From NCBI GenBank assembly GCA_025362395.1, contig JANYGK010000091.1, forward strand, positions 1 through 64,000: a stretch of 64,000 nt of DNA, given 5' to 3'. Positions 1 to 64,000 of the stretch are shown piece after piece. The DNA comes from Bacteroidota bacterium. GTDB lineage: Bacteria > Bacteroidota > Bacteroidia > B-17B0 > Aurantibacillaceae. The notes beneath the pieces were generated by a model, which saw nothing but the letters and a program-made list of their open reading frames with translations, ran no database searches and was not told where the DNA came from. The translations under genes were made by a program, and so were the position numbers. Position 1 is the first letter of the stretch. Each line of letters begins with the position of its first letter.

Positions 1-701
1 GGTTTGGTGATTTTAACAGCGGCGCTTATAACGCGTGGGGCATTGATGGCGGGGCCAATATTCGCTTGTCATTAGAGTATTCACATAACGGCCGTTTCAT
101 GTTTGGTATTGGGAGAACATCGGGTAAAAAAATTGCAGATGCTTTTTTAAAATACCGTTTGCTAAAACAAACAACAGACGGTGGAGGAATGCCTGTTAGT
201 ATTACTTTATTTTCGAGTATATATCATACTTTTTTACAAAATGTAACTATCAACGGCGAAAACAAATATCAAAACATTCCGGACAGGCTTTCCTATTGCA
301 ACCAAATAATGATAGGCAGAAAATTTAATTCGCGCTTTTCCTTGCAGCTTACGGGTGCCATGATACATGTAAATTTAGTTGATAAACTAACGGATAAAAA
401 TGATTGTTACATTGCCGGTATTGTAACACGCTTTAAAGTTACAAAGCGCCAGGCCATTACACTTGAGTACGGGCACAGGATCAACAAATACAGCAACGAC
501 AAGTATTATGACAGCTTTGGGATCGGCTATGACCTTGAAACAGGGGGGCATGTGTTCCAACTTCACTTTACAAACTCATTCGGGTTAACCGAAGATCAAT
601 ATTTTATGTACACTAATACCACATGGAATAATTGGGGCATACGTTTAGGCTTTAATATTTCGCGCGTATTCAGCTTACAAGGAAAACACAAAACCGAATA
701 A
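1..701 (+). CDS. DUF5777 family beta-barrel protein (5' end outside window)
   Basis: The reading frame is already open at base 3, so this is the C-terminal ~233 residues of a longer gene; the TTG at 66 is internal. The sequence has the alternating pattern of an outer-membrane beta-barrel and the family's signatures: a GIGR segment, FLKYRLLKQ near the start, and the C-terminal ETGGHVFQLHFTNS and GFNISRVF blocks that I recognise from DUF5777. The biochemical function of that family is unknown. It lies 9 nt before a YceI gene on the same strand, so co-transcription is likely; both would act in the cell envelope. Confidence 0.8.
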   Translation, partial: FGDFNSGAYNAWGIDGGANIRLSLEYSHNGRFMFGIGRTSGKKIADAFLKYRLLKQTTDGGGMPVSITLFSSIYHTFLQNVTINGENKYQNIPDRLSYCNQIMIGRKFNSRFSLQLTGAMIHVNLVDKLTDKNDCYIAGIVTRFKVTKRQAITLEYGHRINKYSNDKYYDSFGIGYDLETGGHVFQLHFTNSFGLTEDQYFMYTNTTWNNWGIRLGFNISRVFSLQGKHKTE

Positions 702-710
702 TTATACCAT

Positions 711-1253
711 ATGAAAAAATCAATTATTATTTGTTTAATAGTTCTGTCAGTAAAAGGATATTCACAGATATATGTAGGTGATAACTGCAAAATAAGTTTT
801 TTCAGTGAAACAAAACTGGAAAATATTGACGCCGTAAATACAGTTACCAAGCCGGTTTTTAATGCGAAAAACGGTGACTTCGCCATTAAAGCTTCACAAA
901 ATGCCTTTGTGTTTAAATCTGCTTTTATGCAGGAACACTATAATGAAAATTATATTGAGAGCGAAAAATTTCCTTATGCTACTTTTACGGGTAAAATAAA
1001 TGAGCTCATAGATTACAGTAAAGACGGTACCTACTCTATTACGATGACAGGTAAGTTGGATATGCATGGCGTTACTTTGCCAAGAACTATTTCGGGAACA
1101 ATTACCGTAAAATCGGGGATTATCAGTATGGATTCGAAATTTGATGTAAAAGTTGCGGACCATAAAATTAAAGTTCCTTCATTATATGTAGAGAAAATAG
1201 CGGAAAACATACAAGTAACTTTTCATACGGAAATGTCTGTTTTTAAGAAATAG
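711..1253 (+). CDS. YceI family periplasmic lipid-binding-like protein
   Basis: This is a 180-residue exported protein with a short signal peptide (MKKSIIICLIVLSVKGYSQ). The rest matches the YceI lipocalin-like barrel: FVFKSAFMQEHYNENYIES, a FPYATFTGKI strand, and GKLDMHGVTLPRTISG. YceI proteins bind isoprenoid or other amphiphilic ligands in the periplasm, but the ligand here cannot be told from sequence. It follows the DUF5777 barrel by 9 nt and precedes the DUF2271/ApbE genes, so its context is a cell-envelope redox or flavin cluster. The length is normal for the family. Confidence 0.88.
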   Translation: MKKSIIICLIVLSVKGYSQIYVGDNCKISFFSETKLENIDAVNTVTKPVFNAKNGDFAIKASQNAFVFKSAFMQEHYNENYIESEKFPYATFTGKINELIDYSKDGTYSITMTGKLDMHGVTLPRTISGTITVKSGIISMDSKFDVKVADHKIKVPSLYVEKIAENIQVTFHTEMSVFKK

Positions 1254-1317
1254 TAAAGCTTTTGGAAACTTTTAATTAATGCCGATCCGAACTCAGCATG
1301 TCTTCAGAATTACTCTT

Positions 1318-1325
1318 TAAATTTG
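1318..1325 (+). promoter_or_regulatory. Candidate Bacteroidota -7 box (TAAATTTG)
   Basis: A perfect TAnnTTTG match lies 25 nt before the ATG of the DUF2271 gene. No TTG is present at the expected -33 spacing, so the call rests on the -7 box alone. Confidence 0.35.
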
Positions 1326-1350
1326 ACCCTTTAAACAACTCCATTATTCT

Positions 1351-2196
1351 ATGAAAAAAATATTACTTAAGCTAGCAGGTACATCTTTCTTTATATGTTT
1401 TTCAGCAAATTTATTTGCTCAAACCACCGGTACTTTAACCTTTACATTTATGCCTGTAGCTAAAACACCTACATATAACGGCAACAGCCAACATGTGTTA
1501 GCTGCTTGGATACAAAATACCACAGGTTCGGGAACCGCTTCGTTTGTAAAAACAAAGCTTCGCTACGTGGGGGGCGGTACTAACGATCATTTGCCTACTT
1601 GGGCTGCAAACGCCTCATGCACAAGTGGAGTAGCCACATCGACGGGATGTAATACTATTGACGGTACAACAGGCGCCACATTAAGCAGCTTTTCGGCGAA
1701 AACATTAACCTGGGACGGAAAAAAAGGCGCGGCGGCAACAGGAACTTTACAACCGGATGGTATATATAAAGTTACAATACAGGAAACGTGGGACCACGGA
1801 ACCACCGGAACTGCCATAACCTCTTACACCTTTACGAAAGGAGCAAATCCGGATCACCGGGTAATTACGGCCGATGTTAACTTTGGTGACATTTTAATAG
1901 ATTGGGTTCCTACAGGCAGTGTCACCACAACAGGTATAAACGAAAACGTTCCCGAAAATCCTGAGATTATCGTTTATCCTAATCCTACCGGCGGTGTTAT
2001 TAATATTGATTTTAAAAAAGCAACGCAGTTTAAGGTGATAAATATATTAGGCGCGGTGTTATATGATGAAAGACTGGAACAGGTAATGGACGGCACTAAA
2101 AGCATTGATTTTACGGGTTTTGCAAACGGTATTTATATGGTCATTGTTTCTAATCAAAAAGGCTGCTCCAATCATAAGTTTATTTTAAATAAGTAA
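1351..2196 (+). CDS. DUF2271 domain protein with T9SS sorting domain
   Basis: The 281-residue exported protein begins with a signal peptide ending near LFAQ (residue ~24). Residues ~28-190 resemble DUF2271: an opening GTLTFTFMP strand, VLAAWIQN, and YKVTIQETWDHG. Residues ~205-281 form a type A T9SS C-terminal domain with the YPNPTGG motif and the closing NGIYMVIV strand, so it should cross the outer membrane by type IX secretion. In many genomes DUF2271 genes sit beside apbE, and an apbE gene follows here 67 nt downstream, which suggests a link to flavinylated or extracytoplasmic redox proteins. The exact role is unknown. Confidence 0.75.
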   Translation: MKKILLKLAGTSFFICFSANLFAQTTGTLTFTFMPVAKTPTYNGNSQHVLAAWIQNTTGSGTASFVKTKLRYVGGGTNDHLPTWAANASCTSGVATSTGCNTIDGTTGATLSSFSAKTLTWDGKKGAAATGTLQPDGIYKVTIQETWDHGTTGTAITSYTFTKGANPDHRVITADVNFGDILIDWVPTGSVTTTGINENVPENPEIIVYPNPTGGVINIDFKKATQFKVINILGAVLYDERLEQVMDGTKSIDFTGFANGIYMVIVSNQKGCSNHKFILNK

Positions 2197-2263
2197 TGCG
2201 TTTAGTCTAAAAATATTTCCGAGAAAAATCCTTTCTTTATTTACATAATTATAGATATACTCT

Positions 2264-3271
2264 GTGAAAATACGGTGCTGTTCTTTTATCCTTCTCTTCT
2301 TTTACACATGCTCTGTATACTCACAACAGGAACCCGTAAAATTTGGAGGAAACGCCCAGGGCTCTACTTATCACATTACGTATTTTGATGAAAAAAACAG
2401 GGATTTTCAGTCCGACATCGAACAGATTCTAACCGCTTTCGACTTGTCTGTTTCCACTTATATTCCTAATTCTATTATCTCTAAAATAAATTCGAATCAA
2501 AAAAATGTAATCGTTGACGCCTACTTTATCCACTGTTTTAATAAAGCGAAAGAAGTGTGGAAAAATACGGATGGCGCTTTTGATCCAACAGTTTACCCAC
2601 TGGTTAACGCCTGGGGGTTTGGGCCCGGAAAAAAAGAAAAAATTGAAAAAACTAAAATAGACAGTATCCTTAAATTTGTAGGCTTTGACTTGATTACACT
2701 TAAAGGAAATAAAATTATAAAAAAAGATCCTCGGGTTGCTTTGGATTTTAACGCCTTTGCGCAAGGTTACTCTGTAGATGTCGTTTCTGCATTTTTAGAT
2801 TCAAAAAAAATTACATCTTATATGGTTGAAATAGGAGGAGAAGTATATGCCAAAGGGAAAAAACCAAACGGTAATAACTGGACCATAGGTATTGAAAAAC
2901 CGATTGATAACAAGCAATCCGAAAACCCTTTAAAAGCAATTGTAAAGCTCGAAAACCTTGCCATAGCCACATCGGGTAATTACCGCAGATTTATTATTGA
3001 GGACGGCGTAAAATACGCGCACCATATAGATCCTAAAACCGGTTACCCGACAAAAAATAATGTATTAAGCGCCTCTATATTTGCTAAAGACTGCATTTCA
3101 TCAGATGCCAATGCTACGGGGGTTTTAGTTATGGGGCTTGAAAAAGCAAAAGAATTTTTAAGTATACATCCTGAATTACAAGCCTACTTAATTTATTCGG
3201 ATGATAAGGGAAACTATCAAGTATTTGAAACCCCGGGCTTAAAATCTATCGTTTCAGAAATAGAGGAATAA
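2264..3271 (+). CDS. apbE: FAD:protein FMN transferase (ApbE)
   Basis: ApbE transfers FMN from FAD to a threonine or serine of extracytoplasmic proteins through a phosphoester bond. Visible family blocks are GSTYHITYF near the mature N-terminus, the SIISKIN region, GAFDPTVYPLVNAWGFG, ALDFNAFAQGYSVDVV, YMVEIGGEV, and the YAHHIDPKTGYP metal/FAD-binding region. The start is a GTG; it gives a proper signal peptide (KIRCCSFILLFFYTCSVYSQQ), which supports it over any downstream ATG. The length of 335 residues is normal. No obvious substrate (Rnf, Nqr or FMN_bind protein) is encoded in the window, so its target is probably elsewhere or in this exported cluster. Confidence 0.92.
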   Translation: MKIRCCSFILLFFYTCSVYSQQEPVKFGGNAQGSTYHITYFDEKNRDFQSDIEQILTAFDLSVSTYIPNSIISKINSNQKNVIVDAYFIHCFNKAKEVWKNTDGAFDPTVYPLVNAWGFGPGKKEKIEKTKIDSILKFVGFDLITLKGNKIIKKDPRVALDFNAFAQGYSVDVVSAFLDSKKITSYMVEIGGEVYAKGKKPNGNNWTIGIEKPIDNKQSENPLKAIVKLENLAIATSGNYRRFIIEDGVKYAHHIDPKTGYPTKNNVLSASIFAKDCISSDANATGVLVMGLEKAKEFLSIHPELQAYLIYSDDKGNYQVFETPGLKSIVSEIEE

Positions 3272-3288
3272 GTAATCCTTGTTATTTA

Positions 3289-3305
3289 TATATGTAATAC
3301 ATATA
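3289..3305. repeat. 8-bp perfect palindrome upstream of the TPR gene
   Basis: TATATGTA and TACATATA face each other around a single A. This may be an operator or a promoter-proximal structure, 26 nt before the TPR gene start. AT-rich palindromes arise by chance easily, so the call is weak. Confidence 0.3.
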
Positions 3306-3331
3306 AGGCAGTATAATCAAAACTAAATTAC

Positions 3332-3937
3332 ATGAAATACATTCTTGTTTTTATATTAAACTTTTATACGCTGCTTCATTGCTATAGCCAAACCCTTAAA
3401 GAGGAATACAATGCCTGCGCGGTTGAAAAGTTTAATCAAAAAGATTATAAAGGAGCAAAGGATTATTTTAGCAGGGTGATTGAGTTATATCCAAATGATT
3501 CGATGGCTTATTTTGACAGGGGGATCGTAAAGGATAATTTAAAAGATTATGCCGGGGCCATAGCCGATTATACACAACAGCTTACGATTGACCATGAGCA
3601 TATTGACAGTTATTTTTTAAGAGGGATAGACACTTATATATTAAAAAAATATGCCGACGCCATTGTTGATTTTGATCGTGTAATTGAGTTGGAAGATAAA
3701 AATGCCGATGCTTACTATTACAGGGGCTTAGCAAAAGAAGCGCAACTCAACTTAGCAGGGGCGGTTGAAGACTATGGCTTTGCTATTGCGATAAATACCG
3801 AAAATAAAGAGTATTATTTACACAGGGGAAAAACAAAAATTGCGCTAGGACAAAAAGCCAGCGGTTGGCTTGATATAAAAACATATAAAAAAATGGGCGG
3901 TGATGCCGGGAACATACCTGTTAATACAGATAACTAA
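3332..3937 (+). CDS. Exported tetratricopeptide (TPR) repeat protein
   Basis: The 201-residue protein has a signal peptide (MKYILVFILNFYTLLHCYSQ) followed by about four TPR units from residue ~30 to ~180. Recurring helix-turn-helix signatures include KDYKGAKDYFSRVIELYPND, YAGAIADY, YADAIVDFDRVIELE and LAGAVEDYGFAIAI. TPR arrays mediate protein-protein contacts; the partner is unknown. It is the last plus-strand gene of the first cluster and converges on a histidine kinase gene 21 nt away. I see no enzymatic domain. Confidence 0.8.
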   Translation: MKYILVFILNFYTLLHCYSQTLKEEYNACAVEKFNQKDYKGAKDYFSRVIELYPNDSMAYFDRGIVKDNLKDYAGAIADYTQQLTIDHEHIDSYFLRGIDTYILKKYADAIVDFDRVIELEDKNADAYYYRGLAKEAQLNLAGAVEDYGFAIAINTENKEYYLHRGKTKIALGQKASGWLDIKTYKKMGGDAGNIPVNTDN

Positions 3938-3957
3938 ACGTAGTACAATAGTATTAA

Positions 3958-5190
3958 TTATAAAGGGAATACTAAACTCACACAAGCGCCGTTCTCATTT
4001 CTGAATGCTACTTTGGTATCAATTTGATCGGCCAGTGATTCAATTAACGAAAGTCCAAGGCCTGTTTCTTCCATATTTTTTGGATCAGTAAATCCAATAC
4101 CGTTATCCGATAAAGAAATATGAAGCCTGTCATAAATAGACTGCATTTTTATTTTGACAACGGGGTTACTTGTAGATGTTTTAAATGCATGCTTTAAAGA
4201 ATTGGTCAATGCCTCGTTAACAATCAGTCCTATGGGAACAGCTTTAGTAATTTCTATTTCAACATTATCCAATTCTTCCTGTACCTCTATTTGCCGTATG
4301 TTTATGGGGAAGCTTTTTACAACTTCATTAACCAATTCCGATAAATAAAGCTTTAGGTCTATTTTGGATAAGTTATCTTTTTTATAAAGCCGTTCATGTA
4401 CCATGGCAATACTCATTACCCTGTTTTTAGCATCGAGTAATAATATTTTCGCCTCCTCACCCTGTGCATTGCTCAATTGTAAATTTAATAACCCTGATAT
4501 AACCGCTAAGTTATTTTTTACACGGTGCTGTATTTCTGCCAGTAAAACCTCTTTTTCTTTCAGGGAATTGCTGATCAATGCCTGTGACTCTTTTTCCTTT
4601 TTTAATATGTGAATGAGCTCATTGTTTTGGCGATTCATAAGCCTTACCACCAAATAGACTAAAATGACAGTTAAAAAAGCGGTCAATATGCAATTGTAGG
4701 TTAATAAAATTTTATTGTCGGCATCGGTTATACTTTTTAGTTTCAGGCTTTCAATATTTATCAGTATAGCGGCAAGAAAACTTATCAGTATAATAGAGAA
4801 AAAAATAATGGTTCTTGAGTTTGCTTTAAAAGGGTTATGCAGTAAAGAAACACAAAAAATAACCGGGAAAAAATATAAATAGTTTCCTACTGAAATTTGA
4901 TATTGCTCACAAATTATAAATATGCTTAAATTAATAGACAGAACATAAATATATGTTGCCACGCCGTAAAAGGCCCGGGCATTTAAAAGCAAAATGCTTA
5001 AAGATGCAAGCGCTGTAAAGCTGACAATAGGCGTAGGATAGGCTCCTGTAATAAAAAATAGTGTTGTTGTGCCAATAAAAAGTCCTAACAGGGTAATGAG
5101 AGCAAAGAGGTTAACGATCCGGGCTTCCCGCTTTTCATAAAATTCCATTTCGGATTTTACTCCCAAATTTATTAAGCTGCCAAAAACCAT
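3958..5190 (-). CDS. Sensor histidine kinase, HisKA_2 family
   Basis: This is a 410-residue membrane kinase. Residues ~25-190 contain about six hydrophobic segments with no recognisable periplasmic ligand domain. A short coiled linker (residues ~190-215, rich in K and E) leads to a HisKA_2-type phosphoacceptor with His222 in EIQHRVKNN, a form found in HWE/HisKA_2 kinases. The HATPase domain follows, with the N-box NEALTNSLKH, DNGIGF, and a GLGLSLIESLADQI G-box. No response regulator is adjacent, so it is an orphan kinase. The signal sensed is unknown. Confidence 0.85.
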   Translation of the reverse strand: MVFGSLINLGVKSEMEFYEKREARIVNLFALITLLGLFIGTTTLFFITGAYPTPIVSFTALASLSILLLNARAFYGVATYIYVLSINLSIFIICEQYQISVGNYLYFFPVIFCVSLLHNPFKANSRTIIFFSIILISFLAAILINIESLKLKSITDADNKILLTYNCILTAFLTVILVYLVVRLMNRQNNELIHILKKEKESQALISNSLKEKEVLLAEIQHRVKNNLAVISGLLNLQLSNAQGEEAKILLLDAKNRVMSIAMVHERLYKKDNLSKIDLKLYLSELVNEVVKSFPINIRQIEVQEELDNVEIEITKAVPIGLIVNEALTNSLKHAFKTSTSNPVVKIKMQSIYDRLHISLSDNGIGFTDPKNMEETGLGLSLIESLADQIDTKVAFRNENGACVSLVFPL

Positions 5191-5244
5191 GAGTGCGTTT
5201 TGTTCGGTTAAGGTTTCAAGATACTCATTTTTTCTAAAAACAAA

Positions 5245-5271
5245 AGCCCTGCAAAAATAATTGCAGGGCTT
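5245..5271 (-). terminator. Intrinsic terminator of leuS
   Basis: A perfect 9-bp stem (AGCCCTGCA/TGCAGGGCT) with an 8-nt loop lies 21 nt past the leuS stop. Read on the minus strand, it is followed by a T-rich run (TTTTGTTTTT). Confidence 0.8.
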
Positions 5272-5291
5272 AACTATTTAATAACGAAAAA

Positions 5292-8200
5292 CTAAACTAC
5301 CATATTCACGATCTTCTTATGAACCACAATTACTTTTTTAGGCTGCTTGCCGTCTAATAATTTGATCGTGTTTTCGTTTTGCATCACCTCTGCTTCTACT
5401 TCCTGAACCGTTAATGTAGCGGGCAGCTCTAGTGTAAATTTTAATTTACCGTTTACGGAAACCGGATAGTTAATGCTGTCATCTACTAAGTACACCTCAT
5501 TAAAGTCGGGGAACGCAGCAGTAGAAATACTTTCAGTATGACCTAATTGTTTCCAAAGCTCTTCTGTAATATGCGGTGCGTAAGGTGACAGGCAAATTAA
5601 TAACGGTTCGAGGATGGCCCTTTTGTTACATTTTAAATCAGTCAGTTCATTGACGCAGATCATAAAATTACTGATTGACGTATTGAAAGAGAAACGCTCA
5701 ATGTCTTCTGTAATTTTTTTAATGGTTTTATGTAAAGCTTTTAATTCGGCTTTGGTTGGTTCGTCATTTGAAATATTAAGAACAACATCCCCCGCCCCTT
5801 GGGCACCCCCTTGTAAGGGGGAATAAAACAAACGCCACAATTTTTTTAAGAAGCCGTGAACACCTGTAATACCATTGGTGTTCCAAGGCTTGCTTTGTTC
5901 TAAAGGGCCTAAAAACATTTCGTACAAGCGTAAGGTATCGGCACCAAATTTTTCTGCTATGTCATCGGGAGAAACTACATTGTATTTTGATTTAGACATT
6001 TTCTCTACTTCATAACCACAGATATATTTATCATTTTTTGTGAAAATCCTCGCGTCTTTTAGATCGTTTCTCCAATTATGAAATTTTTGAATATCTAAAA
6101 CGTCATTATCCACAATATTAACATCAACGGGCAGTTGGCCAAAATCTAAAGATCCTCGAACTTCTTCAATAGTAATGTCATATGAATCTTCAATAAATTT
6201 GATCAACTTTTTGTAATACTCACAGTCAGTTCCCAAAGAAAGAAGTTCATCAACAACATCTTTAGAAACAAAAACTTTAGGGTATTCAATTTCCTTTGAG
6301 AACTTTATATCCCATTTAAATCTATAAACAAAATTACTCCTACCCTGTATCATTCCTTGATTGATCAGCTTCTTAGCGGGTTCATCAATCGCAATATACT
6401 CAAGGTCCTTTAAAATTTTTGTCCAGAAACGGACATATAATAAATGCCCTGTGGCGTGTTCGCTGCCTCCGATATAAAGGTCTACCTGTTTCCAGTAATC
6501 CATTAATTTTCGATCGGCAAACTCGGTTTTATTATGCGCGTCCATGTAACGCAAAAAATACCAAGAGCTTCCGGCCCAACCCGGCATGGTACTATACTCA
6601 TAGGGATATTTTTCAACAACATCCCCCGCCCTTTGGGCACCCCCTTGTAAGGGGGAATAGAACCAGTCTTTCGCGCGCGCCAATGGCGGTTCACCGTCTT
6701 CCGTTGGTAAATAGGTATCGACTTCCGGTAATATTAAAGGCAATTCATTTTCCTCTAACACATACGGAATATTATTTTTATAATATACCGGGATCGGTTC
6801 TCCCCAATAGCGTTGGCGACCAAACACGGCATCACGCAAACGGAAATTTACTTTTCCTTTTCCTAAATTTCTTTTTTCAATTTCAGTGATCGCTTTTTTA
6901 ACGGCCTCTTTTACATCCAATCCGTTTAAGAAATCTGAATTAATTAATTTTCCTTCTTTCGCATCATATGATTCTTTTTCCAAATCGCCGCCGGAAACAA
7001 CTTCAAGAATCGGTAATTTAAAATGTTTGGCAAACGCATAGTCTCTCGAATCATGAGCAGGAACAGCCATGACGGCGCCTGTGCCATAACCTGCCAATAC
7101 GTAATCCCCGATCCAAATCGGAATTTGTTTTTCCGTGAAAGGATGCTCGACATAGGAACCTGTAAACACACCGGTTATTTTTGTGATCTCTGCCTGGCGT
7201 TCGCGTTCGCTCCTGTTTTTTGTTAGTGTAATGTATTCTTCGACTACAGCTTTTTGTTCAGGTGTTGTTAAAGAAGAAACCAATTCATGTTCGGGCGCAA
7301 GCGTTACAAAGGAAACGCCAAACACGGTGTCAGGGCGGGTGGTAAAGACTTCAATAAAGTCCTCACCCCCTAACCCCCTCTCCAAGGTAGAGGGGGAATT
7401 AGAACATTTACTTTTTATAATTTCAATTACTGACTCCAAATTATTTTTAACATCTATATTAGTAAATCGTATAATTTCAAAACCACTTAACTCTAATATA
7501 ATTGAACGGGCATCATCTAGTTCTTTTTGTTCAGGATAATTATGATATTCACCATCTATTTCAACAATTAAATTATGTTCTAAGCAAACAAAATCTGCAA
7601 TAAATCTATCAATTGGATGTTGCCTTCTAAATTTAACATCCAATTTTCTATTTCTTAAAGCCTGCCACATAACATCCTCTGTTTCAGTATAATTTTTCCT
7701 ATTTGCTTTTGCTTTTTTTAATAGGTCGGCTGCTATTTCTTGTTTAGCAGTTAAATAAAAGTGTTTAGTTCCCCTCTGCTTTGGAGAGTGGCCAGGGGTG
7801 AGGATTCTAAACCTTAAGGATGATCCTTCACTTTTTCCAATCCAGTTTCGCTGTGCTTCTTTTAAACTTTCCGTCCAATCCAAAGTATCTAATCCTTCCA
7901 ATAAACGCTGTGCATATTTGGTAATGCGCATGCTCCATTGCTTCATCATCTTACGCTCTACAGGGTGTCCACCACGCTCGCTCACACCGTCTTTAATTTC
8001 ATCATTCGCTAAAACAGTTCCCAATGCGGGGCACCAGTTCACAAAAGATTCTCCTAAATACGCCAAACGAAACTTCATTAAAATATCGCTTTGCTTTTTT
8101 TCGTCAAACGCTTTCCATTCTTCGGCGGTAAATGCCGGAACCTCTTTCTCAATATCACTTGTTACAACATCATGCCCAGTTCCTTTGCAGCCTTCCGTTT

Positions 8201-8693
8201 CAAAAATAGCAAGTAAGCTCTTTATGTTTTCCGCTTTATCCGTTCTTGGATTATACCACGCATTAAAAATTTGAATAAAGATCCACTGAGTCCATTTATA
8301 ATATTCGGGATCTGACGTTCTTACTTCCCTGTCCCAGTCAAACGAAAAGCCGATCTTATCCATTTGTTCACGGTAACGCGCAATATTTTGTTTGGTAGTA
8401 ATCGCAGGGTGTTGGCCTGTCTGTATGGCATATTGTTCGGCCGGTAAACCAAAACTGTCGTAACCCATAGGGTGCAACACATTAAAGCCTTTATGGCGTT
8501 TGTAGCGCGATACAATATCGGAAGCAATATAACCTAAAGGATGGCCTACATGTAGGCCTGCACCTGACGGGTAAGGAAACATATCCAGTACATAATATTT
8601 TTCCTTAGTCGAATCATCTTTTGCTGCAAAGGTTTTATGCTTTGCCCAATAAGCCTGCCAATTGCTTTCTATCTCTTTAAAATTATATTCCAT
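5292..8693 (-). CDS. leuS: Leucyl-tRNA synthetase with three in-frame element insertions
   Basis: LeuRS charges tRNA-Leu with leucine. The class I signatures are present: HVGH at residues 48-51, KMSKS at 898-902, and the editing-domain TTRPDT motif just after residue 447. At 1133 residues it is about 180 longer than usual for Bacteroidota. The excess is explained by residues 298-444, a whole DUF559 nuclease domain bounded by inverted repeats, and by two copies of a 15-residue peptide ([14 protein letters not shown]) at 679-693 and 957-971. All three keep the frame, and the flanks (SSLRFRI before, [12 protein letters not shown] after) are normal LeuRS sequence. Since leuS is normally essential and I saw no second copy in the window, the protein presumably tolerates or tucks away the insertions. 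Confidence 0.95.
5781..5825 (-). repeat. Short palindromic element, solo copy A, in frame in leuS
   Basis: This 45-nt segment matches copy B (6615-6659) at all but one base. It contains a 7-bp hairpin (CCCCCTT/AAGGGGG, positions 5806-5821) and then further C/G runs. It encodes LeuRS residues 957-971, replacing what is normally a short linker after the LWRLFY block. Its architecture (C-run hairpin plus a second G-run) matches the terminal inverted repeats of the two DUF559 elements in this window. Confidence 0.88.
6615..6659 (-). repeat. Short palindromic element, solo copy B, in frame in leuS
   Basis: This is the second 45-nt copy, in the same orientation and reading frame as copy A, 834 nt (278 codons) away. 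It encodes LeuRS residues 679-693, between KDWF and the [17 protein letters not shown] block. The hairpin CCCCCTT/AAGGGGG occupies 6640-6655. The single difference from copy A makes Q-R instead of Q-G in the encoded peptide. Confidence 0.88.
7362..7802 (-). mobile_element. DUF559 nuclease element inserted in frame in leuS
   Basis: This 441-nt segment (exactly 147 codons, LeuRS residues 298-444) is bounded by imperfect ~40-nt inverted repeats. The left end, about 7361-7405, is CCTCACCCC followed by an 8-bp hairpin CCCCCTCT/AGAGGGGG; the right end, about 7766-7803, is its inverted counterpart with a hairpin of one mismatch and the same 7-nt loop. The interior encodes a DUF559 (Vsr-like PD-(D/E)XK) domain: Glu339 in [15 protein letters not shown], Asp367 in IADF, EIDG at 378-381 and His384. 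It has no stop codon in the leuS frame and no separate start is needed. No target-site duplication is evident. Confidence 0.85.
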
Positions 8694-8794
8694 CGTGGTT
8701 GATTTTGCGAAGTGTAAAGATAGGATTTACAGACAAAGCCGCAAGGGATTTTAGGTTGGGAAAGAGTTGAGAGAATTAGAGTTTTGCAAATTTG

Positions 8795-9014
8795 GACGTG
8801 TCCCTATGGGTCAGGCTGTCGCTGCAATCTTTTACTCCACTGTGTTACGTAAAAGGATTTTCGCTTGCATCCTTCACGCGAATTTATTACAAATTCAGAG
8901 TTTAATTTTCATTCGGGTGTTATACAGCGCGAGGGATGCAAACGAAAATCCTTTTTTTGTGAAACAAAAAACGATTGTAGTGACAGCCCGATTCGGCTTC
9001 CGCCGAACGCGCCC
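8795..9014. repeat. Long imperfect inverted repeat (~220 nt)
   Basis: The outer arms pair around GGCTGTCGCTGCAATC (8814-8829) and GATTGTAGTGACAGCC (8973-8988). The inner arms pair around AAAAGGATTTTCGCTTGCAT (from 8851) and the complementary ATGCAAACGAAAATCCTTTT ending near 8957, closed by a ~50-nt loop. A further small hairpin (TTCGGCTTCCGCCGAA) follows at the right end. Differences between the arms are largely G-T compatible, which suggests a conserved RNA fold or a non-coding mobile repeat. It has no coding content. Confidence 0.75.
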
Positions 9015-9033
9015 CAATAAATAAAATCTAAAT

Positions 9034-9064
9034 TTGAGATTGCTTCACTCTGTTCGCAATGACG
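9034..9064. repeat. Half copy of the CGTCATTGCG...GCAATCTC repeat
   Basis: TTGAGATTGCTTCACTC...CGCAATGACG resembles the right arm of the complete inverted repeat at 16344-16434. Confidence 0.6.
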
Positions 9065-9070
9065 CTGAGA

Positions 9071-9949
9071 CTAATATTTAATTCCTGAAACACCAATGTT
9101 TTCAATAGGATGCCAGGTTGTTTTTATTTCCTGAAGGTCGGTAATAAAATAAGGGCCCTGCTCTTTTTCATCAGTCCAATTTTTATTCCAGGTAAACACA
9201 CGCTTCACATTTAAAGAGGCATTTTCGCCGATGGTTTTATTAAAGTCTTTTTCACTGTTGCAATTTATTACTGCGTTCACATCCATGTGAGATGAAAAAT
9301 GTGCATGTAATTCTTTTCTGTTACCGGTGACAATATTTACGACGCCGCCCGGAACATCGCTCGTCGCAATAACCTCAGCAAAGGTAATAGAACAGGTTGG
9401 TTTGCTTTCTGATGCTAAAACAATACAGGTATTACCGCCTGCAATGCAAGGTGCAATCACTGAAACTAATCCCAGTAAAGCAGTTGACTCGTCTGCCATA
9501 ATAGCAACCACGCCCATTGGTTCAGGAACTGAAAAATTAAAATGAGACGTTGCCACAGGATTTACTGAACTGAATAATTGCTGGTATTTATCGCACCAAC
9601 CGGCATAATATACTAAGCGGTCAATGCTTTGTTCCACTTTTTTTTTTGCACTAGCTGCAGTATAACCCAACTGTTTTAATTCTTCTAAAAATTGTTCTTT
9701 ACGGCCTTCCAGCATTTCTGCTATACGGTATAAAATTTGTCCGCGGTTAAACGCCGGTTTTCCGCTCCAGCCGTTGAATGCGCCACGGGCTGCAATCACA
9801 GAATTCCTGAAATCTTTACGCGATGATAAACTAACGTTTACGGTCATGTTGTTCTTTAATTTTAAAGGGTAATAACGACCGCTTTCCGTACGAGGGAATT
9901 GTCCGCCGATAAATATTTTGTATGTTTTTAAAACTTCTATTCTATCCAT
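9071..9949 (-). CDS. Truncated aldehyde dehydrogenase-like protein (likely non-catalytic)
   Basis: The 292 residues match the NAD-binding half of the aldehyde dehydrogenase superfamily: an IFIGGQFPRTESG start, FNRGQILYRIAEML, VYYAGWCDKY, EPMGVVAIMADES, and the GGVVNIVTGN turn. The protein then departs from the family: I see no FELGGK-type glutamate motif and no GQxCC nucleophile cysteine, and it stops ~190 residues early, ending in ENIGVSGIKY. It is an intact ORF rather than a frameshifted relic. Its full-length paralogue is just upstream in the same operon, and truncated partner ALDHs beside deoC occur in other bacteria as far as I recall. A structural or regulatory partner role is inference. 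Confidence 0.75.
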   Translation of the reverse strand: MDRIEVLKTYKIFIGGQFPRTESGRYYPLKLKNNMTVNVSLSSRKDFRNSVIAARGAFNGWSGKPAFNRGQILYRIAEMLEGRKEQFLEELKQLGYTAASAKKKVEQSIDRLVYYAGWCDKYQQLFSSVNPVATSHFNFSVPEPMGVVAIMADESTALLGLVSVIAPCIAGGNTCIVLASESKPTCSITFAEVIATSDVPGGVVNIVTGNRKELHAHFSSHMDVNAVINCNSEKDFNKTIGENASLNVKRVFTWNKNWTDEKEQGPYFITDLQEIKTTWHPIENIGVSGIKY

Positions 9950-9959
9950 TGCTATTGTG

Positions 9960-10367
9960 TTAAACCCGTTCGGTTTCCCCTCTAAAAAGAGGGGACTGAG
10001 GGGTGTGTTGTTCTAATTTATTTTCTATAAATACAGATAAGGATTGTAATACCGAATCCAAATTATTTTTTACTTCGCCTTCAGAAAATCGTAAGACAGT
10101 AAAACCCAGACAGGTTAATTCGATATCTCTTTTTTTATCTTCTCCGGGTTTAAAATTATGGCTGTAACCATCAATTTCAATAATTAATTTTAATTTAAAG
10201 CAATAAAAATCAACTATATAATTTAAAATTGGCTTTTGCCTGTGAAAATCAAACCCACAACATTGTTTGCCTTTTAGTTTTTTCCATAACAAAATCTCGC
10301 CCTTGGTAGAGTTGTTGCGAAGCTCTCTCGCTTTTTCTTTTAAATATGGATTGTATGTTATTTTCAA
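9960..10367 (-). CDS. DUF559 domain endonuclease-like protein
   Basis: This 135-residue free-standing protein has the DUF559 fold signatures: Glu24 in KGEILLW, the FHRQKPI block, Asp53 in IVDF, EIDG at 64-67 and His70. The family is related to Vsr mismatch endonucleases of the PD-(D/E)XK superfamily. It aligns by eye with the domain embedded in LeuRS and shares the late VKNNL-SV segment. Its last ~17 residues (HTPQSPLFRGETERV region) are encoded by the element's own terminal repeat plus a few host bases. It lies between two ALDH genes of one operon and is the cargo of the element at 9973-10446. Its activity is unproven. Confidence 0.85.
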   Translation of the reverse strand: MKITYNPYLKEKARELRNNSTKGEILLWKKLKGKQCCGFDFHRQKPILNYIVDFYCFKLKLIIEIDGYSHNFKPGEDKKRDIELTCLGFTVLRFSEGEVKNNLDSVLQSLSVFIENKLEQHTPQSPLFRGETERV

Positions 10368-10446
10368 TGCTAATTTAATATCTCATTTCTATCATGTGTT
10401 AAAATAGTATACACACCCCTTAATCCCCTCTTTCTAGAGGGGAAAC
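9973..10446 (-). mobile_element. DUF559 element with 36-nt terminal inverted repeats
   Basis: The ends are 9973-10008 and 10411-10446, inverted copies identical at about 33 of 36 positions. Each end holds a perfect 7-bp hairpin, CCCCTCT/AGAGGGG with a 4-nt loop, at 9977-9994 and 10425-10442, followed by a GAGGGGTGTGT-type tail. The cargo is one DUF559 gene. The element sits between the 489-residue ALDH gene and its truncated paralogue, and no target duplication is visible. The ends share design with the leuS insertions. Confidence 0.82.
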
Positions 10447-10455
10447 AGAGGCAAC

Positions 10456-11925
10456 TTAAAACTTAAGGTAAGGCATTAAACCATGCAGTCCGCCTTCCCT
10501 TCCAAAGCCGCTTTCTTTGTAGCCGCCGAAAGGAGAAGTAGGATCAAATTTATTATACGTGTTTGCCCAAATAACTCCTGCTCTTAATTTAGAAGTCATA
10601 TTAAAAATGCGCGAACCTTTATCTGTCCACACACCGGCACTTAAACCGTAAGGAATATTGTTTGCTTTTTCAATCACTTCTTCAATCGTCCTGAAAGTTT
10701 GAATGGCTAACACAGGCCCGAAAATTTCTTCCTGTGAAATGCGGTGCGATTGTGAGGTGTTTAAAAACAACGTCGGTCTTACAAAAAATCCTTTTTTCGG
10801 AATGCTGCAAGAGCTTTGGTACATCTCAGCTCCATCGTTCACTCCAATTTTTAAATACTCATTTATTTTATTCAATTGCATTTTAGAATTTATGGCGCCA
10901 ATGTCTGTGTTCTTATCTAAAGGGTCACCTACAATCAATGTTTCTAACCGGTCTTTTAATTTACGGATCACTTCATCGGCTACACTTTCCTGAACGAATA
11001 AACGGGAACCGGCGCAGCATACATGGCCTTGGTTAAAAAAGATCCCGTTCACAATTCCTTCTACAGCCTGGTTGATAGGCGCATCTTCAAAAATGATATT
11101 TGCTGCTTTACCGCCTAACTCTAAAGTTAGTTTTTTATCGGTTCCTGCCACTGCTTTCTGAATCCATTTACCAACATTGGTGCTTCCCGTAAAAGCAATT
11201 TTATTAATGTCTTTATGGTTAACCATAGAAGCGCCAACAGGCCCGTGACCGGTAATAATGTTTACTACGCCGTCAGGCAAACCGCTCTCTTGGATAATTT
11301 CAGCTAATTTAAGTGCAGTTAATGAAGTGGTTTCTGCCGGCTTTAAAACAACCGTATTGCCGGTTGCCAATGCCGGCGCTATTTTCCAGGCAGCCATTAA
11401 TAAAGGAAAATTCCAGGGGATAACTTGTCCGGCAACACCCAATGATTTTGGGTTACGGTTCGGAAAAGCATATTCTAATTTATCGGCCCAACCTGCATAA
11501 TAAAAAAAGTGGTTCGCTGCTAAAGGCACATCAATATCACGGCTTTCACGGATTGATTTTCCGCCATCCATCGTTTCAATAACCGATAATTCGCGGGCTC
11601 TTTCCTGGATTAAACGGGCAATACGGTAAATGTATTTAGCGCGTTCCTTCGCGGGCATTTTACTCCATGTCTTGTCGTATGCCCCGCGAGCCGCTTTCAC
11701 GGCAGTGTCTACATCCTTGTCATTAGATTCGGCAATGCTTGAAATTTTTTCTTCTGTAGCAGGGTTAATGGTATCGAAATATTTACCGGAGTTTGGTTTT
11801 ACAAATTTACCGTTAATAAAAAGCTCGTATTGTTTCTGTAAACGAATGTGATCGGTCGCTTCAGGAGCCGGTGCATATTTCCAATCCGTAAAATAGTCTA
11901 GTTTCTTAGTTTCTTTTTTTGACAT
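10456..11925 (-). CDS. Aldehyde dehydrogenase
   Basis: This 489-residue NAD(P)-dependent aldehyde dehydrogenase has all key motifs: VIPWNFPLLMAAWKIAPALA, VLKPAETT, the FTGSTNVGK coenzyme loop, LELGGKAANI with the general-base glutamate, the nucleophile region GHVCCAGS (Cys303/Cys304), EEIFGPVL, and the ANTYNKFDPTSPFGG-KESGFGRE C-terminus. It lies downstream of deoC on the same strand. A plausible role is oxidation of the acetaldehyde that DeoC releases from deoxyribose 5-phosphate to acetate, though the substrate cannot be fixed from sequence. A repeat fills the gap to deoC and a DUF559 element follows. Confidence 0.92.
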   Translation of the reverse strand: MSKKETKKLDYFTDWKYAPAPEATDHIRLQKQYELFINGKFVKPNSGKYFDTINPATEEKISSIAESNDKDVDTAVKAARGAYDKTWSKMPAKERAKYIYRIARLIQERARELSVIETMDGGKSIRESRDIDVPLAANHFFYYAGWADKLEYAFPNRNPKSLGVAGQVIPWNFPLLMAAWKIAPALATGNTVVLKPAETTSLTALKLAEIIQESGLPDGVVNIITGHGPVGASMVNHKDINKIAFTGSTNVGKWIQKAVAGTDKKLTLELGGKAANIIFEDAPINQAVEGIVNGIFFNQGHVCCAGSRLFVQESVADEVIRKLKDRLETLIVGDPLDKNTDIGAINSKMQLNKINEYLKIGVNDGAEMYQSSCSIPKKGFFVRPTLFLNTSQSHRISQEEIFGPVLAIQTFRTIEEVIEKANNIPYGLSAGVWTDKGSRIFNMTSKLRAGVIWANTYNKFDPTSPFGGYKESGFGREGGLHGLMPYLKF

Positions 11926-11939
11926 TGTATTTGTATTTT

Positions 11940-12066
11940 AACCGCAAAGAGCACTGAGAGTGAGGCAAAGGGCGCAAATTGGTTTTAATTTTTTTTAATA
12001 TATTCGATTTTCTTAATAAATTTTCTTTGCATTCTCTACATAAAACTTTGCGTTCTTTGCGGTTAA
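11940..12066. repeat. Intergenic inverted repeat of the AACCGCAAAG type
   Basis: The left arm AACCGCAAAGAGCACTGAG (11940-11958) is mirrored by AACTTTGCGTTCTTTGCGGTT (12044-12064), with ~85 nt of AT-rich sequence between. It fills the deoC-ALDH gap, immediately after the deoC stop. Confidence 0.6.
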
Positions 12067-12069
12067 GAT

Positions 12070-12972
12070 TTAATCAACCGAAATATAATCTTTACTAAAA
12101 TAAACACCCCTTGCTTCTTTTTCTAATTGTAAAATTAAATCGTTAGCCAATGAGCTGGCGCCAAAGCGAAACCATTTATTATCCAACCAGGCATTACCCA
12201 AAGTTTCATGCAACATTACCAAATACTGCAAAGCACTTTTTGCTGTGCTGATGCCGCCCGCAGGCTTCATACCCACCATAATACCTGTTTTAAAATAATA
12301 ATCTTTAATAGCATCTAACATCACTAAAGTAACCGGCATGGTGGCCGCTACTCCAATTTTACCGGTAGATGTTTTAATAAAATCCGCTCCCGCATAAATA
12401 GCGATATCACTTGCGCGACGCACGTTATCTAAAGTAGAGATCTCTCCTGTTTCAAAAATAACTTTTAAACGCGCATTATATTTATGTGTTAAATCTTTGA
12501 TGGCTGCTATTTCATCAAATACAAAATCGTAATTACCTTTTAAAAATTCGCCCCGGCTAATTACCATATCAATTTCATCGGCACCGTTATCCAACGCAAA
12601 TTTTGTATCGGCCAGTTTTATTTGCATGGTTGAATTACCGCTGGGGAAAGCCGTTGAAACAGACGCTACTTTTACAGTACTTCCTTTTAAAGCGTCTTTA
12701 GCCGTTTTTACATGTGTAGGATACACGCAAACCGCCGCAGTAGACGGTAAATCAGGCATAGAGATGTGCGGGTGCATTGCCTTATAACACATTTGGGTTA
12801 CTTTCCCTTCGGTATCCTTGCCTTCCAAAGTCGTTAAGTCAATCATGCTAAGTGCTAACTTAAGCGCCTGAACTTTACTCCCTTTTTTAATACTTCGCGT
12901 ATTAAACCGGGCTACCCTTTCCTCAATACCAACTTGGTCAATCGTTGGACCGGTTCTAAAATCGTATGCCAT
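12070..12972 (-). CDS. deoC: Deoxyribose-phosphate aldolase
   Basis: DeoC cleaves 2-deoxyribose 5-phosphate to glyceraldehyde 3-phosphate and acetaldehyde in deoxynucleoside breakdown. The 300-residue protein belongs to the longer DeoC group. Visible motifs are MIDLTTLEGKDTEG, VCVYPTHV, FPSGNSTMQIKLADTKFALDNGADEIDMVI, LKVIFETGEI, and the Schiff-base lysine region ADFIKTSTGKIG, then GMKPAGGIST. It heads a minus-strand operon with two aldehyde dehydrogenase genes. A -7 box lies upstream (13004-13011). No other deo genes are present in the window. Confidence 0.94.
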   Translation of the reverse strand: MAYDFRTGPTIDQVGIEERVARFNTRSIKKGSKVQALKLALSMIDLTTLEGKDTEGKVTQMCYKAMHPHISMPDLPSTAAVCVYPTHVKTAKDALKGSTVKVASVSTAFPSGNSTMQIKLADTKFALDNGADEIDMVISRGEFLKGNYDFVFDEIAAIKDLTHKYNARLKVIFETGEISTLDNVRRASDIAIYAGADFIKTSTGKIGVAATMPVTLVMLDAIKDYYFKTGIMVGMKPAGGISTAKSALQYLVMLHETLGNAWLDNKWFRFGASSLANDLILQLEKEARGVYFSKDYISVD

Positions 12973-13003
12973 GTTAATATTAATTAAAACAGGTTTATAC
13001 CCT

Positions 13004-13011
13004 CAAAATTA
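13004..13011 (-). promoter_or_regulatory. Candidate -7 box (TAATTTTG) for deoC
   Basis: This is a perfect TAnnTTTG match on the minus strand, 32 nt before the deoC start, in the divergent region shared with cysC. No TTG is present at the expected -33 position. Confidence 0.4.
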
Positions 13012-13042
13012 AGATAATTAATTGTATTTTTAAATTCTTAAT

Positions 13043-13654
13043 TTGTTTATTTTGAATGGTTCCCGAAACATATTTCCTGATCAGGGCGAGCTTGTAAGCT
13101 CATCGGATAAAGAACACATGCATTCGCATAAAGGTATTGTTATTTGGATGACCGGTTATTCGGGTTCAGGTAAAACAACACTCGCCTATGAGCTTGAGAA
13201 AAGATTTTATACGGAAGGTGTTTTAACAAAAGTGTTGGATGGTGATGTGTTACGGAAAGGCTTAAATAAAGACCTTGGTTTTAGCATAGAAGACAGAACC
13301 GAGAATACCAGGCGTACGGCTGAATTGGCAAGACAGTTGGTAAGCTGTGGTATTGTGGTCATTTGCAGTTTAATTACTCCTACAAACGCGTTAAGGTTGT
13401 TGGCAGAAACTATTATTGGCGAACAGCGCTTTATTTTATATCATATTTCAACCCCTTTGGAGGTGTGTGAAAAAAGAGATGTAAAAGGTCATTATGCTAA
13501 AGCCAGATCAGGTGAGTTAAAAGGATTTACAGGCGTTTCGGATTTCTTTGAAGAGCCCGATTCAGCTATTTACAGTGTGGATACAACTGAACTCTCAATA
13601 AAGGAAAGTGTTGATATAATGTTGGATGATATTTTTCCTTTAATCACGATTTAA
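13043..13654 (+). CDS. cysC: Adenylyl-sulfate kinase
   Basis: CysC phosphorylates adenosine 5'-phosphosulfate to PAPS. The P-loop GYSGSGKTT follows VIWMT. Further family blocks are VLDGDVLRKGLNKDLGFS, EDRTENTRRTAELARQL, ICSLITPTN, and KGHYAKARSGELKGFTGVSDFFEEP. The N-terminal NIFPDQGEL segment resembles the normal CysC leader, so translation must begin upstream of the first in-frame ATG; TTG at 13043 or 13052 are the candidates. The stop overlaps the next gene's ATG (TAATG), so the two are probably translationally coupled. No cysD, cysN or cysH genes are nearby, which is unusual for a sulfate-activation gene. Confidence 0.92.
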   Translation: MFILNGSRNIFPDQGELVSSSDKEHMHSHKGIVIWMTGYSGSGKTTLAYELEKRFYTEGVLTKVLDGDVLRKGLNKDLGFSIEDRTENTRRTAELARQLVSCGIVVICSLITPTNALRLLAETIIGEQRFILYHISTPLEVCEKRDVKGHYAKARSGELKGFTGVSDFFEEPDSAIYSVDTTELSIKESVDIMLDDIFPLITI

Positions 13655-14895
13655 TGTTTGCTATCTGCGACAAAATAATTTTAAAAAATAAATTAAAACC
13701 GCACCGTAAGCTGTTTTCAAGTTATACGTTTTCCTGTTTTGAAGAGATGAGCTTAATCCCCAGAGAAGACTGGGATGCCGCCGGCCAACAAAAAAATACG
13801 TTTCTTACCTTCTCTTATCTTCAATTGATCCATCAACAAAAAACGGATCATTTCAGGTTCAGGTATGTGATCATTTACAACGCCAAAAAACCAATCGGCG
13901 TTGTGTATTTTCAGATCAATGATTTTTCAGCTTCCTTATTCGGCGAGCTCATAGCCCACCAAATCAGTGAACTGCAAAGTAAGAAAGCTTCTGTATTCAG
14001 GAGATATATTGAGCAGAATGAGCATGAAACGATTATGCGCTTGGTAACTTGCGGAAATAATTTTATTAGCGGAGAGCATGGTTTTTACATAGACGTTACA
14101 AGCAAAAAAATAAAATTTAAACTGGTAGAAGGCGTTATCGATGCGGTTGCGCGGGAAGAAAAATTACGAGGGAAAATTTCCGCCATACTTGTGAAAGATT
14201 TTTATGAAGAAGGCTTCGGTGATAAAGATTGTTGGTATTGCCGCAAATTTATTCATTTTAATGTAGAGCCCAATATGATCATTGATTTGCCGGAAGGCTT
14301 ATTAAACCTATCGGATTACATTAATTTGTTTTCGAAAAAATACCGTAACCGTGCGAAAGGAATTTTAAAAGCAAGCGCCTCTTTAACTAAAAAAAGACTT
14401 ACCCCGGCGGAAATTATAAATTACAATGATGCTTTATACAGCCTTTATTTAAATGTATTTAAGCAAGCCAAATTTAAATTAGCCCATTTATCAAGAACAT
14501 ATTTTGCAGATGTTATAAAAGCACAATCTAACTTATTTTATATTGACGCCTGGTTTAAAGAAGATGCCATCGTTTCCTTTGCCAGCGGCTTTTATCTGCC
14601 AACTGAAATTGAAGCGCATTATGTAGGCTTTGATTACGAGATTAATAAAGAGTATGAATTGTACCAAACTATTTTGTACAGCTATATTGAGGAAGCCATT
14701 ATCGTAAAAAAAGCAAGCATTAATTTAGGAAGAACTGCCTCTGAAATTAAGAGTACGGTTGGCGCAAAACCTCATGAACTCATGTGTTACATTAAACCGC
14801 AAAACACAGTTTCTAAATTAATTATGAAACCCTTTATGCAATTTCTGCAACCGAGTGAGTGGGTTCCCAGGAGTCCGTTTAAAGAAGGCGAATAA
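13654..14895 (+). CDS. GNAT-fold acyltransferase-like protein
   Basis: The 413-residue soluble protein has the layout of the BioF2-like/FemAB-type GNAT superfamily: a central basic KKYRNRAKGILKAS segment, a YLNVFKQAKFKLAHL region, and a C-terminal EAHYVGFDYEINKEYELYQTILY block followed by LGRTASEIKSTVGA. I recognise the family rather than a specific enzyme, so neither donor nor acceptor is known. The 1-nt overlap with cysC suggests co-translation and perhaps a sulfated or acylated envelope product, but that link is inference only. Confidence 0.6.
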   Translation: MFAICDKIILKNKLKPHRKLFSSYTFSCFEEMSLIPREDWDAAGQQKNTFLTFSYLQLIHQQKTDHFRFRYVIIYNAKKPIGVVYFQINDFSASLFGELIAHQISELQSKKASVFRRYIEQNEHETIMRLVTCGNNFISGEHGFYIDVTSKKIKFKLVEGVIDAVAREEKLRGKISAILVKDFYEEGFGDKDCWYCRKFIHFNVEPNMIIDLPEGLLNLSDYINLFSKKYRNRAKGILKASASLTKKRLTPAEIINYNDALYSLYLNVFKQAKFKLAHLSRTYFADVIKAQSNLFYIDAWFKEDAIVSFASGFYLPTEIEAHYVGFDYEINKEYELYQTILYSYIEEAIIVKKASINLGRTASEIKSTVGAKPHELMCYIKPQNTVSKLIMKPFMQFLQPSEWVPRSPFKEGE

Positions 14896-14903
14896 GTATT
14901 AGT

Positions 14904-14984
14904 TTAACAACATAGATATAGGGTTCTGTGTCAACATCGATCTATTTATCCTGTATTTGTTTTTCTATGTGCCTATGTGGTTAA
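14904..14984. repeat. Intergenic inverted repeat of the AACATAGATATAG type
   Basis: TTAACAACATAGATATAG (14904-14921) is roughly mirrored by CTATGTGCCTATGTGGTTAA (14965-14984). It starts just after the stop of the acyltransferase-like gene. Confidence 0.5.
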
Positions 14985-15006
14985 AAACATATTCCATACA
15001 AAACAA

Positions 15007-15031
15007 AAAGGAGCGATACATTCGCTCCTTT
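15007..15031 (-). terminator. Terminator of the 2-Cys peroxiredoxin gene (possibly bidirectional)
   Basis: A perfect 10-bp stem (AAAGGAGCGA/TCGCTCCTTT) with a 5-nt loop is followed by T-rich sequence on the minus strand. It lies 21 nt beyond the peroxiredoxin stop. Confidence 0.82.
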
Positions 15032-15051
15032 AATTTTATAGAAAACAAAAT

Positions 15052-15681
15052 TTAGTTCTTAGTTAAGTATTCCGCTACCCCTTTATGGTCAGCTTTCATA
15101 CCTTCTTTACCTTTGCTCCAGTTTGCGGGACAAACTTCTCCCTTTTCTTCAAAGTATTGTAAAGCGTCTACCATACGTAAAGCCTCTTCCACATTACGTC
15201 CTAAAGGCAAATCGTTAATTAATTGATGACGAACAATTCCTGCTTTATCAATTAAAAATAAACCGCGGAAAGCAACCATATCACCTGTTGCAATTAAATC
15301 ACCGTTATCATTTACATCATAATCACCAAATAATGTATCAAAATTAATAGAAATAATTTTTGTTGTATCGGCAACAATCGGGTAAGTAACCCCTTTAATG
15401 CCCCCGTTATTTTTATCTAATTGTAACCAGCCCCAATGGCTTTGTTCTGTATCTGTACTACAGCCTACTACCGCGCAACCGCGCTTTTCAAACTCACCCA
15501 GTTTTTCCTGAAAAGCGTGTAATTCTGTCGGACAAACAAATGTGAAATCTTTCGGGTAAAAGAAAAATACCACATGTTTTTTTCCTAAATATTGGTCTAA
15601 CGAAAAATCGTCCACTATTTCTTCGCCATTTATTACTGCTGCCGCCTTAAATGAAGGTGCTTTTTTTCCTACTAATGCCAT
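15052..15681 (-). CDS. 2-Cys peroxiredoxin (AhpC/Prx1 type)
   Basis: The 209-residue thiol peroxidase reduces H2O2 and organic hydroperoxides. The peroxidatic Cys50 sits in FYPKDFTFVCPTE, and the resolving cysteine (about residue 184) in GEVCPANWSKGKEGMK, as in typical 2-Cys enzymes with a C-terminal arm. Other marks are VVGCSTDTEQSHWGW and FRGLFLIDKAGIVRHQ. It needs a reductant (AhpF or thioredoxin), not seen nearby. It is divergent from a second, shorter peroxiredoxin, which suggests a shared oxidative-stress control region of ~190 nt. Confidence 0.93.
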   Translation of the reverse strand: MALVGKKAPSFKAAAVINGEEIVDDFSLDQYLGKKHVVFFFYPKDFTFVCPTELHAFQEKLGEFEKRGCAVVGCSTDTEQSHWGWLQLDKNNGGIKGVTYPIVADTTKIISINFDTLFGDYDVNDNGDLIATGDMVAFRGLFLIDKAGIVRHQLINDLPLGRNVEEALRMVDALQYFEEKGEVCPANWSKGKEGMKADHKGVAEYLTKN

Positions 15682-15716
15682 ATAATTGTGTTTTAAAGTT
15701 TATTAAATTGTGGGTG

Positions 15717-15724
15717 CAAAATTA
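15717..15724 (-). promoter_or_regulatory. Candidate -7 box (TAATTTTG) of the 2-Cys peroxiredoxin
   Basis: This is a perfect TAnnTTTG match on the minus strand, 36 nt from the start codon. A TTG (15746-15748, read on the minus strand) lies 21 nt upstream of it, slightly longer than the usual ~19. Confidence 0.45.
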
Positions 15725-15829
15725 TCATTTACTTTGGTTTAATACCAAGTAACAACGCCCGGAAAGTTAAAAAGTTTGGAAAGTTCATACTATTTAAGAA
15801 TTTAATTCTCTTCGACATCTAAAATCACT

Positions 15830-15837
15830 TAATTTTG
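15830..15837 (+). promoter_or_regulatory. Candidate -7 box (TAATTTTG) of the AhpE-like peroxiredoxin
   Basis: This is a perfect TAnnTTTG match 36 nt before the ATG at 15874. The same box at the same distance precedes the divergent peroxiredoxin gene. Confidence 0.45.
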
Positions 15838-15873
15838 TGACTTAAAATTACACTAACTAAACTTAAAAATAGT

Positions 15874-16341
15874 ATGTCAGTAGCAGTAGGCCAAAAAGCA
15901 CCCGATTTCAAATTATTCAACACCGAAAAAAAAGAAATTTCTTTATCTGATTATAAAGGGAAAAATTTGGTGATCTTATTCTTTCCTTTAGCCTTTACGG
16001 GAGTATGTACTGCCGAATTGTGCAGCATCAGGGATAACTACAGTGTATATACTTCCTTAAACGCGGAAGTAATCGGTATTTCCATCGATTCATTATTCAG
16101 CTTGGAACGGTTTAAAAAAGAGCAGAGTTATAATTTTGATTTATTATCTGATTTCAATAAAACGACGGCTAAAGATTACGATTCGTTATACGAAACGTTT
16201 GGCTTTGGAATGTTGGGCGTAACAAAGCGTTCAGCCTTCGTTATTGATAAAACCGGTATTATTCAGTATGCTGAGATCTTAGAGGATGCGGGTAAACAAC
16301 CTGATTTTGATAAAATTAAAGCGACCTTAGAAAAGATCTAG
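15874..16341 (+). CDS. Peroxiredoxin, AhpE/BCP-like
   Basis: The 155-residue redoxin-fold peroxidase has its peroxidatic Cys45 in FPLAFTGVCTAELC and a second cysteine at 50, the atypical arrangement seen in AhpE and some BCP-type enzymes. The opening VGQKAPDFKLFNTEKKEISLSDYKGK and the later GVTKRSAFVIDKTGIIQYAE are standard. It lacks the C-terminal resolving arm of its divergent neighbour. The two genes face away from each other across ~190 nt, so they may be co-regulated; no regulator gene is adjacent. Confidence 0.9.
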   Translation: MSVAVGQKAPDFKLFNTEKKEISLSDYKGKNLVILFFPLAFTGVCTAELCSIRDNYSVYTSLNAEVIGISIDSLFSLERFKKEQSYNFDLLSDFNKTTAKDYDSLYETFGFGMLGVTKRSAFVIDKTGIIQYAEILEDAGKQPDFDKIKATLEKI

Positions 16342-16343
16342 AC

Positions 16344-16434
16344 CGTCATTGCGGGGAGGAACGGCGAAGCAATCTCAAACTTTATGATTTAAGCTTGAGA
16401 TTACTTCGCTCACTCCGTTTCGCTCGCAATGACG
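16344..16434. repeat. Complete inverted repeat of the CGTCATTGCG type
   Basis: CGTCATTGCGGGGAGGAACGGCGAAGCAATCTC pairs with GAGATTACTTCGCTCACTCC...CGCTCGCAATGACG across a short loop. It starts 3 nt after the peroxiredoxin stop and ends 10 nt before rnhB. A half copy is at 9034-9064. Confidence 0.8.
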
Positions 16435-16444
16435 AAATTCAACT

Positions 16445-17053
16445 ATGCTAAAATCCTATTTCGATAAGCACTTAATTGAAGCGGGCTGTGACGAGGCCGG
16501 GCGAGGCTGTTTGGCCGGACCTGTATACGCGGCTTCCGTCATATTGCCAAAAAAGTATAAAAATAAATGGCTGGATGATAGTAAAAAATTAACGGATAAA
16601 GACCGTTATGACTTACGCCCGGAAATAGAAACAAAAGCTGTAGCCTGGGCAGTAGGAGTAGTTACCAATGTGGAGATTGATGAGATTAATATTTTAAAAG
16701 CATCTTTTTTAGCCATGCACCGCGCTATTGATCAGCTCATGCATGAACCCGAGTTATTATTGATTGACGGAAATCGTTTCACTCCTTATAAAACAAAACC
16801 GCACCATTGTATTATACAAGGAGACGGAAAATATTTAAGCATTGCGGCCGCGAGCATTTTAGCTAAAACATACCGCGACGATTTTATGAAGGAAGCCGCA
16901 AAGGCGCATCCGCATTATGGTTGGGAGCATAACATGGGCTATCCTACCAAAATACACCGCGAGGCTATAAGAACACATTCAACAACCCATTTACACAGAA
17001 TGACTTTTCGGCTATTGCCGGTGCAGTTGGAAATTGAATTGGAGATTGAATAA
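16445..17053 (+). CDS. rnhB: Ribonuclease HII
   Basis: RNase HII nicks RNA-DNA hybrids and single misincorporated ribonucleotides. The catalytic DEAGRG motif appears near the start ([21 protein letters not shown]), followed by [12 protein letters not shown], the LLIDGNRF aspartate, [20 protein letters not shown], and [21 protein letters not shown]. The 202-residue length is normal. The upstream repeat leaves little room for a private promoter, so transcription may come from the peroxiredoxin gene. Confidence 0.95.
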
Positions 17054-17672
17054 AAAATATTTCGTGACTGTTCAATCAAAGAGTCTTGGACGATTCAAAT
17101 ACACATTGGTAACAACAAAAACTATTTTCATTATCACGCTTATGGTAATGACGCTAACTATTTTAAGTGTTTGGCTTTTTGGACTCGGAAAACACCGTTC
17201 TCTTTATTTAAACTCTATTCTTTCCTGCACCATATTATCCGTTAGTTTCTTTCTATTCCTTACTATTGGATTGTGTAAGGGAATTAAGCTAAAAGATAAC
17301 CTGGGAAAGATCACTAATAAAATAAAATTTAAATTTTCTGATTTGTCCGGCAAAATTGACTTACCGTTTGATGCACTTGATTTTGCTGATGATATAACAG
17401 GGATCATAACCGGCATCATCGCGTGGATCGTTTTTTCAATCTCTATTCTGATTTTTATATGGGCAGTCGGCCCTTTATTTTGGTCTATGATTCTGGCCTT
17501 CGTTGCTATGCTTTATTGGATCTTTTTCAGGGCATTACGACTTGTGTTTAAAAATTCGGCTAAATGCAAAGATAATATAGCGATGAGCATGGTTTATGCT
17601 ATTGCCTATACAGCACTTTATAATTTCTGGATATATGGCATTATTCTGTCAGCTCATTATTTAAACAGTTAA
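17034..17672 (+). CDS. Multi-pass membrane protein of unknown function
   Basis: I do not recognise this family. The 212 residues contain about five hydrophobic segments: ~30-52, ~60-82, a double stretch ~122-170, and a last one near 185-210. The loop at ~85-115 is charged ([17 protein letters not shown]). The longest reading uses a TTG at 17034 inside the end of rnhB; a GTG at 17064, just beyond the rnhB stop, is an equally good start. There are no catalytic motifs, and no relation to rnhB is evident apart from co-orientation. Confidence 0.55.
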
Positions 17673-17740
17673 TTTGTAAATTTCCTTAAATCAAGCTTTG
17701 AACATTATTTTTTACGTTCTTTGTTCTCAAATTATAACTC

Positions 17741-18382
17741 ATGGAATTTATAAGTCCTGAATTAAGCCGATACTGCGAAATGCATACAAGCGAAGAATCA
17801 GACATTCTCAAAAAACTAAACCGCGAAACACATTTAAAAATAGTGTCGCCGCGTATGCTGAGCGGACATTTACAGGGGCGTTTTTTAAGCTTTATTTCTA
17901 AATTGAAACAACCAAGCTTAATTGTGGAGATTGGCACTTACACAGGCTATTCAGCACTTTGTTTAGCAGAAGGTTTAGCGCAGAACGGAAAATTAATAAG
18001 CATTGACGTAAATGAAGAAACCTCCGCATTTGCAAGATCGTTTATTCAACAAACAGAGTATGCCGGTAAAATAGAATTGGTCATTGCAGACGCTCAAGAA
18101 TATCTTAAAACCATACAACAGCCTATAGACCTTATATTTATTGACGCCGATAAAAAAAATTACCTCAACTATTACCGGTTAGCGATTGAAAAACTAAAAC
18201 CCGGCGGATTAATTATTGCTGATAACGTACTATGGAGCGGAAAAATTACCATGCCTGAAAGTACTATGGATAGGGAAACGCAGGCATTACACGAATTTAA
18301 TAAATTTGCACAACAGGATAACAGGGTGGAAAATATATTATTGCCTGTAAGGGATGGATTGATGATCGTCAGAAAAAAATAA
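17741..18382 (+). CDS. SAM-dependent O-methyltransferase (CCoAOMT family)
   Basis: The 213-residue class I methyltransferase belongs to the small bacterial O-methyltransferase family related to caffeoyl-CoA and catechol methyltransferases. The AdoMet site is VEIGTYTGYSALCLAEGL. The metal-binding acidic residues are in LIFIDADKKNYLNYY and IIADNVLWSGKI, and the C-terminal LLPVRDGLMIVRKK is typical. The natural acceptor is unknown. It stands alone, with a strong hairpin repeat directly after its stop that could act as a terminator. Confidence 0.88.
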   Translation: MEFISPELSRYCEMHTSEESDILKKLNRETHLKIVSPRMLSGHLQGRFLSFISKLKQPSLIVEIGTYTGYSALCLAEGLAQNGKLISIDVNEETSAFARSFIQQTEYAGKIELVIADAQEYLKTIQQPIDLIFIDADKKNYLNYYRLAIEKLKPGGLIIADNVLWSGKITMPESTMDRETQALHEFNKFAQQDNRVENILLPVRDGLMIVRKK

Positions 18383-18385
18383 TTC

Positions 18386-18447
18386 TCCCGCAGATTTCGC
18401 TGATCTACGCAGATCTTTTTCTCTGCGATATCTGCGAGATCCGCGGG
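18386..18447. repeat. Hairpin repeat of the CCCGCAGATTTCGC type
   Basis: Left arm CCCGCAGATTTCGCTGATC... and right arm ...GAGATCCGCGGG fold on each other around TCTTTTTCTC. It starts 4 nt after the methyltransferase stop. It resembles the long-arm intergenic repeats found elsewhere in this window in architecture, but not in sequence. Confidence 0.72.
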
Positions 18448-18466
18448 CAAAACAAATAACAACAAT

Positions 18467-19129
18467 ATGAAAAAACTAAACGTGATTATAACAGGCGCTA
18501 CCGGCATGGTAGGCGAAGGGGTATTGCTGGAATGCCTTGAAAACCCGCAAATAGAAAATGTCTTGATCATTGTACGAAAACCTTCCGGTGTTTCACATCC
18601 GCGCTTAAAAGAAATGATTCATTCCGACTTTTCTAATATCGAACCCATAAAAGAACAGGTTAAAAATTATGATGCCTGCTTTTTTTGCCTGGGTGTTTCA
18701 TCCATCGGCATGAAAGAAGAAGAGTATACCAAGCTAACGTATACTTTAACTATAGGTTTTGCAAAAACATTAAGTGAAGTAAATCATGCTATGACATTTT
18801 GTTATGTTTCGGGGGCCAATACAGACAGCACCGAAAAAGGCGGCTCTATGTGGGCCCGCGTAAAAGGCAAAACAGAAAATGATTTAATGAAATTACCTTT
18901 TAAACAGGTTTATAATTTCCGCCCCGGAATGATGAAACCAACCAAAGGACAAAAAAATGTGCTGCCTGCTTATAAATATGTAGGATGGCTATACCCGGTT
19001 ATTAAACTGGTAGCGCCTAATATAGCTTCTACTATTAAAGAAGTAGGATTGGCGATGATTCGGGTTTCTTCCAAAGGTTTTTCAAAGCATACTATCGAAG
19101 TAAAAGATATTGTCGAGCTTGCAAAATAA
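18467..19129 (+). CDS. NAD(P)-binding Rossmann oxidoreductase, SDR-like
   Basis: The 220-residue protein opens with the nucleotide-binding ITGATGMVGEGVLLECL glycine motif of atypical short-chain dehydrogenases of the NAD(P)H-binding/HTATIP2-like group. Later blocks are CFFCLGVSSIGMKEEEY, TFCYVSGANTDSTEKGG, and an MWARVKGKTENDL segment whose YVSGA-x(n)-K pattern fits the family. The FRPGMMKP segment is also typical. The substrate is unknown. It has no adjacent partner gene. Confidence 0.82.
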   Translation: MKKLNVIITGATGMVGEGVLLECLENPQIENVLIIVRKPSGVSHPRLKEMIHSDFSNIEPIKEQVKNYDACFFCLGVSSIGMKEEEYTKLTYTLTIGFAKTLSEVNHAMTFCYVSGANTDSTEKGGSMWARVKGKTENDLMKLPFKQVYNFRPGMMKPTKGQKNVLPAYKYVGWLYPVIKLVAPNIASTIKEVGLAMIRVSSKGFSKHTIEVKDIVELAK

Positions 19130-19139
19130 ATAAGAGTTT

Positions 19140-19346
19140 TTATTTCAACGTATAGCTATACCCTTCTGAATCTTTTGTGCTTTCACATCTTTTTTTAGCA
19201 TTTCCTTTTGTATCCTTAACTTTAAATCCTATTGAGTCAACCCTTGGATTTGTGCTCATGCAGGTATATTCTTTTTTACATGATGAAAAAACAGTTAATC
19301 CGATACAAATAATTAAAGCTGCCAAACCGATTTCTTTTGTGTTCAT
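19140..19346 (-). CDS. Small lipoprotein of unknown function
   Basis: The short ORF encodes ~68 residues from the ATG at 19346, which gives a clean lipoprotein signal (NTKEIGLAALIICIGLTVFSSCKKEYTC); a longer upstream start is possible but would spoil the signal. After the lipid-attachment Cys there is a KKEYTC segment and two further cysteines (including KKRCEST). It ends in EGYSYTLK. Similar tiny lipoproteins of unknown role are common in Bacteroidota. It converges on the preceding SDR gene. Confidence 0.6.
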   Translation of the reverse strand: MNTKEIGLAALIICIGLTVFSSCKKEYTCMSTNPRVDSIGFKVKDTKGNAKKRCESTKDSEGYSYTLK

Positions 19347-19450
19347 GATTTGTAAAGTTACACTATTTTTCAATAAACACTTCCTCGTGATTATTCTATT
19401 TTTTTATTAAAACTCGTTAACAAATTTTCCCCGATTTTGCAGTAATTCTG

Positions 19451-19458
19451 TATCTTTG
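19451..19458 (+). promoter_or_regulatory. Candidate -7 box (TATCTTTG) for purL
   Basis: This is a perfect TAnnTTTG match 39 nt before the purL ATG. No well-spaced TTG is seen upstream of it. Confidence 0.45.
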
Positions 19459-19497
19459 GGCCTTAATTTCAAAGGTTCATTTAACAGAAAATAAATT

Positions 19498-21729
19498 ATG
19501 GCAGCCATAAAATACTCCGAACAATTAGCAGATGTTGAAGCAGCAAAAAACTTAGGCCTTTTGCCGGAAGAGTTTGACCGCATCAAAGAAATTTTAGGAC
19601 GCACGCCTAATTTTACGGAAGTATCTATTTTCTCTGTGATGTGGAGCGAGCACTGCTCTTATAAAAACTCCATTACCTGGTTAAAAACATTACCGAAAGA
19701 CGGCCCGCACATGTTGGCAAAAGCAGGTGAAGAAAACGCCGGCTTGGTAGACATTGGTGACGGTTTAGGGTGTTGTTTTAAAATAGAATCGCACAACCAC
19801 CCAAGCGCATTAGAGCCATACCAAGGTGCTGCAACAGGTGTTGGCGGTATTAACCGCGATATTTTTACAATGGGGGCGCGTCCTATCGCTCAATTAAACT
19901 CCTTACGTTTCGGTGACATCAATTCTCAAAAAACACAATGGTTATTAAAAGGCGTGGTGAAAGGTATTGGCGATTACGGCAACGCATTCGGCATCCCAAC
20001 TGTTGGCGGCGAAGTGTTTTTTGATGACTGCTATAACGTTAACCCTTTGGTAAACGCCATGAGCGTTGGTATTGTAAAAGAAGGAGAAACAGTAAGTGCC
20101 ACCTCTTACGGTGTTGGGAACCCCGTGTTTATTGTAGGGTCATCAACCGGTAAAGACGGCATTGCCGGTGCAGCCTTTGCGAGTAAAGACTTAACGGAAG
20201 ATTCTGCTAAAGATTTGCCTTCTGTACAGGTGGGCGATCCGTTCCAGGAAAAATTATTATTGGAAGCAACCTTAGAAGTTATTAAAACAGGTGCTGTAAT
20301 TGGCATGCAGGACATGGGTGCAGCGGGCATTACTTGTTCTACTTCCGAAATGAGCGCTAAAGGCGAGCACGGCATGAATATTTGGTTACACAAAGTTCCT
20401 ACACGCCAGGAAGGTATGCATCCTTTTGAAATTTTATTATCAGAATCGCAGGAGCGCATGTTGGTAGTAGTTGAAAAAGGAAAAGAAGCGTTAGTGCAAG
20501 CTGTGTTTGATAAATGGGATTTGAACTGTGCACAAATTGGTGAAGTAACCGCCGGCGATCGTTTAAAATATTACATGAATGATGAGTTGGTTGCGGATGT
20601 ACCTGCTGATGTATTAGTATTAGGCGGCGGAGCACCGGTATACACACGCGATTACAAAGAGCCGGCGTATTATGCAGAATCAAAAAAATTCAATATCAAT
20701 ACGATTATTGAACCTAACGATTTAAAACCGGTAATGCAGTTTTTAGCTAAATTACCAAACTTAGCAAGCAAGCGTTGGATCTATAATCAATACGACAGTA
20801 TGGTGGGCGGCATTAACATGAGCACCAACAAGCCGAGTGATGCCGCTATTGTAAATGTAAAAGGAACGAAGAAGGCATTAGCCATGACGGTTGATTGCAA
20901 CGCACGTTACGTAAATGCAGACCCTGAAACAGGTTGTGCTATTGCAGTAAGCGAAGCGGCCCGTAACATCGTGTGCAGCGGAGGTATACCAAGCGCGGTA
21001 ACTAACTGTTTAAATTTCGGAAACCCTTATAACCCTGAAGTATATTGGCAGTTTGTAGGTTCTATTAAAGGAATGAGCAGTACCTGCTTAAAATTTAAAA
21101 CTCCTGTAACAGGTGGTAACGTTAGCTTCTACAACCAATCGAGTTATGAAGGCCCGGTGTTCCCTACTCCAACTATCGGTATGATAGGAATATTGGAAGA
21201 TAAATCATTACAAACGACTTTAGATTTTAAAACCGAAGGCGATGTTATTTATATGATTGGCGAAAGTAAAAATGATATTTCGTCTTCAGAATATTTATAC
21301 AGCTTTCATAAAACAAAAAATACACCGGCTCCTTTCTTCGACCTGGAAACAGAATTTAATATACAGGCAGCTGTAATAAGCATTATCAAAAATAAATTAA
21401 TTACTTCGGCGCATGATGTAAGCGACGGCGGTTTGTTTATGAATTTGTTGGAAAGCGCTATGGTAAATAACTTAGGCTTCGAGATCAGCTCTGACAGTGC
21501 CATTCGTAAGGATGCCTTTTTATTCGGCGAAGCGCAAAGCAGGGTAATTGTTTCTGTATCTGCAAACGCAACTTCTGCATTAGAAACAGAATTAAAAAAA
21601 CAAAATGTAACATTCACTAAGCTTGGTGTCGTTAAAGGAACTAACATAGTCATTGACGGAACTAACTACGGTTCTGTAAGCGATTACAAACAATCGTTTG
21701 ATACAAGTATTGAAGGATATTTAAATTAA
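19498..21729 (+). CDS. purL: Phosphoribosylformylglycinamidine synthase subunit PurL
   Basis: PurL makes FGAM from FGAR in de novo purine synthesis. At 743 residues this is the small, stand-alone form that works with separate PurS and PurQ proteins; neither is in the window. Motifs include SEHCSYKNS, the [23 protein letters not shown] metal and ATP-binding block, [43 protein letters not shown], and a second half with [12 protein letters not shown] and [15 protein letters not shown] marR-type gene follows after 11 nt on the same strand. Confidence 0.95.
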
Positions 21730-21740
21730 ATTTTAGTACC

Positions 21741-22193
21741 ATGAAGTTGGAAGAGGAATTAAGAACAGAAAAATTTAAAACTGTGCAACAACGAGCAGCC
21801 TTAAGCATTTTATTTACTTCTAACTGGATAGAAGAAAAAACAAATGAGTGCTTTAAAGAGTATGGAATTTCGCAGGAACAATATAACGTACTACGCATTT
21901 TAAAAGGACAAAAAGGAAAACCCGCTAACCTGTCTACCATACAGGAACGCATGATACACCGTATGAGCAACGCTACACGCCTTGTAGAGAAGCTAAAGCT
22001 GAAAGGTTATGTAAATCGTGTGATTTGCGAAGACAACCGCCGGAAAGTAGAAATTACCATTACGCCAAAAGGCCTCGATCTTTTAGAAAATCTTTATCCA
22101 AAGCTAACACATGTGGAAACTAAGCTTTTTGATACTCTTTCAGAAAAAGAAGCCAAAGAGATTGGTATTTTATTGGATAAATTAAGAGGATAA
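21741..22193 (+). CDS. MarR family transcriptional regulator
   Basis: The 150-residue winged-helix regulator has the MarR pattern: an N-terminal dimer helix, the EYGISQEQYNVLRILKGQKG segment, the recognition-helix region MIHRMSNATRLVEKLKLKGYVNR, and the wing EDNRRKVEITITPKGLDLLE. It precedes a pirin gene with ~107 nt between them that contain a palindrome overlapping a promoter. MarR proteins commonly control a neighbouring gene, often in response to oxidants or phenolics. Control of the pirin gene is inference from that layout. Confidence 0.88.
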   Translation: MKLEEELRTEKFKTVQQRAALSILFTSNWIEEKTNECFKEYGISQEQYNVLRILKGQKGKPANLSTIQERMIHRMSNATRLVEKLKLKGYVNRVICEDNRRKVEITITPKGLDLLENLYPKLTHVETKLFDTLSEKEAKEIGILLDKLRG

Positions 22194-22245
22194 TTCCTGC
22201 ATAAAGCTTTAATTTAGAATGAACGTTAAATATTCTTAATAACTG

Positions 22246-22275
22246 TTGTATATACAATAATTGTTGTTACATTTG
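22246..22275 (+). promoter_or_regulatory. Pirin promoter with overlapping palindromic operator candidate
   Basis: The perfect 12-bp palindrome TTGTATATACAA (22246-22257) contains a TTG that lies 19 nt before TACATTTG (22268-22275). Together they fit the Bacteroidota TTG-N19-TAnnTTTG promoter consensus exactly. A second TTGTTGTA half-like site follows at 22274-22281. A MarR dimer bound to the palindrome would cover the -33 element. Confidence 0.7.
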
Positions 22276-22300
22276 TTGTATAATTAATTTAAATACAATT

Positions 22301-23023
22301 ATGAAACATATATTTCACTCCGCAGAAACAAGAGGACATGCCAACCACGGTTGGTTAGACGCTCACCATTCATTCAGCTTTGCCGGCTTCCAAGACAGGA
22401 ACCGTATGCACTTTGGTGTGCTTAGAGTTTTAAACGACGATAAAATTGCCGGCGGTATGGGCTTTGGCTCTCACCCGCATGATAACATGGAAATTATTAC
22501 CATTCCTTTAGAAGGACAACTATTACATAAAGACAACATGGGTAATGACGGAGAAGTTATTTTACCGGGTGATGTGCAGGTAATGAGTGCCGGAACAGGT
22601 GTGGTACACAGCGAATATAATAACGGTAAAACAGATCTGAAACTGTTACAGATCTGGCTATTCCCAAACAAACAAAATGTAAAACCGCGTTACGGACAAG
22701 TATCTTTAAACGTTGCAGACAGGCAAAATAAATTTCAACAAATCTTATCGCCTAATGAAAATGATGAAGGAGTTTGGATCCACCAGGATGCCTGGTTCTT
22801 TTTAGGAAAATTTGATAAAGACAAAACCGAAACGTACACCGTTAAAAAACCGGGAAATGGTGTGTACGCGTTTTTAATCAGCGGCAGCGCTAATATTAAT
22901 GGTCAGGAACTGAAAATACGGGATGCTTACGGTGTTTGGGAAACAGATGCATTTGACATCAAAATAAATGGTGATAACACAGAGATCCTATTAATGGATA
23001 TCCCGATGGAATTACCTTTATAG
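22301..23023 (+). CDS. Pirin family protein (cupin)
   Basis: The 240-residue bicupin begins with FHSAETRGHANHGWLDAHHSFSFAG, the pirin hallmark, and has the metal-binding FGSHPHDNMEIIT histidines and the HSEYNN segment of the first cupin. Some pirins show quercetin 2,3-dioxygenase activity and others act as stress or redox-linked regulators, so the role is uncertain. The C-terminal cupin is normally degenerate. It is probably controlled by the MarR-type protein encoded directly upstream. Confidence 0.92.
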   Translation: MKHIFHSAETRGHANHGWLDAHHSFSFAGFQDRNRMHFGVLRVLNDDKIAGGMGFGSHPHDNMEIITIPLEGQLLHKDNMGNDGEVILPGDVQVMSAGTGVVHSEYNNGKTDLKLLQIWLFPNKQNVKPRYGQVSLNVADRQNKFQQILSPNENDEGVWIHQDAWFFLGKFDKDKTETYTVKKPGNGVYAFLISGSANINGQELKIRDAYGVWETDAFDIKINGDNTEILLMDIPMELPL

Positions 23024-23046
23024 TTGCTAACGCAATAAAATAGAAT

Positions 23047-23122
23047 ACGGATTTTACAGATCTAATAGATTTTCACGGATTTTTTATTCGTACTAATCAG
23101 TCAAATCTGTTTGATCCGTGTT
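23047..23122. repeat. Inverted repeat of the ACGGATTTTACAGAT type
   Basis: ACGGATTTTACAGATCTAATAGATTTTCACGGAT on the left is partly mirrored by AAATCTGTTTGATCCGTG on the right (23104-23121). It starts 24 nt after the pirin stop. Confidence 0.55.
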
Positions 23123-23212
23123 CCATGTTTCTTATTCCTCGTTTGATATGGTTTTAAATACAAAGCTGTATTAATTGCATAAATTATTTTACATTCGGTA
23201 AAAATTTTCTGT

Positions 23213-24520
23213 ATGAAACTTCTCTTTTCGCACTTCCTTATTTTCAGCACGCTTTTCGTAACCGGCCAAACTAACAAAGAGCGTTCTGTTTCTCTTATCA
23301 ATAAGCTGCAGCGCGGCCAATACGACAGTTGCCAAGTAATGTTTGATACTTCGGTGAGCAATCAAATAAACAGTGAAATGCTAAAGAACATTTGGGAAAG
23401 TATTCCTAAATACCTGGGAGAATATAAATCATACAGCGAAATTAATTCCGAAAAAAATGACTCTGTTGAAACAGTAAGTGTAAGGTGCGTATTTGCGAAA
23501 ACCAAAATGGACCTAAAGCTTTCTTATAACAAAGCTCAAAAAATAATCGGGATCTTTTTTGTCCCTCCTAAAAACAATTTAGCGTACAACTATCCCGAGT
23601 ATTATAAATCATCTAAATTTTATGAATCGAAACTAACTTTGAAATCAGGTAAGTACGAGTTACCGGCAATATTATGCGTGCCTAATAATGTAACAAATCC
23701 GCCGGTTGTCATATTAATTGCAGGCTCCGGGCCTAATGATAAAGATGAGACCATTGGGCCAAATAAACCTTTAAAGGATATTGCCGTAGGGTTAGCGTCT
23801 AACGGTATTGCAAGCATACGTTATGATAAACGTACCCTCACCTATAAAAGTGAAATGGGCAAAGACCTTGAAAAGATTGGCATTAACGAAGAAGTGATAG
23901 AGGACGCTATCTGCGCCGTAAAGACTATTCGTAAAAATCCCTTAACCGCGAAATCTAAAATTTATATTATTGGTCACAGCTTAGGTGGCATGTGTGCTCC
24001 GCTAATTGCAGGAAAAATAAAAACAAACGGTGTCATTTTAATGGCAGCTAATGCTCTGCCATTAGAAGGCCTTGTAGTTAAACAATACACTTATATTTTT
24101 AGCTTAGACAGTCTTGATGCGCAAGAAAAAAAAGAAATTGAAAATTTAAAATCCCAAGTGAAAACAGTAAAAGATCCAAAACTTTTAAAAACAGCTACTG
24201 CTGATAATTTGCCGCTTAACCTCCCGGCACATTATTGGGAATCTATAAAAAAATACAACCAAGTAACTGCGGCAAAAAAATTAAAACAACCCATTTTAGT
24301 GTTGCAGGGTGAACGCGATTACCAGGTTACCATGGCTGATTTTGATCTTTGGAAAAGCACTTTAAGCACAAATTCTAAAAATACATTTATTTCTTACGCT
24401 GCGTTAAATCATTTATTTATAAAAGGCGAAGGCAAATCAACGCCTGCAGAATATGATAAACAGGGTAATGTAGAAGAAAAAGTAATTACTGATATTATTG
24501 AATGGATCAAAGCTAATTGA
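23213..24520 (+). CDS. Exported alpha/beta hydrolase with DUF3887-like N-terminus
   Basis: The 435-residue protein has a signal peptide (MKLLFSHFLIFSTLFVTGQ), a DUF3887-like NTF2-fold domain at ~25-125, and an alpha/beta hydrolase from ~140. In the hydrolase, VILIAGSGPNDKDE forms the oxyanion region, GHSLGGM holds the nucleophile serine, LQGERDYQV carries the acid, and NHLF holds the catalytic histidine. Such proteins act as periplasmic esterases or peptidase-like hydrolases; the substrate is unknown. It stands alone between an intergenic repeat and a separate promoter region. Confidence 0.85.
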   Translation: MKLLFSHFLIFSTLFVTGQTNKERSVSLINKLQRGQYDSCQVMFDTSVSNQINSEMLKNIWESIPKYLGEYKSYSEINSEKNDSVETVSVRCVFAKTKMDLKLSYNKAQKIIGIFFVPPKNNLAYNYPEYYKSSKFYESKLTLKSGKYELPAILCVPNNVTNPPVVILIAGSGPNDKDETIGPNKPLKDIAVGLASNGIASIRYDKRTLTYKSEMGKDLEKIGINEEVIEDAICAVKTIRKNPLTAKSKIYIIGHSLGGMCAPLIAGKIKTNGVILMAANALPLEGLVVKQYTYIFSLDSLDAQEKKEIENLKSQVKTVKDPKLLKTATADNLPLNLPAHYWESIKKYNQVTAAKKLKQPILVLQGERDYQVTMADFDLWKSTLSTNSKNTFISYAALNHLFIKGEGKSTPAEYDKQGNVEEKVITDIIEWIKAN

Positions 24521-24644
24521 TCTTTTCTCAAAATTGCCCTCTTACTTTACCGGCATAATATTGAAGCATTCTTGAGATGAGATCAAAAGAGTATGCTCTG
24601 TACACCCAATTAAATAAGCAAACTAAAAAATAGTTGCGCTTCCC

Positions 24645-24671
24645 TGTAACTTTTATATAACCGGCTGCGTC
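24645..24671 (+). promoter_or_regulatory. Possible ECF-type promoter for the GIN-domain gene
   Basis: TGTAAC (24645-24650) and CGTC (24668-24671) are 17 nt apart, resembling the -35 AAC and -10 CGTC elements used by ECF sigma factors. They lie 56 nt before the ATG. Confidence is modest because short motifs recur by chance. Confidence 0.4.
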
Positions 24672-24726
24672 CTATGTTCAAAATCTGAAGAAAATTATAA
24701 AATTATTCATATTAACCTATATAAAA

Positions 24727-26154
24727 ATGAAACATATTATCTTATCATCCATTGTCTTATTTAGTTGTATTGCCGCGAAAGCACAAACAACACAGTCAAG
24801 AGACATAAAACCTTTTACGAAATTAGAAGTATCGGGTGCTGCCAACGTTCAGTTCACACAAGGCGATACATTAAAATTAAAAGTGGTTGCCGACGAGTCT
24901 GAACTTAATAATGTATATACGACTCATGAAGACGGAACTTTAACCATTAGGGGAAAAGGAAATTTTAAGAGCGGTTACAAAATATACATTACGGGTAAAA
25001 CATTAAATCAAATTACAGCTGCCGGCGCTTCACGGGTAAATGTCACCGGTACATTAGAAACAGACAGCCTTGTCATTGACGCTTCCGGGGCAAGTGATGT
25101 AACCGCAAGTATTAAAACAAAAACAGTTTATGTAACCGTGAGTGGTGCATCAGGAGTTCATCTGGAAGGGTCTACAGAAACATTTTACGGTACAGCAAGC
25201 GGAGCCTCATCTTTAAAAGCTTACAAGCTAAATTCTGTTACCACAAACGTTACGGTTTCCGGAGCTTCTTCTGCCAAAGTAAATGCATCGCAAAAAATAA
25301 ATGCCAACGCTACCGGTTCCAGTATGGTTAAGTTTAAAGGTGAACCTAAAGAAGTAAGTGCTGAGGCATCAAGCTCTTCTTCCATTGCAAAAGTGGTAGA
25401 TGATGATTCCCCTAAAGGCTCGGGTACTAAAAAAGACTCTACCACCATTAATTTAAGAAAAAAGAAATTTATTATTATCGATAAAGATCAAGGCATCGAA
25501 ACGCATTTGAATCATGATGATAACCGGTTTCACAATTGGGCAGGGTTTGGAATAGGCATTAACGGCTGGCTTTCTAACGGTAATTTTAATTTACCGGCCA
25601 ATGAAAAATATATGTCGCTTGATTATGGTAAGTCACTGAACTTTCAATTAAATCCTTTGGAAAAAGACATTCATATTTATAAGAATTATATAAACCTGGT
25701 TATTGGTTTAGGCTTTGAATGGAGTCAGTATCAATTCAGCAACCGCACGACGTTAAACCCTGACAGTAGCTTTACTTCCGGTAAAATTGATGGGGGCAAC
25801 GTATTTAATTATAAGAAGAACCGTTTTAAATCAACCTTTGTAAACATCCCTGTTCTACTGGAATTCAATACCAACAAAAATCCGAACAAAGCGTTTCATT
25901 TAGCGTTCGGTGTTATTGGAGGATATAGGCTGGGATCGCGCACACGACAAGTACTGGAACTTGACGGACAAGATATTCGTTTAATACGAAAAGACAGTTA
26001 TAACATGAACCCGTTCCGCGTAAATGCTCATGCAAGCATTGGCTATAGAAACTTAACACTATATGCTGATTACGCATTAACCCCCTTGTTTGAAAACGGT
26101 AAAGGTCCGGAATTATATCCTTTCACCTTTGGTGTAAAATTAATTTCCTTCTAA
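24727..26154 (+). CDS. Head-GIN domain (DUF2807) protein with outer-membrane barrel-like C-terminus
   Basis: The 475-residue exported protein has a signal peptide ending at KAQ. Residues ~25-225 form the DUF2807 beta-helix: FTKLEVSGAANVQFTQGD, then repeated ASGASDVTA and SGASGVHLEGS-type turns. A spacer rich in S, K and T (~225-245) leads to residues ~265-475, which look like an outer-membrane beta-barrel (GFGIGINGWLSNG, YINLVIGLGFEWSQYQF, VNIPVLLEF, LAFGVIGGYRLGSRTR). These often sit near ECF sigma/anti-sigma genes; none is adjacent here, but an ECF-like promoter is. The function is unknown. Confidence 0.82.
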   Translation: MKHIILSSIVLFSCIAAKAQTTQSRDIKPFTKLEVSGAANVQFTQGDTLKLKVVADESELNNVYTTHEDGTLTIRGKGNFKSGYKIYITGKTLNQITAAGASRVNVTGTLETDSLVIDASGASDVTASIKTKTVYVTVSGASGVHLEGSTETFYGTASGASSLKAYKLNSVTTNVTVSGASSAKVNASQKINANATGSSMVKFKGEPKEVSAEASSSSSIAKVVDDDSPKGSGTKKDSTTINLRKKKFIIIDKDQGIETHLNHDDNRFHNWAGFGIGINGWLSNGNFNLPANEKYMSLDYGKSLNFQLNPLEKDIHIYKNYINLVIGLGFEWSQYQFSNRTTLNPDSSFTSGKIDGGNVFNYKKNRFKSTFVNIPVLLEFNTNKNPNKAFHLAFGVIGGYRLGSRTRQVLELDGQDIRLIRKDSYNMNPFRVNAHASIGYRNLTLYADYALTPLFENGKGPELYPFTFGVKLISF

Positions 26155-26212
26155 AGGAAATATCTGTTTTTTTGTATGAGCAACGAAAAACACCTTTACC
26201 CTTCAAACAAAT

Positions 26213-26246
26213 AAACCCTCCCGATTGATAGCGGGAGGGTTTTTTA
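26213..26246 (+). terminator. Intrinsic terminator after the GIN-domain gene
   Basis: A 10-bp stem (AAACCCTCCC/GGGAGGGTTT) with a 10-nt loop is followed by TTTT. It lies 58 nt past the stop. Confidence 0.88.
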
Positions 26247-26290
26247 TTGACATACAACGAAATATAATTATATTTGATAAAGAGTATATT

Positions 26291-26761
26291 ATGTATAAAG
26301 TTTTACTTTGCATTTTCTTAATATCCGATTCCATAACTGCTCAAACATTGCAGTTAAATGTGGTTTCAAGCCAAGGTAATTACTTTTCAAATAATGATTT
26401 TCAGTTATCCTGGACCTTAGGTGAAGTTGTTACCGATACTTACACTCTAAATCAAAAAACTTTTTTGACCCAAGGTTTTGAGCAGCCTATATTTAAAACT
26501 GCATCTGATTTAATACCAGTTACTGAGCCTCATATATTTCCTAATCCTACTTCAGGACCTTTAACAATTTTACTGCCAACTGTAGGCTCTTATGAAATGA
26601 ATTGTTATGATGTATTAGGTCAGATCTTATTTAAAGAAGACTTTATAAGTGATTATTTAAAATTGGATATAACCTATTTACGGGATGCCTATTATTTTTT
26701 TGTTATAAAAAACGCTGCTGGTGAATACATGTACCGCATTAAAATTGTAAAAATTAATTAA
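26291..26761 (+). CDS. Small T9SS type A sorting-domain protein
   Basis: The 156-residue protein starts at the ATG at 26291, which gives a good signal peptide (MYKVLLCIFLISDSITAQ); a longer frame from 26225 overlaps the terminator and is not preferred. A short N-terminal beta-rich part (LQLNVVSSQGNYFSNNDFQLSWTLGEVVTDTY) precedes a T9SS C-terminal domain from ~residue 80 with FPNPTSGPL, VLGQILFKEDF and YYFFVIKNAAGEYMYRIK. The gene ends immediately before the next ATG, so the two are likely co-transcribed. Its role is unknown, but it is exported. Confidence 0.8.
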   Translation: MYKVLLCIFLISDSITAQTLQLNVVSSQGNYFSNNDFQLSWTLGEVVTDTYTLNQKTFLTQGFEQPIFKTASDLIPVTEPHIFPNPTSGPLTILLPTVGSYEMNCYDVLGQILFKEDFISDYLKLDITYLRDAYYFFVIKNAAGEYMYRIKIVKIN

Positions 26762-27664
26762 ATGAAACATATTTTAATATTTATTTGTTTTCAATATTCC
26801 ATGTTCGCACAAGCGCCATTAAGTTTTAAGTATCAAGCCGTTGCAAGAGATGCATCCGGAGCTATGATCATTAATAAAAATATTAATGTAAAAATCAGCT
26901 TACACGACATTGTTATTACAGGCACAATTGTTTATCAGGAAACACATAATATTGTTACAAATCCTTTTGGTGTTATTAATTTAAACATTGGTGCAGGTAA
27001 TGTAATACAAGGTACTTTTTCCGGTGTTAACTGGGGTACAGGAGGTAAGTTTATTGAAATTGAAATCGATATGGGTTCGGGTTATTTATCAATAGGAACC
27101 ACACAATTACTAAGTGTGCCTTATGCTTTATATGCGGAAAATGGTCCAACGGGACTGCAGGGAATCCCTGGACCGCAAGGTCCAAAAGGATTACAGGGGC
27201 CTCAAGGACTTCAAGGGATTACAGGATTACAAGGACCCCAAGGATTAATCGGCCCGCAAGGAATTCAAGGTCCCGCAGGACCGCAAGGAGTTCAAGGTAA
27301 TACAGGAATTCAAGGTCCCGCAGGACCTACATCTCTGTATAGAGTATTTCAATATGTAAATACAAGTACTGCTAATATTGCTGATACATCTGACCTGGTA
27401 TTACTTAATGTACCAACTACTGTATATTTACCATTAGCAAACTCAGTTGCTAAAGGAAAATTAATAACTATTCTCTACACCCTTGGGGGCCCTGGCCCTC
27501 CTCCCAATCTTTCTCATATAATAACGCAGGGTTCAGATTTAATGGTTGCAATAGATTTTAACGGCGCAACCTTTACAAATTATTCAATGGGACAATATTC
27601 TTTTTCAGTTCGTGTTGCTTTAGTAAGTGATGGGGTTTCAAAATGGTACGGAGTTTCCCAATAA
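26762..27664 (+). CDS. Exported collagen-like repeat protein
   Basis: The 300-residue protein has a signal peptide (ending at FAQ), then a Bacteroidota N-terminal domain ([23 protein letters not shown] through [12 protein letters not shown]). Residues ~128-190 are a collagen-type G-X-Y array dominated by GPQG, GLQG and GPAG triplets, followed by a C-terminal ~110-residue domain of unrecognised type ([19 protein letters not shown] onward). Such proteins form surface fibres or trimers. The ATG abuts the stop of the upstream T9SS gene with no gap. Confidence 0.88.
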
Positions 27665-27794
27665 TATTCAAAATATTACCGGTTACAAAGTGAAACCCAC
27701 CGGTTATGAGTTTGTGCTTTTAAACTGTAAACAAGGGTTGTAACTTTACTCTACGTTCTTTATCATAGGTTTTGTTTAGTTTAAACCAAAAAGG

Positions 27795-27838
27795 AAAAGA
27801 CTGCAGCGCTTTAACGGGGATGGGCACTGCAGTCTTTT
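27795..27838. terminator. Bidirectional terminator between the collagen-like gene and asd
   Basis: A perfect 12-bp stem (AAAAGACTGCAG/CTGCAGTCTTTT) with a 20-nt loop is flanked by A-rich and T-rich runs on the two strands. It can terminate both the plus-strand collagen-like gene and the minus-strand asd gene. Confidence 0.8.
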
Positions 27839-27894
27839 TATGTTCAATCATTAAGTCATTCAGTCAAGTACTCTCTTTTATCCCTTTGTCTCTT

Positions 27895-28884
27895 TTACAA
27901 AAGTTTGTGTTCCACCAAGTATTCGGCTATCTGTACGGCATTGGTAGCCGCGCCTTTTCTGAGGTTATCCGATACAATCCACATATTTAAAGTTTTCGGC
28001 TGTGTTTCATCCCTTCGGATCCTTCCCACAAATACTTCATCCTTATCATGAGCATCCATAGGCATCGGGTAAATTTGTTGCGACACATCATCTTTTAAAA
28101 TAATGCTTTTAGTATGTTTCATGATCTCAAAAATATCTTTTATTTCAAATTCATTTTCAAATTCAATGTTCACACTTTCACTATGCCCACCCATAACAGG
28201 AATACGAACCGTAGTAGCCGTTAAACGAATAGAATCATCACTCATTATTTTTTTTGTCTCATGTACCATTTTCATTTCCTCTTTGGTATACCCGTTTTCG
28301 GTAAATACATCAATTTGAGGAATCACATTCAGGTCGATCTTATATTTATAAGCCATGTCGCCTGTAATGCCTGCACGCTCATTCATAAGCTGGTTTACAG
28401 CCTTAACACCCGTTCCTGTAACAGATTGATACGTAGAGACCACTACCCGTTTAATTTTATATTTTTTATGTAAAGGATTTAATGCCACCACCATTTGTAT
28501 GGTAGAACAATTGGGGTTTGCAATAATTTTATCCGTTGCTTTTAATTCATGTGCATTGATCTCAGGAACAATTAATTTTTTGTCCGGATCCATTCGCCAC
28601 GCCGACGAATTGTCGATAACGGTTGTTCCTATTTCCGCAAATTTAGGGGCCCATTCTAACGAAGTGTTTCCTCCCGCAGAAAACAAAGCAATCTGCGGTT
28701 TGGCATCAATAGCCGCCTGCATGGAATGAACCTTATATGCTTTTCCTTTATACATAATTTCTTTCCCTACAGATCTTTCTGAGGCCACAGGAATTAATTC
28801 GGTTAAAGGGAAATTTCGTTCCGCTAATATTTGCAACATTTTAGTGCCTACTAAACCGGTTGCTCCCACTACTGCTACTTTCAT
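27895..28884 (-). CDS. asd: Aspartate-semialdehyde dehydrogenase
   Basis: Asd reduces aspartyl phosphate to aspartate semialdehyde, on the route to lysine, diaminopimelate, threonine and methionine. The N-terminal VVGATGLVGTKML NADP motif, the nucleophile NPNCSTIQMV, the substrate segment YQSVTGTGVKAVNQL, the GGHSESVNIEFE block and the C-terminal VGRIRRDE are all present. At 329 residues the length is normal. It is monocistronic and ends near a shared terminator. Confidence 0.96.
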   Translation of the reverse strand: MKVAVVGATGLVGTKMLQILAERNFPLTELIPVASERSVGKEIMYKGKAYKVHSMQAAIDAKPQIALFSAGGNTSLEWAPKFAEIGTTVIDNSSAWRMDPDKKLIVPEINAHELKATDKIIANPNCSTIQMVVALNPLHKKYKIKRVVVSTYQSVTGTGVKAVNQLMNERAGITGDMAYKYKIDLNVIPQIDVFTENGYTKEEMKMVHETKKIMSDDSIRLTATTVRIPVMGGHSESVNIEFENEFEIKDIFEIMKHTKSIILKDDVSQQIYPMPMDAHDKDEVFVGRIRRDETQPKTLNMWIVSDNLRKGAATNAVQIAEYLVEHKLL

Positions 28885-28968
28885 GATTTGGTGTTATTTA
28901 AAGAAAGAACAAATGTGTTAATTAATTCCTAATCTAAAAAATATTCCTAACTTGTATTTTATAAAACT

Positions 28969-31900
28969 ATGAAGACATATTGCATTTTAACAATGCTTAT
29001 TTGGTGTTGCTTGTTAACCCCGGCAAACGCACAAATAACAGAGGGTTTTGCGGACGGCGATTTCACGTCAAATCCAACTTGGACGCTTACTGCCCCAACA
29101 GATTTTTCAATAACGGCTAACCGGTTACAGTCGGCTAACACAAGCTCTAACTCCGTTTTTTACATAAGCACTCCTAATGCTTTAGCTGCCAATTGTCAGT
29201 GGGAATTTTATGTAAACCTTCAGTTTAATACCTCCGGCAGCAATTACACCGATGTGTATTTAATAAGTGATGCCGCTAATTTACAGTCTGCCGCTATTAA
29301 CGGCTATTTTGTGCGCATCGGCAATACCTTAGATGAGATCTGTCTTTATAAACGCTCCGGATCATTAGCTTCTGCCGTTAAAATTATTGACGGTGCCGAC
29401 GGTATTACCAATGTGTCGAACAACCTGCTTAAAATTAAAGTGGTACGAACAGCGGCTAACTTATTTTCTCTGGAAAGAGATATAACCGGAACAGGGAATA
29501 ACTATATTAGCGAAGGAACCGTAACAGATGCCACTTTTATAAGCACTAACTCATTCGGGTTTTACATTACACAATCTACTTCTTCGTTTTTTCAAAAACA
29601 TGTGTTTGATGATATTTCGGTAGTGCCTTTTGTTGCAGATGTAACGCCACCAACATTGATCAGCGCTGTTTCTACAACTTCCACAACCATAGATTTACTC
29701 TTCAGTGAAAATGTAGACTTAGCAACTGCACAAACAGCAGGCAATTATACATTGAGTTCCGGAATTGGCATACCGAGTTTGGCTGCAAGAGATGCAGGTA
29801 ATTTTAAGCTGGTGCATTTAACTTTAGGAACACCTTTGGTTTCAGGCAATACCTATACGGTTGCTGTAAATAATGTACAGGATATAGCGGGCAATACAAT
29901 AGTTCCTGCAACAACAACTTTTAATTATATCATTTACGGAACTCCTGCATTCAAAGATCTAGTCATTAATGAGATCTTCTCTGATCCTTCGCCGGTGGTT
30001 AACCTAACGGCTACCGAGTTTGTTGAGATTTATAACCGAAGCACAAATCCTTATAATTTGAACGGACTGAAGCTTACAGACAATAGCTCTATTGCTACTT
30101 TGCCCAATTTCGTAATCCCTCCAAATTCTTATATTATTATTTGCCCTATTACAGATACAGCGCAGTTTACGGCATTAGGCTATATGAATAAACTGGGCGT
30201 TTCAACTTTTCCGTCTTTAAATAATTCGTCAGACAACATTTATTTAAAAACAGCCGGTAATGCATTTATTGACAGTGTTAATTATAAAGACACTTGGTAC
30301 GGAAGCGCTCTTAAAAAAGACGGTGGTTATACTTTGGAGCAAATAAATCCGAACCAAAACAATACCTGTTCACAGACGGGTAATTGGATAGGTTCAAACG
30401 ACTCTAACGGCGGCACTCCGGGCTTTATTAACTCGGCGTATTCTATTGTACCGGATCTTACAGCTCCAAAGGTAAGTTCGGTAAGCGTTATAGATTCTTT
30501 ACACATTTCAGTGTGTTTTAATGATGTGATCTCATCTTCACAATTAACTACAACCGGTAATTATACTATTAGCAACAGTATTGGCTCTCCGAATCTTGCT
30601 ACCGCTATGCAAGGAAATTCTTGTGTGACCCTTGCTTTAAGCACAAAGCTCATAAATGTTACAAATTATACGGTGACCATAAGCAGTATTACAGACTGTA
30701 ACGGAAATTTGATCAGTCCTAATATGGGTTCATTTTCTTATTATAAACATAAACCTTACGACATCGTTATTAATGAGCTGATGCCCGACCCGGACCCTGC
30801 CATTAATCTGCCTTTAGAAGAATATGTTGAACTAAAGAACAGAACGCATTTTAATATCAATTTAAAGAGTTGGAGTTTTGCTACACCTACTGTTTCTAAA
30901 AAATTGCCCGATATAATCATTAAACCTGACAGCTTTATTGTGCTTACAGGAACAGGCAATGCAAGCACATTCTTGAGTTTTGGCATAACGGCTTATGAGG
31001 TAACGAGCTTTCCGTCGCTGTTAAATGACGGCACTACGCTTACGTTAAGAGACAGTACTAATTTACTGATTCATTCTATCAGCTATACACCGGCCTGGTA
31101 CAATAATGCCAATAAAGCAGACGGGGGTTGGAGCATGGAGCAAGTAGATGCGAATAATCCTTGTGGTGATGCCGGTAATTGGAAAGCGAGCAGCAGTGCG
31201 ACAGGAGGAACGCCGGGGAAAAGGAATTCGGTATCAGGAAATAATCCGGATACTTATTTGCCGGAATTAGAAAGAATAACCGTGATAGATGCAGATACTA
31301 TTTTACTGATTTTTTCAGAACCGCTGGACAGTGTAAGCCTTGTGAACAGGGCATCATACATCTTTGATAACAGTATAGGGCAGCCTGTAACCGTTATACC
31401 GATTGCCCCCGATTATAAAAAAGCTAAATTAAAATTACCGACTTCTATCCAACGCGGCATTATATATAATTGCACGGTGTTAAGCGGAATAAAAGACTGT
31501 GCAGGAAACCCGGCAGTTACCGGAAACCTCGTTCCGTTTGCATTACCTGACGTGCCCGCAGCAAACGATGTTATTATTAACGAAGTATTATTTGATCCCG
31601 GCACGGGCGGTAACGATTATTTAGAGCTCTTTAACAGGAGCAACAAAACTATTAATTTAAAAGATCTTCAAATTGGCTCGATGGATACATTGACTCGAAC
31701 TTTAACCGATACAAAACCAATTACAGACGAAGGCTATTTATTGTTTCCGCAAACCTATATCGTATTAAGTGAAAACGGAGCTGCCGTAAAAAACACCTAT
31801 CAAACCATAAACCCAAAAGGGTTTTTAAATGTTGCTGACTTGCCAAGCATGAACAGCGACGCGGATGTAGTGACTTTAAGTGATAAAAACAACGTGATAA

Positions 31901-32403
31901 TAGATAACTTAAGCTACACCAATAAAATGCATTTTCCTTTGCTTATAAATACAAAGGGCGTATCATTGGAGCGAATTGACTTTAACCGTTCTACTAATGA
32001 TAAAACAAATTGGAACAGCGCTGCAGAAAGCGTAGGTTTTGGAACACCGGCCTATCGCAACTCGCAATACTTACAGGCCGATGGCGGAAACGGGGTAACT
32101 ATTAACAGTCCATTATTTTCTCCGGATAATGACGGTTATAATGATGTATTAAATATTACTTATAAGTTGGACGAGCCGGGAAAGGCAGCTAACGTTTACA
32201 TCTACGATAGTAAAGGCAGGCAGGTGCGTTATTTAATACGCAACGAACAGTTAGCGCAAGACGGTACATTTAGCTGGAACGGTATTAATGATGCTAACGA
32301 AAAATCGGCCATAGGAATTTATATAGTATACGTTGAGCTCTTTAATTTTTCGGGAAAAGTAAATAAATATAAGCTGAGCTGCACGTTGGCCGGTAAATTA
32401 TAA
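28969..32403 (+). CDS. Giant exported lamin-tail domain protein with gliding-motility C-terminus
   Basis: The 1144-residue exported protein has a signal peptide (KTYCILTMLIWCCLLTPANAQ). After a ~200-residue beta-sandwich-like domain come three repeats of an Ig-like (SbsA-type) domain plus a lamin-tail domain. The lamin-tail starts are marked by VINEIFSDPSP, VINELMPDPDP and IINEVLFDPG, each followed by EYVELKN- or EIYNRS-type strands and a YKDTWYG-like turn. The last ~90 residues (NSPLFSPDNDGYNDVLNI to the end) are the CHU_C/gliding-motility sorting domain used by T9SS. The likely role is a surface or extracellular adhesive or nuclease-associated protein; I see no catalytic motif. Confidence 0.85.
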   Translation: MKTYCILTMLIWCCLLTPANAQITEGFADGDFTSNPTWTLTAPTDFSITANRLQSANTSSNSVFYISTPNALAANCQWEFYVNLQFNTSGSNYTDVYLISDAANLQSAAINGYFVRIGNTLDEICLYKRSGSLASAVKIIDGADGITNVSNNLLKIKVVRTAANLFSLERDITGTGNNYISEGTVTDATFISTNSFGFYITQSTSSFFQKHVFDDISVVPFVADVTPPTLISAVSTTSTTIDLLFSENVDLATAQTAGNYTLSSGIGIPSLAARDAGNFKLVHLTLGTPLVSGNTYTVAVNNVQDIAGNTIVPATTTFNYIIYGTPAFKDLVINEIFSDPSPVVNLTATEFVEIYNRSTNPYNLNGLKLTDNSSIATLPNFVIPPNSYIIICPITDTAQFTALGYMNKLGVSTFPSLNNSSDNIYLKTAGNAFIDSVNYKDTWYGSALKKDGGYTLEQINPNQNNTCSQTGNWIGSNDSNGGTPGFINSAYSIVPDLTAPKVSSVSVIDSLHISVCFNDVISSSQLTTTGNYTISNSIGSPNLATAMQGNSCVTLALSTKLINVTNYTVTISSITDCNGNLISPNMGSFSYYKHKPYDIVINELMPDPDPAINLPLEEYVELKNRTHFNINLKSWSFATPTVSKKLPDIIIKPDSFIVLTGTGNASTFLSFGITAYEVTSFPSLLNDGTTLTLRDSTNLLIHSISYTPAWYNNANKADGGWSMEQVDANNPCGDAGNWKASSSATGGTPGKRNSVSGNNPDTYLPELERITVIDADTILLIFSEPLDSVSLVNRASYIFDNSIGQPVTVIPIAPDYKKAKLKLPTSIQRGIIYNCTVLSGIKDCAGNPAVTGNLVPFALPDVPAANDVIINEVLFDPGTGGNDYLELFNRSNKTINLKDLQIGSMDTLTRTLTDTKPITDEGYLLFPQTYIVLSENGAAVKNTYQTINPKGFLNVADLPSMNSDADVVTLSDKNNVIIDNLSYTNKMHFPLLINTKGVSLERIDFNRSTNDKTNWNSAAESVGFGTPAYRNSQYLQADGGNGVTINSPLFSPDNDGYNDVLNITYKLDEPGKAANVYIYDSKGRQVRYLIRNEQLAQDGTFSWNGINDANEKSAIGIYIVYVELFNFSGKVNKYKLSCTLAGKL

Positions 32404-32407
32404 AGGC

Positions 32408-33091
32408 ATGCTGAGCGATTTCATTTCATTGATCTATCCCAGGAGTTGCGCCGGTTGCGGTAATTCTCTTTACAAACATGAAGAAGAGATCTGTAATTAC
32501 TGTTATATGAATTTACCTAAGACTAATTTTCATTTACAACCCGACAATATTGTACAAAATTTATTTTACGGTCGTGTAGATCTCGAGTTGGCAAGCAGCT
32601 TTTATTTATTCAACAAAAAAGGAAGTGTTCAAAAAATACTGCATGCTATTAAATACAAAGGCAATAAGGAACTTGCGGTATTAGTGGGAAAATGGTATGC
32701 CGATGAATTGGTAACTGACACCCGCATAGCGAAATCTGTTTGTATTATTCCTGTTCCATTACATCCTTTAAAATACAAGCAACGCGGCTACAATCAAAGC
32801 GAAGAATTTGGTAAAGGTTTAGCGGAAGGATTAAATAGTGTTTTAAATACAACTGTTTTAAAACGAACCGAATTTACCGACACGCAAACCCGTAAAAATA
32901 AATTTGAACGTTGGGAAAACGTCGAAGACAAATTTGAAACAGATCCGACTCAAGACTTAAAAAACACATCGGTTATTTTAGTGGATGATGTGATAACTAC
33001 AGGAGCCACCATTGAAGCCTGTTGCCAAACACTGAAGAAAATTGAAGGTTTAAAAATTAGCGTGTTAAGCATTGCTTATGCTAATGTTTAA
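32408..33091 (+). CDS. ComF family phosphoribosyltransferase-like protein
   Basis: The 227-residue protein has an N-terminal zinc-ribbon (four cysteines: CAGCGNSLYKHEEEICNYC) and a PRTase domain with the PRPP loop VILVDDVITTGATIEACCQTL. ComF proteins are linked to DNA uptake and recombination in naturally competent bacteria. The start is 4 nt past the giant lamin-tail gene, so it is probably co-transcribed with it. The family and domain calls are secure; competence function here is inferred from homology only. Confidence 0.9.
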   Translation: MLSDFISLIYPRSCAGCGNSLYKHEEEICNYCYMNLPKTNFHLQPDNIVQNLFYGRVDLELASSFYLFNKKGSVQKILHAIKYKGNKELAVLVGKWYADELVTDTRIAKSVCIIPVPLHPLKYKQRGYNQSEEFGKGLAEGLNSVLNTTVLKRTEFTDTQTRKNKFERWENVEDKFETDPTQDLKNTSVILVDDVITTGATIEACCQTLKKIEGLKISVLSIAYANV

Positions 33092-33127
33092 TTATGCCGT
33101 ATTAAATAATTTTTATATTTTTAAATT

Positions 33128-33769
33128 ATGAGTTTTAAATTTCGTCATAGCATGTATTGCAGTATTATATTGCTTTCAGCCTGTACTTTATTTAAGAAAA
33201 AAATTGAAAAGCCAATCGTTATTTCTTACAGCGACCAATCATTACAGGTAATTATAAACAACACCGCTTCTTTTGTAAAATACACACCCTACAGCTCTAA
33301 GGAAAAATTAAGTCAAGTTTTTCTGGAATCTTTTAAAAAAGAAGGGGCAATTACTCCAAACATTACCTTTAGCAATGATCCCGCAACGGCTGATTACATT
33401 TTAAATTTAAAATCCATTACGATCACAGAAAGCTCGGCCATGCAAAAAATAAATGATCCCAAATCTCCCTACAACGGTCAATCTATAGAGCTAAACAGTG
33501 TAAACTGCGGTGCAAATGTGGAGATCATAAATGTAAAGCATAAAGAAGAAAAATCCTTGGAATGTTACAATGATAAGAAAAGATCAGAACAATTTACAAA
33601 TAATCGCGACCTGAGTGACCTGATAAACGGCACTAATAAAGATAAAGCACTGTATCATACCAAATTAATGTCAGACAGTATCTGTATGCATTTATCTTCG
33701 GATGTTGGGAGAAGAGTCTGGATGCCTATTACACGAAAATTGGAAAAAGAGATCAAGAAAAAGCAATAA
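33128..33769 (+). CDS. Lipoprotein of unknown function
   Basis: The 213 residues begin with a lipoprotein signal with the lipobox LSAC (SFKFRHSMYCSIILLSACTLFKKK). The mature protein is a mixed alpha/beta sequence with cysteines at NCGANVEIINVKHKEEK-SLEC and a CMHLSSDVGR segment. I recognise no family. It lies downstream of the comF-like gene on the same strand and abuts the convergent nfu-like gene, so it may be part of a comF-like operon. There are no enzymatic motifs. Confidence 0.6.
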   Translation: MSFKFRHSMYCSIILLSACTLFKKKIEKPIVISYSDQSLQVIINNTASFVKYTPYSSKEKLSQVFLESFKKEGAITPNITFSNDPATADYILNLKSITITESSAMQKINDPKSPYNGQSIELNSVNCGANVEIINVKHKEEKSLECYNDKKRSEQFTNNRDLSDLINGTNKDKALYHTKLMSDSICMHLSSDVGRRVWMPITRKLEKEIKKKQ

Positions 33770-33771
33770 CA

Positions 33772-34392
33772 TTACATCGCTTCGCTTACCACTTCTTTAA
33801 CGGCATCGGGCAACAAACGTTTTAATAACGCTTCGATCCCTGCCTTTAACGTCATAGTACTGCTTGGGCAACCACTGCAGGCACCGCGCATTTGCACAGT
33901 TACTACACCGTCCTTCAGGTCTTTAAATGTAATTAATCCTCCGTCATTTTCTACTGCCGGACGAATATACTGATCCAGCACTTCAATGATCTTTGCCTCT
34001 ACTTCATCCTTAGGTGCTACGTGCTGCGTGCTTACGGTTTTGGTTTCTGTAAACGTATTATCAATAGCCACTTCCTGTTGAGGAAGAGCCGTAATAATTA
34101 AATTTCCTTTATTTAAATAATCCGTTAAAAACACTCTCAGTTCTACCGTAATATCATCCCAGCTAACCGCATCTATTTTAGTAATAGTGATATAATTAGC
34201 CGATACAAACACTGTTTTTATAAAGGGAAACTGAAATAATTTACCGGCAATAGGCGCTGTTTGCGTTTCGATAGGGCTTTTATATTCAGCGCTGGCGCCT
34301 TTCTCGTTAATTAAAATTTTATTAGCTACAAATTTCATCGAGGCCGGGTTTGGGGTAGCCTCAATATATATGGTGTATGGAATTGTGTCCAT
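33772..34392 (-). CDS. NifU/Nfu family iron-sulfur scaffold protein
   Basis: The 206-residue protein has an N-terminal Nfu_N domain (TIYIEATPNPASMKFVANKIL, with PIETQTAPIAGKLFQFPFIKTVFV) and a C-terminal NifU-like domain with the cluster-binding CSGCPSS motif (GACSGCPSSTMTLKAGIEALL). It transfers 4Fe-4S clusters to apo-proteins. It is divergent from nadB by ~120 nt. Unlike NadA, the NadB oxidase does not use a cluster, so a pathway link is not implied. The length matches the Bacteroidota form. Confidence 0.93.
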   Translation of the reverse strand: MDTIPYTIYIEATPNPASMKFVANKILINEKGASAEYKSPIETQTAPIAGKLFQFPFIKTVFVSANYITITKIDAVSWDDITVELRVFLTDYLNKGNLIITALPQQEVAIDNTFTETKTVSTQHVAPKDEVEAKIIEVLDQYIRPAVENDGGLITFKDLKDGVVTVQMRGACSGCPSSTMTLKAGIEALLKRLLPDAVKEVVSEAM

Positions 34393-34449
34393 TGTGTAAG
34401 TTTAAATGATGTGTAAAGATACTTAATCGTAAAGTATAAATTAAACAAT

Positions 34450-34457
34450 TAGTTTTG
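34450..34457 (+). promoter_or_regulatory. Candidate -7 box (TAGTTTTG) for nadB
   Basis: This is a perfect TAnnTTTG match 58 nt before the nadB start. There is no clear -33 TTG. Confidence 0.3.
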
Positions 34458-34515
34458 TTTATGGTTTAAATTAACTATAAATTAGTCGGGTTATAGTCTT
34501 GAACCCTTTTGTATC

Positions 34516-36075
34516 ATGCAAGAAAAAGCAGATGTTTTAATTATTGGGAGCGGTATTGCCGGGCTCAGTTACGCGCTTAAGGTAGCGGAAACAGGTAAAG
34601 TTTACATTGTTACTAAAAGTAATGAGGACGAATCGAACACCAAGTACGCGCAAGGCGGTATTGCGGCCGTATGGCATGAAAGCGACAGCATTGAAAAACA
34701 TATTGAAGATACTTTAATTGCGGGTGCTAATTTATGCGATCCTGAAACCGTGCGAATTGTTGTAACCGAAGGAACAGAGCGCGTAAAGGAATTAATTGAA
34801 CTCGGTACAAATTTCGATAAAACACAACAAGGCACGTATGACCTTGCAAAGGAAGGAGGACATTCTGCGCACCGCATCCTGCATCATAAAGACATTACCG
34901 GTTACGAGATAGAACGTGCGTTAATTTCGCAGGTAAGTAAACATAAAAACATTACGGTGCTCGATCATCACTATGCCATTGATATTATTACACAGCATCA
35001 TTTAGGCCAGGTAGTTACTTCGCATACAGAAGATATTAAATGTTTTGGCGCTTATATTTTAAATACCAAAACACAAAAAATAGATACTGTATTAGCCAAG
35101 GTAACGTTAATGGCTACGGGCGGTATTGGGCATGTATATGCCACTACCACTAATCCTACCATTGCTACGGGCGATGGTATTGCTATGGTATACCGAGCAA
35201 AAGGCAGGGTTAGGGACATGGAATTTGTGCAGTTTCACCCTACCTCCCTATACAACCCGGGCGAGCATCCCAGCTTTTTAATTACGGAAGCCATTCGAGG
35301 ATTTGGGGCCGTTTTAAAAACAACGGATGGTAAAGAGTTTATGCAAAAATACGATGAGCGCTTATCCTTAGCGCCGCGTGATATTGTTGCCCGTGCCATT
35401 GATAATGAATTAAAAATGCGCGGTGAAGACTTTGTATATCTTGATTGCAGGCATATTGAACGTAAAGCGTTTATTGAACATTTCCCTAATATTTACAATA
35501 AATGCATGAGCCTGGGCATTGACCCCTTTGTGAAAATGATTCCCGTGGTTCCTGCCATGCATTATTTATGCGGCGGTATTTTAGTAGATAAGCAAGCCCG
35601 TTCGAGCATTGGCAATTTATTTGCGGTAGGCGAATGCGCCTGTACGGGGCTGCATGGGGCCAACCGCCTGGCAAGTAATTCATTATTGGAAGCCGTTGTA
35701 TTTGCACACAGGGCCGCGGAAACCACTAAAATTATTTTACCGGATATTGGTTTTGAAGAAAAAGTGCCTAATTGGAATGCAGAAGGAACGGAGCATGCGG
35801 AGGAAATGGTGTTAATTACTCAGTCGCAGCGAGAGGTACAACAAATTATGAGTAATTATGTGGGCATTGTACGCTCGGAACTCCGCTTAAAACGGGCATT
35901 TGACAGGCTGGAGATTATTTACAAAGAGAATGAAGCTTTGTATGACGAGACTACCGTAACACAAAAAGTGGGCGAACTTCGCAATTTAATATGCATAGGC
36001 TATTTAATTATTAAACACGCTATAAGGCGCAAAGAATCAGTTGGTTTACACTATATGGTTAATTATAATAAATAG
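34516..36075 (+). CDS. nadB: L-aspartate oxidase
   Basis: NadB oxidises aspartate to iminoaspartate, the first step of NAD synthesis in bacteria. The N-terminal FAD motif IIGSGIAGLSYAL, HSAHRILHHKDITGYEIERAL, the active-site strip MEFVQFHPTSLYNPGEHPSFLITEAIRGFGAVL, AMHYLCGGILVDKQARSSIGNLFAVGECACTGLHGANRLASNSLLEA, and a C-terminal helical domain are all seen. The 519-residue length is normal. It is followed by tRNA-His rather than nadA, so the pathway genes are dispersed. Confidence 0.96.
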   Translation: MQEKADVLIIGSGIAGLSYALKVAETGKVYIVTKSNEDESNTKYAQGGIAAVWHESDSIEKHIEDTLIAGANLCDPETVRIVVTEGTERVKELIELGTNFDKTQQGTYDLAKEGGHSAHRILHHKDITGYEIERALISQVSKHKNITVLDHHYAIDIITQHHLGQVVTSHTEDIKCFGAYILNTKTQKIDTVLAKVTLMATGGIGHVYATTTNPTIATGDGIAMVYRAKGRVRDMEFVQFHPTSLYNPGEHPSFLITEAIRGFGAVLKTTDGKEFMQKYDERLSLAPRDIVARAIDNELKMRGEDFVYLDCRHIERKAFIEHFPNIYNKCMSLGIDPFVKMIPVVPAMHYLCGGILVDKQARSSIGNLFAVGECACTGLHGANRLASNSLLEAVVFAHRAAETTKIILPDIGFEEKVPNWNAEGTEHAEEMVLITQSQREVQQIMSNYVGIVRSELRLKRAFDRLEIIYKENEALYDETTVTQKVGELRNLICIGYLIIKHAIRRKESVGLHYMVNYNK

Positions 36076-36130
36076 ATTCCTGGAAAAATATTTTTTTTCC
36101 TTTAAATTTTTCAGAAAACAAAAAAAATAT

Positions 36131-36138
36131 TACATTTG
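36131..36138 (+). promoter_or_regulatory. -7 box (TACATTTG) of tRNA-His
   Basis: This is a perfect TAnnTTTG match 12 nt before the mature tRNA 5' end, preceded by an AT-rich stretch. The -33 TTG is not well matched. Confidence 0.55.
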
Positions 36139-36149
36139 TAGCCCCAAAT

Positions 36150-36225
36150 GGTAGATGTAGCTCAGTTGGTTAGAGCATCGGTTTGTGGTACCGAGGGTCG
36201 AGGGTTCGAGCCCCTTCATTTACCC
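36150..36225 (+). tRNA. tRNA-His (anticodon GTG)
   Basis: The cloverleaf is complete: acceptor stem GTAGATG/CATTTAC, D stem GCTC/GAGC, anticodon stem TCGGT/ACCGA around the loop TTGTGGT (anticodon GTG), and T arm AGGG-TTCGAGC-CCCT. The extra 5' G at 36150 opposite the C after the acceptor stem is the -1 G identity element of tRNA-His. The CCA tail is not encoded. Confidence 0.93.
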
Positions 36226-36231
36226 TTTATA

Positions 36232-36260
36232 AAGACTGTCTGAAAAGGCGGTCTTTTTTT
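36232..36260 (+). terminator. Terminator after tRNA-His
   Basis: A 7-bp stem (AAGACTG/CGGTCTT, one T-G pair) with a 10-nt loop runs into T8. Confidence 0.78.
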
Positions 36261-36311
36261 GGTTTCATACCTATTGCATTTTTCTTAATATATTTGAAAT
36301 GAAATCTCCGT

Positions 36312-38930
36312 ATGCAGAACTATTTAATTTTATACTTTATACTATTCAGCCAAATTTTTCTTGGCACAAACGCGCTGTCTAAAATTGATTCCCTTTTAGA
36401 GAAAACAAAAACTACAGAGGGAATTGCCAAAGCAAAAAATTATAATTCAGCATCCGCTATCCTTAAAGTTAATAAGCCCGACACAGCCTTGATCTTAGCA
36501 AGGCAAGCCTTAGAAATTGGCATCCGCTTAAAGGATGACCTAACCAACGCGGAAGCATTGGGGAATATGGCGGAATGTTTTACATACCAATCTTTATTTG
36601 ACAGCTCTGCTATTTATTACTTAAAAGCGATAACGGTTTCCGAGAAATTAAATAATACAAAAAAAATGGCGAGCTTTTATAATGGTACCGGCATTGTATT
36701 TTATCAGTTAGGCGATTATGAGAAGGCCATTTCTTATATGAAAAAGGCTGCCGATATAAAATATAAAGAAAATGATCTGCTTTATTTTGCCACCATTAAT
36801 TGCAATATTGCGGGAACCATGCAACGCCTTGGCAAGTTTAAAGAAGCCATTGCTATTCTACTTGAGTCTGAAAAAAAACTAAAGAATTATGATAATATTG
36901 AGATCCTTGCGAACTTGTATAATACTCTGGGAAGCGCTTACCAGTTAGGAAAAAATAATTTAGATTCAGCCGAATATTATTATGCTAAAAACATTCTCCT
37001 GATCAGCGAACCTAAATATGAAGCCTATCGTATTGCCGCTTTTTTAAATATAGGTCAACTGTACACAGAAAAAAAAGAATTTGATAAAGCGGAACATAAC
37101 TTAATGAGAGCGCTGGAATCGAGTAAGGTGCTTTCCAGGAAAAATGAGCGCATCTCTATTTACCAAGCTTTAAGTGAATTGTATGAAGCAAAGGCAGATT
37201 ATAAAAATGCCTTGCTTTATAAGAACCTCCGAACCGATCTTCACGATTCCGTTTACAATGCCGAAAAAGAAAACAAGATCCGGGATCTTGAAACAAAATA
37301 TCAGGTTGAGAAAAAGGACCTGATGATCAGTAATCAAGAACTCACAATTCAAAAAGAGAAAAATAAAAAAACAGTGATCTTGTTTCTAGGGTTAAGCAGC
37401 ATATTACTACTGATTTGTTTAACATTTTATGTTTGGTTTAAAAAACGATCGAAAGACCAACTTGAACAAACAAAATCAAAATTATTTCAAAACATTGCGC
37501 ATGATATCAGGACCCCGCTTACCCTTATAACAGGGCCTTTAATGGTATTGAAGCAGGAACTTCAAAATGAGAAAAATAAAACGCAGTTCGACCTGATCGA
37601 AAAAAATTCAGAAAAATTAGTGTCGTTATTAGATGAGCTTTTAGTAGCCTCTAAGTTAGAACGGGAAGATTTTAAAATACATAACCTTCATGGTGATGTC
37701 GTATTATTTACTAAAAACTTAATTGATAATTTTTATCCGGAAGCCGAAAAAAATAAGGTCAAACTTCATTTTACTTTTCATAAAGAATCCTATATAACTA
37801 ATTTTCCTGCGAATGCTTATGAAAAAATAGTCAATAATCTTCTTTCAAACGCTATTAAATATAATCTCCCGGAAGGCTCTGTTAGTGTGGATTTACGAAT
37901 CACAGGCAATGACCTGCTCTTTGAAATAAAAGATAGCGGTATAGGGATGAGCAAATATGATGTCGGACAAATATTCACCCGCTTTCACCGCGCGGAATCG
38001 CAAAAAAACAAACCGGGTTTTGGTGTGGGGATGTCTGTTGTAAAAGAATTGACCGACCTTTTAAAAGGAACCATACGGGTTGAAAGCGAATTAGGAAAAG
38101 GAACAATGCTTATTCTCAAAATTCAATTACCTGAACCTGTCATTAATTCTATAACCACTAAGAGTAATGAATCAAACGATGATCTTGTTTTAATTGCGGA
38201 AGACGACGATGGTATTTGTGAGTTTATTTGTGACATTCTTTTAAAAGAAAACATTAAAACAATAAGAGGCAAAAATGGTAAAGAAGGATATGAATTATCT
38301 GTAGAGCATCTTCCTACTCTTATTATTACAGATGTGATGATGCCTTTGGAAGATGGCATTAGCCTGACTAAGAACATTAAATTAAATGAACTCACGCATC
38401 ATATTCCTGTAATTATGCTAAGCGCCAAAGCTTCTATAGAAAGCCGTTTACAGGGCGTTAATGCCGGGGCTGATATGTATTTAAGCAAACCATTTAACCC
38501 GGAAGAGTTGGTAAGGCTTGTTAAAAACAGCATTCAAACACTTATCAATAACCGTAAAAAATATGTCAACCGGTTGGAAGAACCCGCAAAGCCATACGGG
38601 GAAAGGGTTGCAGGGAACGACACCTATTTGAAAAAAATAGTTGCTGCAGTAGACGAACACATTTTAGAAACCGATTTTTCAGTGAACGAATTGGCAGATG
38701 TCATGTGCATTAGCCGGAGCCAGCTCCACCGTAAAATAACATCCTTAACTAACTTATCTACTACACATTTTATTCGCATTATCCGTTTAGAAAAAGCAAA
38801 AGATCTGTTGGCGGTAAATGCAGGTAATGTTACTGAAATTGCTTACGGTTGTGGTTTCAACAGCCAGTCTTATTTTTCAAAAAGCTTTGCGGAGCATTTT
38901 GGTAAACCGCCGAGTGATTTTATAAACTAA
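36312..38930 (+). CDS. Hybrid TPR-histidine kinase with receiver and AraC DNA-binding domain
   Basis: This 872-residue single-protein signalling system has a signal peptide, then a periplasmic helical TPR sensor (~25-340), one membrane segment (~353-376), and HisKA with His397 in NIAHDIRTPLTLITGP. The HATPase has NNLLSNAIKYN, DSGIGM and GVGMSVVKEL. The receiver has Asp674 (IITDVMMP) and the SKPFNPEEL lysine, and a C-terminal AraC domain (~770-872) carries MCISRSQLHRKI and VTEIAYGCGFNSQSYFSKSF. No target genes can be assigned from the sequence. It is divergent from nothing, sitting alone after tRNA-His. Confidence 0.92.
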   Translation: MQNYLILYFILFSQIFLGTNALSKIDSLLEKTKTTEGIAKAKNYNSASAILKVNKPDTALILARQALEIGIRLKDDLTNAEALGNMAECFTYQSLFDSSAIYYLKAITVSEKLNNTKKMASFYNGTGIVFYQLGDYEKAISYMKKAADIKYKENDLLYFATINCNIAGTMQRLGKFKEAIAILLESEKKLKNYDNIEILANLYNTLGSAYQLGKNNLDSAEYYYAKNILLISEPKYEAYRIAAFLNIGQLYTEKKEFDKAEHNLMRALESSKVLSRKNERISIYQALSELYEAKADYKNALLYKNLRTDLHDSVYNAEKENKIRDLETKYQVEKKDLMISNQELTIQKEKNKKTVILFLGLSSILLLICLTFYVWFKKRSKDQLEQTKSKLFQNIAHDIRTPLTLITGPLMVLKQELQNEKNKTQFDLIEKNSEKLVSLLDELLVASKLEREDFKIHNLHGDVVLFTKNLIDNFYPEAEKNKVKLHFTFHKESYITNFPANAYEKIVNNLLSNAIKYNLPEGSVSVDLRITGNDLLFEIKDSGIGMSKYDVGQIFTRFHRAESQKNKPGFGVGMSVVKELTDLLKGTIRVESELGKGTMLILKIQLPEPVINSITTKSNESNDDLVLIAEDDDGICEFICDILLKENIKTIRGKNGKEGYELSVEHLPTLIITDVMMPLEDGISLTKNIKLNELTHHIPVIMLSAKASIESRLQGVNAGADMYLSKPFNPEELVRLVKNSIQTLINNRKKYVNRLEEPAKPYGERVAGNDTYLKKIVAAVDEHILETDFSVNELADVMCISRSQLHRKITSLTNLSTTHFIRIIRLEKAKDLLAVNAGNVTEIAYGCGFNSQSYFSKSFAEHFGKPPSDFIN

Positions 38931-38976
38931 AATTGCTTTCCGGGTTTAGCTAAAAAATTTATCTTTAATAATATAT

Positions 38977-40113
38977 ATGCAGGAGTTTGATGTTATTATT
39001 TGTGGAGCAGGTCCTGCCGGGAGCACCTGTGCTTTGGGTTTATTTGATGCAGGCCTAAGTGTAGCGTTGCTTGATAAGCAAGCTTTTCCGCGTGAAAAAA
39101 TTTGCGGTGATGCTTACGGAGGATATGCCTACAAAATTTTAAACACGATCTCTCCTGCATTCGGCAAAAAATTATTGACTTTAGATCAAGGAATTATAGC
39201 CAAACGCGCAAAATTAATATCTCCTAAAGGCCATATCTATGAGTTAAAACTTAAAGGATTTTTCTCCAATTTACCGCGTACTGTATTCGATCATTTTTTA
39301 TTGAGTATGGTAAAAGAAGAAACAACTACTGCCATTCTTGAAAATACAACGGTGCAAAAAGTTACTCTAGAAGCCGATCATGTAATCGTTACAACTCATG
39401 ATAATCAAATACTTAAAGCAAAAGTAGTTATTGGCTGTGATGGCGCGCATTCCGTGGTTCAGTCGGCATTGACTAACACACGCGAATTGCTTACTGAAAC
39501 TTGCCCCGGCCTGCGTGCGTATTATAAAAATGTAAAAGGTATTGAATCGGACTGTTTAGAAATTCATTTATTAACACAAATCCCTAAAGGCTATTTTTGG
39601 ATTTTTCCTTCCACCGATGGGCTTGCAAATGTTGGCATTGGGGCCGATAAAGATATATTAACAAGGCATAAAATAAATCTTCGTAAAGAATTTTCAACTA
39701 TTATGAAGGAGGTTCCACACTTTAAAGAGCGTTTTGCCGAAGCCGAATTAATTGGCGATATAAAAGGATGGACCATTCCGATTGGTTATTTTAACGGAAA
39801 ATTACCGGCATCGGGCAAGCGCGTATTACTTTGCGGTGACGCTGCCGCCTTAGTTGATCCCGCAACCGGTGAAGGCATTGGCCCCGCTATGTCATCGGGG
39901 CGATATGCTCCGCAACAGATAAAAAAATGTTTTTCTGAAAATAATTTCTCAGCCGAATTTATGAAAGGATATGACAAACAGCTTCACAAAAAATATTCCC
40001 GGAATTATTTTTTAAAAACAATTGTCACCAATTTATATTACAAATTTCCATTTTTAATGGATTGGGCTGTGAAGGCCTTTTCAAGGGCAAGTAAGTTGAA
40101 GAGAAACAAGTAA
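38977..40113 (+). CDS. Geranylgeranyl reductase-like FAD-dependent oxidoreductase
   Basis: The 378-residue flavoprotein has the FAD motif DVIICGAGPAGSTCALGL, FPREKICGDAYGG, the LRAYYKNVKGI region, YFWIFPSTDGLANVGIG, and the conserved CGDAAALVDPATGEGIGPAMSSG segment. This group includes geranylgeranyl reductases and related enzymes that reduce isoprenoid chains, but many bacterial members are uncharacterised. The substrate may be a quinone or other isoprenoid; that is inference. The gene converges on the DUF4846 gene with a 1-nt gap. Confidence 0.85.
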   Translation: MQEFDVIICGAGPAGSTCALGLFDAGLSVALLDKQAFPREKICGDAYGGYAYKILNTISPAFGKKLLTLDQGIIAKRAKLISPKGHIYELKLKGFFSNLPRTVFDHFLLSMVKEETTTAILENTTVQKVTLEADHVIVTTHDNQILKAKVVIGCDGAHSVVQSALTNTRELLTETCPGLRAYYKNVKGIESDCLEIHLLTQIPKGYFWIFPSTDGLANVGIGADKDILTRHKINLRKEFSTIMKEVPHFKERFAEAELIGDIKGWTIPIGYFNGKLPASGKRVLLCGDAAALVDPATGEGIGPAMSSGRYAPQQIKKCFSENNFSAEFMKGYDKQLHKKYSRNYFLKTIVTNLYYKFPFLMDWAVKAFSRASKLKRNK

Positions 40114-40114
40114 A

Positions 40115-40960
40115 TTAAAACCGTTTCAGCTCATTGTTTTCAAACGGCCACTCCGGTGTACTGATAAAAGCTGCAATTTCATCCAATTCGTACCAGGGAG
40201 AAATAGCCGGTTTAGTGTTATTAATGAGGATGTGAATATCCTGCGCCGGCATGTAACTTTGAGCAATCATAAACACCTTTTTCTTGTTTTTAGAATTAAC
40301 AGCCATGTCTAGTACAATAACAGCATGACCCGGAGACCCTCCATGGATCAACACATCGCCGATCTGCATTTCTGAAAGAGGTATCGGTTTTAATTCTTTA
40401 CTTAAAGAAGCTGTACCCGCGTAATTAAATACCATATTCATATATTCTCTGAATGATTCGTATGATTGGCTTTCTTTAGTAGTTTTGGTCCACGTTACTA
40501 AATTTCCTTTTACAGTGATTCTATAACCTGATCTCCACTTAGTATAATCTGCTTTAAACCCATTGGTAAAATTAAAGTGCAGTTTTTCATATTGTTTACT
40601 CTTTAAAACATATTCCGCACGCAGTCTCATTACTGCATCCGCGCATTGCTGAAGATCTTTAGTGCCGACATCTATATTTAAAACCGCAGCAGCTACTTTA
40701 TTCGGCTTTTCCCGGTTATTATAATAATGCACCAAAGCACCGTTTGGTTTTAAAGGAAGGTTTCGAAGGTATTCTGCAAAAGAATTTAGTTCCGACTTAA
40801 CTCTTTCAAAACCGGCAGGAGGACTAAAGCGGCTTTCAATAGTGGTCCCTAAAGGATTTAAAAGTGCCGGTGTTTGCCTATGGAACGAGGTTATAACTAC
40901 TAAACAAACAAACCCTATTAAAGTACTAATTTTAAAATATGTGCATTTCCGGTTGATGAT
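40115..40960 (-). CDS. DUF4846 domain protein; no canonical start codon
   Basis: The frame is certain and covers the DUF4846 family. The conserved N-terminal part (IESRFSPPAGFERV, FAEYLRNLPLKPNG) lies upstream of the first usable TTG (40735), and the later blocks (LNIDVGTKDLQQCADAVMRLRAEY, GGSPGHAVIVLDMA, QSYMPAQDIHIL, TPEWPFENNELKRF) lie downstream. Between ftsX and that block there is no ATG, GTG or TTG in frame. Just after the ftsX stop comes ATC-ATC-AAC-CGG, and later ATT and ATA codons flank a hydrophobic signal-like segment (TLIGFVCLVVITSF). A non-AUG start such as ATC, ATT or ATA is the simplest reading; a sequencing error is the alternative. The function is unknown. The 5' coordinate is approximate. 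Confidence 0.7.
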   Translation of the reverse strand: MINRKCTYFKISTLIGFVCLVVITSFHRQTPALLNPLGTTIESRFSPPAGFERVKSELNSFAEYLRNLPLKPNGALVHYYNNREKPNKVAAAVLNIDVGTKDLQQCADAVMRLRAEYVLKSKQYEKLHFNFTNGFKADYTKWRSGYRITVKGNLVTWTKTTKESQSYESFREYMNMVFNYAGTASLSKELKPIPLSEMQIGDVLIHGGSPGHAVIVLDMAVNSKNKKKVFMIAQSYMPAQDIHILINNTKPAISPWYELDEIAAFISTPEWPFENNELKRF

Positions 40961-40961
40961 C

Positions 40962-41831
40962 TTAAAAATAGAGATCGTCTGTTTTTAAGCGCAGGTAACG
41001 TGTTACAGATAGTGCCGCGCTTAAGCCTGAAATTAAAACGCCTAATAAAACAATGCAGACGAATAATACTGCCAGTAAATTAGGATCCTGTAATTGAAGC
41101 AGGTCGGGAATATAACGCGTGCTTAATACTAAAAAACCTGCCAGTAAAAGCCCGGCTACCAGGCCTGCAATAATTCCCTGCCTGATTCCTTTAAAGATAA
41201 AAGGCTTACGAATAAAGCCCTGGGTGGCTCCTACAAGATACATAGTCCTTATTAAAAAGCGTTTGGAGTAAATAGATAAGCGAATCGTATTATTAATTAA
41301 AGCAATAGCTACCACTAATAATAAACTGCTGAATACTAAAATATACATTCCTATTACCTTTGCATTCTCATTAACCTGCTTAATCATGTCTTTATGATAA
41401 ATGACTTCTTTGACAAAATGCTTTTGCATAATTTGCTTTTCAAAACCTAATAAGCTGTCAATATTAGCATAGTCTGAATTTAATTTAACATCTAAAGAAG
41501 ACAGCAAGGGGTTGTAACCCAAAAAGCTGATAAAATCTTCACCCAAATCTTTTTGTAATTTTTGTGCGGCTTGGTCCTTGCTGATATAATCCACCTGCTT
41601 ACAATAAATAGAAGAACTTAACTCCTGTTTTAAAATATCCAGTTCAGCTTGCGTAGTTGTATCTTTTAATACTACCTGGAAGCCTATGTTCTCTTTAATG
41701 TGATTGGATAATTTATTGGCATTTACAACCACAAGGCCTAATAACCCAAGCATAAACAATACCAAGGCTAAGCTAATAACTACTGTTACCGAAGACGTTC
41801 TTAATTTTTGAGTGGTAGTTCTGCTCGACAC
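40962..41831 (-). CDS. ftsX: Cell division protein FtsX
   Basis: FtsX is the permease-like partner of FtsE in septal peptidoglycan remodelling. The 289-residue protein has an N-terminal transmembrane segment (VTVVISLALVLFMLGLLGLVVVN), an extracytoplasmic domain with VDYISKDQAAQKLQKDLGEDFISFLGYNPLLSSLDVKL, and three C-terminal membrane segments (YILVFSSLLLVVAIALINNT, GIIAGLVAGLLLAGFLVL, LAVLFVCIVLLGVLISGLSAAL). The start is GTG. ftsE is not adjacent. It lies 2 nt upstream of the DUF4846 gene. Confidence 0.92.
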   Translation of the reverse strand: MSSRTTTQKLRTSSVTVVISLALVLFMLGLLGLVVVNANKLSNHIKENIGFQVVLKDTTTQAELDILKQELSSSIYCKQVDYISKDQAAQKLQKDLGEDFISFLGYNPLLSSLDVKLNSDYANIDSLLGFEKQIMQKHFVKEVIYHKDMIKQVNENAKVIGMYILVFSSLLLVVAIALINNTIRLSIYSKRFLIRTMYLVGATQGFIRKPFIFKGIRQGIIAGLVAGLLLAGFLVLSTRYIPDLLQLQDPNLLAVLFVCIVLLGVLISGLSAALSVTRYLRLKTDDLYF

Positions 41832-41921
41832 GCTGTTAAATTTATCCGACTAAAATAAAAGGAAAATGAAGGTGGTTTGCTTATTAAAAAAGTAATAATT
41901 AACACCGCAGTGTTTGTATAC

Positions 41922-42596
41922 TCAAATTAAAAGGTCCGGCCTCCGCAATTTAGTTCTGTCAAGGGATTGCTGATGGCGCCATTCATCTATTTTTTTTTCA
42001 TGGCCGCTTAATAAAATATCCGGGACCTTCCAGCCACTGTAATCTGCAGGTCTTGTGTATACGGGCGGAGACAATAAATTATCCTGAAATGAATCGGACA
42101 AAGCCGACGTTTCATCATTTAAAACTCCCGGCAGTAAGCGAATAATGGCATCGCACATGACGGCCGCAGGCAGTTCTCCACCGCTTAATACATAATCACC
42201 TATCGAAATTTCCTTCGTAATAAAATGTTCCCTGATACGTTCATCAATTCCTTTATAATGCCCGCATAAGACGATGATGTTTTTTAAAGTCGAAAAATAA
42301 TTACACGTAGTTTGCTTAAGAGTTTCACCATCAGGTGCCATGTATATTATTTCATCGTACATGCGCTTACTTTTAAGTTCGTTAATGCAATTAGCTATCG
42401 GCTCTATCATCATCACCATGCCTGCCCCCCCCCCAAACGCGTAGTCGTCCAGTTTTTTGTGTGGTTCAATTCCGTAAGCCCGCAAGTCGATAACATTAAT
42501 TGAAACCAAGTTTTTTTGTACGGCGCGTTTTAAAATACTATGGCTGAAAGGGCTTTCCAGTAAAGGTGGGTGAACCGTAATAATATCAATATGCAT
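41922..42596 (-). CDS. trmD: tRNA (guanine-37-N1)-methyltransferase TrmD
   Basis: TrmD methylates G37 of tRNA, preventing +1 frameshifting. The 224-residue SPOUT enzyme has [24 protein letters not shown], the [16 protein letters not shown] block, [34 protein letters not shown] and the [27 protein letters not shown]-terminal region. The GGG of the conserved block is written as an uninterrupted run of ten G residues on the coding strand, which is a potential slippage site. It stands alone on the minus strand. Confidence 0.95.
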
Positions 42597-42665
42597 GTGA
42601 GAAAAATATGACTAAAATTAAAAATAATTTGCAAATAAAAATAAAGTCTTTTCGCTTCTATATCT

Positions 42666-42673
42666 TATATTTG
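42666..42673 (+). promoter_or_regulatory. Candidate -7 box (TATATTTG) for the exported 271-residue protein
   Basis: This is a perfect TAnnTTTG match 65 nt before the ATG at 42739, in an AT-rich stretch. The -33 TTG is not well placed. Confidence 0.4.
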
Positions 42674-42738
42674 TTTATATAAAATCTTTTTTTTAGAAGA
42701 GCCTCTTATGCCATTCGAAATAAATTAATACAGTAATT

Positions 42739-43554
42739 ATGAAAAAAATTATTTTAGCGTTAGCCTTGTTGCCGGCTTTATCCGTATTTTCTCAAAAAGA
42801 TAAAAAACCTGAAGAGAAAGGAAAAGTAACGTATAAGGATGCCACTGTAGAAACCGATGATTACAAGGTTTACATTGTAGACGCTGTAGCCGTTAGTGCG
42901 CAGTCGAAATTTAAAATGAAGGTATTTAATAAAACGAACGATTATTTATTGGTAAGGCCAAAGGAAATTACATTTATGGCTGAAGGAAAAACGTTGAACA
43001 GCACAGACCGTACGTTTGTTGTTGCACCTAATGATGAAGCTTATTTGGTGATTGATTATAAAGACACTAATTTACAGGTTGATAAATACAGTTTAGATGT
43101 AAAAGGAATTTATAAAGCATCGGCAGGAGGAAAAATCTCTGAAACACCAAATTTTGACTTACCTCCTTCTAAAAAGGAGTTTACAACCGGCAATTTTACC
43201 TGTGTTCTAAAAAAGAGTGAGAGTAAAACCGATAAATCATTTGCCCGTTTTGAATGTGTTTATAACGGTGACGGTGTTGGTGTTATTAATCCTTTTAAAA
43301 CAGCAGCGGTTATGCCTAATGGCACAGACAACCCTAATAATAAGAAGAACAAGGCAATGGTTTTGGAAAAAGGCGTTACGGAAGATTTTACTGTAGTATT
43401 TCCGGAGGTGAAAGATGCCGGGGATATGCAAAAAAAAGCAATTCAAATAAAATGGGGAGAAACCTTTCGTGAATCTAAATTGATGTTATTAAAAGGTGTC
43501 AAAATAAATTTAGAAAAAGAAGTTCCCGTTATCACAACGGAAGAAAAAAAATAA
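42739..43554 (+). CDS. Exported protein of unknown function
   Basis: The 271-residue protein has a signal peptide (MKKIILALALLPALSVFSQ). The mature sequence is lysine-rich, with beta-strand alternation (FKMKVFNKTNDYLLVRPKEITFMAEGK, YLVIDYKDTNLQVDKYSLDVKGIYKAS) and a C-terminal VVFPEVKDAGDM-KWGETFRESKLMLLKGVKINL segment. I do not recognise the family. It lies 8 nt upstream of a WG-repeat gene on the same strand, so a small exported operon is likely. No cysteine or enzyme motif stands out. Confidence 0.65.
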   Translation: MKKIILALALLPALSVFSQKDKKPEEKGKVTYKDATVETDDYKVYIVDAVAVSAQSKFKMKVFNKTNDYLLVRPKEITFMAEGKTLNSTDRTFVVAPNDEAYLVIDYKDTNLQVDKYSLDVKGIYKASAGGKISETPNFDLPPSKKEFTTGNFTCVLKKSESKTDKSFARFECVYNGDGVGVINPFKTAAVMPNGTDNPNNKKNKAMVLEKGVTEDFTVVFPEVKDAGDMQKKAIQIKWGETFRESKLMLLKGVKINLEKEVPVITTEEKK

Positions 43555-43562
43555 CCGGGCAC

Positions 43563-44078
43563 ATGAAAAAAGCATTTTTATTATTAATGGCTGTGTGTTG
43601 CCTCAATTCCGGGTTTGCACAGAATTCCTATGATGATATTGACGGATTTGATATTTACGTACATAACTGGGCAAAAGTAAAGCTTAACAAAAAGTACGGC
43701 TTCATTGACAAAGAAGGGAAAGAGGTTGTAAAACCCATGTATGATGCTATTGATAATTTTGATGTCATTCGCGGAGGCTGGGCCAGGGTAAAACTTAATA
43801 AAAAATACGGGTTTATTGATAAAACAGGCAAGGAAGTGATTAAGCCCATATACGATGATATTGATAATTTTGATGTAGCGCGAGACGGTTGGGCAAAGGT
43901 ACGACTCAATAAAAAATATGGTTTTATTGACAAATCAGGTAATGAAGCCGTAAAACCAATCTACACTGAAATTGAAGGATTTGATGTGATCAGGGAAGGT
44001 TGGGCCAGGGTAAAAATTGGAAACAAGTATAGTTTTATTGATAAGAAAGGAATTGATATAGCTATTACTCCTAACTAA
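43563..44078 (+). CDS. Exported WG-repeat protein
   Basis: The 171-residue protein has a signal peptide (KKAFLLLMAVCCLNSGFAQ) followed by four tandem repeats of ~36 residues. Each has a GWAKVKLNKKYGFIDK- or GWARVK-type core, an I-D-K-x-G-K/N-E turn and a following P-x-Y-D-x-I-D-x-F-D-V segment. WG repeats form beta-rich modules of unclear role and are common in Bacteroidota exported proteins. It is likely co-transcribed with the preceding exported protein. The repeats are well conserved and may fold as an integral array. Confidence 0.85.
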   Translation: MKKAFLLLMAVCCLNSGFAQNSYDDIDGFDIYVHNWAKVKLNKKYGFIDKEGKEVVKPMYDAIDNFDVIRGGWARVKLNKKYGFIDKTGKEVIKPIYDDIDNFDVARDGWAKVRLNKKYGFIDKSGNEAVKPIYTEIEGFDVIREGWARVKIGNKYSFIDKKGIDIAITPN

Positions 44079-44087
44079 AATTAACCG

Positions 44088-44969
44088 TTATTTCGTTAAC
44101 CGCCCCCAAACACCCAGTGGAAGCTTAATACCGCTTTTAGCGTTTAAATATAATTCGCCGATACTTAATTCCGATGCCTGTTTTGTTGCAAATGGTTGTA
44201 ATAAATTTTGCGGCACTAAGGCGGAAAAACCCAGTGAATAAGCATTTAAGATCAGTAGATGCTGCTTAGGATCCAGGATCTGTAAAACACTGTCCATCAT
44301 TTCTAAAATATTATCTTCCAACTTCCATTTTTCTCCGTTCGGGCCATGTCCAAAAGCCGGTGGATCTAAAATAATTCCTTGGTAAAAATTTTCTCGACGC
44401 TGTTCTTTTTTTACAAATTTCAACGCGTCATCTATCATCCACCTAATGTTATCGAGATTAGATTTTTGCATGTTTTCGTTAGCCCAATTTACAACTTGCT
44501 TAATACTGTCAACATGTGTAACATCAGCCCCCGCTGCTCTTGCAGCTATACTTGCGCCACCGGTGTACGCAAACAAATTTAAAAATTTCGGCTTCTCTAA
44601 CGGCTGCAAATAATTATAAATTACATCCCAATTACAAGCTTGTTCCGGGAAGACGCCCACGTGTTTAAAAGACGTTAATCCTAAACGAAAGGTCAATGTG
44701 CTATTTTTACCGGCTCCTTGCAAACTATAATTAATGGTCCATTGTTCCGGCATTTTTTTTAACATTTTCCATTCGCCGGCAGAACTACTTTTAGAAATAA
44801 ATTTTACATGTGCCTGCTTTTCCCATTCACCGGATGAATATATTTTTTTCCATACTGCTTGCGGCTCAGGACGAATGGTGATAAAGCTACCGAAGCGTTC
44901 CAGTTTTTCGAAATCACCACAGTCCAGTAATTCATAGTCTTCCCAATGGGTTGGCGTTAATAATTGCAT
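44088..44969 (-). CDS. Class I SAM-dependent methyltransferase (RlmK-like)
   Basis: The 293-residue protein has the SAM-dependent methyltransferase fold of the RlmK/RlmI-related group. The core is LNLFAYTGGASIAARAAGADVTHVD, followed by WANENMQKSNL, WMIDDALKFV, and the catalytic-type IILDPPAFGHGPNGEKWKLE. Similar proteins methylate 23S rRNA, so a ribosomal RNA target is plausible, but the position is unknown. It lacks the N-terminal PUA domain of full-length RlmI. It is divergent from the sugar MFS gene. Confidence 0.82.
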   Translation of the reverse strand: MQLLTPTHWEDYELLDCGDFEKLERFGSFITIRPEPQAVWKKIYSSGEWEKQAHVKFISKSSSAGEWKMLKKMPEQWTINYSLQGAGKNSTLTFRLGLTSFKHVGVFPEQACNWDVIYNYLQPLEKPKFLNLFAYTGGASIAARAAGADVTHVDSIKQVVNWANENMQKSNLDNIRWMIDDALKFVKKEQRRENFYQGIILDPPAFGHGPNGEKWKLEDNILEMMDSVLQILDPKQHLLILNAYSLGFSALVPQNLLQPFATKQASELSIGELYLNAKSGIKLPLGVWGRLTK

Positions 44970-45060
44970 GTTGTGAAATTAAGAATTTAGAATAGAATTA
45001 TGACGAGAAGTAGTAAAAAGAAGGGTGTTAATAAAAGGGTTTAGTAGAGAGGTTAACCAT

Positions 45061-45084
45061 TAACTAAAATTTCTACTTTAGTTA
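45061..45084. repeat. 8-bp inverted repeat before the sugar transporter gene
   Basis: TAACTAAA (45061-45068) and TTTAGTTA (45077-45084) are perfectly inverted with an 8-nt spacer, ending 4 nt before the ATG of the transporter. It could be an operator, or a hairpin in the leader of the mRNA. Confidence 0.4.
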
Positions 45085-45088
45085 AATT

Positions 45089-46498
45089 ATGCAGAAACTA
45101 CAATCGTCATTCATAGCACTGATAAGTGTATTTTTCTTTTGGGGCTTTGTAGCTGCCGGTAACGGAATATTAATTCCCTTATTTAAAGAAAAATTTACGC
45201 TTACCCAATTTCAATCGCAATTGGTAGACCTTTCTTTTTATGCGGCATACGCCATAGGCTCCGTTATTTATTTTTTTACATCACGTGCCATAGGCGATCC
45301 CATTAATAAAATCGGGTACAAAAAAGCTTTGATCCTAGGCCTGTTAGTTTCTGCGATCGGCTCCCTGTTTTTTATTCCTGCCGCAAGCTTAAACTCATAC
45401 CCATTATTATTGTGCGCGCTGTTTATAATTGGTTTAGGCTTTGCTTTACAACAAATTGTTGCCAACCCGTTTGTAATAAATTTCGGTGCAAAAGAAACCG
45501 GCTCACATCGCTTAAGTCTTGCCGGCGGCATTAATTCATTTGGAACAACCATTGGCCCCGTAATTTTAAGTTATGCTTTGTTTGGCAATATTAGCGCTCC
45601 TGCCGCTGCTGACAGTAGCTTGGAAGCTGTAAAAATTCCGGCACTTGTTTTATTTACTCTGTTTATTTTATGCGCGGGCATTTTATGGTTCTCTAAATTA
45701 CCGGCTGTTACCGCTTCCGAAGAGTTAGATAAAGACTTGGGAGCTTTAAAATATCCGCAACTTACTTTAGGAATGGTTGCTATTTTTATTTATGTTGGTG
45801 TAGAAGTAACCATACAAAGCAATATGGGAGCATTACTGGCAATGCCTGAAATTAAGGGTATCGATCATACTAAAATTTCGCATTTTATTTCCTTGTATTG
45901 GGGAAGCTTAATGATTGGCCGATGGACAGGCGCTTTGGCGGTGTTTAATTTTAGTAAAGTAACAAAAATAATGATGCAGATTGTAACACCCTTTATTGCG
46001 TTTGGTATTATATACGGTGTAAATTATTTAACAGGAAGTCATGTAGAAGATTACCTGTTTTACATTCCTTACGTTTTACTGGCAACCGTTATTTTTATTT
46101 TTTCAGGCGATAAGCCCGCCCGAACGTTAATGATATTAAGCCTGACAGCCTGTGTTATGATGATCATTGGTTTAGTAAGCACAGGTAATTTAGCATTGTA
46201 CTCCTTTATAAGCGGAGGCCTATTTTGCTCCGTGATGTGGCCTTGCATTTTTGCTTTAGCTATTACAGGTTTAGGAAAGTATACAAACCAAGGCTCTTCT
46301 TTACTGGTAATGATGATATTGGGGGGAGCCGTTATACCGCCGTTCCAGGGTTATTTAGTAGATACTTTCAACCCTCATATATCCTATATAGTAACTGTAT
46401 TTTGTTTTGCTTACTTAGCATGGTACGCTTTTAAAGTAACGTCTATTTTTAAAAAACAGGGTATAGAATTAGAAACAATAGCAGACGGCGCACATTAA
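45089..46498 (+). CDS. Sugar MFS transporter, FucP-like
   Basis: The 469-residue permease has about 12 membrane segments. It shows the FucP-type MFS pattern common in Bacteroidota: GFVAAGNGILIPLFKEKFTLTQFQSQLVDLSFYAAYAIGS, GIGFALQQIVANPFVINFG and HRLSLAGGINSFGTTIGPVI near the N-terminal half, and FISLYWGSLMIGRWTGAL, IFIFSGDKPAR and MWPCIFALAITGLGKYTNQGSSLLVMMILGGAVIPPFQGYLVD in the second half. It would import a hexose-type sugar with a proton. The neighbouring GH92 gene suggests mannose or a glycan fragment; that link is inference. Confidence 0.9.
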   Translation: MQKLQSSFIALISVFFFWGFVAAGNGILIPLFKEKFTLTQFQSQLVDLSFYAAYAIGSVIYFFTSRAIGDPINKIGYKKALILGLLVSAIGSLFFIPAASLNSYPLLLCALFIIGLGFALQQIVANPFVINFGAKETGSHRLSLAGGINSFGTTIGPVILSYALFGNISAPAAADSSLEAVKIPALVLFTLFILCAGILWFSKLPAVTASEELDKDLGALKYPQLTLGMVAIFIYVGVEVTIQSNMGALLAMPEIKGIDHTKISHFISLYWGSLMIGRWTGALAVFNFSKVTKIMMQIVTPFIAFGIIYGVNYLTGSHVEDYLFYIPYVLLATVIFIFSGDKPARTLMILSLTACVMMIIGLVSTGNLALYSFISGGLFCSVMWPCIFALAITGLGKYTNQGSSLLVMMILGGAVIPPFQGYLVDTFNPHISYIVTVFCFAYLAWYAFKVTSIFKKQGIELETIADGAH

Positions 46499-46529
46499 TT
46501 TATAACAACCAAAATAAACAGTACTCAAA

Positions 46530-46982
46530 ATGAAAGTAACGATAAACGTAAAGCTGGTCAATTCAAAATTTAACCAGGCTTATGCCGATAAAGAAAATGA
46601 AGGCGAGGAAACGGAAGACAATATCAAATATTTGTGGGAAGATGAATTTGAAGTACAGGGCAACGTTGCCAACTTTAAAGTAGTAAATAACACAAGCTAC
46701 CAATTAAAAGGATTATACCCGGATAATGATGAATTTTGTTTTGATATCCCTGACATGACAGTGTTGGAATGTACTATGGACAATGGTTCTATGACTTTGC
46801 TGCCTTTTTCGAAAAAAGCCATCAATAAAACAGACAAAACAGATACTAAAACCGGAATGACCTTTTTTGTACAATTAAAGAGCATTAGAGATGTTGTAAA
46901 TCCCATGACAGGCGTTTATATTTTAAAAGATGATTATCCAAAAGAATTATTGGAATTATATAATGATGAAGAAGAGGAATAA
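46530..46982 (+). CDS. Small acidic protein of unknown function
   Basis: The 150-residue protein is acidic at both ends (KENEGEETEDNIKYLWEDEFEVQ; YNDEEEE terminus), with no signal peptide and no recognised family. The central region (VANFKVVNNTSYQLKGLYPDNDEFCFDIPDMTVLECTMDNG) looks beta-rich, as in a small sandwich. It sits 31 nt after the sugar transporter and 8 nt before the GH92 gene, so it belongs to the same likely operon. It may be a cytosolic accessory protein. Confidence 0.55.
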   Translation: MKVTINVKLVNSKFNQAYADKENEGEETEDNIKYLWEDEFEVQGNVANFKVVNNTSYQLKGLYPDNDEFCFDIPDMTVLECTMDNGSMTLLPFSKKAINKTDKTDTKTGMTFFVQLKSIRDVVNPMTGVYILKDDYPKELLELYNDEEEE

Positions 46983-46990
46983 TTACAAAT

Positions 46991-49939
46991 ATGACTTATA
47001 AATTGTCTAAAGTAATAATTATAGTATGCTTTATGATTGGGCGTTTAAGCTACGCTCAACATACAACCTATGCGGGTTATGTAAATCCGTTTATAGGAAC
47101 AGGTGGTGCAGGTCATACCTTTCCGGGAGCAGTGCTTCCTTTCGGAATGGTTCAATTAAGTCCTGATACAAGGATTGATGGAAGCTGGGAAGGTTGCGGC
47201 GGATATTATTTTACGGATTCTGTCATTTATGGATTTACACACACGCATTTAAGCGGAACCGGTGTAAGCGATTACGGCGATATACTAGTAATGCCGACAG
47301 TCGGCGAACCAAGCTTATCTAATAAAATCTATTCATCCAAATTTTCTCATCAATCGGAAACAGCATCCGCCGGGTATTATTCCGTACAATTAAATGATGA
47401 TCATATTAAAGCGGAATTAACTGCAACCACTCGTGTTGGTATTCATAGGTACACATTCCCGAAAACAGATAAAGCCAATATTATCATTGATCTGTTACAC
47501 CGCGATAAAGCATTGAGTACTAACCTAACTATAGTTGACAGTGTTACCTTGGCGGGCTACAGGACCAGTGAGGCTTGGGCAAGAGAGCAGCATGTGTATT
47601 TTACCATAAAATTCAGTAAACCATTTAAAACGCATGCCATTACTTCCGGCAAAGAAAAAGTGAAAGCTTCATCAGAAAAAAGCAGTGACATTGTTGCAGG
47701 AGGTTTTTTTCAATTTGACGTCACCGACGGTAAGCCGCTGATCGTTAAAGTGGCCATTTCACAAACAGATGGCATAGGGGCTACAAAAAATTTAATGGTA
47801 GAAGCTCCCGAATGGGATTTTGATGCTTATAAAACAAATGCCGAAAAAGCTTGGGAAAAACAATTGTCTAAAATTGAAGTGAGCGGCGATACTAAAGAAA
47901 AGCTAACCATATTTTACACGGCATTGTATCATACAATGATACACCCCTCTGTAGCATGTGATGTTGACGGGCGTTACAGAGGACGGGACAAAATGATGCA
48001 TAAAGCGGAAGGGTTTACCCCTTACACCGTATTTTCTTTGTGGGATACGTTTCGTGGATTGCATCCTTTATTGAGTATCATAGAAAAAAAACGAACCGCC
48101 GATTTTGTAAATACGTTTTTACAGCAGTATAAAGAAAGCGGCCGCTTGCCTGTGTGGGAGTTATCAGCCAACGAAACTGACTGTATGATCGGCTTTCACA
48201 GCGTTTCCGTTATAGCGGATGCTCTTTCAAAAAACATAACCGATATTGATACTGTAGCTGTTTATGAAGCTATGAAAGCTGCTTCAAATTATAAAGGGTT
48301 CAGTATTCCAACGTTTAATAAAAACTATTATTTACAAATTGATGATGAGTCGGAAAGCGTTTCTAAAACATTGGAATATGCCTATGACAATTGGTGTGTA
48401 GGAGAAGTGGCGAGAAGATTACATAAAAACAACGACTACCTTTTGTATTCAAAAAGAGCACAGGCTTATAAAAATATGTATGATAAAAAAACAGGTTTTA
48501 TGCGGCCACGCAAAAATGGAAATTGGCTTTCCCCTTTTGAGCCCAAAGAAGTAAATAACCATTACACGGAAGCAAATGCCTGGCAGTACACTTTTTTTGT
48601 ACCGCAGGATGTGGACGGGTTAATAAAGTTGATGGGTGGTGATAAAGCCATGGAAAAAAAACTGGATGAATTATTTACTACAAGTTCACAAACCGAAGGC
48701 CGTGAACAACCTGATATTACCGGGCTTATAGGGCAATACGCTCATGGCAACGAACCGAGCCACCACATGGCATATTTATATAATTATATTGGAAAGCCAT
48801 ACAAAACACAGGAAAAAATTTATAAGATCCTCACAGAGTTTTATAAAAATTCGCCCGACGGATTAATTGGCAATGAAGATTGCGGACAAATGAGCGCCTG
48901 GTATGTATTAAGCTCTATGGGCTTTTACCAAGTTTGCCCGGGTAAGCCCGAATACACAATAGGCTATCCATTATTTGACACTGTAAAAATTCATATAGAC
49001 AGCCTGCACATATTTCAAATTACCAAAAAAAACGCGGCAAACCATTTTCAATATATACAATCATATACACTAAATGCAAAAGATCAAAAGCGTTTATACT
49101 TTTCTCACAACGAATTAACAGCGGGAGGAAAATTAGAATTTACCATGCAGGACAAAGCTGACACCTCTAATCTACTAGGCAAACAATCGTTTCAAAGGCC
49201 GCATACGCGTATTAATATTAACCTGTTAACACCTGCGCCGGTTATCAGTACACCTAATGCCATTTTTAATACCCGGGTAACGGTAAATATAGAACCGCCT
49301 GCTCTTAAAACGTTTGTTTATTATACTTTAAACGAGCAACAGCCTGATAAAAAATCGAAGCTCTACACGGGCAGTTTTACCTGCGATACATCCCTTACGA
49401 TCAAAGCTATCGCTTATTCAGGCAGAGACAGCAGCTCGGTTACCGTTAGCCGTATTTATAAAAGATCAAACGATTGGAGGATCACTTTAATAAGCAAATA
49501 TAATAAACAGTATTCTGCCGGAGGCGAAATGGGCACTATTGACGGACAACACGGAACAACGAATTGGAGAAGCGGAGAATGGCAGGGTTACCAAGGCCAA
49601 AACTTTGAATGCATTATTGATATGGGCAGCATAAAACCCTTAGAGCTTATCACATCAAGCTATTTGCAGGATACACAAGCATGGATCGTATTTCCTAAAA
49701 AAGTAGAATATTTTGTATCGGAAGACGGTAAAAATTTTAAACCGTTCGGAACTATTGAAAATGGTGTTGCTGCTGATGATTATTCGGTACAGATAAGGTC
49801 TTTTAGTACGACCGGCTCAACAAAAGTAAACGCCCGTTATGTTAAAGTAAAAGCAATTAATTTCGGAAAGCTTCCTGACGGGCATATTGGTAAAGGTGGT
49901 GACGCTTTTATTTTTATTGATGAAATTGAAATACGATAA
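46991..49939 (+). CDS. GH92 family glycosidase (alpha-mannosidase type)
   Basis: The 982-residue exported enzyme has a signal peptide (MTYKLSKVIIIVCFMIGRLSYAQ). Its GH92 signatures are YVNPFIGTGGAGHTFPGAVLPFGMVQLSP, the FSLWDTFRGLHPL segment, PVWELSANETDCMIGFHSV (catalytic glutamate region), QYTFFVPQDVDGLI, GNEPSHHMAYLYNY, and GNEDCGQMSAWYVLSSMGFY (catalytic acid/base region). The C-terminal part (~755-980) carries a chitobiase-type beta-sandwich (VNIEPPALKTFVYYTL) and a discoidin-like F5/8 C-type domain. Known GH92 enzymes are calcium-dependent exo-alpha-mannosidases. Together with the sugar transporter it suggests use of mannose-rich glycans. Confidence 0.95.
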   Translation: MTYKLSKVIIIVCFMIGRLSYAQHTTYAGYVNPFIGTGGAGHTFPGAVLPFGMVQLSPDTRIDGSWEGCGGYYFTDSVIYGFTHTHLSGTGVSDYGDILVMPTVGEPSLSNKIYSSKFSHQSETASAGYYSVQLNDDHIKAELTATTRVGIHRYTFPKTDKANIIIDLLHRDKALSTNLTIVDSVTLAGYRTSEAWAREQHVYFTIKFSKPFKTHAITSGKEKVKASSEKSSDIVAGGFFQFDVTDGKPLIVKVAISQTDGIGATKNLMVEAPEWDFDAYKTNAEKAWEKQLSKIEVSGDTKEKLTIFYTALYHTMIHPSVACDVDGRYRGRDKMMHKAEGFTPYTVFSLWDTFRGLHPLLSIIEKKRTADFVNTFLQQYKESGRLPVWELSANETDCMIGFHSVSVIADALSKNITDIDTVAVYEAMKAASNYKGFSIPTFNKNYYLQIDDESESVSKTLEYAYDNWCVGEVARRLHKNNDYLLYSKRAQAYKNMYDKKTGFMRPRKNGNWLSPFEPKEVNNHYTEANAWQYTFFVPQDVDGLIKLMGGDKAMEKKLDELFTTSSQTEGREQPDITGLIGQYAHGNEPSHHMAYLYNYIGKPYKTQEKIYKILTEFYKNSPDGLIGNEDCGQMSAWYVLSSMGFYQVCPGKPEYTIGYPLFDTVKIHIDSLHIFQITKKNAANHFQYIQSYTLNAKDQKRLYFSHNELTAGGKLEFTMQDKADTSNLLGKQSFQRPHTRININLLTPAPVISTPNAIFNTRVTVNIEPPALKTFVYYTLNEQQPDKKSKLYTGSFTCDTSLTIKAIAYSGRDSSSVTVSRIYKRSNDWRITLISKYNKQYSAGGEMGTIDGQHGTTNWRSGEWQGYQGQNFECIIDMGSIKPLELITSSYLQDTQAWIVFPKKVEYFVSEDGKNFKPFGTIENGVAADDYSVQIRSFSTTGSTKVNARYVKVKAINFGKLPDGHIGKGGDAFIFIDEIEIR

Positions 49940-49972
49940 ATGTACCTTTACATTTCCTAAGTCTTCCTATTT

Positions 49973-51199
49973 ATGAGATCAAAAATTATAACTGTTTATT
50001 TAAGTTGTATTACGCTACTTATACACGCACAACTAAAACAAGGTGACTGGAGAGGTGTTTTACTGTTAAATAAGGAAAAGGCATTAGAGCTCCCGTTTAA
50101 TTTTGATATAAAAATAATTGAACAAACTACTGTATTAACCATACACAACGCGGAAGAACGCATTACTGTTAATGAAACGGTTTTAACTAAAGATTCGTTT
50201 AATTTCAAAATGCCTGTATTTGATACAGAATTCAGAACCAAGTTAACGGGCGATACGCTTTTAACGGGTGTATGGATAAACCATACAAAAAAAGAAAATA
50301 ATGTTATTTCTTTTACAGCTAAATTTGGTAAGGCAAATCGCTTTATAGTTCCCACTGAAAAACTATATTCGTTTTATGATGATCAATGGGAAGTTACATT
50401 TAGTCCTAATACAAATGATAGCAGCAAAGCTATTGGTGTGTTTAAACATGTGCAGGGCACTAATGTTGTGGAAGGAACTTTTTTAACGGAGACAGGTGAT
50501 TACCGTTATTTGGAAGGCATGGAATCGGGGGGTAAATTGTATTTGTCGTGCTTCGACGGTTCTCATGCCTTTTTGTTTACCGCAACACATACCATTAACA
50601 AACAAATTAACGGTGTGTTCTATTCAGGCGGCACATGGCAGGAACCCTGGATAGGCAAACGAAATAAAACATTTAAGTTAAGGGATGCGGAAAAACTGAC
50701 CTATTTAAAAGATCCTGATCAGGTCATTAATTTTTCTTTTAAAAACAGCAGTGATCAAACCGTTAGTTTAAGCGATGAACAATTTAAAAACAAAGTCATT
50801 ATTGTTCAAATTATGGGAAGTTGGTGCCCGAACTGTATGGATGAAACCGCTTATTTAACAACCGTTTATAAACAATATAATAAAAAAGGGCTTGAAGTAA
50901 TAGGCCTGGCTTATGAGCGAACCGATAATTTTGAAAAAGCAAAAAATAACATCCTGCGTTTAAAATACAGGTTTGGCGTAGACTATGAAATACTCATTAC
51001 AGGTTTAACCGGGAAAGATAAAGCATCTGAAAGCCTGCCATTTTTAAACGGCATCATGGCTTTTCCCACGACTTTAATTTTAGATAAAAACCATAAAGTT
51101 AAATCTGTGTACACGGGCTTTAACGGGCCTGCCACCGGTAAGGCCTACGAAAACTATACCATTAAAACAGAGAATTTGATTAATGAATTGCTTAAATAA
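49973..51199 (+). CDS. TlpA-like thioredoxin-fold exported protein
   Basis: The 408-residue protein has a signal peptide (KIITVYLSCITLLIHAQ), a ~240-residue N-terminal beta-rich domain (QGDWRGVLLLNKEKALELPFNF through PWIGKRNKTFKL), and a C-terminal thioredoxin domain with the redox motif GSWCPNCMDETAYL (Cys-Pro-Asn-Cys). ResA/TlpA-type proteins reduce periplasmic disulfides. It follows the GH92 gene, so co-transcription is likely, but a role in glycan use is not evident. It converges on hflX with no gap. Confidence 0.88.
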   Translation: MRSKIITVYLSCITLLIHAQLKQGDWRGVLLLNKEKALELPFNFDIKIIEQTTVLTIHNAEERITVNETVLTKDSFNFKMPVFDTEFRTKLTGDTLLTGVWINHTKKENNVISFTAKFGKANRFIVPTEKLYSFYDDQWEVTFSPNTNDSSKAIGVFKHVQGTNVVEGTFLTETGDYRYLEGMESGGKLYLSCFDGSHAFLFTATHTINKQINGVFYSGGTWQEPWIGKRNKTFKLRDAEKLTYLKDPDQVINFSFKNSSDQTVSLSDEQFKNKVIIVQIMGSWCPNCMDETAYLTTVYKQYNKKGLEVIGLAYERTDNFEKAKNNILRLKYRFGVDYEILITGLTGKDKASESLPFLNGIMAFPTTLILDKNHKVKSVYTGFNGPATGKAYENYTIKTENLINELLK

Positions 51200-52399
51200 T
51201 TAATACAATAAGTTATTATACGGAAACCGCTTTATATGAATTCGTTTCACAACTTCATAAATTATTTTCTTGAACTCTTCTATATTATCTTTTTCTTTAG
51301 CGCTTATAAAAAGTGATTGATGATCGAGCGTGCTCATCCATGTCTTTTTAAGCTCATCCAATGATAGATTTTCCCGTGTCATTGGAGTAAGATCATCCTC
51401 CTCTTTTTTGACATATTGAAACGCATCAATTTTATTAAAGATTAATATCGTTTCTTTATCGCCGGCGCCAATATCGATAAGCGTTTGCCTTACAACCGCA
51501 ATGTGATCTTCAAAATTAGGATGCGAAATGTCGACTACATGCAATAATACATCTGCCTCGCGCAGCTCATCCAGTGTCGATTTAAAGCTTTCTACCAATT
51601 GCGTGGGCAGCTTCCTGATAAAACCAACGGTATCACTTAAAAGAAAAAATAAATTATCCAGGGTTACCTTTCTAACTGTTGTATCAAGGGTTGCAAATAA
51701 TTTGTTTTCAGCAAACACTTCACTTTTACTAATCATGTTCATAATAGTTGATTTGCCCACGTTGGTATAACCTACTAAAGCTACGCGCACAAATTCTCCC
51801 CGGTTTTTACGCTGCGTGGCCATTTGCTTATCAATAATTTTTAGGTCTTCTTTCAACTGAGCAATCTTATCGCGCGCAATCCTTCTGTCAGTTTCAATTT
51901 CCTTTTCTCCTGCCCCGCCGCGTGTGCCCGTGCCGCCGCGTTGTCTTTCCAGGTGGGTCCACATACCGGTAAGGCGCGGTAATAAATATTGATATTGCGC
52001 TAACTGTACCTGTGTTTTAGCATGGGCGGTTTGTGCCCGTTGTGAAAATATTTCTAAAATCAACGTGGTACGGTCTAATATTTTTACGCCTAATTCTTTT
52101 TCTAAATTTCGTTGCTGTGAAGGAGACAATTCATCATCAAAAATAACCACCTCAATTTTATGTTCCTTTACAAATACTTTTACGTCGCTTAATTTTCCTT
52201 TGCCTATAAACGTTGCCTTATCCGGCTTTTCAAGCTTTTGTGTAAATACTTTTTTAGTTTCAACGCCATAGGTTTGCGCTAAAAACGTAAGCTCATCCAA
52301 ATACTCGAATGCGAGCACTTCATTTTGCTTTTTATTGATAACGCCAATTAAAACAGCGCTATGTATATGTGTTTCGGTAGTTTTAGATTCGGACTTCAT
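51200..52399 (-). CDS. hflX: GTPase HflX
   Basis: HflX is a ribosome-associated GTPase that splits stalled or heat-damaged 70S ribosomes. The 399-residue protein has an N-terminal nucleotide-binding-like domain and GTPase motifs: GYTNVGKSTIMN (G1), the DTVGFIRKLPTQLVESFKSTLDE switch (G3), NKID (G4) and SAKE (G5). The glycine-rich linker is RGGTGTRGGAGEKEIETDRR, which is characteristic. It stands alone, downstream of the surface-protein gene on the same strand. Confidence 0.95.
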   Translation of the reverse strand: MKSESKTTETHIHSAVLIGVINKKQNEVLAFEYLDELTFLAQTYGVETKKVFTQKLEKPDKATFIGKGKLSDVKVFVKEHKIEVVIFDDELSPSQQRNLEKELGVKILDRTTLILEIFSQRAQTAHAKTQVQLAQYQYLLPRLTGMWTHLERQRGGTGTRGGAGEKEIETDRRIARDKIAQLKEDLKIIDKQMATQRKNRGEFVRVALVGYTNVGKSTIMNMISKSEVFAENKLFATLDTTVRKVTLDNLFFLLSDTVGFIRKLPTQLVESFKSTLDELREADVLLHVVDISHPNFEDHIAVVRQTLIDIGAGDKETILIFNKIDAFQYVKKEEDDLTPMTRENLSLDELKKTWMSTLDHQSLFISAKEKDNIEEFKKIIYEVVKRIHIKRFPYNNLLY

Positions 52400-52477
52400 T
52401 CATCATTAAAATCAGGCGATAAAAGTACTGTTTTTATTCCTTAAAGCTAATGTCCTCTTGCTAAATAAAGATAAACG

Positions 52478-54787
52478 TTACCTGGCCGTGTGCAATAATG
52501 TAACGTGCCCCACCATGGTTTGTGTTCGGCGCTTAACAGGGCCGTTCATGGCTTTATATTCTATTTTGTAAACGTAAACGCCTTCTTCGCATGTGGCGCC
52601 TTTGTATTTCCCGTTCCACCCTTCGTTGGTAATCGCCGATTCAAATATTTTTTCGCCCCAGCGGTCAAAAATCATCATTTTAAAATCATACAGTTCAATG
52701 CTTACCGGCACAAACAAATCGTTCAATGAATTACCGTCGGGTGTAAAAGCATTGGGCACATACAAGGTTGATATTTCATTTACTTTCACAAGCATACTAA
52801 CGTTGTCTTCACAATTATAAAGCGTTGAAACAACGAGTTTAACCAAGTAACTGCCGGTATCCGCGTACGTATGCGTTGGGTTTACATCGCCTGTTAGAGT
52901 GCCGTCTCCTAAGTTCCAGGCAGCATTGTCATAGCCCGCAGAGGTATTATGAAACGCCACTTCAGGGTTTAAAAAATCTGTTCCTGTTGGAGGCGTAAAA
53001 TTAAAATTTGCTTTTGGTTTGGGATGAACTAAAATATAATCCGGTTTAGTAGACGTATTTTTACAGCCTTTATCCGACACTGCCGTTAAGCTTACGGTAA
53101 ACGTACCCGGATTTTTATAAATATAGGTAGGTGATTTAACCGTTGAGGCATCTCCTGTGCCGAAACTCCAAAGCCAGCTGCTGACAGACGGTGTAGGGGC
53201 CGATAAATTTGTAAAGTTTACGATCAGCGGTTGGCAATCGTTTGTAGGATCCGCGGAAAAATCAATAATGGGAAGCGGGTTTACGTTTACATCGATCGTA
53301 TCAGAATGCACCACACAATTATTTTTATCCGTCAGTCCAACCCAATACTTTGTAGGGCTTTGCGGCATTGCCAATTGAGTTAAAGAATTTGTACTTATAC
53401 CTGAATCATTTACACCGGTGCTCCAGGCAACGTTATAGGGCTTAATACCTCCTGAAAAAACAGAAGTTAATACAACGATATCATTTTTACAAATAGTGTT
53501 TTTGTCGGAAGCAATCGTTAATAGTAATTTATCCGGCTGATCTACAAGTATTGTAGAGATCGTATCTTTACACCCCATTATATCCATTCCAACTATACTA
53601 TATGTGCCGGCAGCAAGCGTATTAACAGTAAAGGTAGTTATAGCCGTGCTATTTAAAGAATACGTAGGGCTTCCGTATCCCACATTAGAGGTGAATGTTA
53701 TCACACCGTTACTTTCACCAAAACATACCACGCTGTCTACATCCAACAATTGCAGATCCAATTTTTTATAATCACCTAAAGTAAATACACCGTAATTTGA
53801 ATTACCGGTAATGGTTTCATTATTTGTTGCACTGTTATTGGCGCTTGCCAAATGTGTCCATCCCGCGTTATAATACCACGCCTGCAAATCACTTTCTATA
53901 ATGGCATTTGTGCTGCCGCCGGTTAAATCCCATTCGTTTTCAATGTAGGTAAATTGTTTATTGGCAACGGGGTTTGTGTTGTAGTTGCTCGTGTTGATCA
54001 CCCAAAAACGGTCGAGCATTTTGGGCGCATGTTCTGTTGCGCAATTGTTATTAAGATTTGCTACACCGGTTGGTAACGGCCTGTTATTGATTGCCGGGGT
54101 AGTTACTGTAGGGTACGTGGATACGCTAATAGCGCCGGTGGTGGATTGCGCTCCCGGAGCCGTAATATTTAACGTAAGCGGAATGTAATTAGCAGCTAAC
54201 GAACCAAACGGAAAAACATAACTGCCTGCCGCGCTGTTGCCAATGAGCCACTGAATAATACCATAACCCGGTACAGCCGGGGTTTCACTAATGATATAGC
54301 CGGTTGTTCTTGTAACCGCGCCGGGTAAAGGATTGGTAACAAACAGGGTATTACTGTTTAGGTCTAACGGTCTGGCCATTACTGCCAATACTCCCGTTGC
54401 GCCACTCACAAAAGTATTTACGTTTAATGTTTTTACACCGCTTCCCAATAAAGTTAAATTATTAAAACGTGTGGGCTGAGTGCCGTTAATAGATTCGTTT
54501 CCGCCTGTCAGTTCTACAGAGCCTGTTGTAGGTGCTAATGCGCCTGAAGTGGAATTGTTTGTCCAGTTCCCCGATAAAGAAATTAAGCCTGAATTAGTAA
54601 TTAAGCCAATATTAGGGCCTGCATTTGTATTAATCACTTCCCCTTGTATAAACACCAGCGCGCCCGGTTGAACGGTAACACCGCTGCCGTTATTATAAAA
54701 TTCATTTTGAGCGTGTGTATATTGTAATGTTACCACTAAAAAAAGTAACAATGCAAGCTTATATATATGTGGTACCGGTTTTTTCAT
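52478..54787 (-). CDS. Exported PKD-domain protein with gliding-motility C-terminal domain
   Basis: The 769-residue exported protein has a signal peptide (PHIYKLALLLFLVVTLQYTHAQ). The N-terminal ~330 residues are a beta-rich region with GSVELTGGNESINGT. An SprB-like repeat (~355-410, DSVVCFGESNGVITFTSNVGYGSPTYSL) is followed by PKD domains (SWLWSFGTGDAS; WNLGDGTLTG). The C-terminus is a gliding-motility sorting domain (YVPNAFTPDGNSLNDLFVP through the end), which marks export by T9SS and attachment to the surface. Likely roles are adhesion or motility accessory functions; no catalytic residues are seen. Confidence 0.85.
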   Translation of the reverse strand: MKKPVPHIYKLALLLFLVVTLQYTHAQNEFYNNGSGVTVQPGALVFIQGEVINTNAGPNIGLITNSGLISLSGNWTNNSTSGALAPTTGSVELTGGNESINGTQPTRFNNLTLLGSGVKTLNVNTFVSGATGVLAVMARPLDLNSNTLFVTNPLPGAVTRTTGYIISETPAVPGYGIIQWLIGNSAAGSYVFPFGSLAANYIPLTLNITAPGAQSTTGAISVSTYPTVTTPAINNRPLPTGVANLNNNCATEHAPKMLDRFWVINTSNYNTNPVANKQFTYIENEWDLTGGSTNAIIESDLQAWYYNAGWTHLASANNSATNNETITGNSNYGVFTLGDYKKLDLQLLDVDSVVCFGESNGVITFTSNVGYGSPTYSLNSTAITTFTVNTLAAGTYSIVGMDIMGCKDTISTILVDQPDKLLLTIASDKNTICKNDIVVLTSVFSGGIKPYNVAWSTGVNDSGISTNSLTQLAMPQSPTKYWVGLTDKNNCVVHSDTIDVNVNPLPIIDFSADPTNDCQPLIVNFTNLSAPTPSVSSWLWSFGTGDASTVKSPTYIYKNPGTFTVSLTAVSDKGCKNTSTKPDYILVHPKPKANFNFTPPTGTDFLNPEVAFHNTSAGYDNAAWNLGDGTLTGDVNPTHTYADTGSYLVKLVVSTLYNCEDNVSMLVKVNEISTLYVPNAFTPDGNSLNDLFVPVSIELYDFKMMIFDRWGEKIFESAITNEGWNGKYKGATCEEGVYVYKIEYKAMNGPVKRRTQTMVGHVTLLHTAR

Positions 54788-54811
54788 TTACAATAATTTT
54801 AATGCATCAAC

Positions 54812-57223
54812 TTATTTTATTCTTATGATCCAAATTACACTCATGTTTGCGGGCCGTGTTTCAGTACCTGTATTTACATTTGTTGTAAACGTATGGTTAT
54901 GATTTCCATCGGTGCTAATGGTATGCGTATGGTCCAATTGATCAATGGTTGTGAGAAAATTACCTACTGTGGCCAAACCATCCCAAGGAGCGCCGCCACC
55001 ACCCGGAGGCGTATTAATCAACTGTCCTGTATTTGTAGCGTCCATTTTATCGGTACCTAAATTATCATCCCATGGAACTAACCTTCCGTTCGTTGAATTT
55101 ACACTGCCTGTGCTGCCTGTGTGGTTATGACTGCCGTCGATAGTAGTTGCACCGGTATGTGAATGCGAACCTACACTTTCGGCTTGCATAACACCGCTTG
55201 CAGTTGAACCCCTTAAAAATTGTCCGTTTGCATTTAATAAAGGCATAGTTTGCCCATTATACGGTGATTCCGCGTCAGCAAGTACCTGACCGTTACATTC
55301 CACCCATCCCCATGGCAATGTAGGTGTAGCTACCATACTTTTATGAAACGCTTCAATAGCACCAATAGGATCACCGCCTACTTCCTGCCAGCGGGTTCCA
55401 TTATAACTCATTAAAATATTGGCGATAACATCATATACTAATAAACCAACAGCAGGGGAGCCAATAGCTAAGCGCTGCGCGGTAGTCATACTTGGGAACA
55501 TAACGCCTTGTGTAGTAGATACAATTTGCACGATAGCCGAAGCACCGGGTGCCGGTGTACCAATACCTACCTGACCTGTAGTAAGTACCCGCACTTTTTC
55601 TGTATTATTTGTTTTAATAACGAGGTCTTGTGCATCGGTAGTTCCTAAAAAATTTGTGCCTGCCGTTGTACCCGCGTTCCCTAAAAGCTCCCACGCACTG
55701 CTCGAAGAAGCCATTAAAATAACATCTCCGTTTACATCAACCGACAACGCTTTACCATTGTTTGTAAAGGTTGGCGAGGCTGATGTTAAATTGGCAAATC
55801 GCAATCCTGAGGTATTAACTGCTGCTGATGTAATGTGTAGCCTGTTTGCCGGAGCCGCATTTCCTATTCCTACATTCCCAATATTATCTATAAAAACATG
55901 TGATGCCGGCGTACTGCTCCCGGACAATATAAGTCCCGGGGCTGCCAGCGGGTTGGTGTAAATTCTTCCTTTTTCAACGCCCGCAGCATCAAGAAACATT
56001 AAGTCACCCACATCAATCCCTGTAGTTGCTTTTATGGTTATTCCGTCTCCTCCAATAGCGCCCACTTCTAATCTCGAGCTTGGAGCAGTTGTGTTAATCC
56101 CTACAAGACCGTTATTATCGATACGCATGCGCTGCAGCCCGGAGGTATTAAACACCATTGTATTGGCAATGCCCGCATTATGGATCTTAAGATCGCCTGC
56201 ACCGGAAAAGATCCAGAATTCATTGGCCAGTGCATTGCCGTTTACATGAAGTAACTGGCCTGGGGTAGAAGTGCCTATACCAAAATTACCTGAACTTAAA
56301 ATCCTTGCTTTCTCCGTATTATTCGTTTTAAAGACCAAGTCCTGTGCATCGGTGGTGCCTAAAAAATTTGTGCCGGCTGTTGTGCCTGCATTCCCTAAAA
56401 GCTGCCATGCATTTCCTGAAGAAGGCATTAAAACAACATCACCATTTACATCTACCGATAAGGCTTTGCCGTTAGTTGCAACCGTTGAAGACGCCGACGT
56501 TAAATTAGTGAACCGTAAGCCGGAGGTGTTAGCAGTAGTAGATGTAATTTCTAATTTGTTACCGGGCGCTATAGTTCCTATACCCACATTCCCTCCTTTA
56601 TCCTGAAGGGCCAAAGGAGAATAAGCTGTGTTTTCTAAAGCAGCCTTAGGAGAGCCGCCTGTTCCATAGGCCTGAATTGCACAATGCCCCAATGCTTCCA
56701 CATGAAGATGTGAAAGACTATTACCGTCATAAATTTTTATTCCGTTATCTGTCCAAGGTTGAAAAATATCAGAAATAACAGTGGCAGATGAATACCCTAC
56801 ATTAAAGCTAGATTGCGCATAAACTCCATCGTTCGCAAGAATATTACCGTTAACATGGAGTTTTTCCAAAGGAGCCGGGGTATTGATCCCAAAATTCCCC
56901 GTAGATAAGAGCCTTGCCCATTCAATACTGTTTGTTTTAAAAATAATATCGCTCGCATTAGTTGTTCCTAAAAAATTACCGGCTGTAATATTTGAATTAC
57001 CGGTTATTTTCCAGTTTAATGTAGATGGTATAACCAAGCTGTCGTAAATACGGCCGTTTGGCGCTGCAAATAAGCTTCGCACGCCCGGGCCAATTAAGGT
57101 GTCGCTTCTAATGGTTCCCGCTACATGAAGTTTCGATAAAGGATTATTTGTACCTATACCTACGTTTTGTGAAAACAGTTTAATGCCGGATACTACTAAT
57201 AATAAAACTAAACTATTTTTCAT
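54812..57223 (-). CDS. Tail-fibre-like repeat protein with tail-collar-type C-terminus
   Basis: The 803-residue exported protein has a signal peptide (MKNSLVLLLVVSGIKLFS) and several beta-repeat units built on NVGIGT-x-P-xx-KLH and FLGTTDAQDLVFKTNNTEKARIL. The C-terminal ~170 residues (PIGAIEAFHKSMV, the PWGWVECNGQ segment, then HSHTGATTIDGSHNHTG and HTHTISTDGNHNHTF histidine-rich turns) match the phage tail collar/fibre type. The gene lies between two other large exported genes and is closely related to the next one upstream (59492-57252). It may form a surface adhesin trimer; phage origin is not certain. Confidence 0.8.
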   Translation of the reverse strand: MKNSLVLLLVVSGIKLFSQNVGIGTNNPLSKLHVAGTIRSDTLIGPGVRSLFAAPNGRIYDSLVIPSTLNWKITGNSNITAGNFLGTTNASDIIFKTNSIEWARLLSTGNFGINTPAPLEKLHVNGNILANDGVYAQSSFNVGYSSATVISDIFQPWTDNGIKIYDGNSLSHLHVEALGHCAIQAYGTGGSPKAALENTAYSPLALQDKGGNVGIGTIAPGNKLEITSTTANTSGLRFTNLTSASSTVATNGKALSVDVNGDVVLMPSSGNAWQLLGNAGTTAGTNFLGTTDAQDLVFKTNNTEKARILSSGNFGIGTSTPGQLLHVNGNALANEFWIFSGAGDLKIHNAGIANTMVFNTSGLQRMRIDNNGLVGINTTAPSSRLEVGAIGGDGITIKATTGIDVGDLMFLDAAGVEKGRIYTNPLAAPGLILSGSSTPASHVFIDNIGNVGIGNAAPANRLHITSAAVNTSGLRFANLTSASPTFTNNGKALSVDVNGDVILMASSSSAWELLGNAGTTAGTNFLGTTDAQDLVIKTNNTEKVRVLTTGQVGIGTPAPGASAIVQIVSTTQGVMFPSMTTAQRLAIGSPAVGLLVYDVIANILMSYNGTRWQEVGGDPIGAIEAFHKSMVATPTLPWGWVECNGQVLADAESPYNGQTMPLLNANGQFLRGSTASGVMQAESVGSHSHTGATTIDGSHNHTGSTGSVNSTNGRLVPWDDNLGTDKMDATNTGQLINTPPGGGGAPWDGLATVGNFLTTIDQLDHTHTISTDGNHNHTFTTNVNTGTETRPANMSVIWIIRIK

Positions 57224-57251
57224 GGGGGCTGTTTTTTATTTAAAAACTAGA

Positions 57252-59492
57252 TTATTTCTTTTCCAATAAAGCATGTAATGCGTCTTCCAGCTTTTTAATT
57301 CTGGCCTCCTGCGATTCAATGACCTGCTGCTGCTCCTGTAGGGCTTTGGTAAGTATTACAGATAGCCTTGCGTAATCAACGGACCATAATTCTTTAGTTT
57401 CATTTGCCGGCCTATGCACTAATTCCGGAAATACCGTGAAAACATCCTGTGCAATAAAACCAAAATCGCTGATAGGCGCGTTGCTTTCATTAATGATGAT
57501 ATTTCCCGCGTTATCAAACCCCGAAGTGTGCTTTAAATACGTGCTCGGTTTTAACCGCATTACTTTTTCAAGCGTCGAATTTTCAAAATCCTTTACCCCT
57601 GTTTTCAACCTCCTGTCAGAGGTAAAATAGGTTGTTCCGGAGATAGTTAAGTTTCCCAATCCATTTAATGTCATTAATGAATTTTCGACGCTGCTACCGG
57701 CAACAAAATTAAAATTCCGCCAGTTAAAGCCTCTGTCTGTTGGCGTAAGCGCTGCAGCTCCATTCCCCGGGTCTGTGGCGTTCCAAAAATCAACGTTACT
57801 GGTCCCTGATATCCTGTTCATTCCTAAAACCAATGAGCCTACTCCGCCAACCCATGATCTGTCGGGAGGTAAGGGAAGAATTGCAGGATCACTGTTATAA
57901 TTTCCAAAAGAGGAGTAACCCCCCATAACAGCTAACTTTACATTTGTTACGTCAGGTGATGTAGCCGCACCGCCACTTTGCGAGTTATAAAATTGGTTCC
58001 CGATCCGCATGTTGCCTGTTCCGTTAACAACCACTTTGGGTAACCCGTTAGATACAATGTTTATTAAATTGGTAGCATAACTTCCCAAGCTTATATTATC
58101 TTTTTGTACAAAATATACTCCTGTATTTGTATACGACGCATCAATCCCTCCAATAAAACCGGCATCACTGTTTGAAACACCGTTAAAATTACGCGTACCG
58201 TAAATAGCGGCATTTATATCAGATGTTATTTCCAGTTTTTTAGTGGGCGCTCCTACACTAATACCCACATTACCGTTTTCCATAATCTTAATTCCTGAAT
58301 TGATAAAAGGATTACCGACAGTAGTCCATGGTGCAATCATTAACCCTGAATTATCGGAAATGGTAGGATTATTATCATTTGTAAAGATCAACGATTTATC
58401 TCCGGTTTGTGTCATACCATTCCAATCGGAAGCAGCAGCTCCTGAAAATAAGCTGAACCAACCTAACGACCCGGTACCTTGCCTTGAGAACCTTGCGATA
58501 GATGACGCTGTTGTATTGTTTGTGAGCAATACGTCGACTTGTGCAGTTGGCGCAGGCGTGCCTATTCCTACGTTCCCGTTACTTGCCAGCGTTCTTATCC
58601 TCTCTGTATTATTTGTTTTAAATACAAGATCTTGTGCATCGGTAGTGCCTAAAAAATTTGTACCGGCTATAGTGCCCGCATTGCCTAATAATTGCCAGGC
58701 ATCTGCCGAAGAAGGCATCAATACAACATCTCCGTTAACGTCTACAGATAACGCTTTTCCATTGGCTGTTACGGTAGGCGATATAGAAGTTAAGTTTGTA
58801 AATCGTAAACCGGATGTATTTGCCGCGGCTGATTTTATTTCTAATCGGTTTGCCGGCGCATTTGTTCCAATTCCTGTATTACCGTTTCCTAATACAGTCA
58901 GCAAATCTGTTCCCCCAACCATGGCTCCTGCGTTTACCGTTAAGGCTTTTGAGTTTGCCGTATTATCTGTTATTTTTATAAGGGCTCCGCTTGCGCCTGT
59001 TACAGTTCCTGAATTATAAATACTGGCAGCATACCCCATAGCATTTGCGTTCCAGTCCATACCCATAGCTATCTGTGTGCCTAAACCTCCCTGGTCGCCT
59101 GAGTGCAAAGAACTGTTACTGAATAAAACAGAAGGTGCCGGTGTATTAATTCCTATAAAACCGCCCGGTAAAATTCGGGCGCGTTCAATATTATTGGTTT
59201 TAAAAATAACAGCGTTTGCATTGGTGGTGCCTAAAAAATTAAGGGCTGTAATATTTGAATTACCGGTTATTTCCCAGTTTAAAGTGGAGGGCGTAACCAA
59301 ACTGTCATAGATTCTGCCGTTTGGCGAGGCAAACAGGCTTCTTACGCCCGGCCCTATTAAGGTATCGCTTCTGATGGTTCCTGCTACATGCAGCTTCGAT
59401 AAAGGATTATTTGTGCCGATTCCAACATTTTGCCCGGATAAAAAAGAAGCGATACATGTTAAAATCAAAAGGGATAGTAGTGGTCTAATCAT
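57252..59492 (-). CDS. Tail-fibre-like repeat protein with S74 peptidase chaperone domain
   Basis: The 746-residue exported protein has a signal peptide (IRPLLSLLILTCIASFLSGQ) and N-terminal repeats nearly identical to those of the downstream paralogue (SKLHVAGTIRSDTLIGPG). It ends with a self-cleaving S74 intramolecular chaperone domain: the serine-lysine site SDRRLK, GFIAQDV, YARLSVILTKALQEQQQ, then a coiled-coil tail. S74 domains assist trimer folding of tail spikes and surface fibres, then cut themselves off. The gene begins the fibre-gene pair and lies downstream of the SirB2-cytochrome c gene (59598-60203). Confidence 0.85.
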   Translation of the reverse strand: MIRPLLSLLILTCIASFLSGQNVGIGTNNPLSKLHVAGTIRSDTLIGPGVRSLFASPNGRIYDSLVTPSTLNWEITGNSNITALNFLGTTNANAVIFKTNNIERARILPGGFIGINTPAPSVLFSNSSLHSGDQGGLGTQIAMGMDWNANAMGYAASIYNSGTVTGASGALIKITDNTANSKALTVNAGAMVGGTDLLTVLGNGNTGIGTNAPANRLEIKSAAANTSGLRFTNLTSISPTVTANGKALSVDVNGDVVLMPSSADAWQLLGNAGTIAGTNFLGTTDAQDLVFKTNNTERIRTLASNGNVGIGTPAPTAQVDVLLTNNTTASSIARFSRQGTGSLGWFSLFSGAAASDWNGMTQTGDKSLIFTNDNNPTISDNSGLMIAPWTTVGNPFINSGIKIMENGNVGISVGAPTKKLEITSDINAAIYGTRNFNGVSNSDAGFIGGIDASYTNTGVYFVQKDNISLGSYATNLINIVSNGLPKVVVNGTGNMRIGNQFYNSQSGGAATSPDVTNVKLAVMGGYSSFGNYNSDPAILPLPPDRSWVGGVGSLVLGMNRISGTSNVDFWNATDPGNGAAALTPTDRGFNWRNFNFVAGSSVENSLMTLNGLGNLTISGTTYFTSDRRLKTGVKDFENSTLEKVMRLKPSTYLKHTSGFDNAGNIIINESNAPISDFGFIAQDVFTVFPELVHRPANETKELWSVDYARLSVILTKALQEQQQVIESQEARIKKLEDALHALLEKK

Positions 59493-59597
59493 TTCGAAAG
59501 TTTTGTGTTACTATTTAAAAGTACAAAAATTACTCATATCACCTAATTAAAATGAGCAAAGTTGGGATATGAATGAGTATAAATAGTTACCGGAAAA

Positions 59598-60203
59598 TTA
59601 TTTTCCTTTTAAATCTGACTCAATGTAAGATGCAACGGCATCAATCTGTTCAGGCGTTAAAACGTCTTTATACGCAGCCATGGAGTTTTTTCCGTTAGAG
59701 ATCATTTCCATAATGCCTGCATGGTTCAGTGGTGTTACAGATAAATCTTTTGCCCCGTTAAGGCTAAGTTTACCGTTATCACCATGGCACAATATACATT
59801 TATCATTAAAGATTTCTTTACCGTTAACGGTTGCTATTTTAGCGCCTGCCTTCGTGCTTTTTGTTTTTTCCCCCATACCAAAAGCCACAATGATCAGGAA
59901 AAAAGAGAAGGTAGCCAATACTTTGTTTTTCTTTTTATACCCTATAACGGCTAACGGAATTGATAAAAATACAAGGGCTATTTTTATAATTAAAAGCATG
60001 GGGATTACCGGTAACTTAACCATTAAATAAATGCCGGTAGCAAGGAAACCAAAGCTTACAATCATTTCAAGTATCCTGGTTTTCTTTTTAAATTTTTCCA
60101 GTAATTCGTCTTTATCGCTGAGCAATAAAATAGTTTTTACCAAATAAATTAAAGTAAATAATACTACAAATAAGTAGTGACTGTGTAACATACCTGTTGC
60201 CAT
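59598..60203 (-). CDS. SirB2-like membrane protein with C-terminal cytochrome c domain
   Basis: The 201-residue protein has about four hydrophobic segments at ~8-24, 48-66, 68-86 and 96-112, of the SirB2 type. A C-terminal c-type cytochrome domain follows with the haem motif CILCH and the distal methionine region (MISNGKNSMAAYKDVLTPEQIDAVASYI). It is thus a membrane-anchored single-haem electron carrier facing the periplasm. The upstream promoter region is shared with the amidohydrolase gene (divergent by ~115 nt). Its electron partner is unknown. Confidence 0.88.
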   Translation of the reverse strand: MATGMLHSHYLFVVLFTLIYLVKTILLLSDKDELLEKFKKKTRILEMIVSFGFLATGIYLMVKLPVIPMLLIIKIALVFLSIPLAVIGYKKKNKVLATFSFFLIIVAFGMGEKTKSTKAGAKIATVNGKEIFNDKCILCHGDNGKLSLNGAKDLSVTPLNHAGIMEMISNGKNSMAAYKDVLTPEQIDAVASYIESDLKGK

Positions 60204-60292
60204 GGATTGAAATTAAAAATTCAAACCAAAATTAACAATTTTATGCGTAATTAAAAGTCTCGATCGGGTGTTTTATAAATGAGGCATAATGT

Positions 60293-60300
60293 TATATTTG
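60293..60300 (+). promoter_or_regulatory. -7 box (TATATTTG) of the amidohydrolase gene
   Basis: This is a perfect TAnnTTTG match. It lies inside the first codons of the longest reading frame (60289) and so argues that translation really begins at the ATG at 60319. Confidence 0.5.
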
Positions 60301-60318
60301 TTACTCTTAAATTACACT

Positions 60319-63300
60319 ATGCGCAACGTATTATCAATCTTATATGTGTTTACTTTTTTTATTCCCGGCACATTTGCACAAACTACCTTCCCTGTTAACG
60401 GGGCTCCTAATAATTTACATACCCTTTATGCATTCACCAATTGCACGTTGCACGTGGATGCGGAAACCGTTATTTTAAATGCCGTACTCTTATTTAAAGA
60501 CGGAAAAATAATTCAGGCTTCAGCAAAGGCAGACGTGCCGAACGAAGCGGTAGCTGTTGATTTAAAAGGAAAACACCTTTACCCCGGATTTATTGACCTA
60601 TACAGTGAATACGGGATGCCCGAGCAAAAAAAAACGGACCAAGCTGATACGCCAAAAAAAGGCGCTTACGGCTGGAACCAGGCCATTAAGAGTGATGTAG
60701 ATGCTTATAAGTTACTTTTAAATAATGGGCAAAAAGCGGACGAATTACGCAAGCTTGGGTTTGCGGCCGTGCTAATTCATAATAAAGACGGCATTGTGCG
60801 CGGTACCGGCGCACTTGTGAATTTGTGCAATACAAAAGAAAATGAAAGCATTATTACAGACCGTGCAGCAGCGTTTTACTCTTTTAATAAAGGCAGTTCA
60901 CCGCAAGATTACCCTTCTTCTTTAATGGGCGCTGTAGCTTTGCTGCGACAAACGTATTATGATGCAGACTGGTATAAAAACAATACTGCTAAACCGGAAT
61001 ACAACATTAACCTGGAAGCCTTTAATAAGCTGCAGGAGTTACCGGCTGTATTTGAAGGAAACGATAAATACAATGACCTGAGAGCAAAAACAATTGGCGA
61101 CGAATTTAAAGTAAAATACCTTATTAAAGGCGGAGGCAATGAATACCAACGTTTGTACGAAATTCAAAATACTTTTTCAAAATATATTATACCGGTTAAT
61201 TTTCCGGAAGCATTAGATGTAGAAGATCCCTTTGATGCAGAACAAGTAGCGTTAACCGATTTGAAACATTGGGAAATGGCACCGGCAAATTTAGCCTTAC
61301 TGGAAAAAAATAATATTGAATTTTGTATTACAACTGCAGACTTAAAAAGTAAAGCAGATTTTTTGAAGAACCTACGCAAAGCGGTTAAATATGGCCTTTC
61401 AGAAAAAATGGCTATTAAAGCGCTTACAAGTACCCCGGCAGCATTTATAAACGCGCAGGATAAAATTGGCAGCCTAAAGCCCGGTATGTTCGCTAATTTT
61501 TTTATATGTTCTAAATCTGTTTTTGAAGAAGATGCTGTTATTTATGAAACGTGGAGTAACGGTTTACGGTATTACTATGAAGACCTCAATGCCCCACAGC
61601 TAGAAGGAAATTACCAATTAACGATTGGAAATGCCAATTACAAAATTATTTTAACTAAAGATAAACAGGGAAATAATTTAAGTATCACATTGGCTGACAG
61701 TGTTAAAGCAAAAGGAAGTTATGGTTATTCAAATAACCTCATCACTTTAAGCTATCCCTACGATTCAACAGCTACAGTAAGGTTATCGGGTAATTATAAC
61801 GAACCTCAACGTTATTTTTCAGGAATGGCAGAATATCCTGACGGTAACAGAACCACTTTTAAACTGGCGTACGTAAGCTCTACAGATACAGCTGCAAAAA
61901 AACCGGAACCCGTAAAACAAATTCCGGAGTATGGAAAAGTATATTATCCGTTCGTAGCATACGGTGAGCCGTTAGCCGAAAGTGAAGGTATTGTAAAAGA
62001 CACCTGGAAGAAATTTAAAAATCGTTACAACGCCATTTTAATTAAGGATGCAACGGTTTGGACAAACGAAGGAGATTCTGTTTTAAAAGAATACGATGTA
62101 TATATTACAGAGGGAAAAATTGTAAGAATTGCTCCTAATATTGATGTTCCTGCAACAGCCTTTGCCAAGATCATTGACGGCAAAGGAATGCACTTAACTC
62201 CGGGTATTGTTGATGAGCATTCGCATATTGCACTCTTCAGTGTAAACGAAGGAGCAGAAGCCAGCAGCGCGGAAGTAAGAATGGGCGACGTGGTAAATGT
62301 AGAAGACATTAATATTTACAGGCAATTGGCGGGCGGTGTAACTACTGCTCAGCTGCTACATGGTTCTGCCAACCCCATTGGCGGGCAAAGCTGTTTAATA
62401 AAATTACGGTGGGGCAAAGGCCCTGAAGAATTTAAATATGAAACTGCTGCCCCCTTCATCAAATTTGCGTTGGGAGAAAACGTGAAACACTCTAACGGTA
62501 TTAGTCCCGATATGCAACGCTTCCCGCAAACCCGTATGGGCGTTGAACAATGCTATTATGATTTTTTTATCCGAGCTACAGCCTATAAAAAAGCAATGGT
62601 TGATTTTGCAAACCCTTCTTTAAAAATTAAAGTACAACCCCGCAAAGACCTTGAGTTAGATGCCTTAGCGGAAATATTAGATAACAAACGTTTTATAACC
62701 TGCCATAGTTACGCGCAAAGCGAAATAAATATGTTACTGCACGTAGCCGACAGTATGAAATTTAAAGTAAACACCTTCACGCATATTTTAGAAGGTTATA
62801 AAGTAGCCGATAAAATGAAAGCGCATGGGGCCAATGCCTCCACTTTTGCTGATTGGTGGGCTTATAAGCTGGAAGTGATGGACGCCATTCCTTACAATGC
62901 AGCTTTACTTACCAAGGTGGGAGTTAACACTGCCATTAATTCGGATGACGCGGAAATGGGAAGAAGATTAAATCAGGAAGCTGCAAAGACCATTAAATAT
63001 GGTGGCTTAACAGAAGTGGAAGCATTAAAATTAGTAACATTAAACCCTGCAAAAATGTTACATATTGATGATAAGGTAGGAAGCATTACAGTAGGGAAAA
63101 GCGCTGACTTGGTATTGTGGACCGATAATCCTTTAAGCATTTATGCAAAAGTTGATAAAAATATTATTGACGGACAAATTTATTTTGACAGAGATGAAGA
63201 CGCTAAACTGCGTGATGAGATTAAAAAAGAACGGGCACGCATCATATCAAAATTAATTATTGAAAAAAATAAAGGTGCAAAAGTGATAAAACCGGAACTA

Positions 63301-63363
63301 AAAAAACCAAAACATTTCCATTGTGATACCGACGACAGCGGTTTGGAATATATGGCTCAGTAA
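60319..63363 (+). CDS. Double amidohydrolase (two fused metallohydrolase domains)
   Basis: The 1014-residue exported protein starts at 60319 (MRNVLSILYVFTFFIPGTFAQ), a better signal peptide than the longer frame from 60289. The N-terminal amidohydrolase-like half (residues ~35-440) has lost the metal-binding HxH: KHLYPGFIDLYSEYG. The C-terminal half (~590-1010) is intact, with LTPGIVDEHSHI, the metal residues in CHSYAQSEI and FTHILEGYKV, and the catalytic-type NSDDAEMGRR. It probably hydrolyses a cyclic amide or dipeptide-like compound, but the substrate is unknown. The same two-domain layout is known in related Bacteroidota proteins, so the inactive first half is likely an old feature. Confidence 0.85.
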   Translation: MRNVLSILYVFTFFIPGTFAQTTFPVNGAPNNLHTLYAFTNCTLHVDAETVILNAVLLFKDGKIIQASAKADVPNEAVAVDLKGKHLYPGFIDLYSEYGMPEQKKTDQADTPKKGAYGWNQAIKSDVDAYKLLLNNGQKADELRKLGFAAVLIHNKDGIVRGTGALVNLCNTKENESIITDRAAAFYSFNKGSSPQDYPSSLMGAVALLRQTYYDADWYKNNTAKPEYNINLEAFNKLQELPAVFEGNDKYNDLRAKTIGDEFKVKYLIKGGGNEYQRLYEIQNTFSKYIIPVNFPEALDVEDPFDAEQVALTDLKHWEMAPANLALLEKNNIEFCITTADLKSKADFLKNLRKAVKYGLSEKMAIKALTSTPAAFINAQDKIGSLKPGMFANFFICSKSVFEEDAVIYETWSNGLRYYYEDLNAPQLEGNYQLTIGNANYKIILTKDKQGNNLSITLADSVKAKGSYGYSNNLITLSYPYDSTATVRLSGNYNEPQRYFSGMAEYPDGNRTTFKLAYVSSTDTAAKKPEPVKQIPEYGKVYYPFVAYGEPLAESEGIVKDTWKKFKNRYNAILIKDATVWTNEGDSVLKEYDVYITEGKIVRIAPNIDVPATAFAKIIDGKGMHLTPGIVDEHSHIALFSVNEGAEASSAEVRMGDVVNVEDINIYRQLAGGVTTAQLLHGSANPIGGQSCLIKLRWGKGPEEFKYETAAPFIKFALGENVKHSNGISPDMQRFPQTRMGVEQCYYDFFIRATAYKKAMVDFANPSLKIKVQPRKDLELDALAEILDNKRFITCHSYAQSEINMLLHVADSMKFKVNTFTHILEGYKVADKMKAHGANASTFADWWAYKLEVMDAIPYNAALLTKVGVNTAINSDDAEMGRRLNQEAAKTIKYGGLTEVEALKLVTLNPAKMLHIDDKVGSITVGKSADLVLWTDNPLSIYAKVDKNIIDGQIYFDRDEDAKLRDEIKKERARIISKLIIEKNKGAKVIKPELKKPKHFHCDTDDSGLEYMAQ

Positions 63364-63845
63364 AAATTAAAGCTTACCGCCAGATCTCTTTGTCCGCTTT
63401 GGCTGTGACAGCTGACACATGTTGCCGTAGCATCTTTAGTAGTGCTAAACGCAACACTCCCGTCCGCATTAATTTCCGCCCAAAGCCACGAACTGCTCTT
63501 TTTGTACATTAAGGCATATTGTCCGTTACTTTGAAGGTCTTTTATAATCATAGAACCTGCAGGAAATGTTTTACCACCCGGCAATTTACCGTTATCGGTT
63601 AAGGCCGCATAAGCAATTTTATTGAAACGTAATTTAAAAGCGCCGTGCGGACCGTGTGCTCCCGAATAAACAGCTGAAGGATCGTTTTTATAATACATGA
63701 ACGCGGAAACATTTTTGCAGCTGTCGTATAACGCTTTATCATTAAAAGCAAGATCAGGATTTATCCCTTTATTTTTTGAACAGGAATAAACAATACATAA
63801 TATTATTACAGCGAAAAAACAGGTTATGCTGATCCCTGTTTTCAT
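63357..63845 (-). CDS. Cytochrome P460-like haem lipoprotein
   Basis: The 162-residue lipoprotein (signal ending in VYSCSKNK) has a P460-type fold with the haem site CVSCH near the C-terminus, preceded by KLPGGKTFPAGSMIIKDL and YALMYKKSSSWLWAEINADG. Such cytochromes bind nitrogen-oxide or other small molecules. Its 3' end overlaps the amidohydrolase stop by 7 nt on the other strand. The ATG touches the stop of the gene that enters from the right edge, so the two form one minus-strand operon. Confidence 0.82.
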   Translation of the reverse strand: MKTGISITCFFAVIILCIVYSCSKNKGINPDLAFNDKALYDSCKNVSAFMYYKNDPSAVYSGAHGPHGAFKLRFNKIAYAALTDNGKLPGGKTFPAGSMIIKDLQSNGQYALMYKKSSSWLWAEINADGSVAFSTTKDATATCVSCHSQSGQRDLAVSFNFY

Positions 63846-64000
63846 TTATGAGATCTTATTTGAAGCGAGGTATTTTGAAAGATATGTTTCTTTTAAAGGA
63901 CGCTTCCAATTAGTTGCTAAGTCGGCAGAATGAGAGATCGTATTATCAAACACGATTGTGTTTTCATTAAGGGTATCAGTACTTAACAAAACTGCAATTT
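63846..64000 (-). CDS. Partial CDS at the right edge (C-terminal ~50 residues)
   Basis: An open frame on the minus strand runs to the window edge and ends at the TAA at 63846-63848, immediately before the ATG of the P460-like gene. The visible tail (LSTDTLNENTIVFDNTISHSADLATNWKRP, KYLASNKIS) resembles no family I can name. It may encode a periplasmic protein of the same cytochrome operon, but its start lies outside the window. Confidence 0.5.
   Translation of the reverse strand, partial: IAVLLSTDTLNENTIVFDNTISHSADLATNWKRPLKETYLSKYLASNKIS

Follow-up and report, generated by a model that had tools for sequence, protein, structure and literature searches.

A DUF559 nuclease gene between palindromic inverted ends in a Bacteroidota genome, and the probable spread of such genes by homing

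In a stretch of 64,000 nucleotides from a Bacteroidota bacterium (contig JANYGK010000091.1, positions 1 to 64,000, hereafter the window), a single nuclease gene of the DUF559 family lies between two inverted palindromic ends. Such ends accompany most genes of this family in related genomes, and one clade of the family is inserted in frame into conserved enzymes, leucyl-tRNA synthetase (LeuRS) being one of them. Homing by an EDxHD-type nuclease, accompanied by rare ectopic insertion, is probably the main mode of spread of these genes. A broader proposal, which we hold to be possible rather than probable, is that DUF559 proteins are the enzymes behind widespread bacterial palindromic repeats and that one of their clades is a protein-embedded mobile element, translated and unspliced, in essential enzymes.

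The element between two aldehyde dehydrogenase genes

The free-standing element occupies positions 9970-10449 of the window (reverse strand) and is defined by a repeat search, a shuffle test and empty sites in relatives. Its inverted arms, 9970-10008 and 10411-10449, are 39 nt long, match at 35 of 39 positions (90%) and stand 402 nt apart. The initial annotation of this DNA had described 36-nt terminal inverted repeats of about 92% identity, each with a CCCCTCT/AGAGGGG hairpin and a tail, enclosing a single DUF559 gene. This anatomy holds: the 36-nt core of the arms (9973-10008 and 10411-10446) matches at 33 positions, and each arm consists of a perfect 7-bp hairpin followed inward by a GGGGTGTGT tail. 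Specifically, the end located 3′ of the gene carries its hairpin at 9977-9994 and its GGGGTGTGT tail at 10000-10008, while the end located 5′ of the gene carries its tail, read as ACACACCCC, at 10411-10419 and its hairpin at 10425-10442. We refer to this arrangement, with the hairpin outermost and the tail inward, as type I. The arms reach a score of 30 as compared with a maximum of 15 in 300 dinucleotide-preserving shuffles, and represent the strongest inverted repeat of the window, in which palindromes of the form CCCCT..AGGGG occur 9 times against an expectation of 0.48.

The sole gene between the arms (PF04480, E 1.2e-33) is encoded on the reverse strand at 9960-10367 and specifies 135 amino acids from a TTG start. 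Its reading frame crosses the 3′ end of the element, and the C-terminal peptide QHTPQSPLFRGETERV is coded by the hairpin repeat. Predicted fold and profile point to a relative of the EDxHD (Vsr-like) homing endonucleases. A profile search of the PDB gave E 6e-33 for 3hrl and E 4.5e-5 for the homing endonuclease I-Bth0305I (3r3p). In structural comparisons, a model of the protein (pLDDT 87) matched 3hrl with a Z score of 16.1 and 38% identity, I-Bth0305I with 12.0 (rmsd 2.0 over 94 residues) and Vsr (1cw0) with 9.4. The closest solved DUF559 protein, 3hrl, is NGO0050 of Neisseria gonorrhoeae, whose function is not known. Residues E24, D53, E64, D66 with the following glycine, H70 and D77 are invariant in 26 DUF559 sequences, within a signature that reads E, W, Q, DF, E.DG, H, D. 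The conserved acidic and histidine residues form a putative catalytic site, as in the EDxHD family. In addition, pN/pS ranges from 0.04 to 0.34 in 17 pairs of sequences; together with the invariant residues, this means that the nuclease has been kept. Membership in a defence system was rejected, the matches in PADLOC being weak (E 4.5e-5, to a homing endonuclease model).

The element is flanked by ALDH2, an aldehyde dehydrogenase gene of 489 codons (10456-11925), and by ALDH1, a short aldehyde-dehydrogenase-like gene of 292 codons (9071-9949); both are on the reverse strand, as is deoC (12070-12972), which lies upstream of both. The initial annotation had placed the element between an aldehyde dehydrogenase gene and its truncated paralogue. 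The position is correct, but the truncation is not, since the 292-residue form is the normal ALDH1 length in the genus, full length in nearly all same-genus genomes where it is found. The empty site that had been anticipated in relatives does exist: the gap between the two genes measures 509 nt in the window and 13-113 nt in most same-genus genomes with an adjacent pair, with a longer gap of 166 nt at one locus (L057). Genome G006 (L053) shares the element, including its position and its ends. As this genome and that of the window (G000) are near-basal branches of the genus, the shared element may be inherited. Other insertions have also been observed here. In G017, G015, G008 and the more distant G033 (loci L043, L051 and L060 of the same genus and L071 of another family), the gap is occupied by a GxxExxY-like gene between AACCGCAAAGA-type inverted repeats, which read AACCGCAAAGA..TCTTTGCGGTTAA. 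Elements of different kinds have therefore settled in this gap, and the GxxExxY-like gene with its repeats is apparently a parallel nuclease-plus-repeat element. The window genome has four matches to PF13366 (PDDEXK_3).

Palindromic ends and the in-frame clade

Five DUF559 genes are present in the window genome. Four of them lie between inverted palindromes, namely the copy at the ALDH site, the one in leuS (C39) and the copies C9 and C35, the last being decayed; the fifth, C66, is decayed as well and has a palindrome on one side. Decayed copies in this genome contain stop codons. The expectation that further DUF559 genes of the genome would be enclosed by palindromic inverted ends is thus borne out by leuS, C9 and C35. 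Solo ends with no DUF559 gene are found at three intergenic places (C8, C16, C100) and twice in frame within leuS.

In general, the association of the ends with the nuclease gene extends well beyond one genome. Elements of this kind recur across the Bacteroidota, some of them free-standing in intergenic DNA and others in frame within surface loops of housekeeping enzymes. DUF559 is present in 27 of 41 genomes (the window genome and 40 relatives), and most DUF559 genes of the relatives have paired inverted palindromic ends. The end sequences vary between elements, and left and right ends fit their own partner best (0 of 5000 permutations, in the in-frame and in the free-standing set), hence left and right ends evolve together. 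C4 hairpins occur within 260 nt of 92 of 141 DUF559 loci, as compared with 9 of 234 random segments of the same loci and 4 of 30 loci of Y1 (RAYT-type) genes. Moreover, the number of hairpins per genome correlates with the number of DUF559 genes (Spearman 0.61, p 3e-5), the corresponding value for Y1 genes being 0.09. The sole Y1 gene of the window genome (L162, C109) is preceded by GCTCCACAGGAGCGACC repeats, which form a separate palindrome family. Among plasmid-collection records of cyanobacteria, Deinococcus, alphaproteobacteria and E. coli, five of eight DUF559 loci show palindromic ends on both sides, and a C/T-rich tail with a CCCCTCTCC..GGAGAGGGG hairpin is found beside DUF559 in Deinococcus, Azospirillum, Sphingomonas and cyanobacteria. 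In genome G021, which has neither DUF559 nor Y1 genes, a two-ended derivative of 110 nt is present about 12-26 times (loci L353-L372). This derivative is laid out as CTCACCCCC, hairpin, about 35 nt, hairpin and GGGGGTGAG, and is often found beside another repeat, GCGTGAGGGATGCGGAGGGC.

Within the window, leuS (5292-8693, reverse strand) encodes a protein of 1133 residues including its inserts. An in-frame DUF559 element at 7361-7803, with the nuclease domain at 7404-7721, is of type II, that is, with CCTCACCCC..GGGGTGAGG tails outermost and hairpins inward. Two solo palindromic ends, also in frame, at 5781-5829 and at site 2 (6615-6663), code for 15 residues each; all these inserts are read on the reverse strand. 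The solo ends are 96% identical, and the one at 6615-6663 agrees in type with those that enclose the C9 and C35 genes. Since this is the only high-identity leucyl-tRNA synthetase match in the genome, the protein with its three inserts should be functional. The leuS insertion, as the initial annotation had maintained, is not an isolated fusion; the ALDH and leuS insertions are nevertheless not copies of one element, because they belong to separate DUF559 clades and their ends have opposite polarity.

In the relatives, 17 of 18 in-frame copies fall into one clade (support 96/88), and the copy in HsdR, falling outside, represents a second origin. When GTDB genomes were scanned with a profile of the in-frame clade, 80 nearest loci were returned, picked by similarity and not by open frame, all from Bacteroidota and about 65 of them in frame in longer or conserved genes. 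The hosts, identified by Pfam (run on 20 hosts of in-frame copies) or by motif, include LeuRS at two sites, ValRS, IleRS, MetRS, RecG, MetH at three sites, RecJ, chorismate synthase (AroC), urocanate hydratase (HutU), methylmalonyl-CoA mutase, an Lhr-type helicase, GH31, an ABC-F-like ATPase, an IspF-like protein, DegT, HsdR, SpoIIE phosphatases and a CoA transferase; one LeuRS, of genome G001, bears two DUF559 domains. The in-frame copies are absent from most orthologues of their hosts. Empty sites are found also at two LeuRS sites, at two MetH sites and in hutU, and LeuRS proteins with no insert have a short turn at the DUF559 site. Any preference for LeuRS loops that lie between conserved motifs is weak: of 18 loops, 4 have a value of at least 0.75 on both flanks, and 2 of these bear DUF559. 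In some relatives, other families of in-frame palindromic peptides (HPELVSGS..LKQVQHD, FDSAQGD, TSSGVEK) occupy the DUF559 loop of LeuRS site 1 (L142, L145, L148, L150, L152) and the MetH loop where DUF559 inserts elsewhere (L243, L247-L249, L251). The presence of these different short peptides indicates that both loops are insertion-tolerant. In RecG of many Flavobacteriia, DUF559 is found at one position with mostly faded ends (L168, L174, L178, L180, L184, L186, L187, L203, L211, L224, L227, L232, L240). A possibility is that this is an old, vertically kept copy; some in-frame copies may, in other words, have been domesticated, as RecG copies look old and their ends are faded.

As to the fate of the insert in the protein, Pfam detected only DUF559 and host domains, and no protein-splicing (Hint) domain, in leuS and in the 20 hosts, a result on which the reading as an intein was rejected. 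In the structure that AlphaFold predicts for the window LeuRS (mean pLDDT 80), the strands flanking the insert, 287-298 and 446-451, are in place and adjacent to each other, joined through the insert, and the DUF559 domain forms a folded unit whose two connections to them, 301-311 and 435-443, are of low confidence and correspond to the translated palindromes. The in-frame copies would apparently remain unspliced and looped out from their host.

Traces of movement and the mode of spread

Sequence comparisons reveal two cases in which movement of the element postdates the divergence of the DNA around it. In G031, the element is inserted at one and the same position in two paralogous SpoIIE-phosphatase genes; the copies are 95.6% identical over 410 nt and the adjoining host DNA is 59-68% identical, one of the copies starting at a contig end, with its other boundary unseen. 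In hutU, G005 has a full element and G014 and G015 have internally deleted copies with both termini; a deleted two-ended derivative is also present in G002. The hutU genes of G005, G014 and G015 are 97-100% identical over about 240 nt upstream of the site and 93-98% over 60 nt downstream, the lower value being that of G005-G014, as compared with 82-92% farther out for G005-G014 and G014-G015, and the contrast between near and far identity for G005-G014 is the largest of 105 pairs. This tract is conversion-like and resembles what homing co-conversion would leave; it concerns one site in three related genomes, and hutU contains other recombination tracts (97-98% far upstream for G014-G011). No conversion tract was seen at LeuRS sites 1 and 2 or in MetH, where indels spoil the positional comparison far from the site.

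According to the explanation that we consider probable, homing, the DUF559 nuclease would cut an allele with no element, and repair from the element-bearing copy would install the element together with some flanking DNA. Plain homing leaves the solo ends unexplained. Occasional repair elsewhere would found new sites, and would give rise to solo ends or to MITE-like copies with internal deletions. Within the in-frame clade, both palindromic ends would be translated as flexible Pro/Ser/Gly-rich linkers (LTPSPSPKERGT ... SPLPLGEGLGVR), by which the nuclease domain would hang on a surface loop of the host; an essential gene would therefore both express the element and tolerate its presence. The copy at the ALDH site is the intergenic form, provided with its own start codon.

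The strongest rival to homing, in our judgement an unlikely one, is transposition by way of the ends. Acting by itself or together with a host protein, DUF559 would excise or copy a transposon-like, REPIN-like unit between true terminal repeats, a PD-(D/E)XK-type nuclease replacing the HUH enzyme. Such a process would account for the matched end pairs, for the solo ends in genes and intergenic regions, for the deleted two-ended derivatives in hutU and in G021, and for the new host genes reached. However, no target-site duplication was found at MetH, LeuRS, hutU or 12 of the G021 copies, although the host loops have diverged; the nearest solved relatives of the enzyme are a homing endonuclease and Vsr, and no transposase; the re-occupation of the same site across families suits allelic homing; and the ends of G021 occur with no DUF559 gene. 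The reading as a classical terminal-inverted-repeat transposon finds no support, as the element lacks a transposase, shows no visible target-site duplication and encodes a relative of the homing endonucleases.

An improbable alternative is that DUF559 is a domesticated repair (VSP-type) or regulatory domain of the host enzyme, with the palindromes acting as terminators or structural repeats. The conserved active site and the single position of DUF559 in RecG of many Flavobacteriia, expected from long vertical inheritance, agree with it, and a role in VSP mismatch repair has been proposed for the DUF559 protein VsrA of Caulobacter, which counts against homing (PMC12907096). Nonetheless, one clade in about 20 unrelated hosts, at non-homologous places and absent from most orthologues, is difficult to reconcile with domestication, as are the contrast in identity between element and flanks in G031 and the decayed copies with stop codons in the window genome.

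Finally, it is highly improbable that a RAYT (Y1/HUH) moves the palindromes as it does ordinary REP-like repeats, with DUF559 as passive cargo between two of them: the anatomy of the ends is REP-like, RAYTs are common (28 of 41 genomes) and the in-frame tail GGGGTGAG agrees with the motif GGGGWSAS, reported for certain inverted repeats of RAYTs (PMC3733652), yet the one Y1 gene of the window genome is flanked by other repeats, hairpins are rarely close to Y1 loci and their number tracks DUF559, and DUF559 is under purifying selection, so that a RAYT is disfavoured as the mover of the ends.

Relation to known systems

I-Bth0305I is an EDxHD homing endonuclease (Taylor et al. 2011, cited in PMC3943268), and DUF559 has already been placed in the EDxHD family (PMC9403480). 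The DUF559 elements share with these endonucleases the nuclease fold and the profile, the compact free-standing genes and the choice of conserved target genes (LeuRS, MetH, RecG). They differ in that they are associated with no intron or intein, have palindromic ends, include a clade in frame in host genes and consist of the nuclease domain only, with no long DNA-binding region. A further parallel is the unspliced homing insertion of ShiLan in a phage methylase, which contains an out-of-frame HNH gene (PMC11855218). Both cases involve a stop-free insertion in a host protein, no splicing domain, a homing-like distribution and an endonuclease inside; in ShiLan, however, HNH is in another frame, the hosts are phage methylases and palindromic ends are not reported, whereas the DUF559 nuclease is in the host frame and in about 20 host families.

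Palindromic insertions in frame occur in Rickettsia as well, where they are called palindromic elements (RPE; Ogata et al. 2000, 2002, cited in PMC10969869). These place palindromic DNA in frame in loops of unrelated proteins and resemble the in-frame clade and the leuS solo ends, not the window element. Unlike the DUF559 elements, RPEs are about 150 bp long and have no known enzyme; their CGTC end tag (PMC3733652) was not found in the DUF559 ends read, the comparison being made by tag. Similarly, REP/RAYT systems (REPtrons, REPINs; PMC3733652) have inverted pairs of hairpin and tail around an enzyme gene, and solo copies elsewhere, but the DUF559 elements lack the GTAG tail (their ends being a hairpin with GGGGTGTGT or GGGGTGAGG) and have no Y1/HUH transposase between their repeats, and Y1 loci are largely devoid of these ends. 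In the openly licensed literature, no paper was found that describes palindromic ends around DUF559 or its presence as a translated, in-frame insert in housekeeping proteins; these genes are apparently a little-described kind of selfish gene.

In introns and inteins, splicing hides the damage and lets homing endonucleases occupy essential genes. If true, the unspliced, protein-embedded clade would represent a third way, besides these two, to occupy a conserved gene, and would explain odd insertions of 100-150 residues in Bacteroidota enzymes. In addition, DUF559 is a candidate for the enzyme behind palindromic repeats to which none has yet been assigned; for the CGTC repeats, a dedicated transposase is stated to be lacking (PMC3733652). 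Both claims, that of the unspliced insert and that of the repeat enzyme, are testable with small proteins and short DNA targets. As a minor observation, the window contains another inverted repeat upstream of leuS, at 8851-8955, with 29-nt arms of 90% identity standing 47 nt apart and unrelated to the DUF559 ends.
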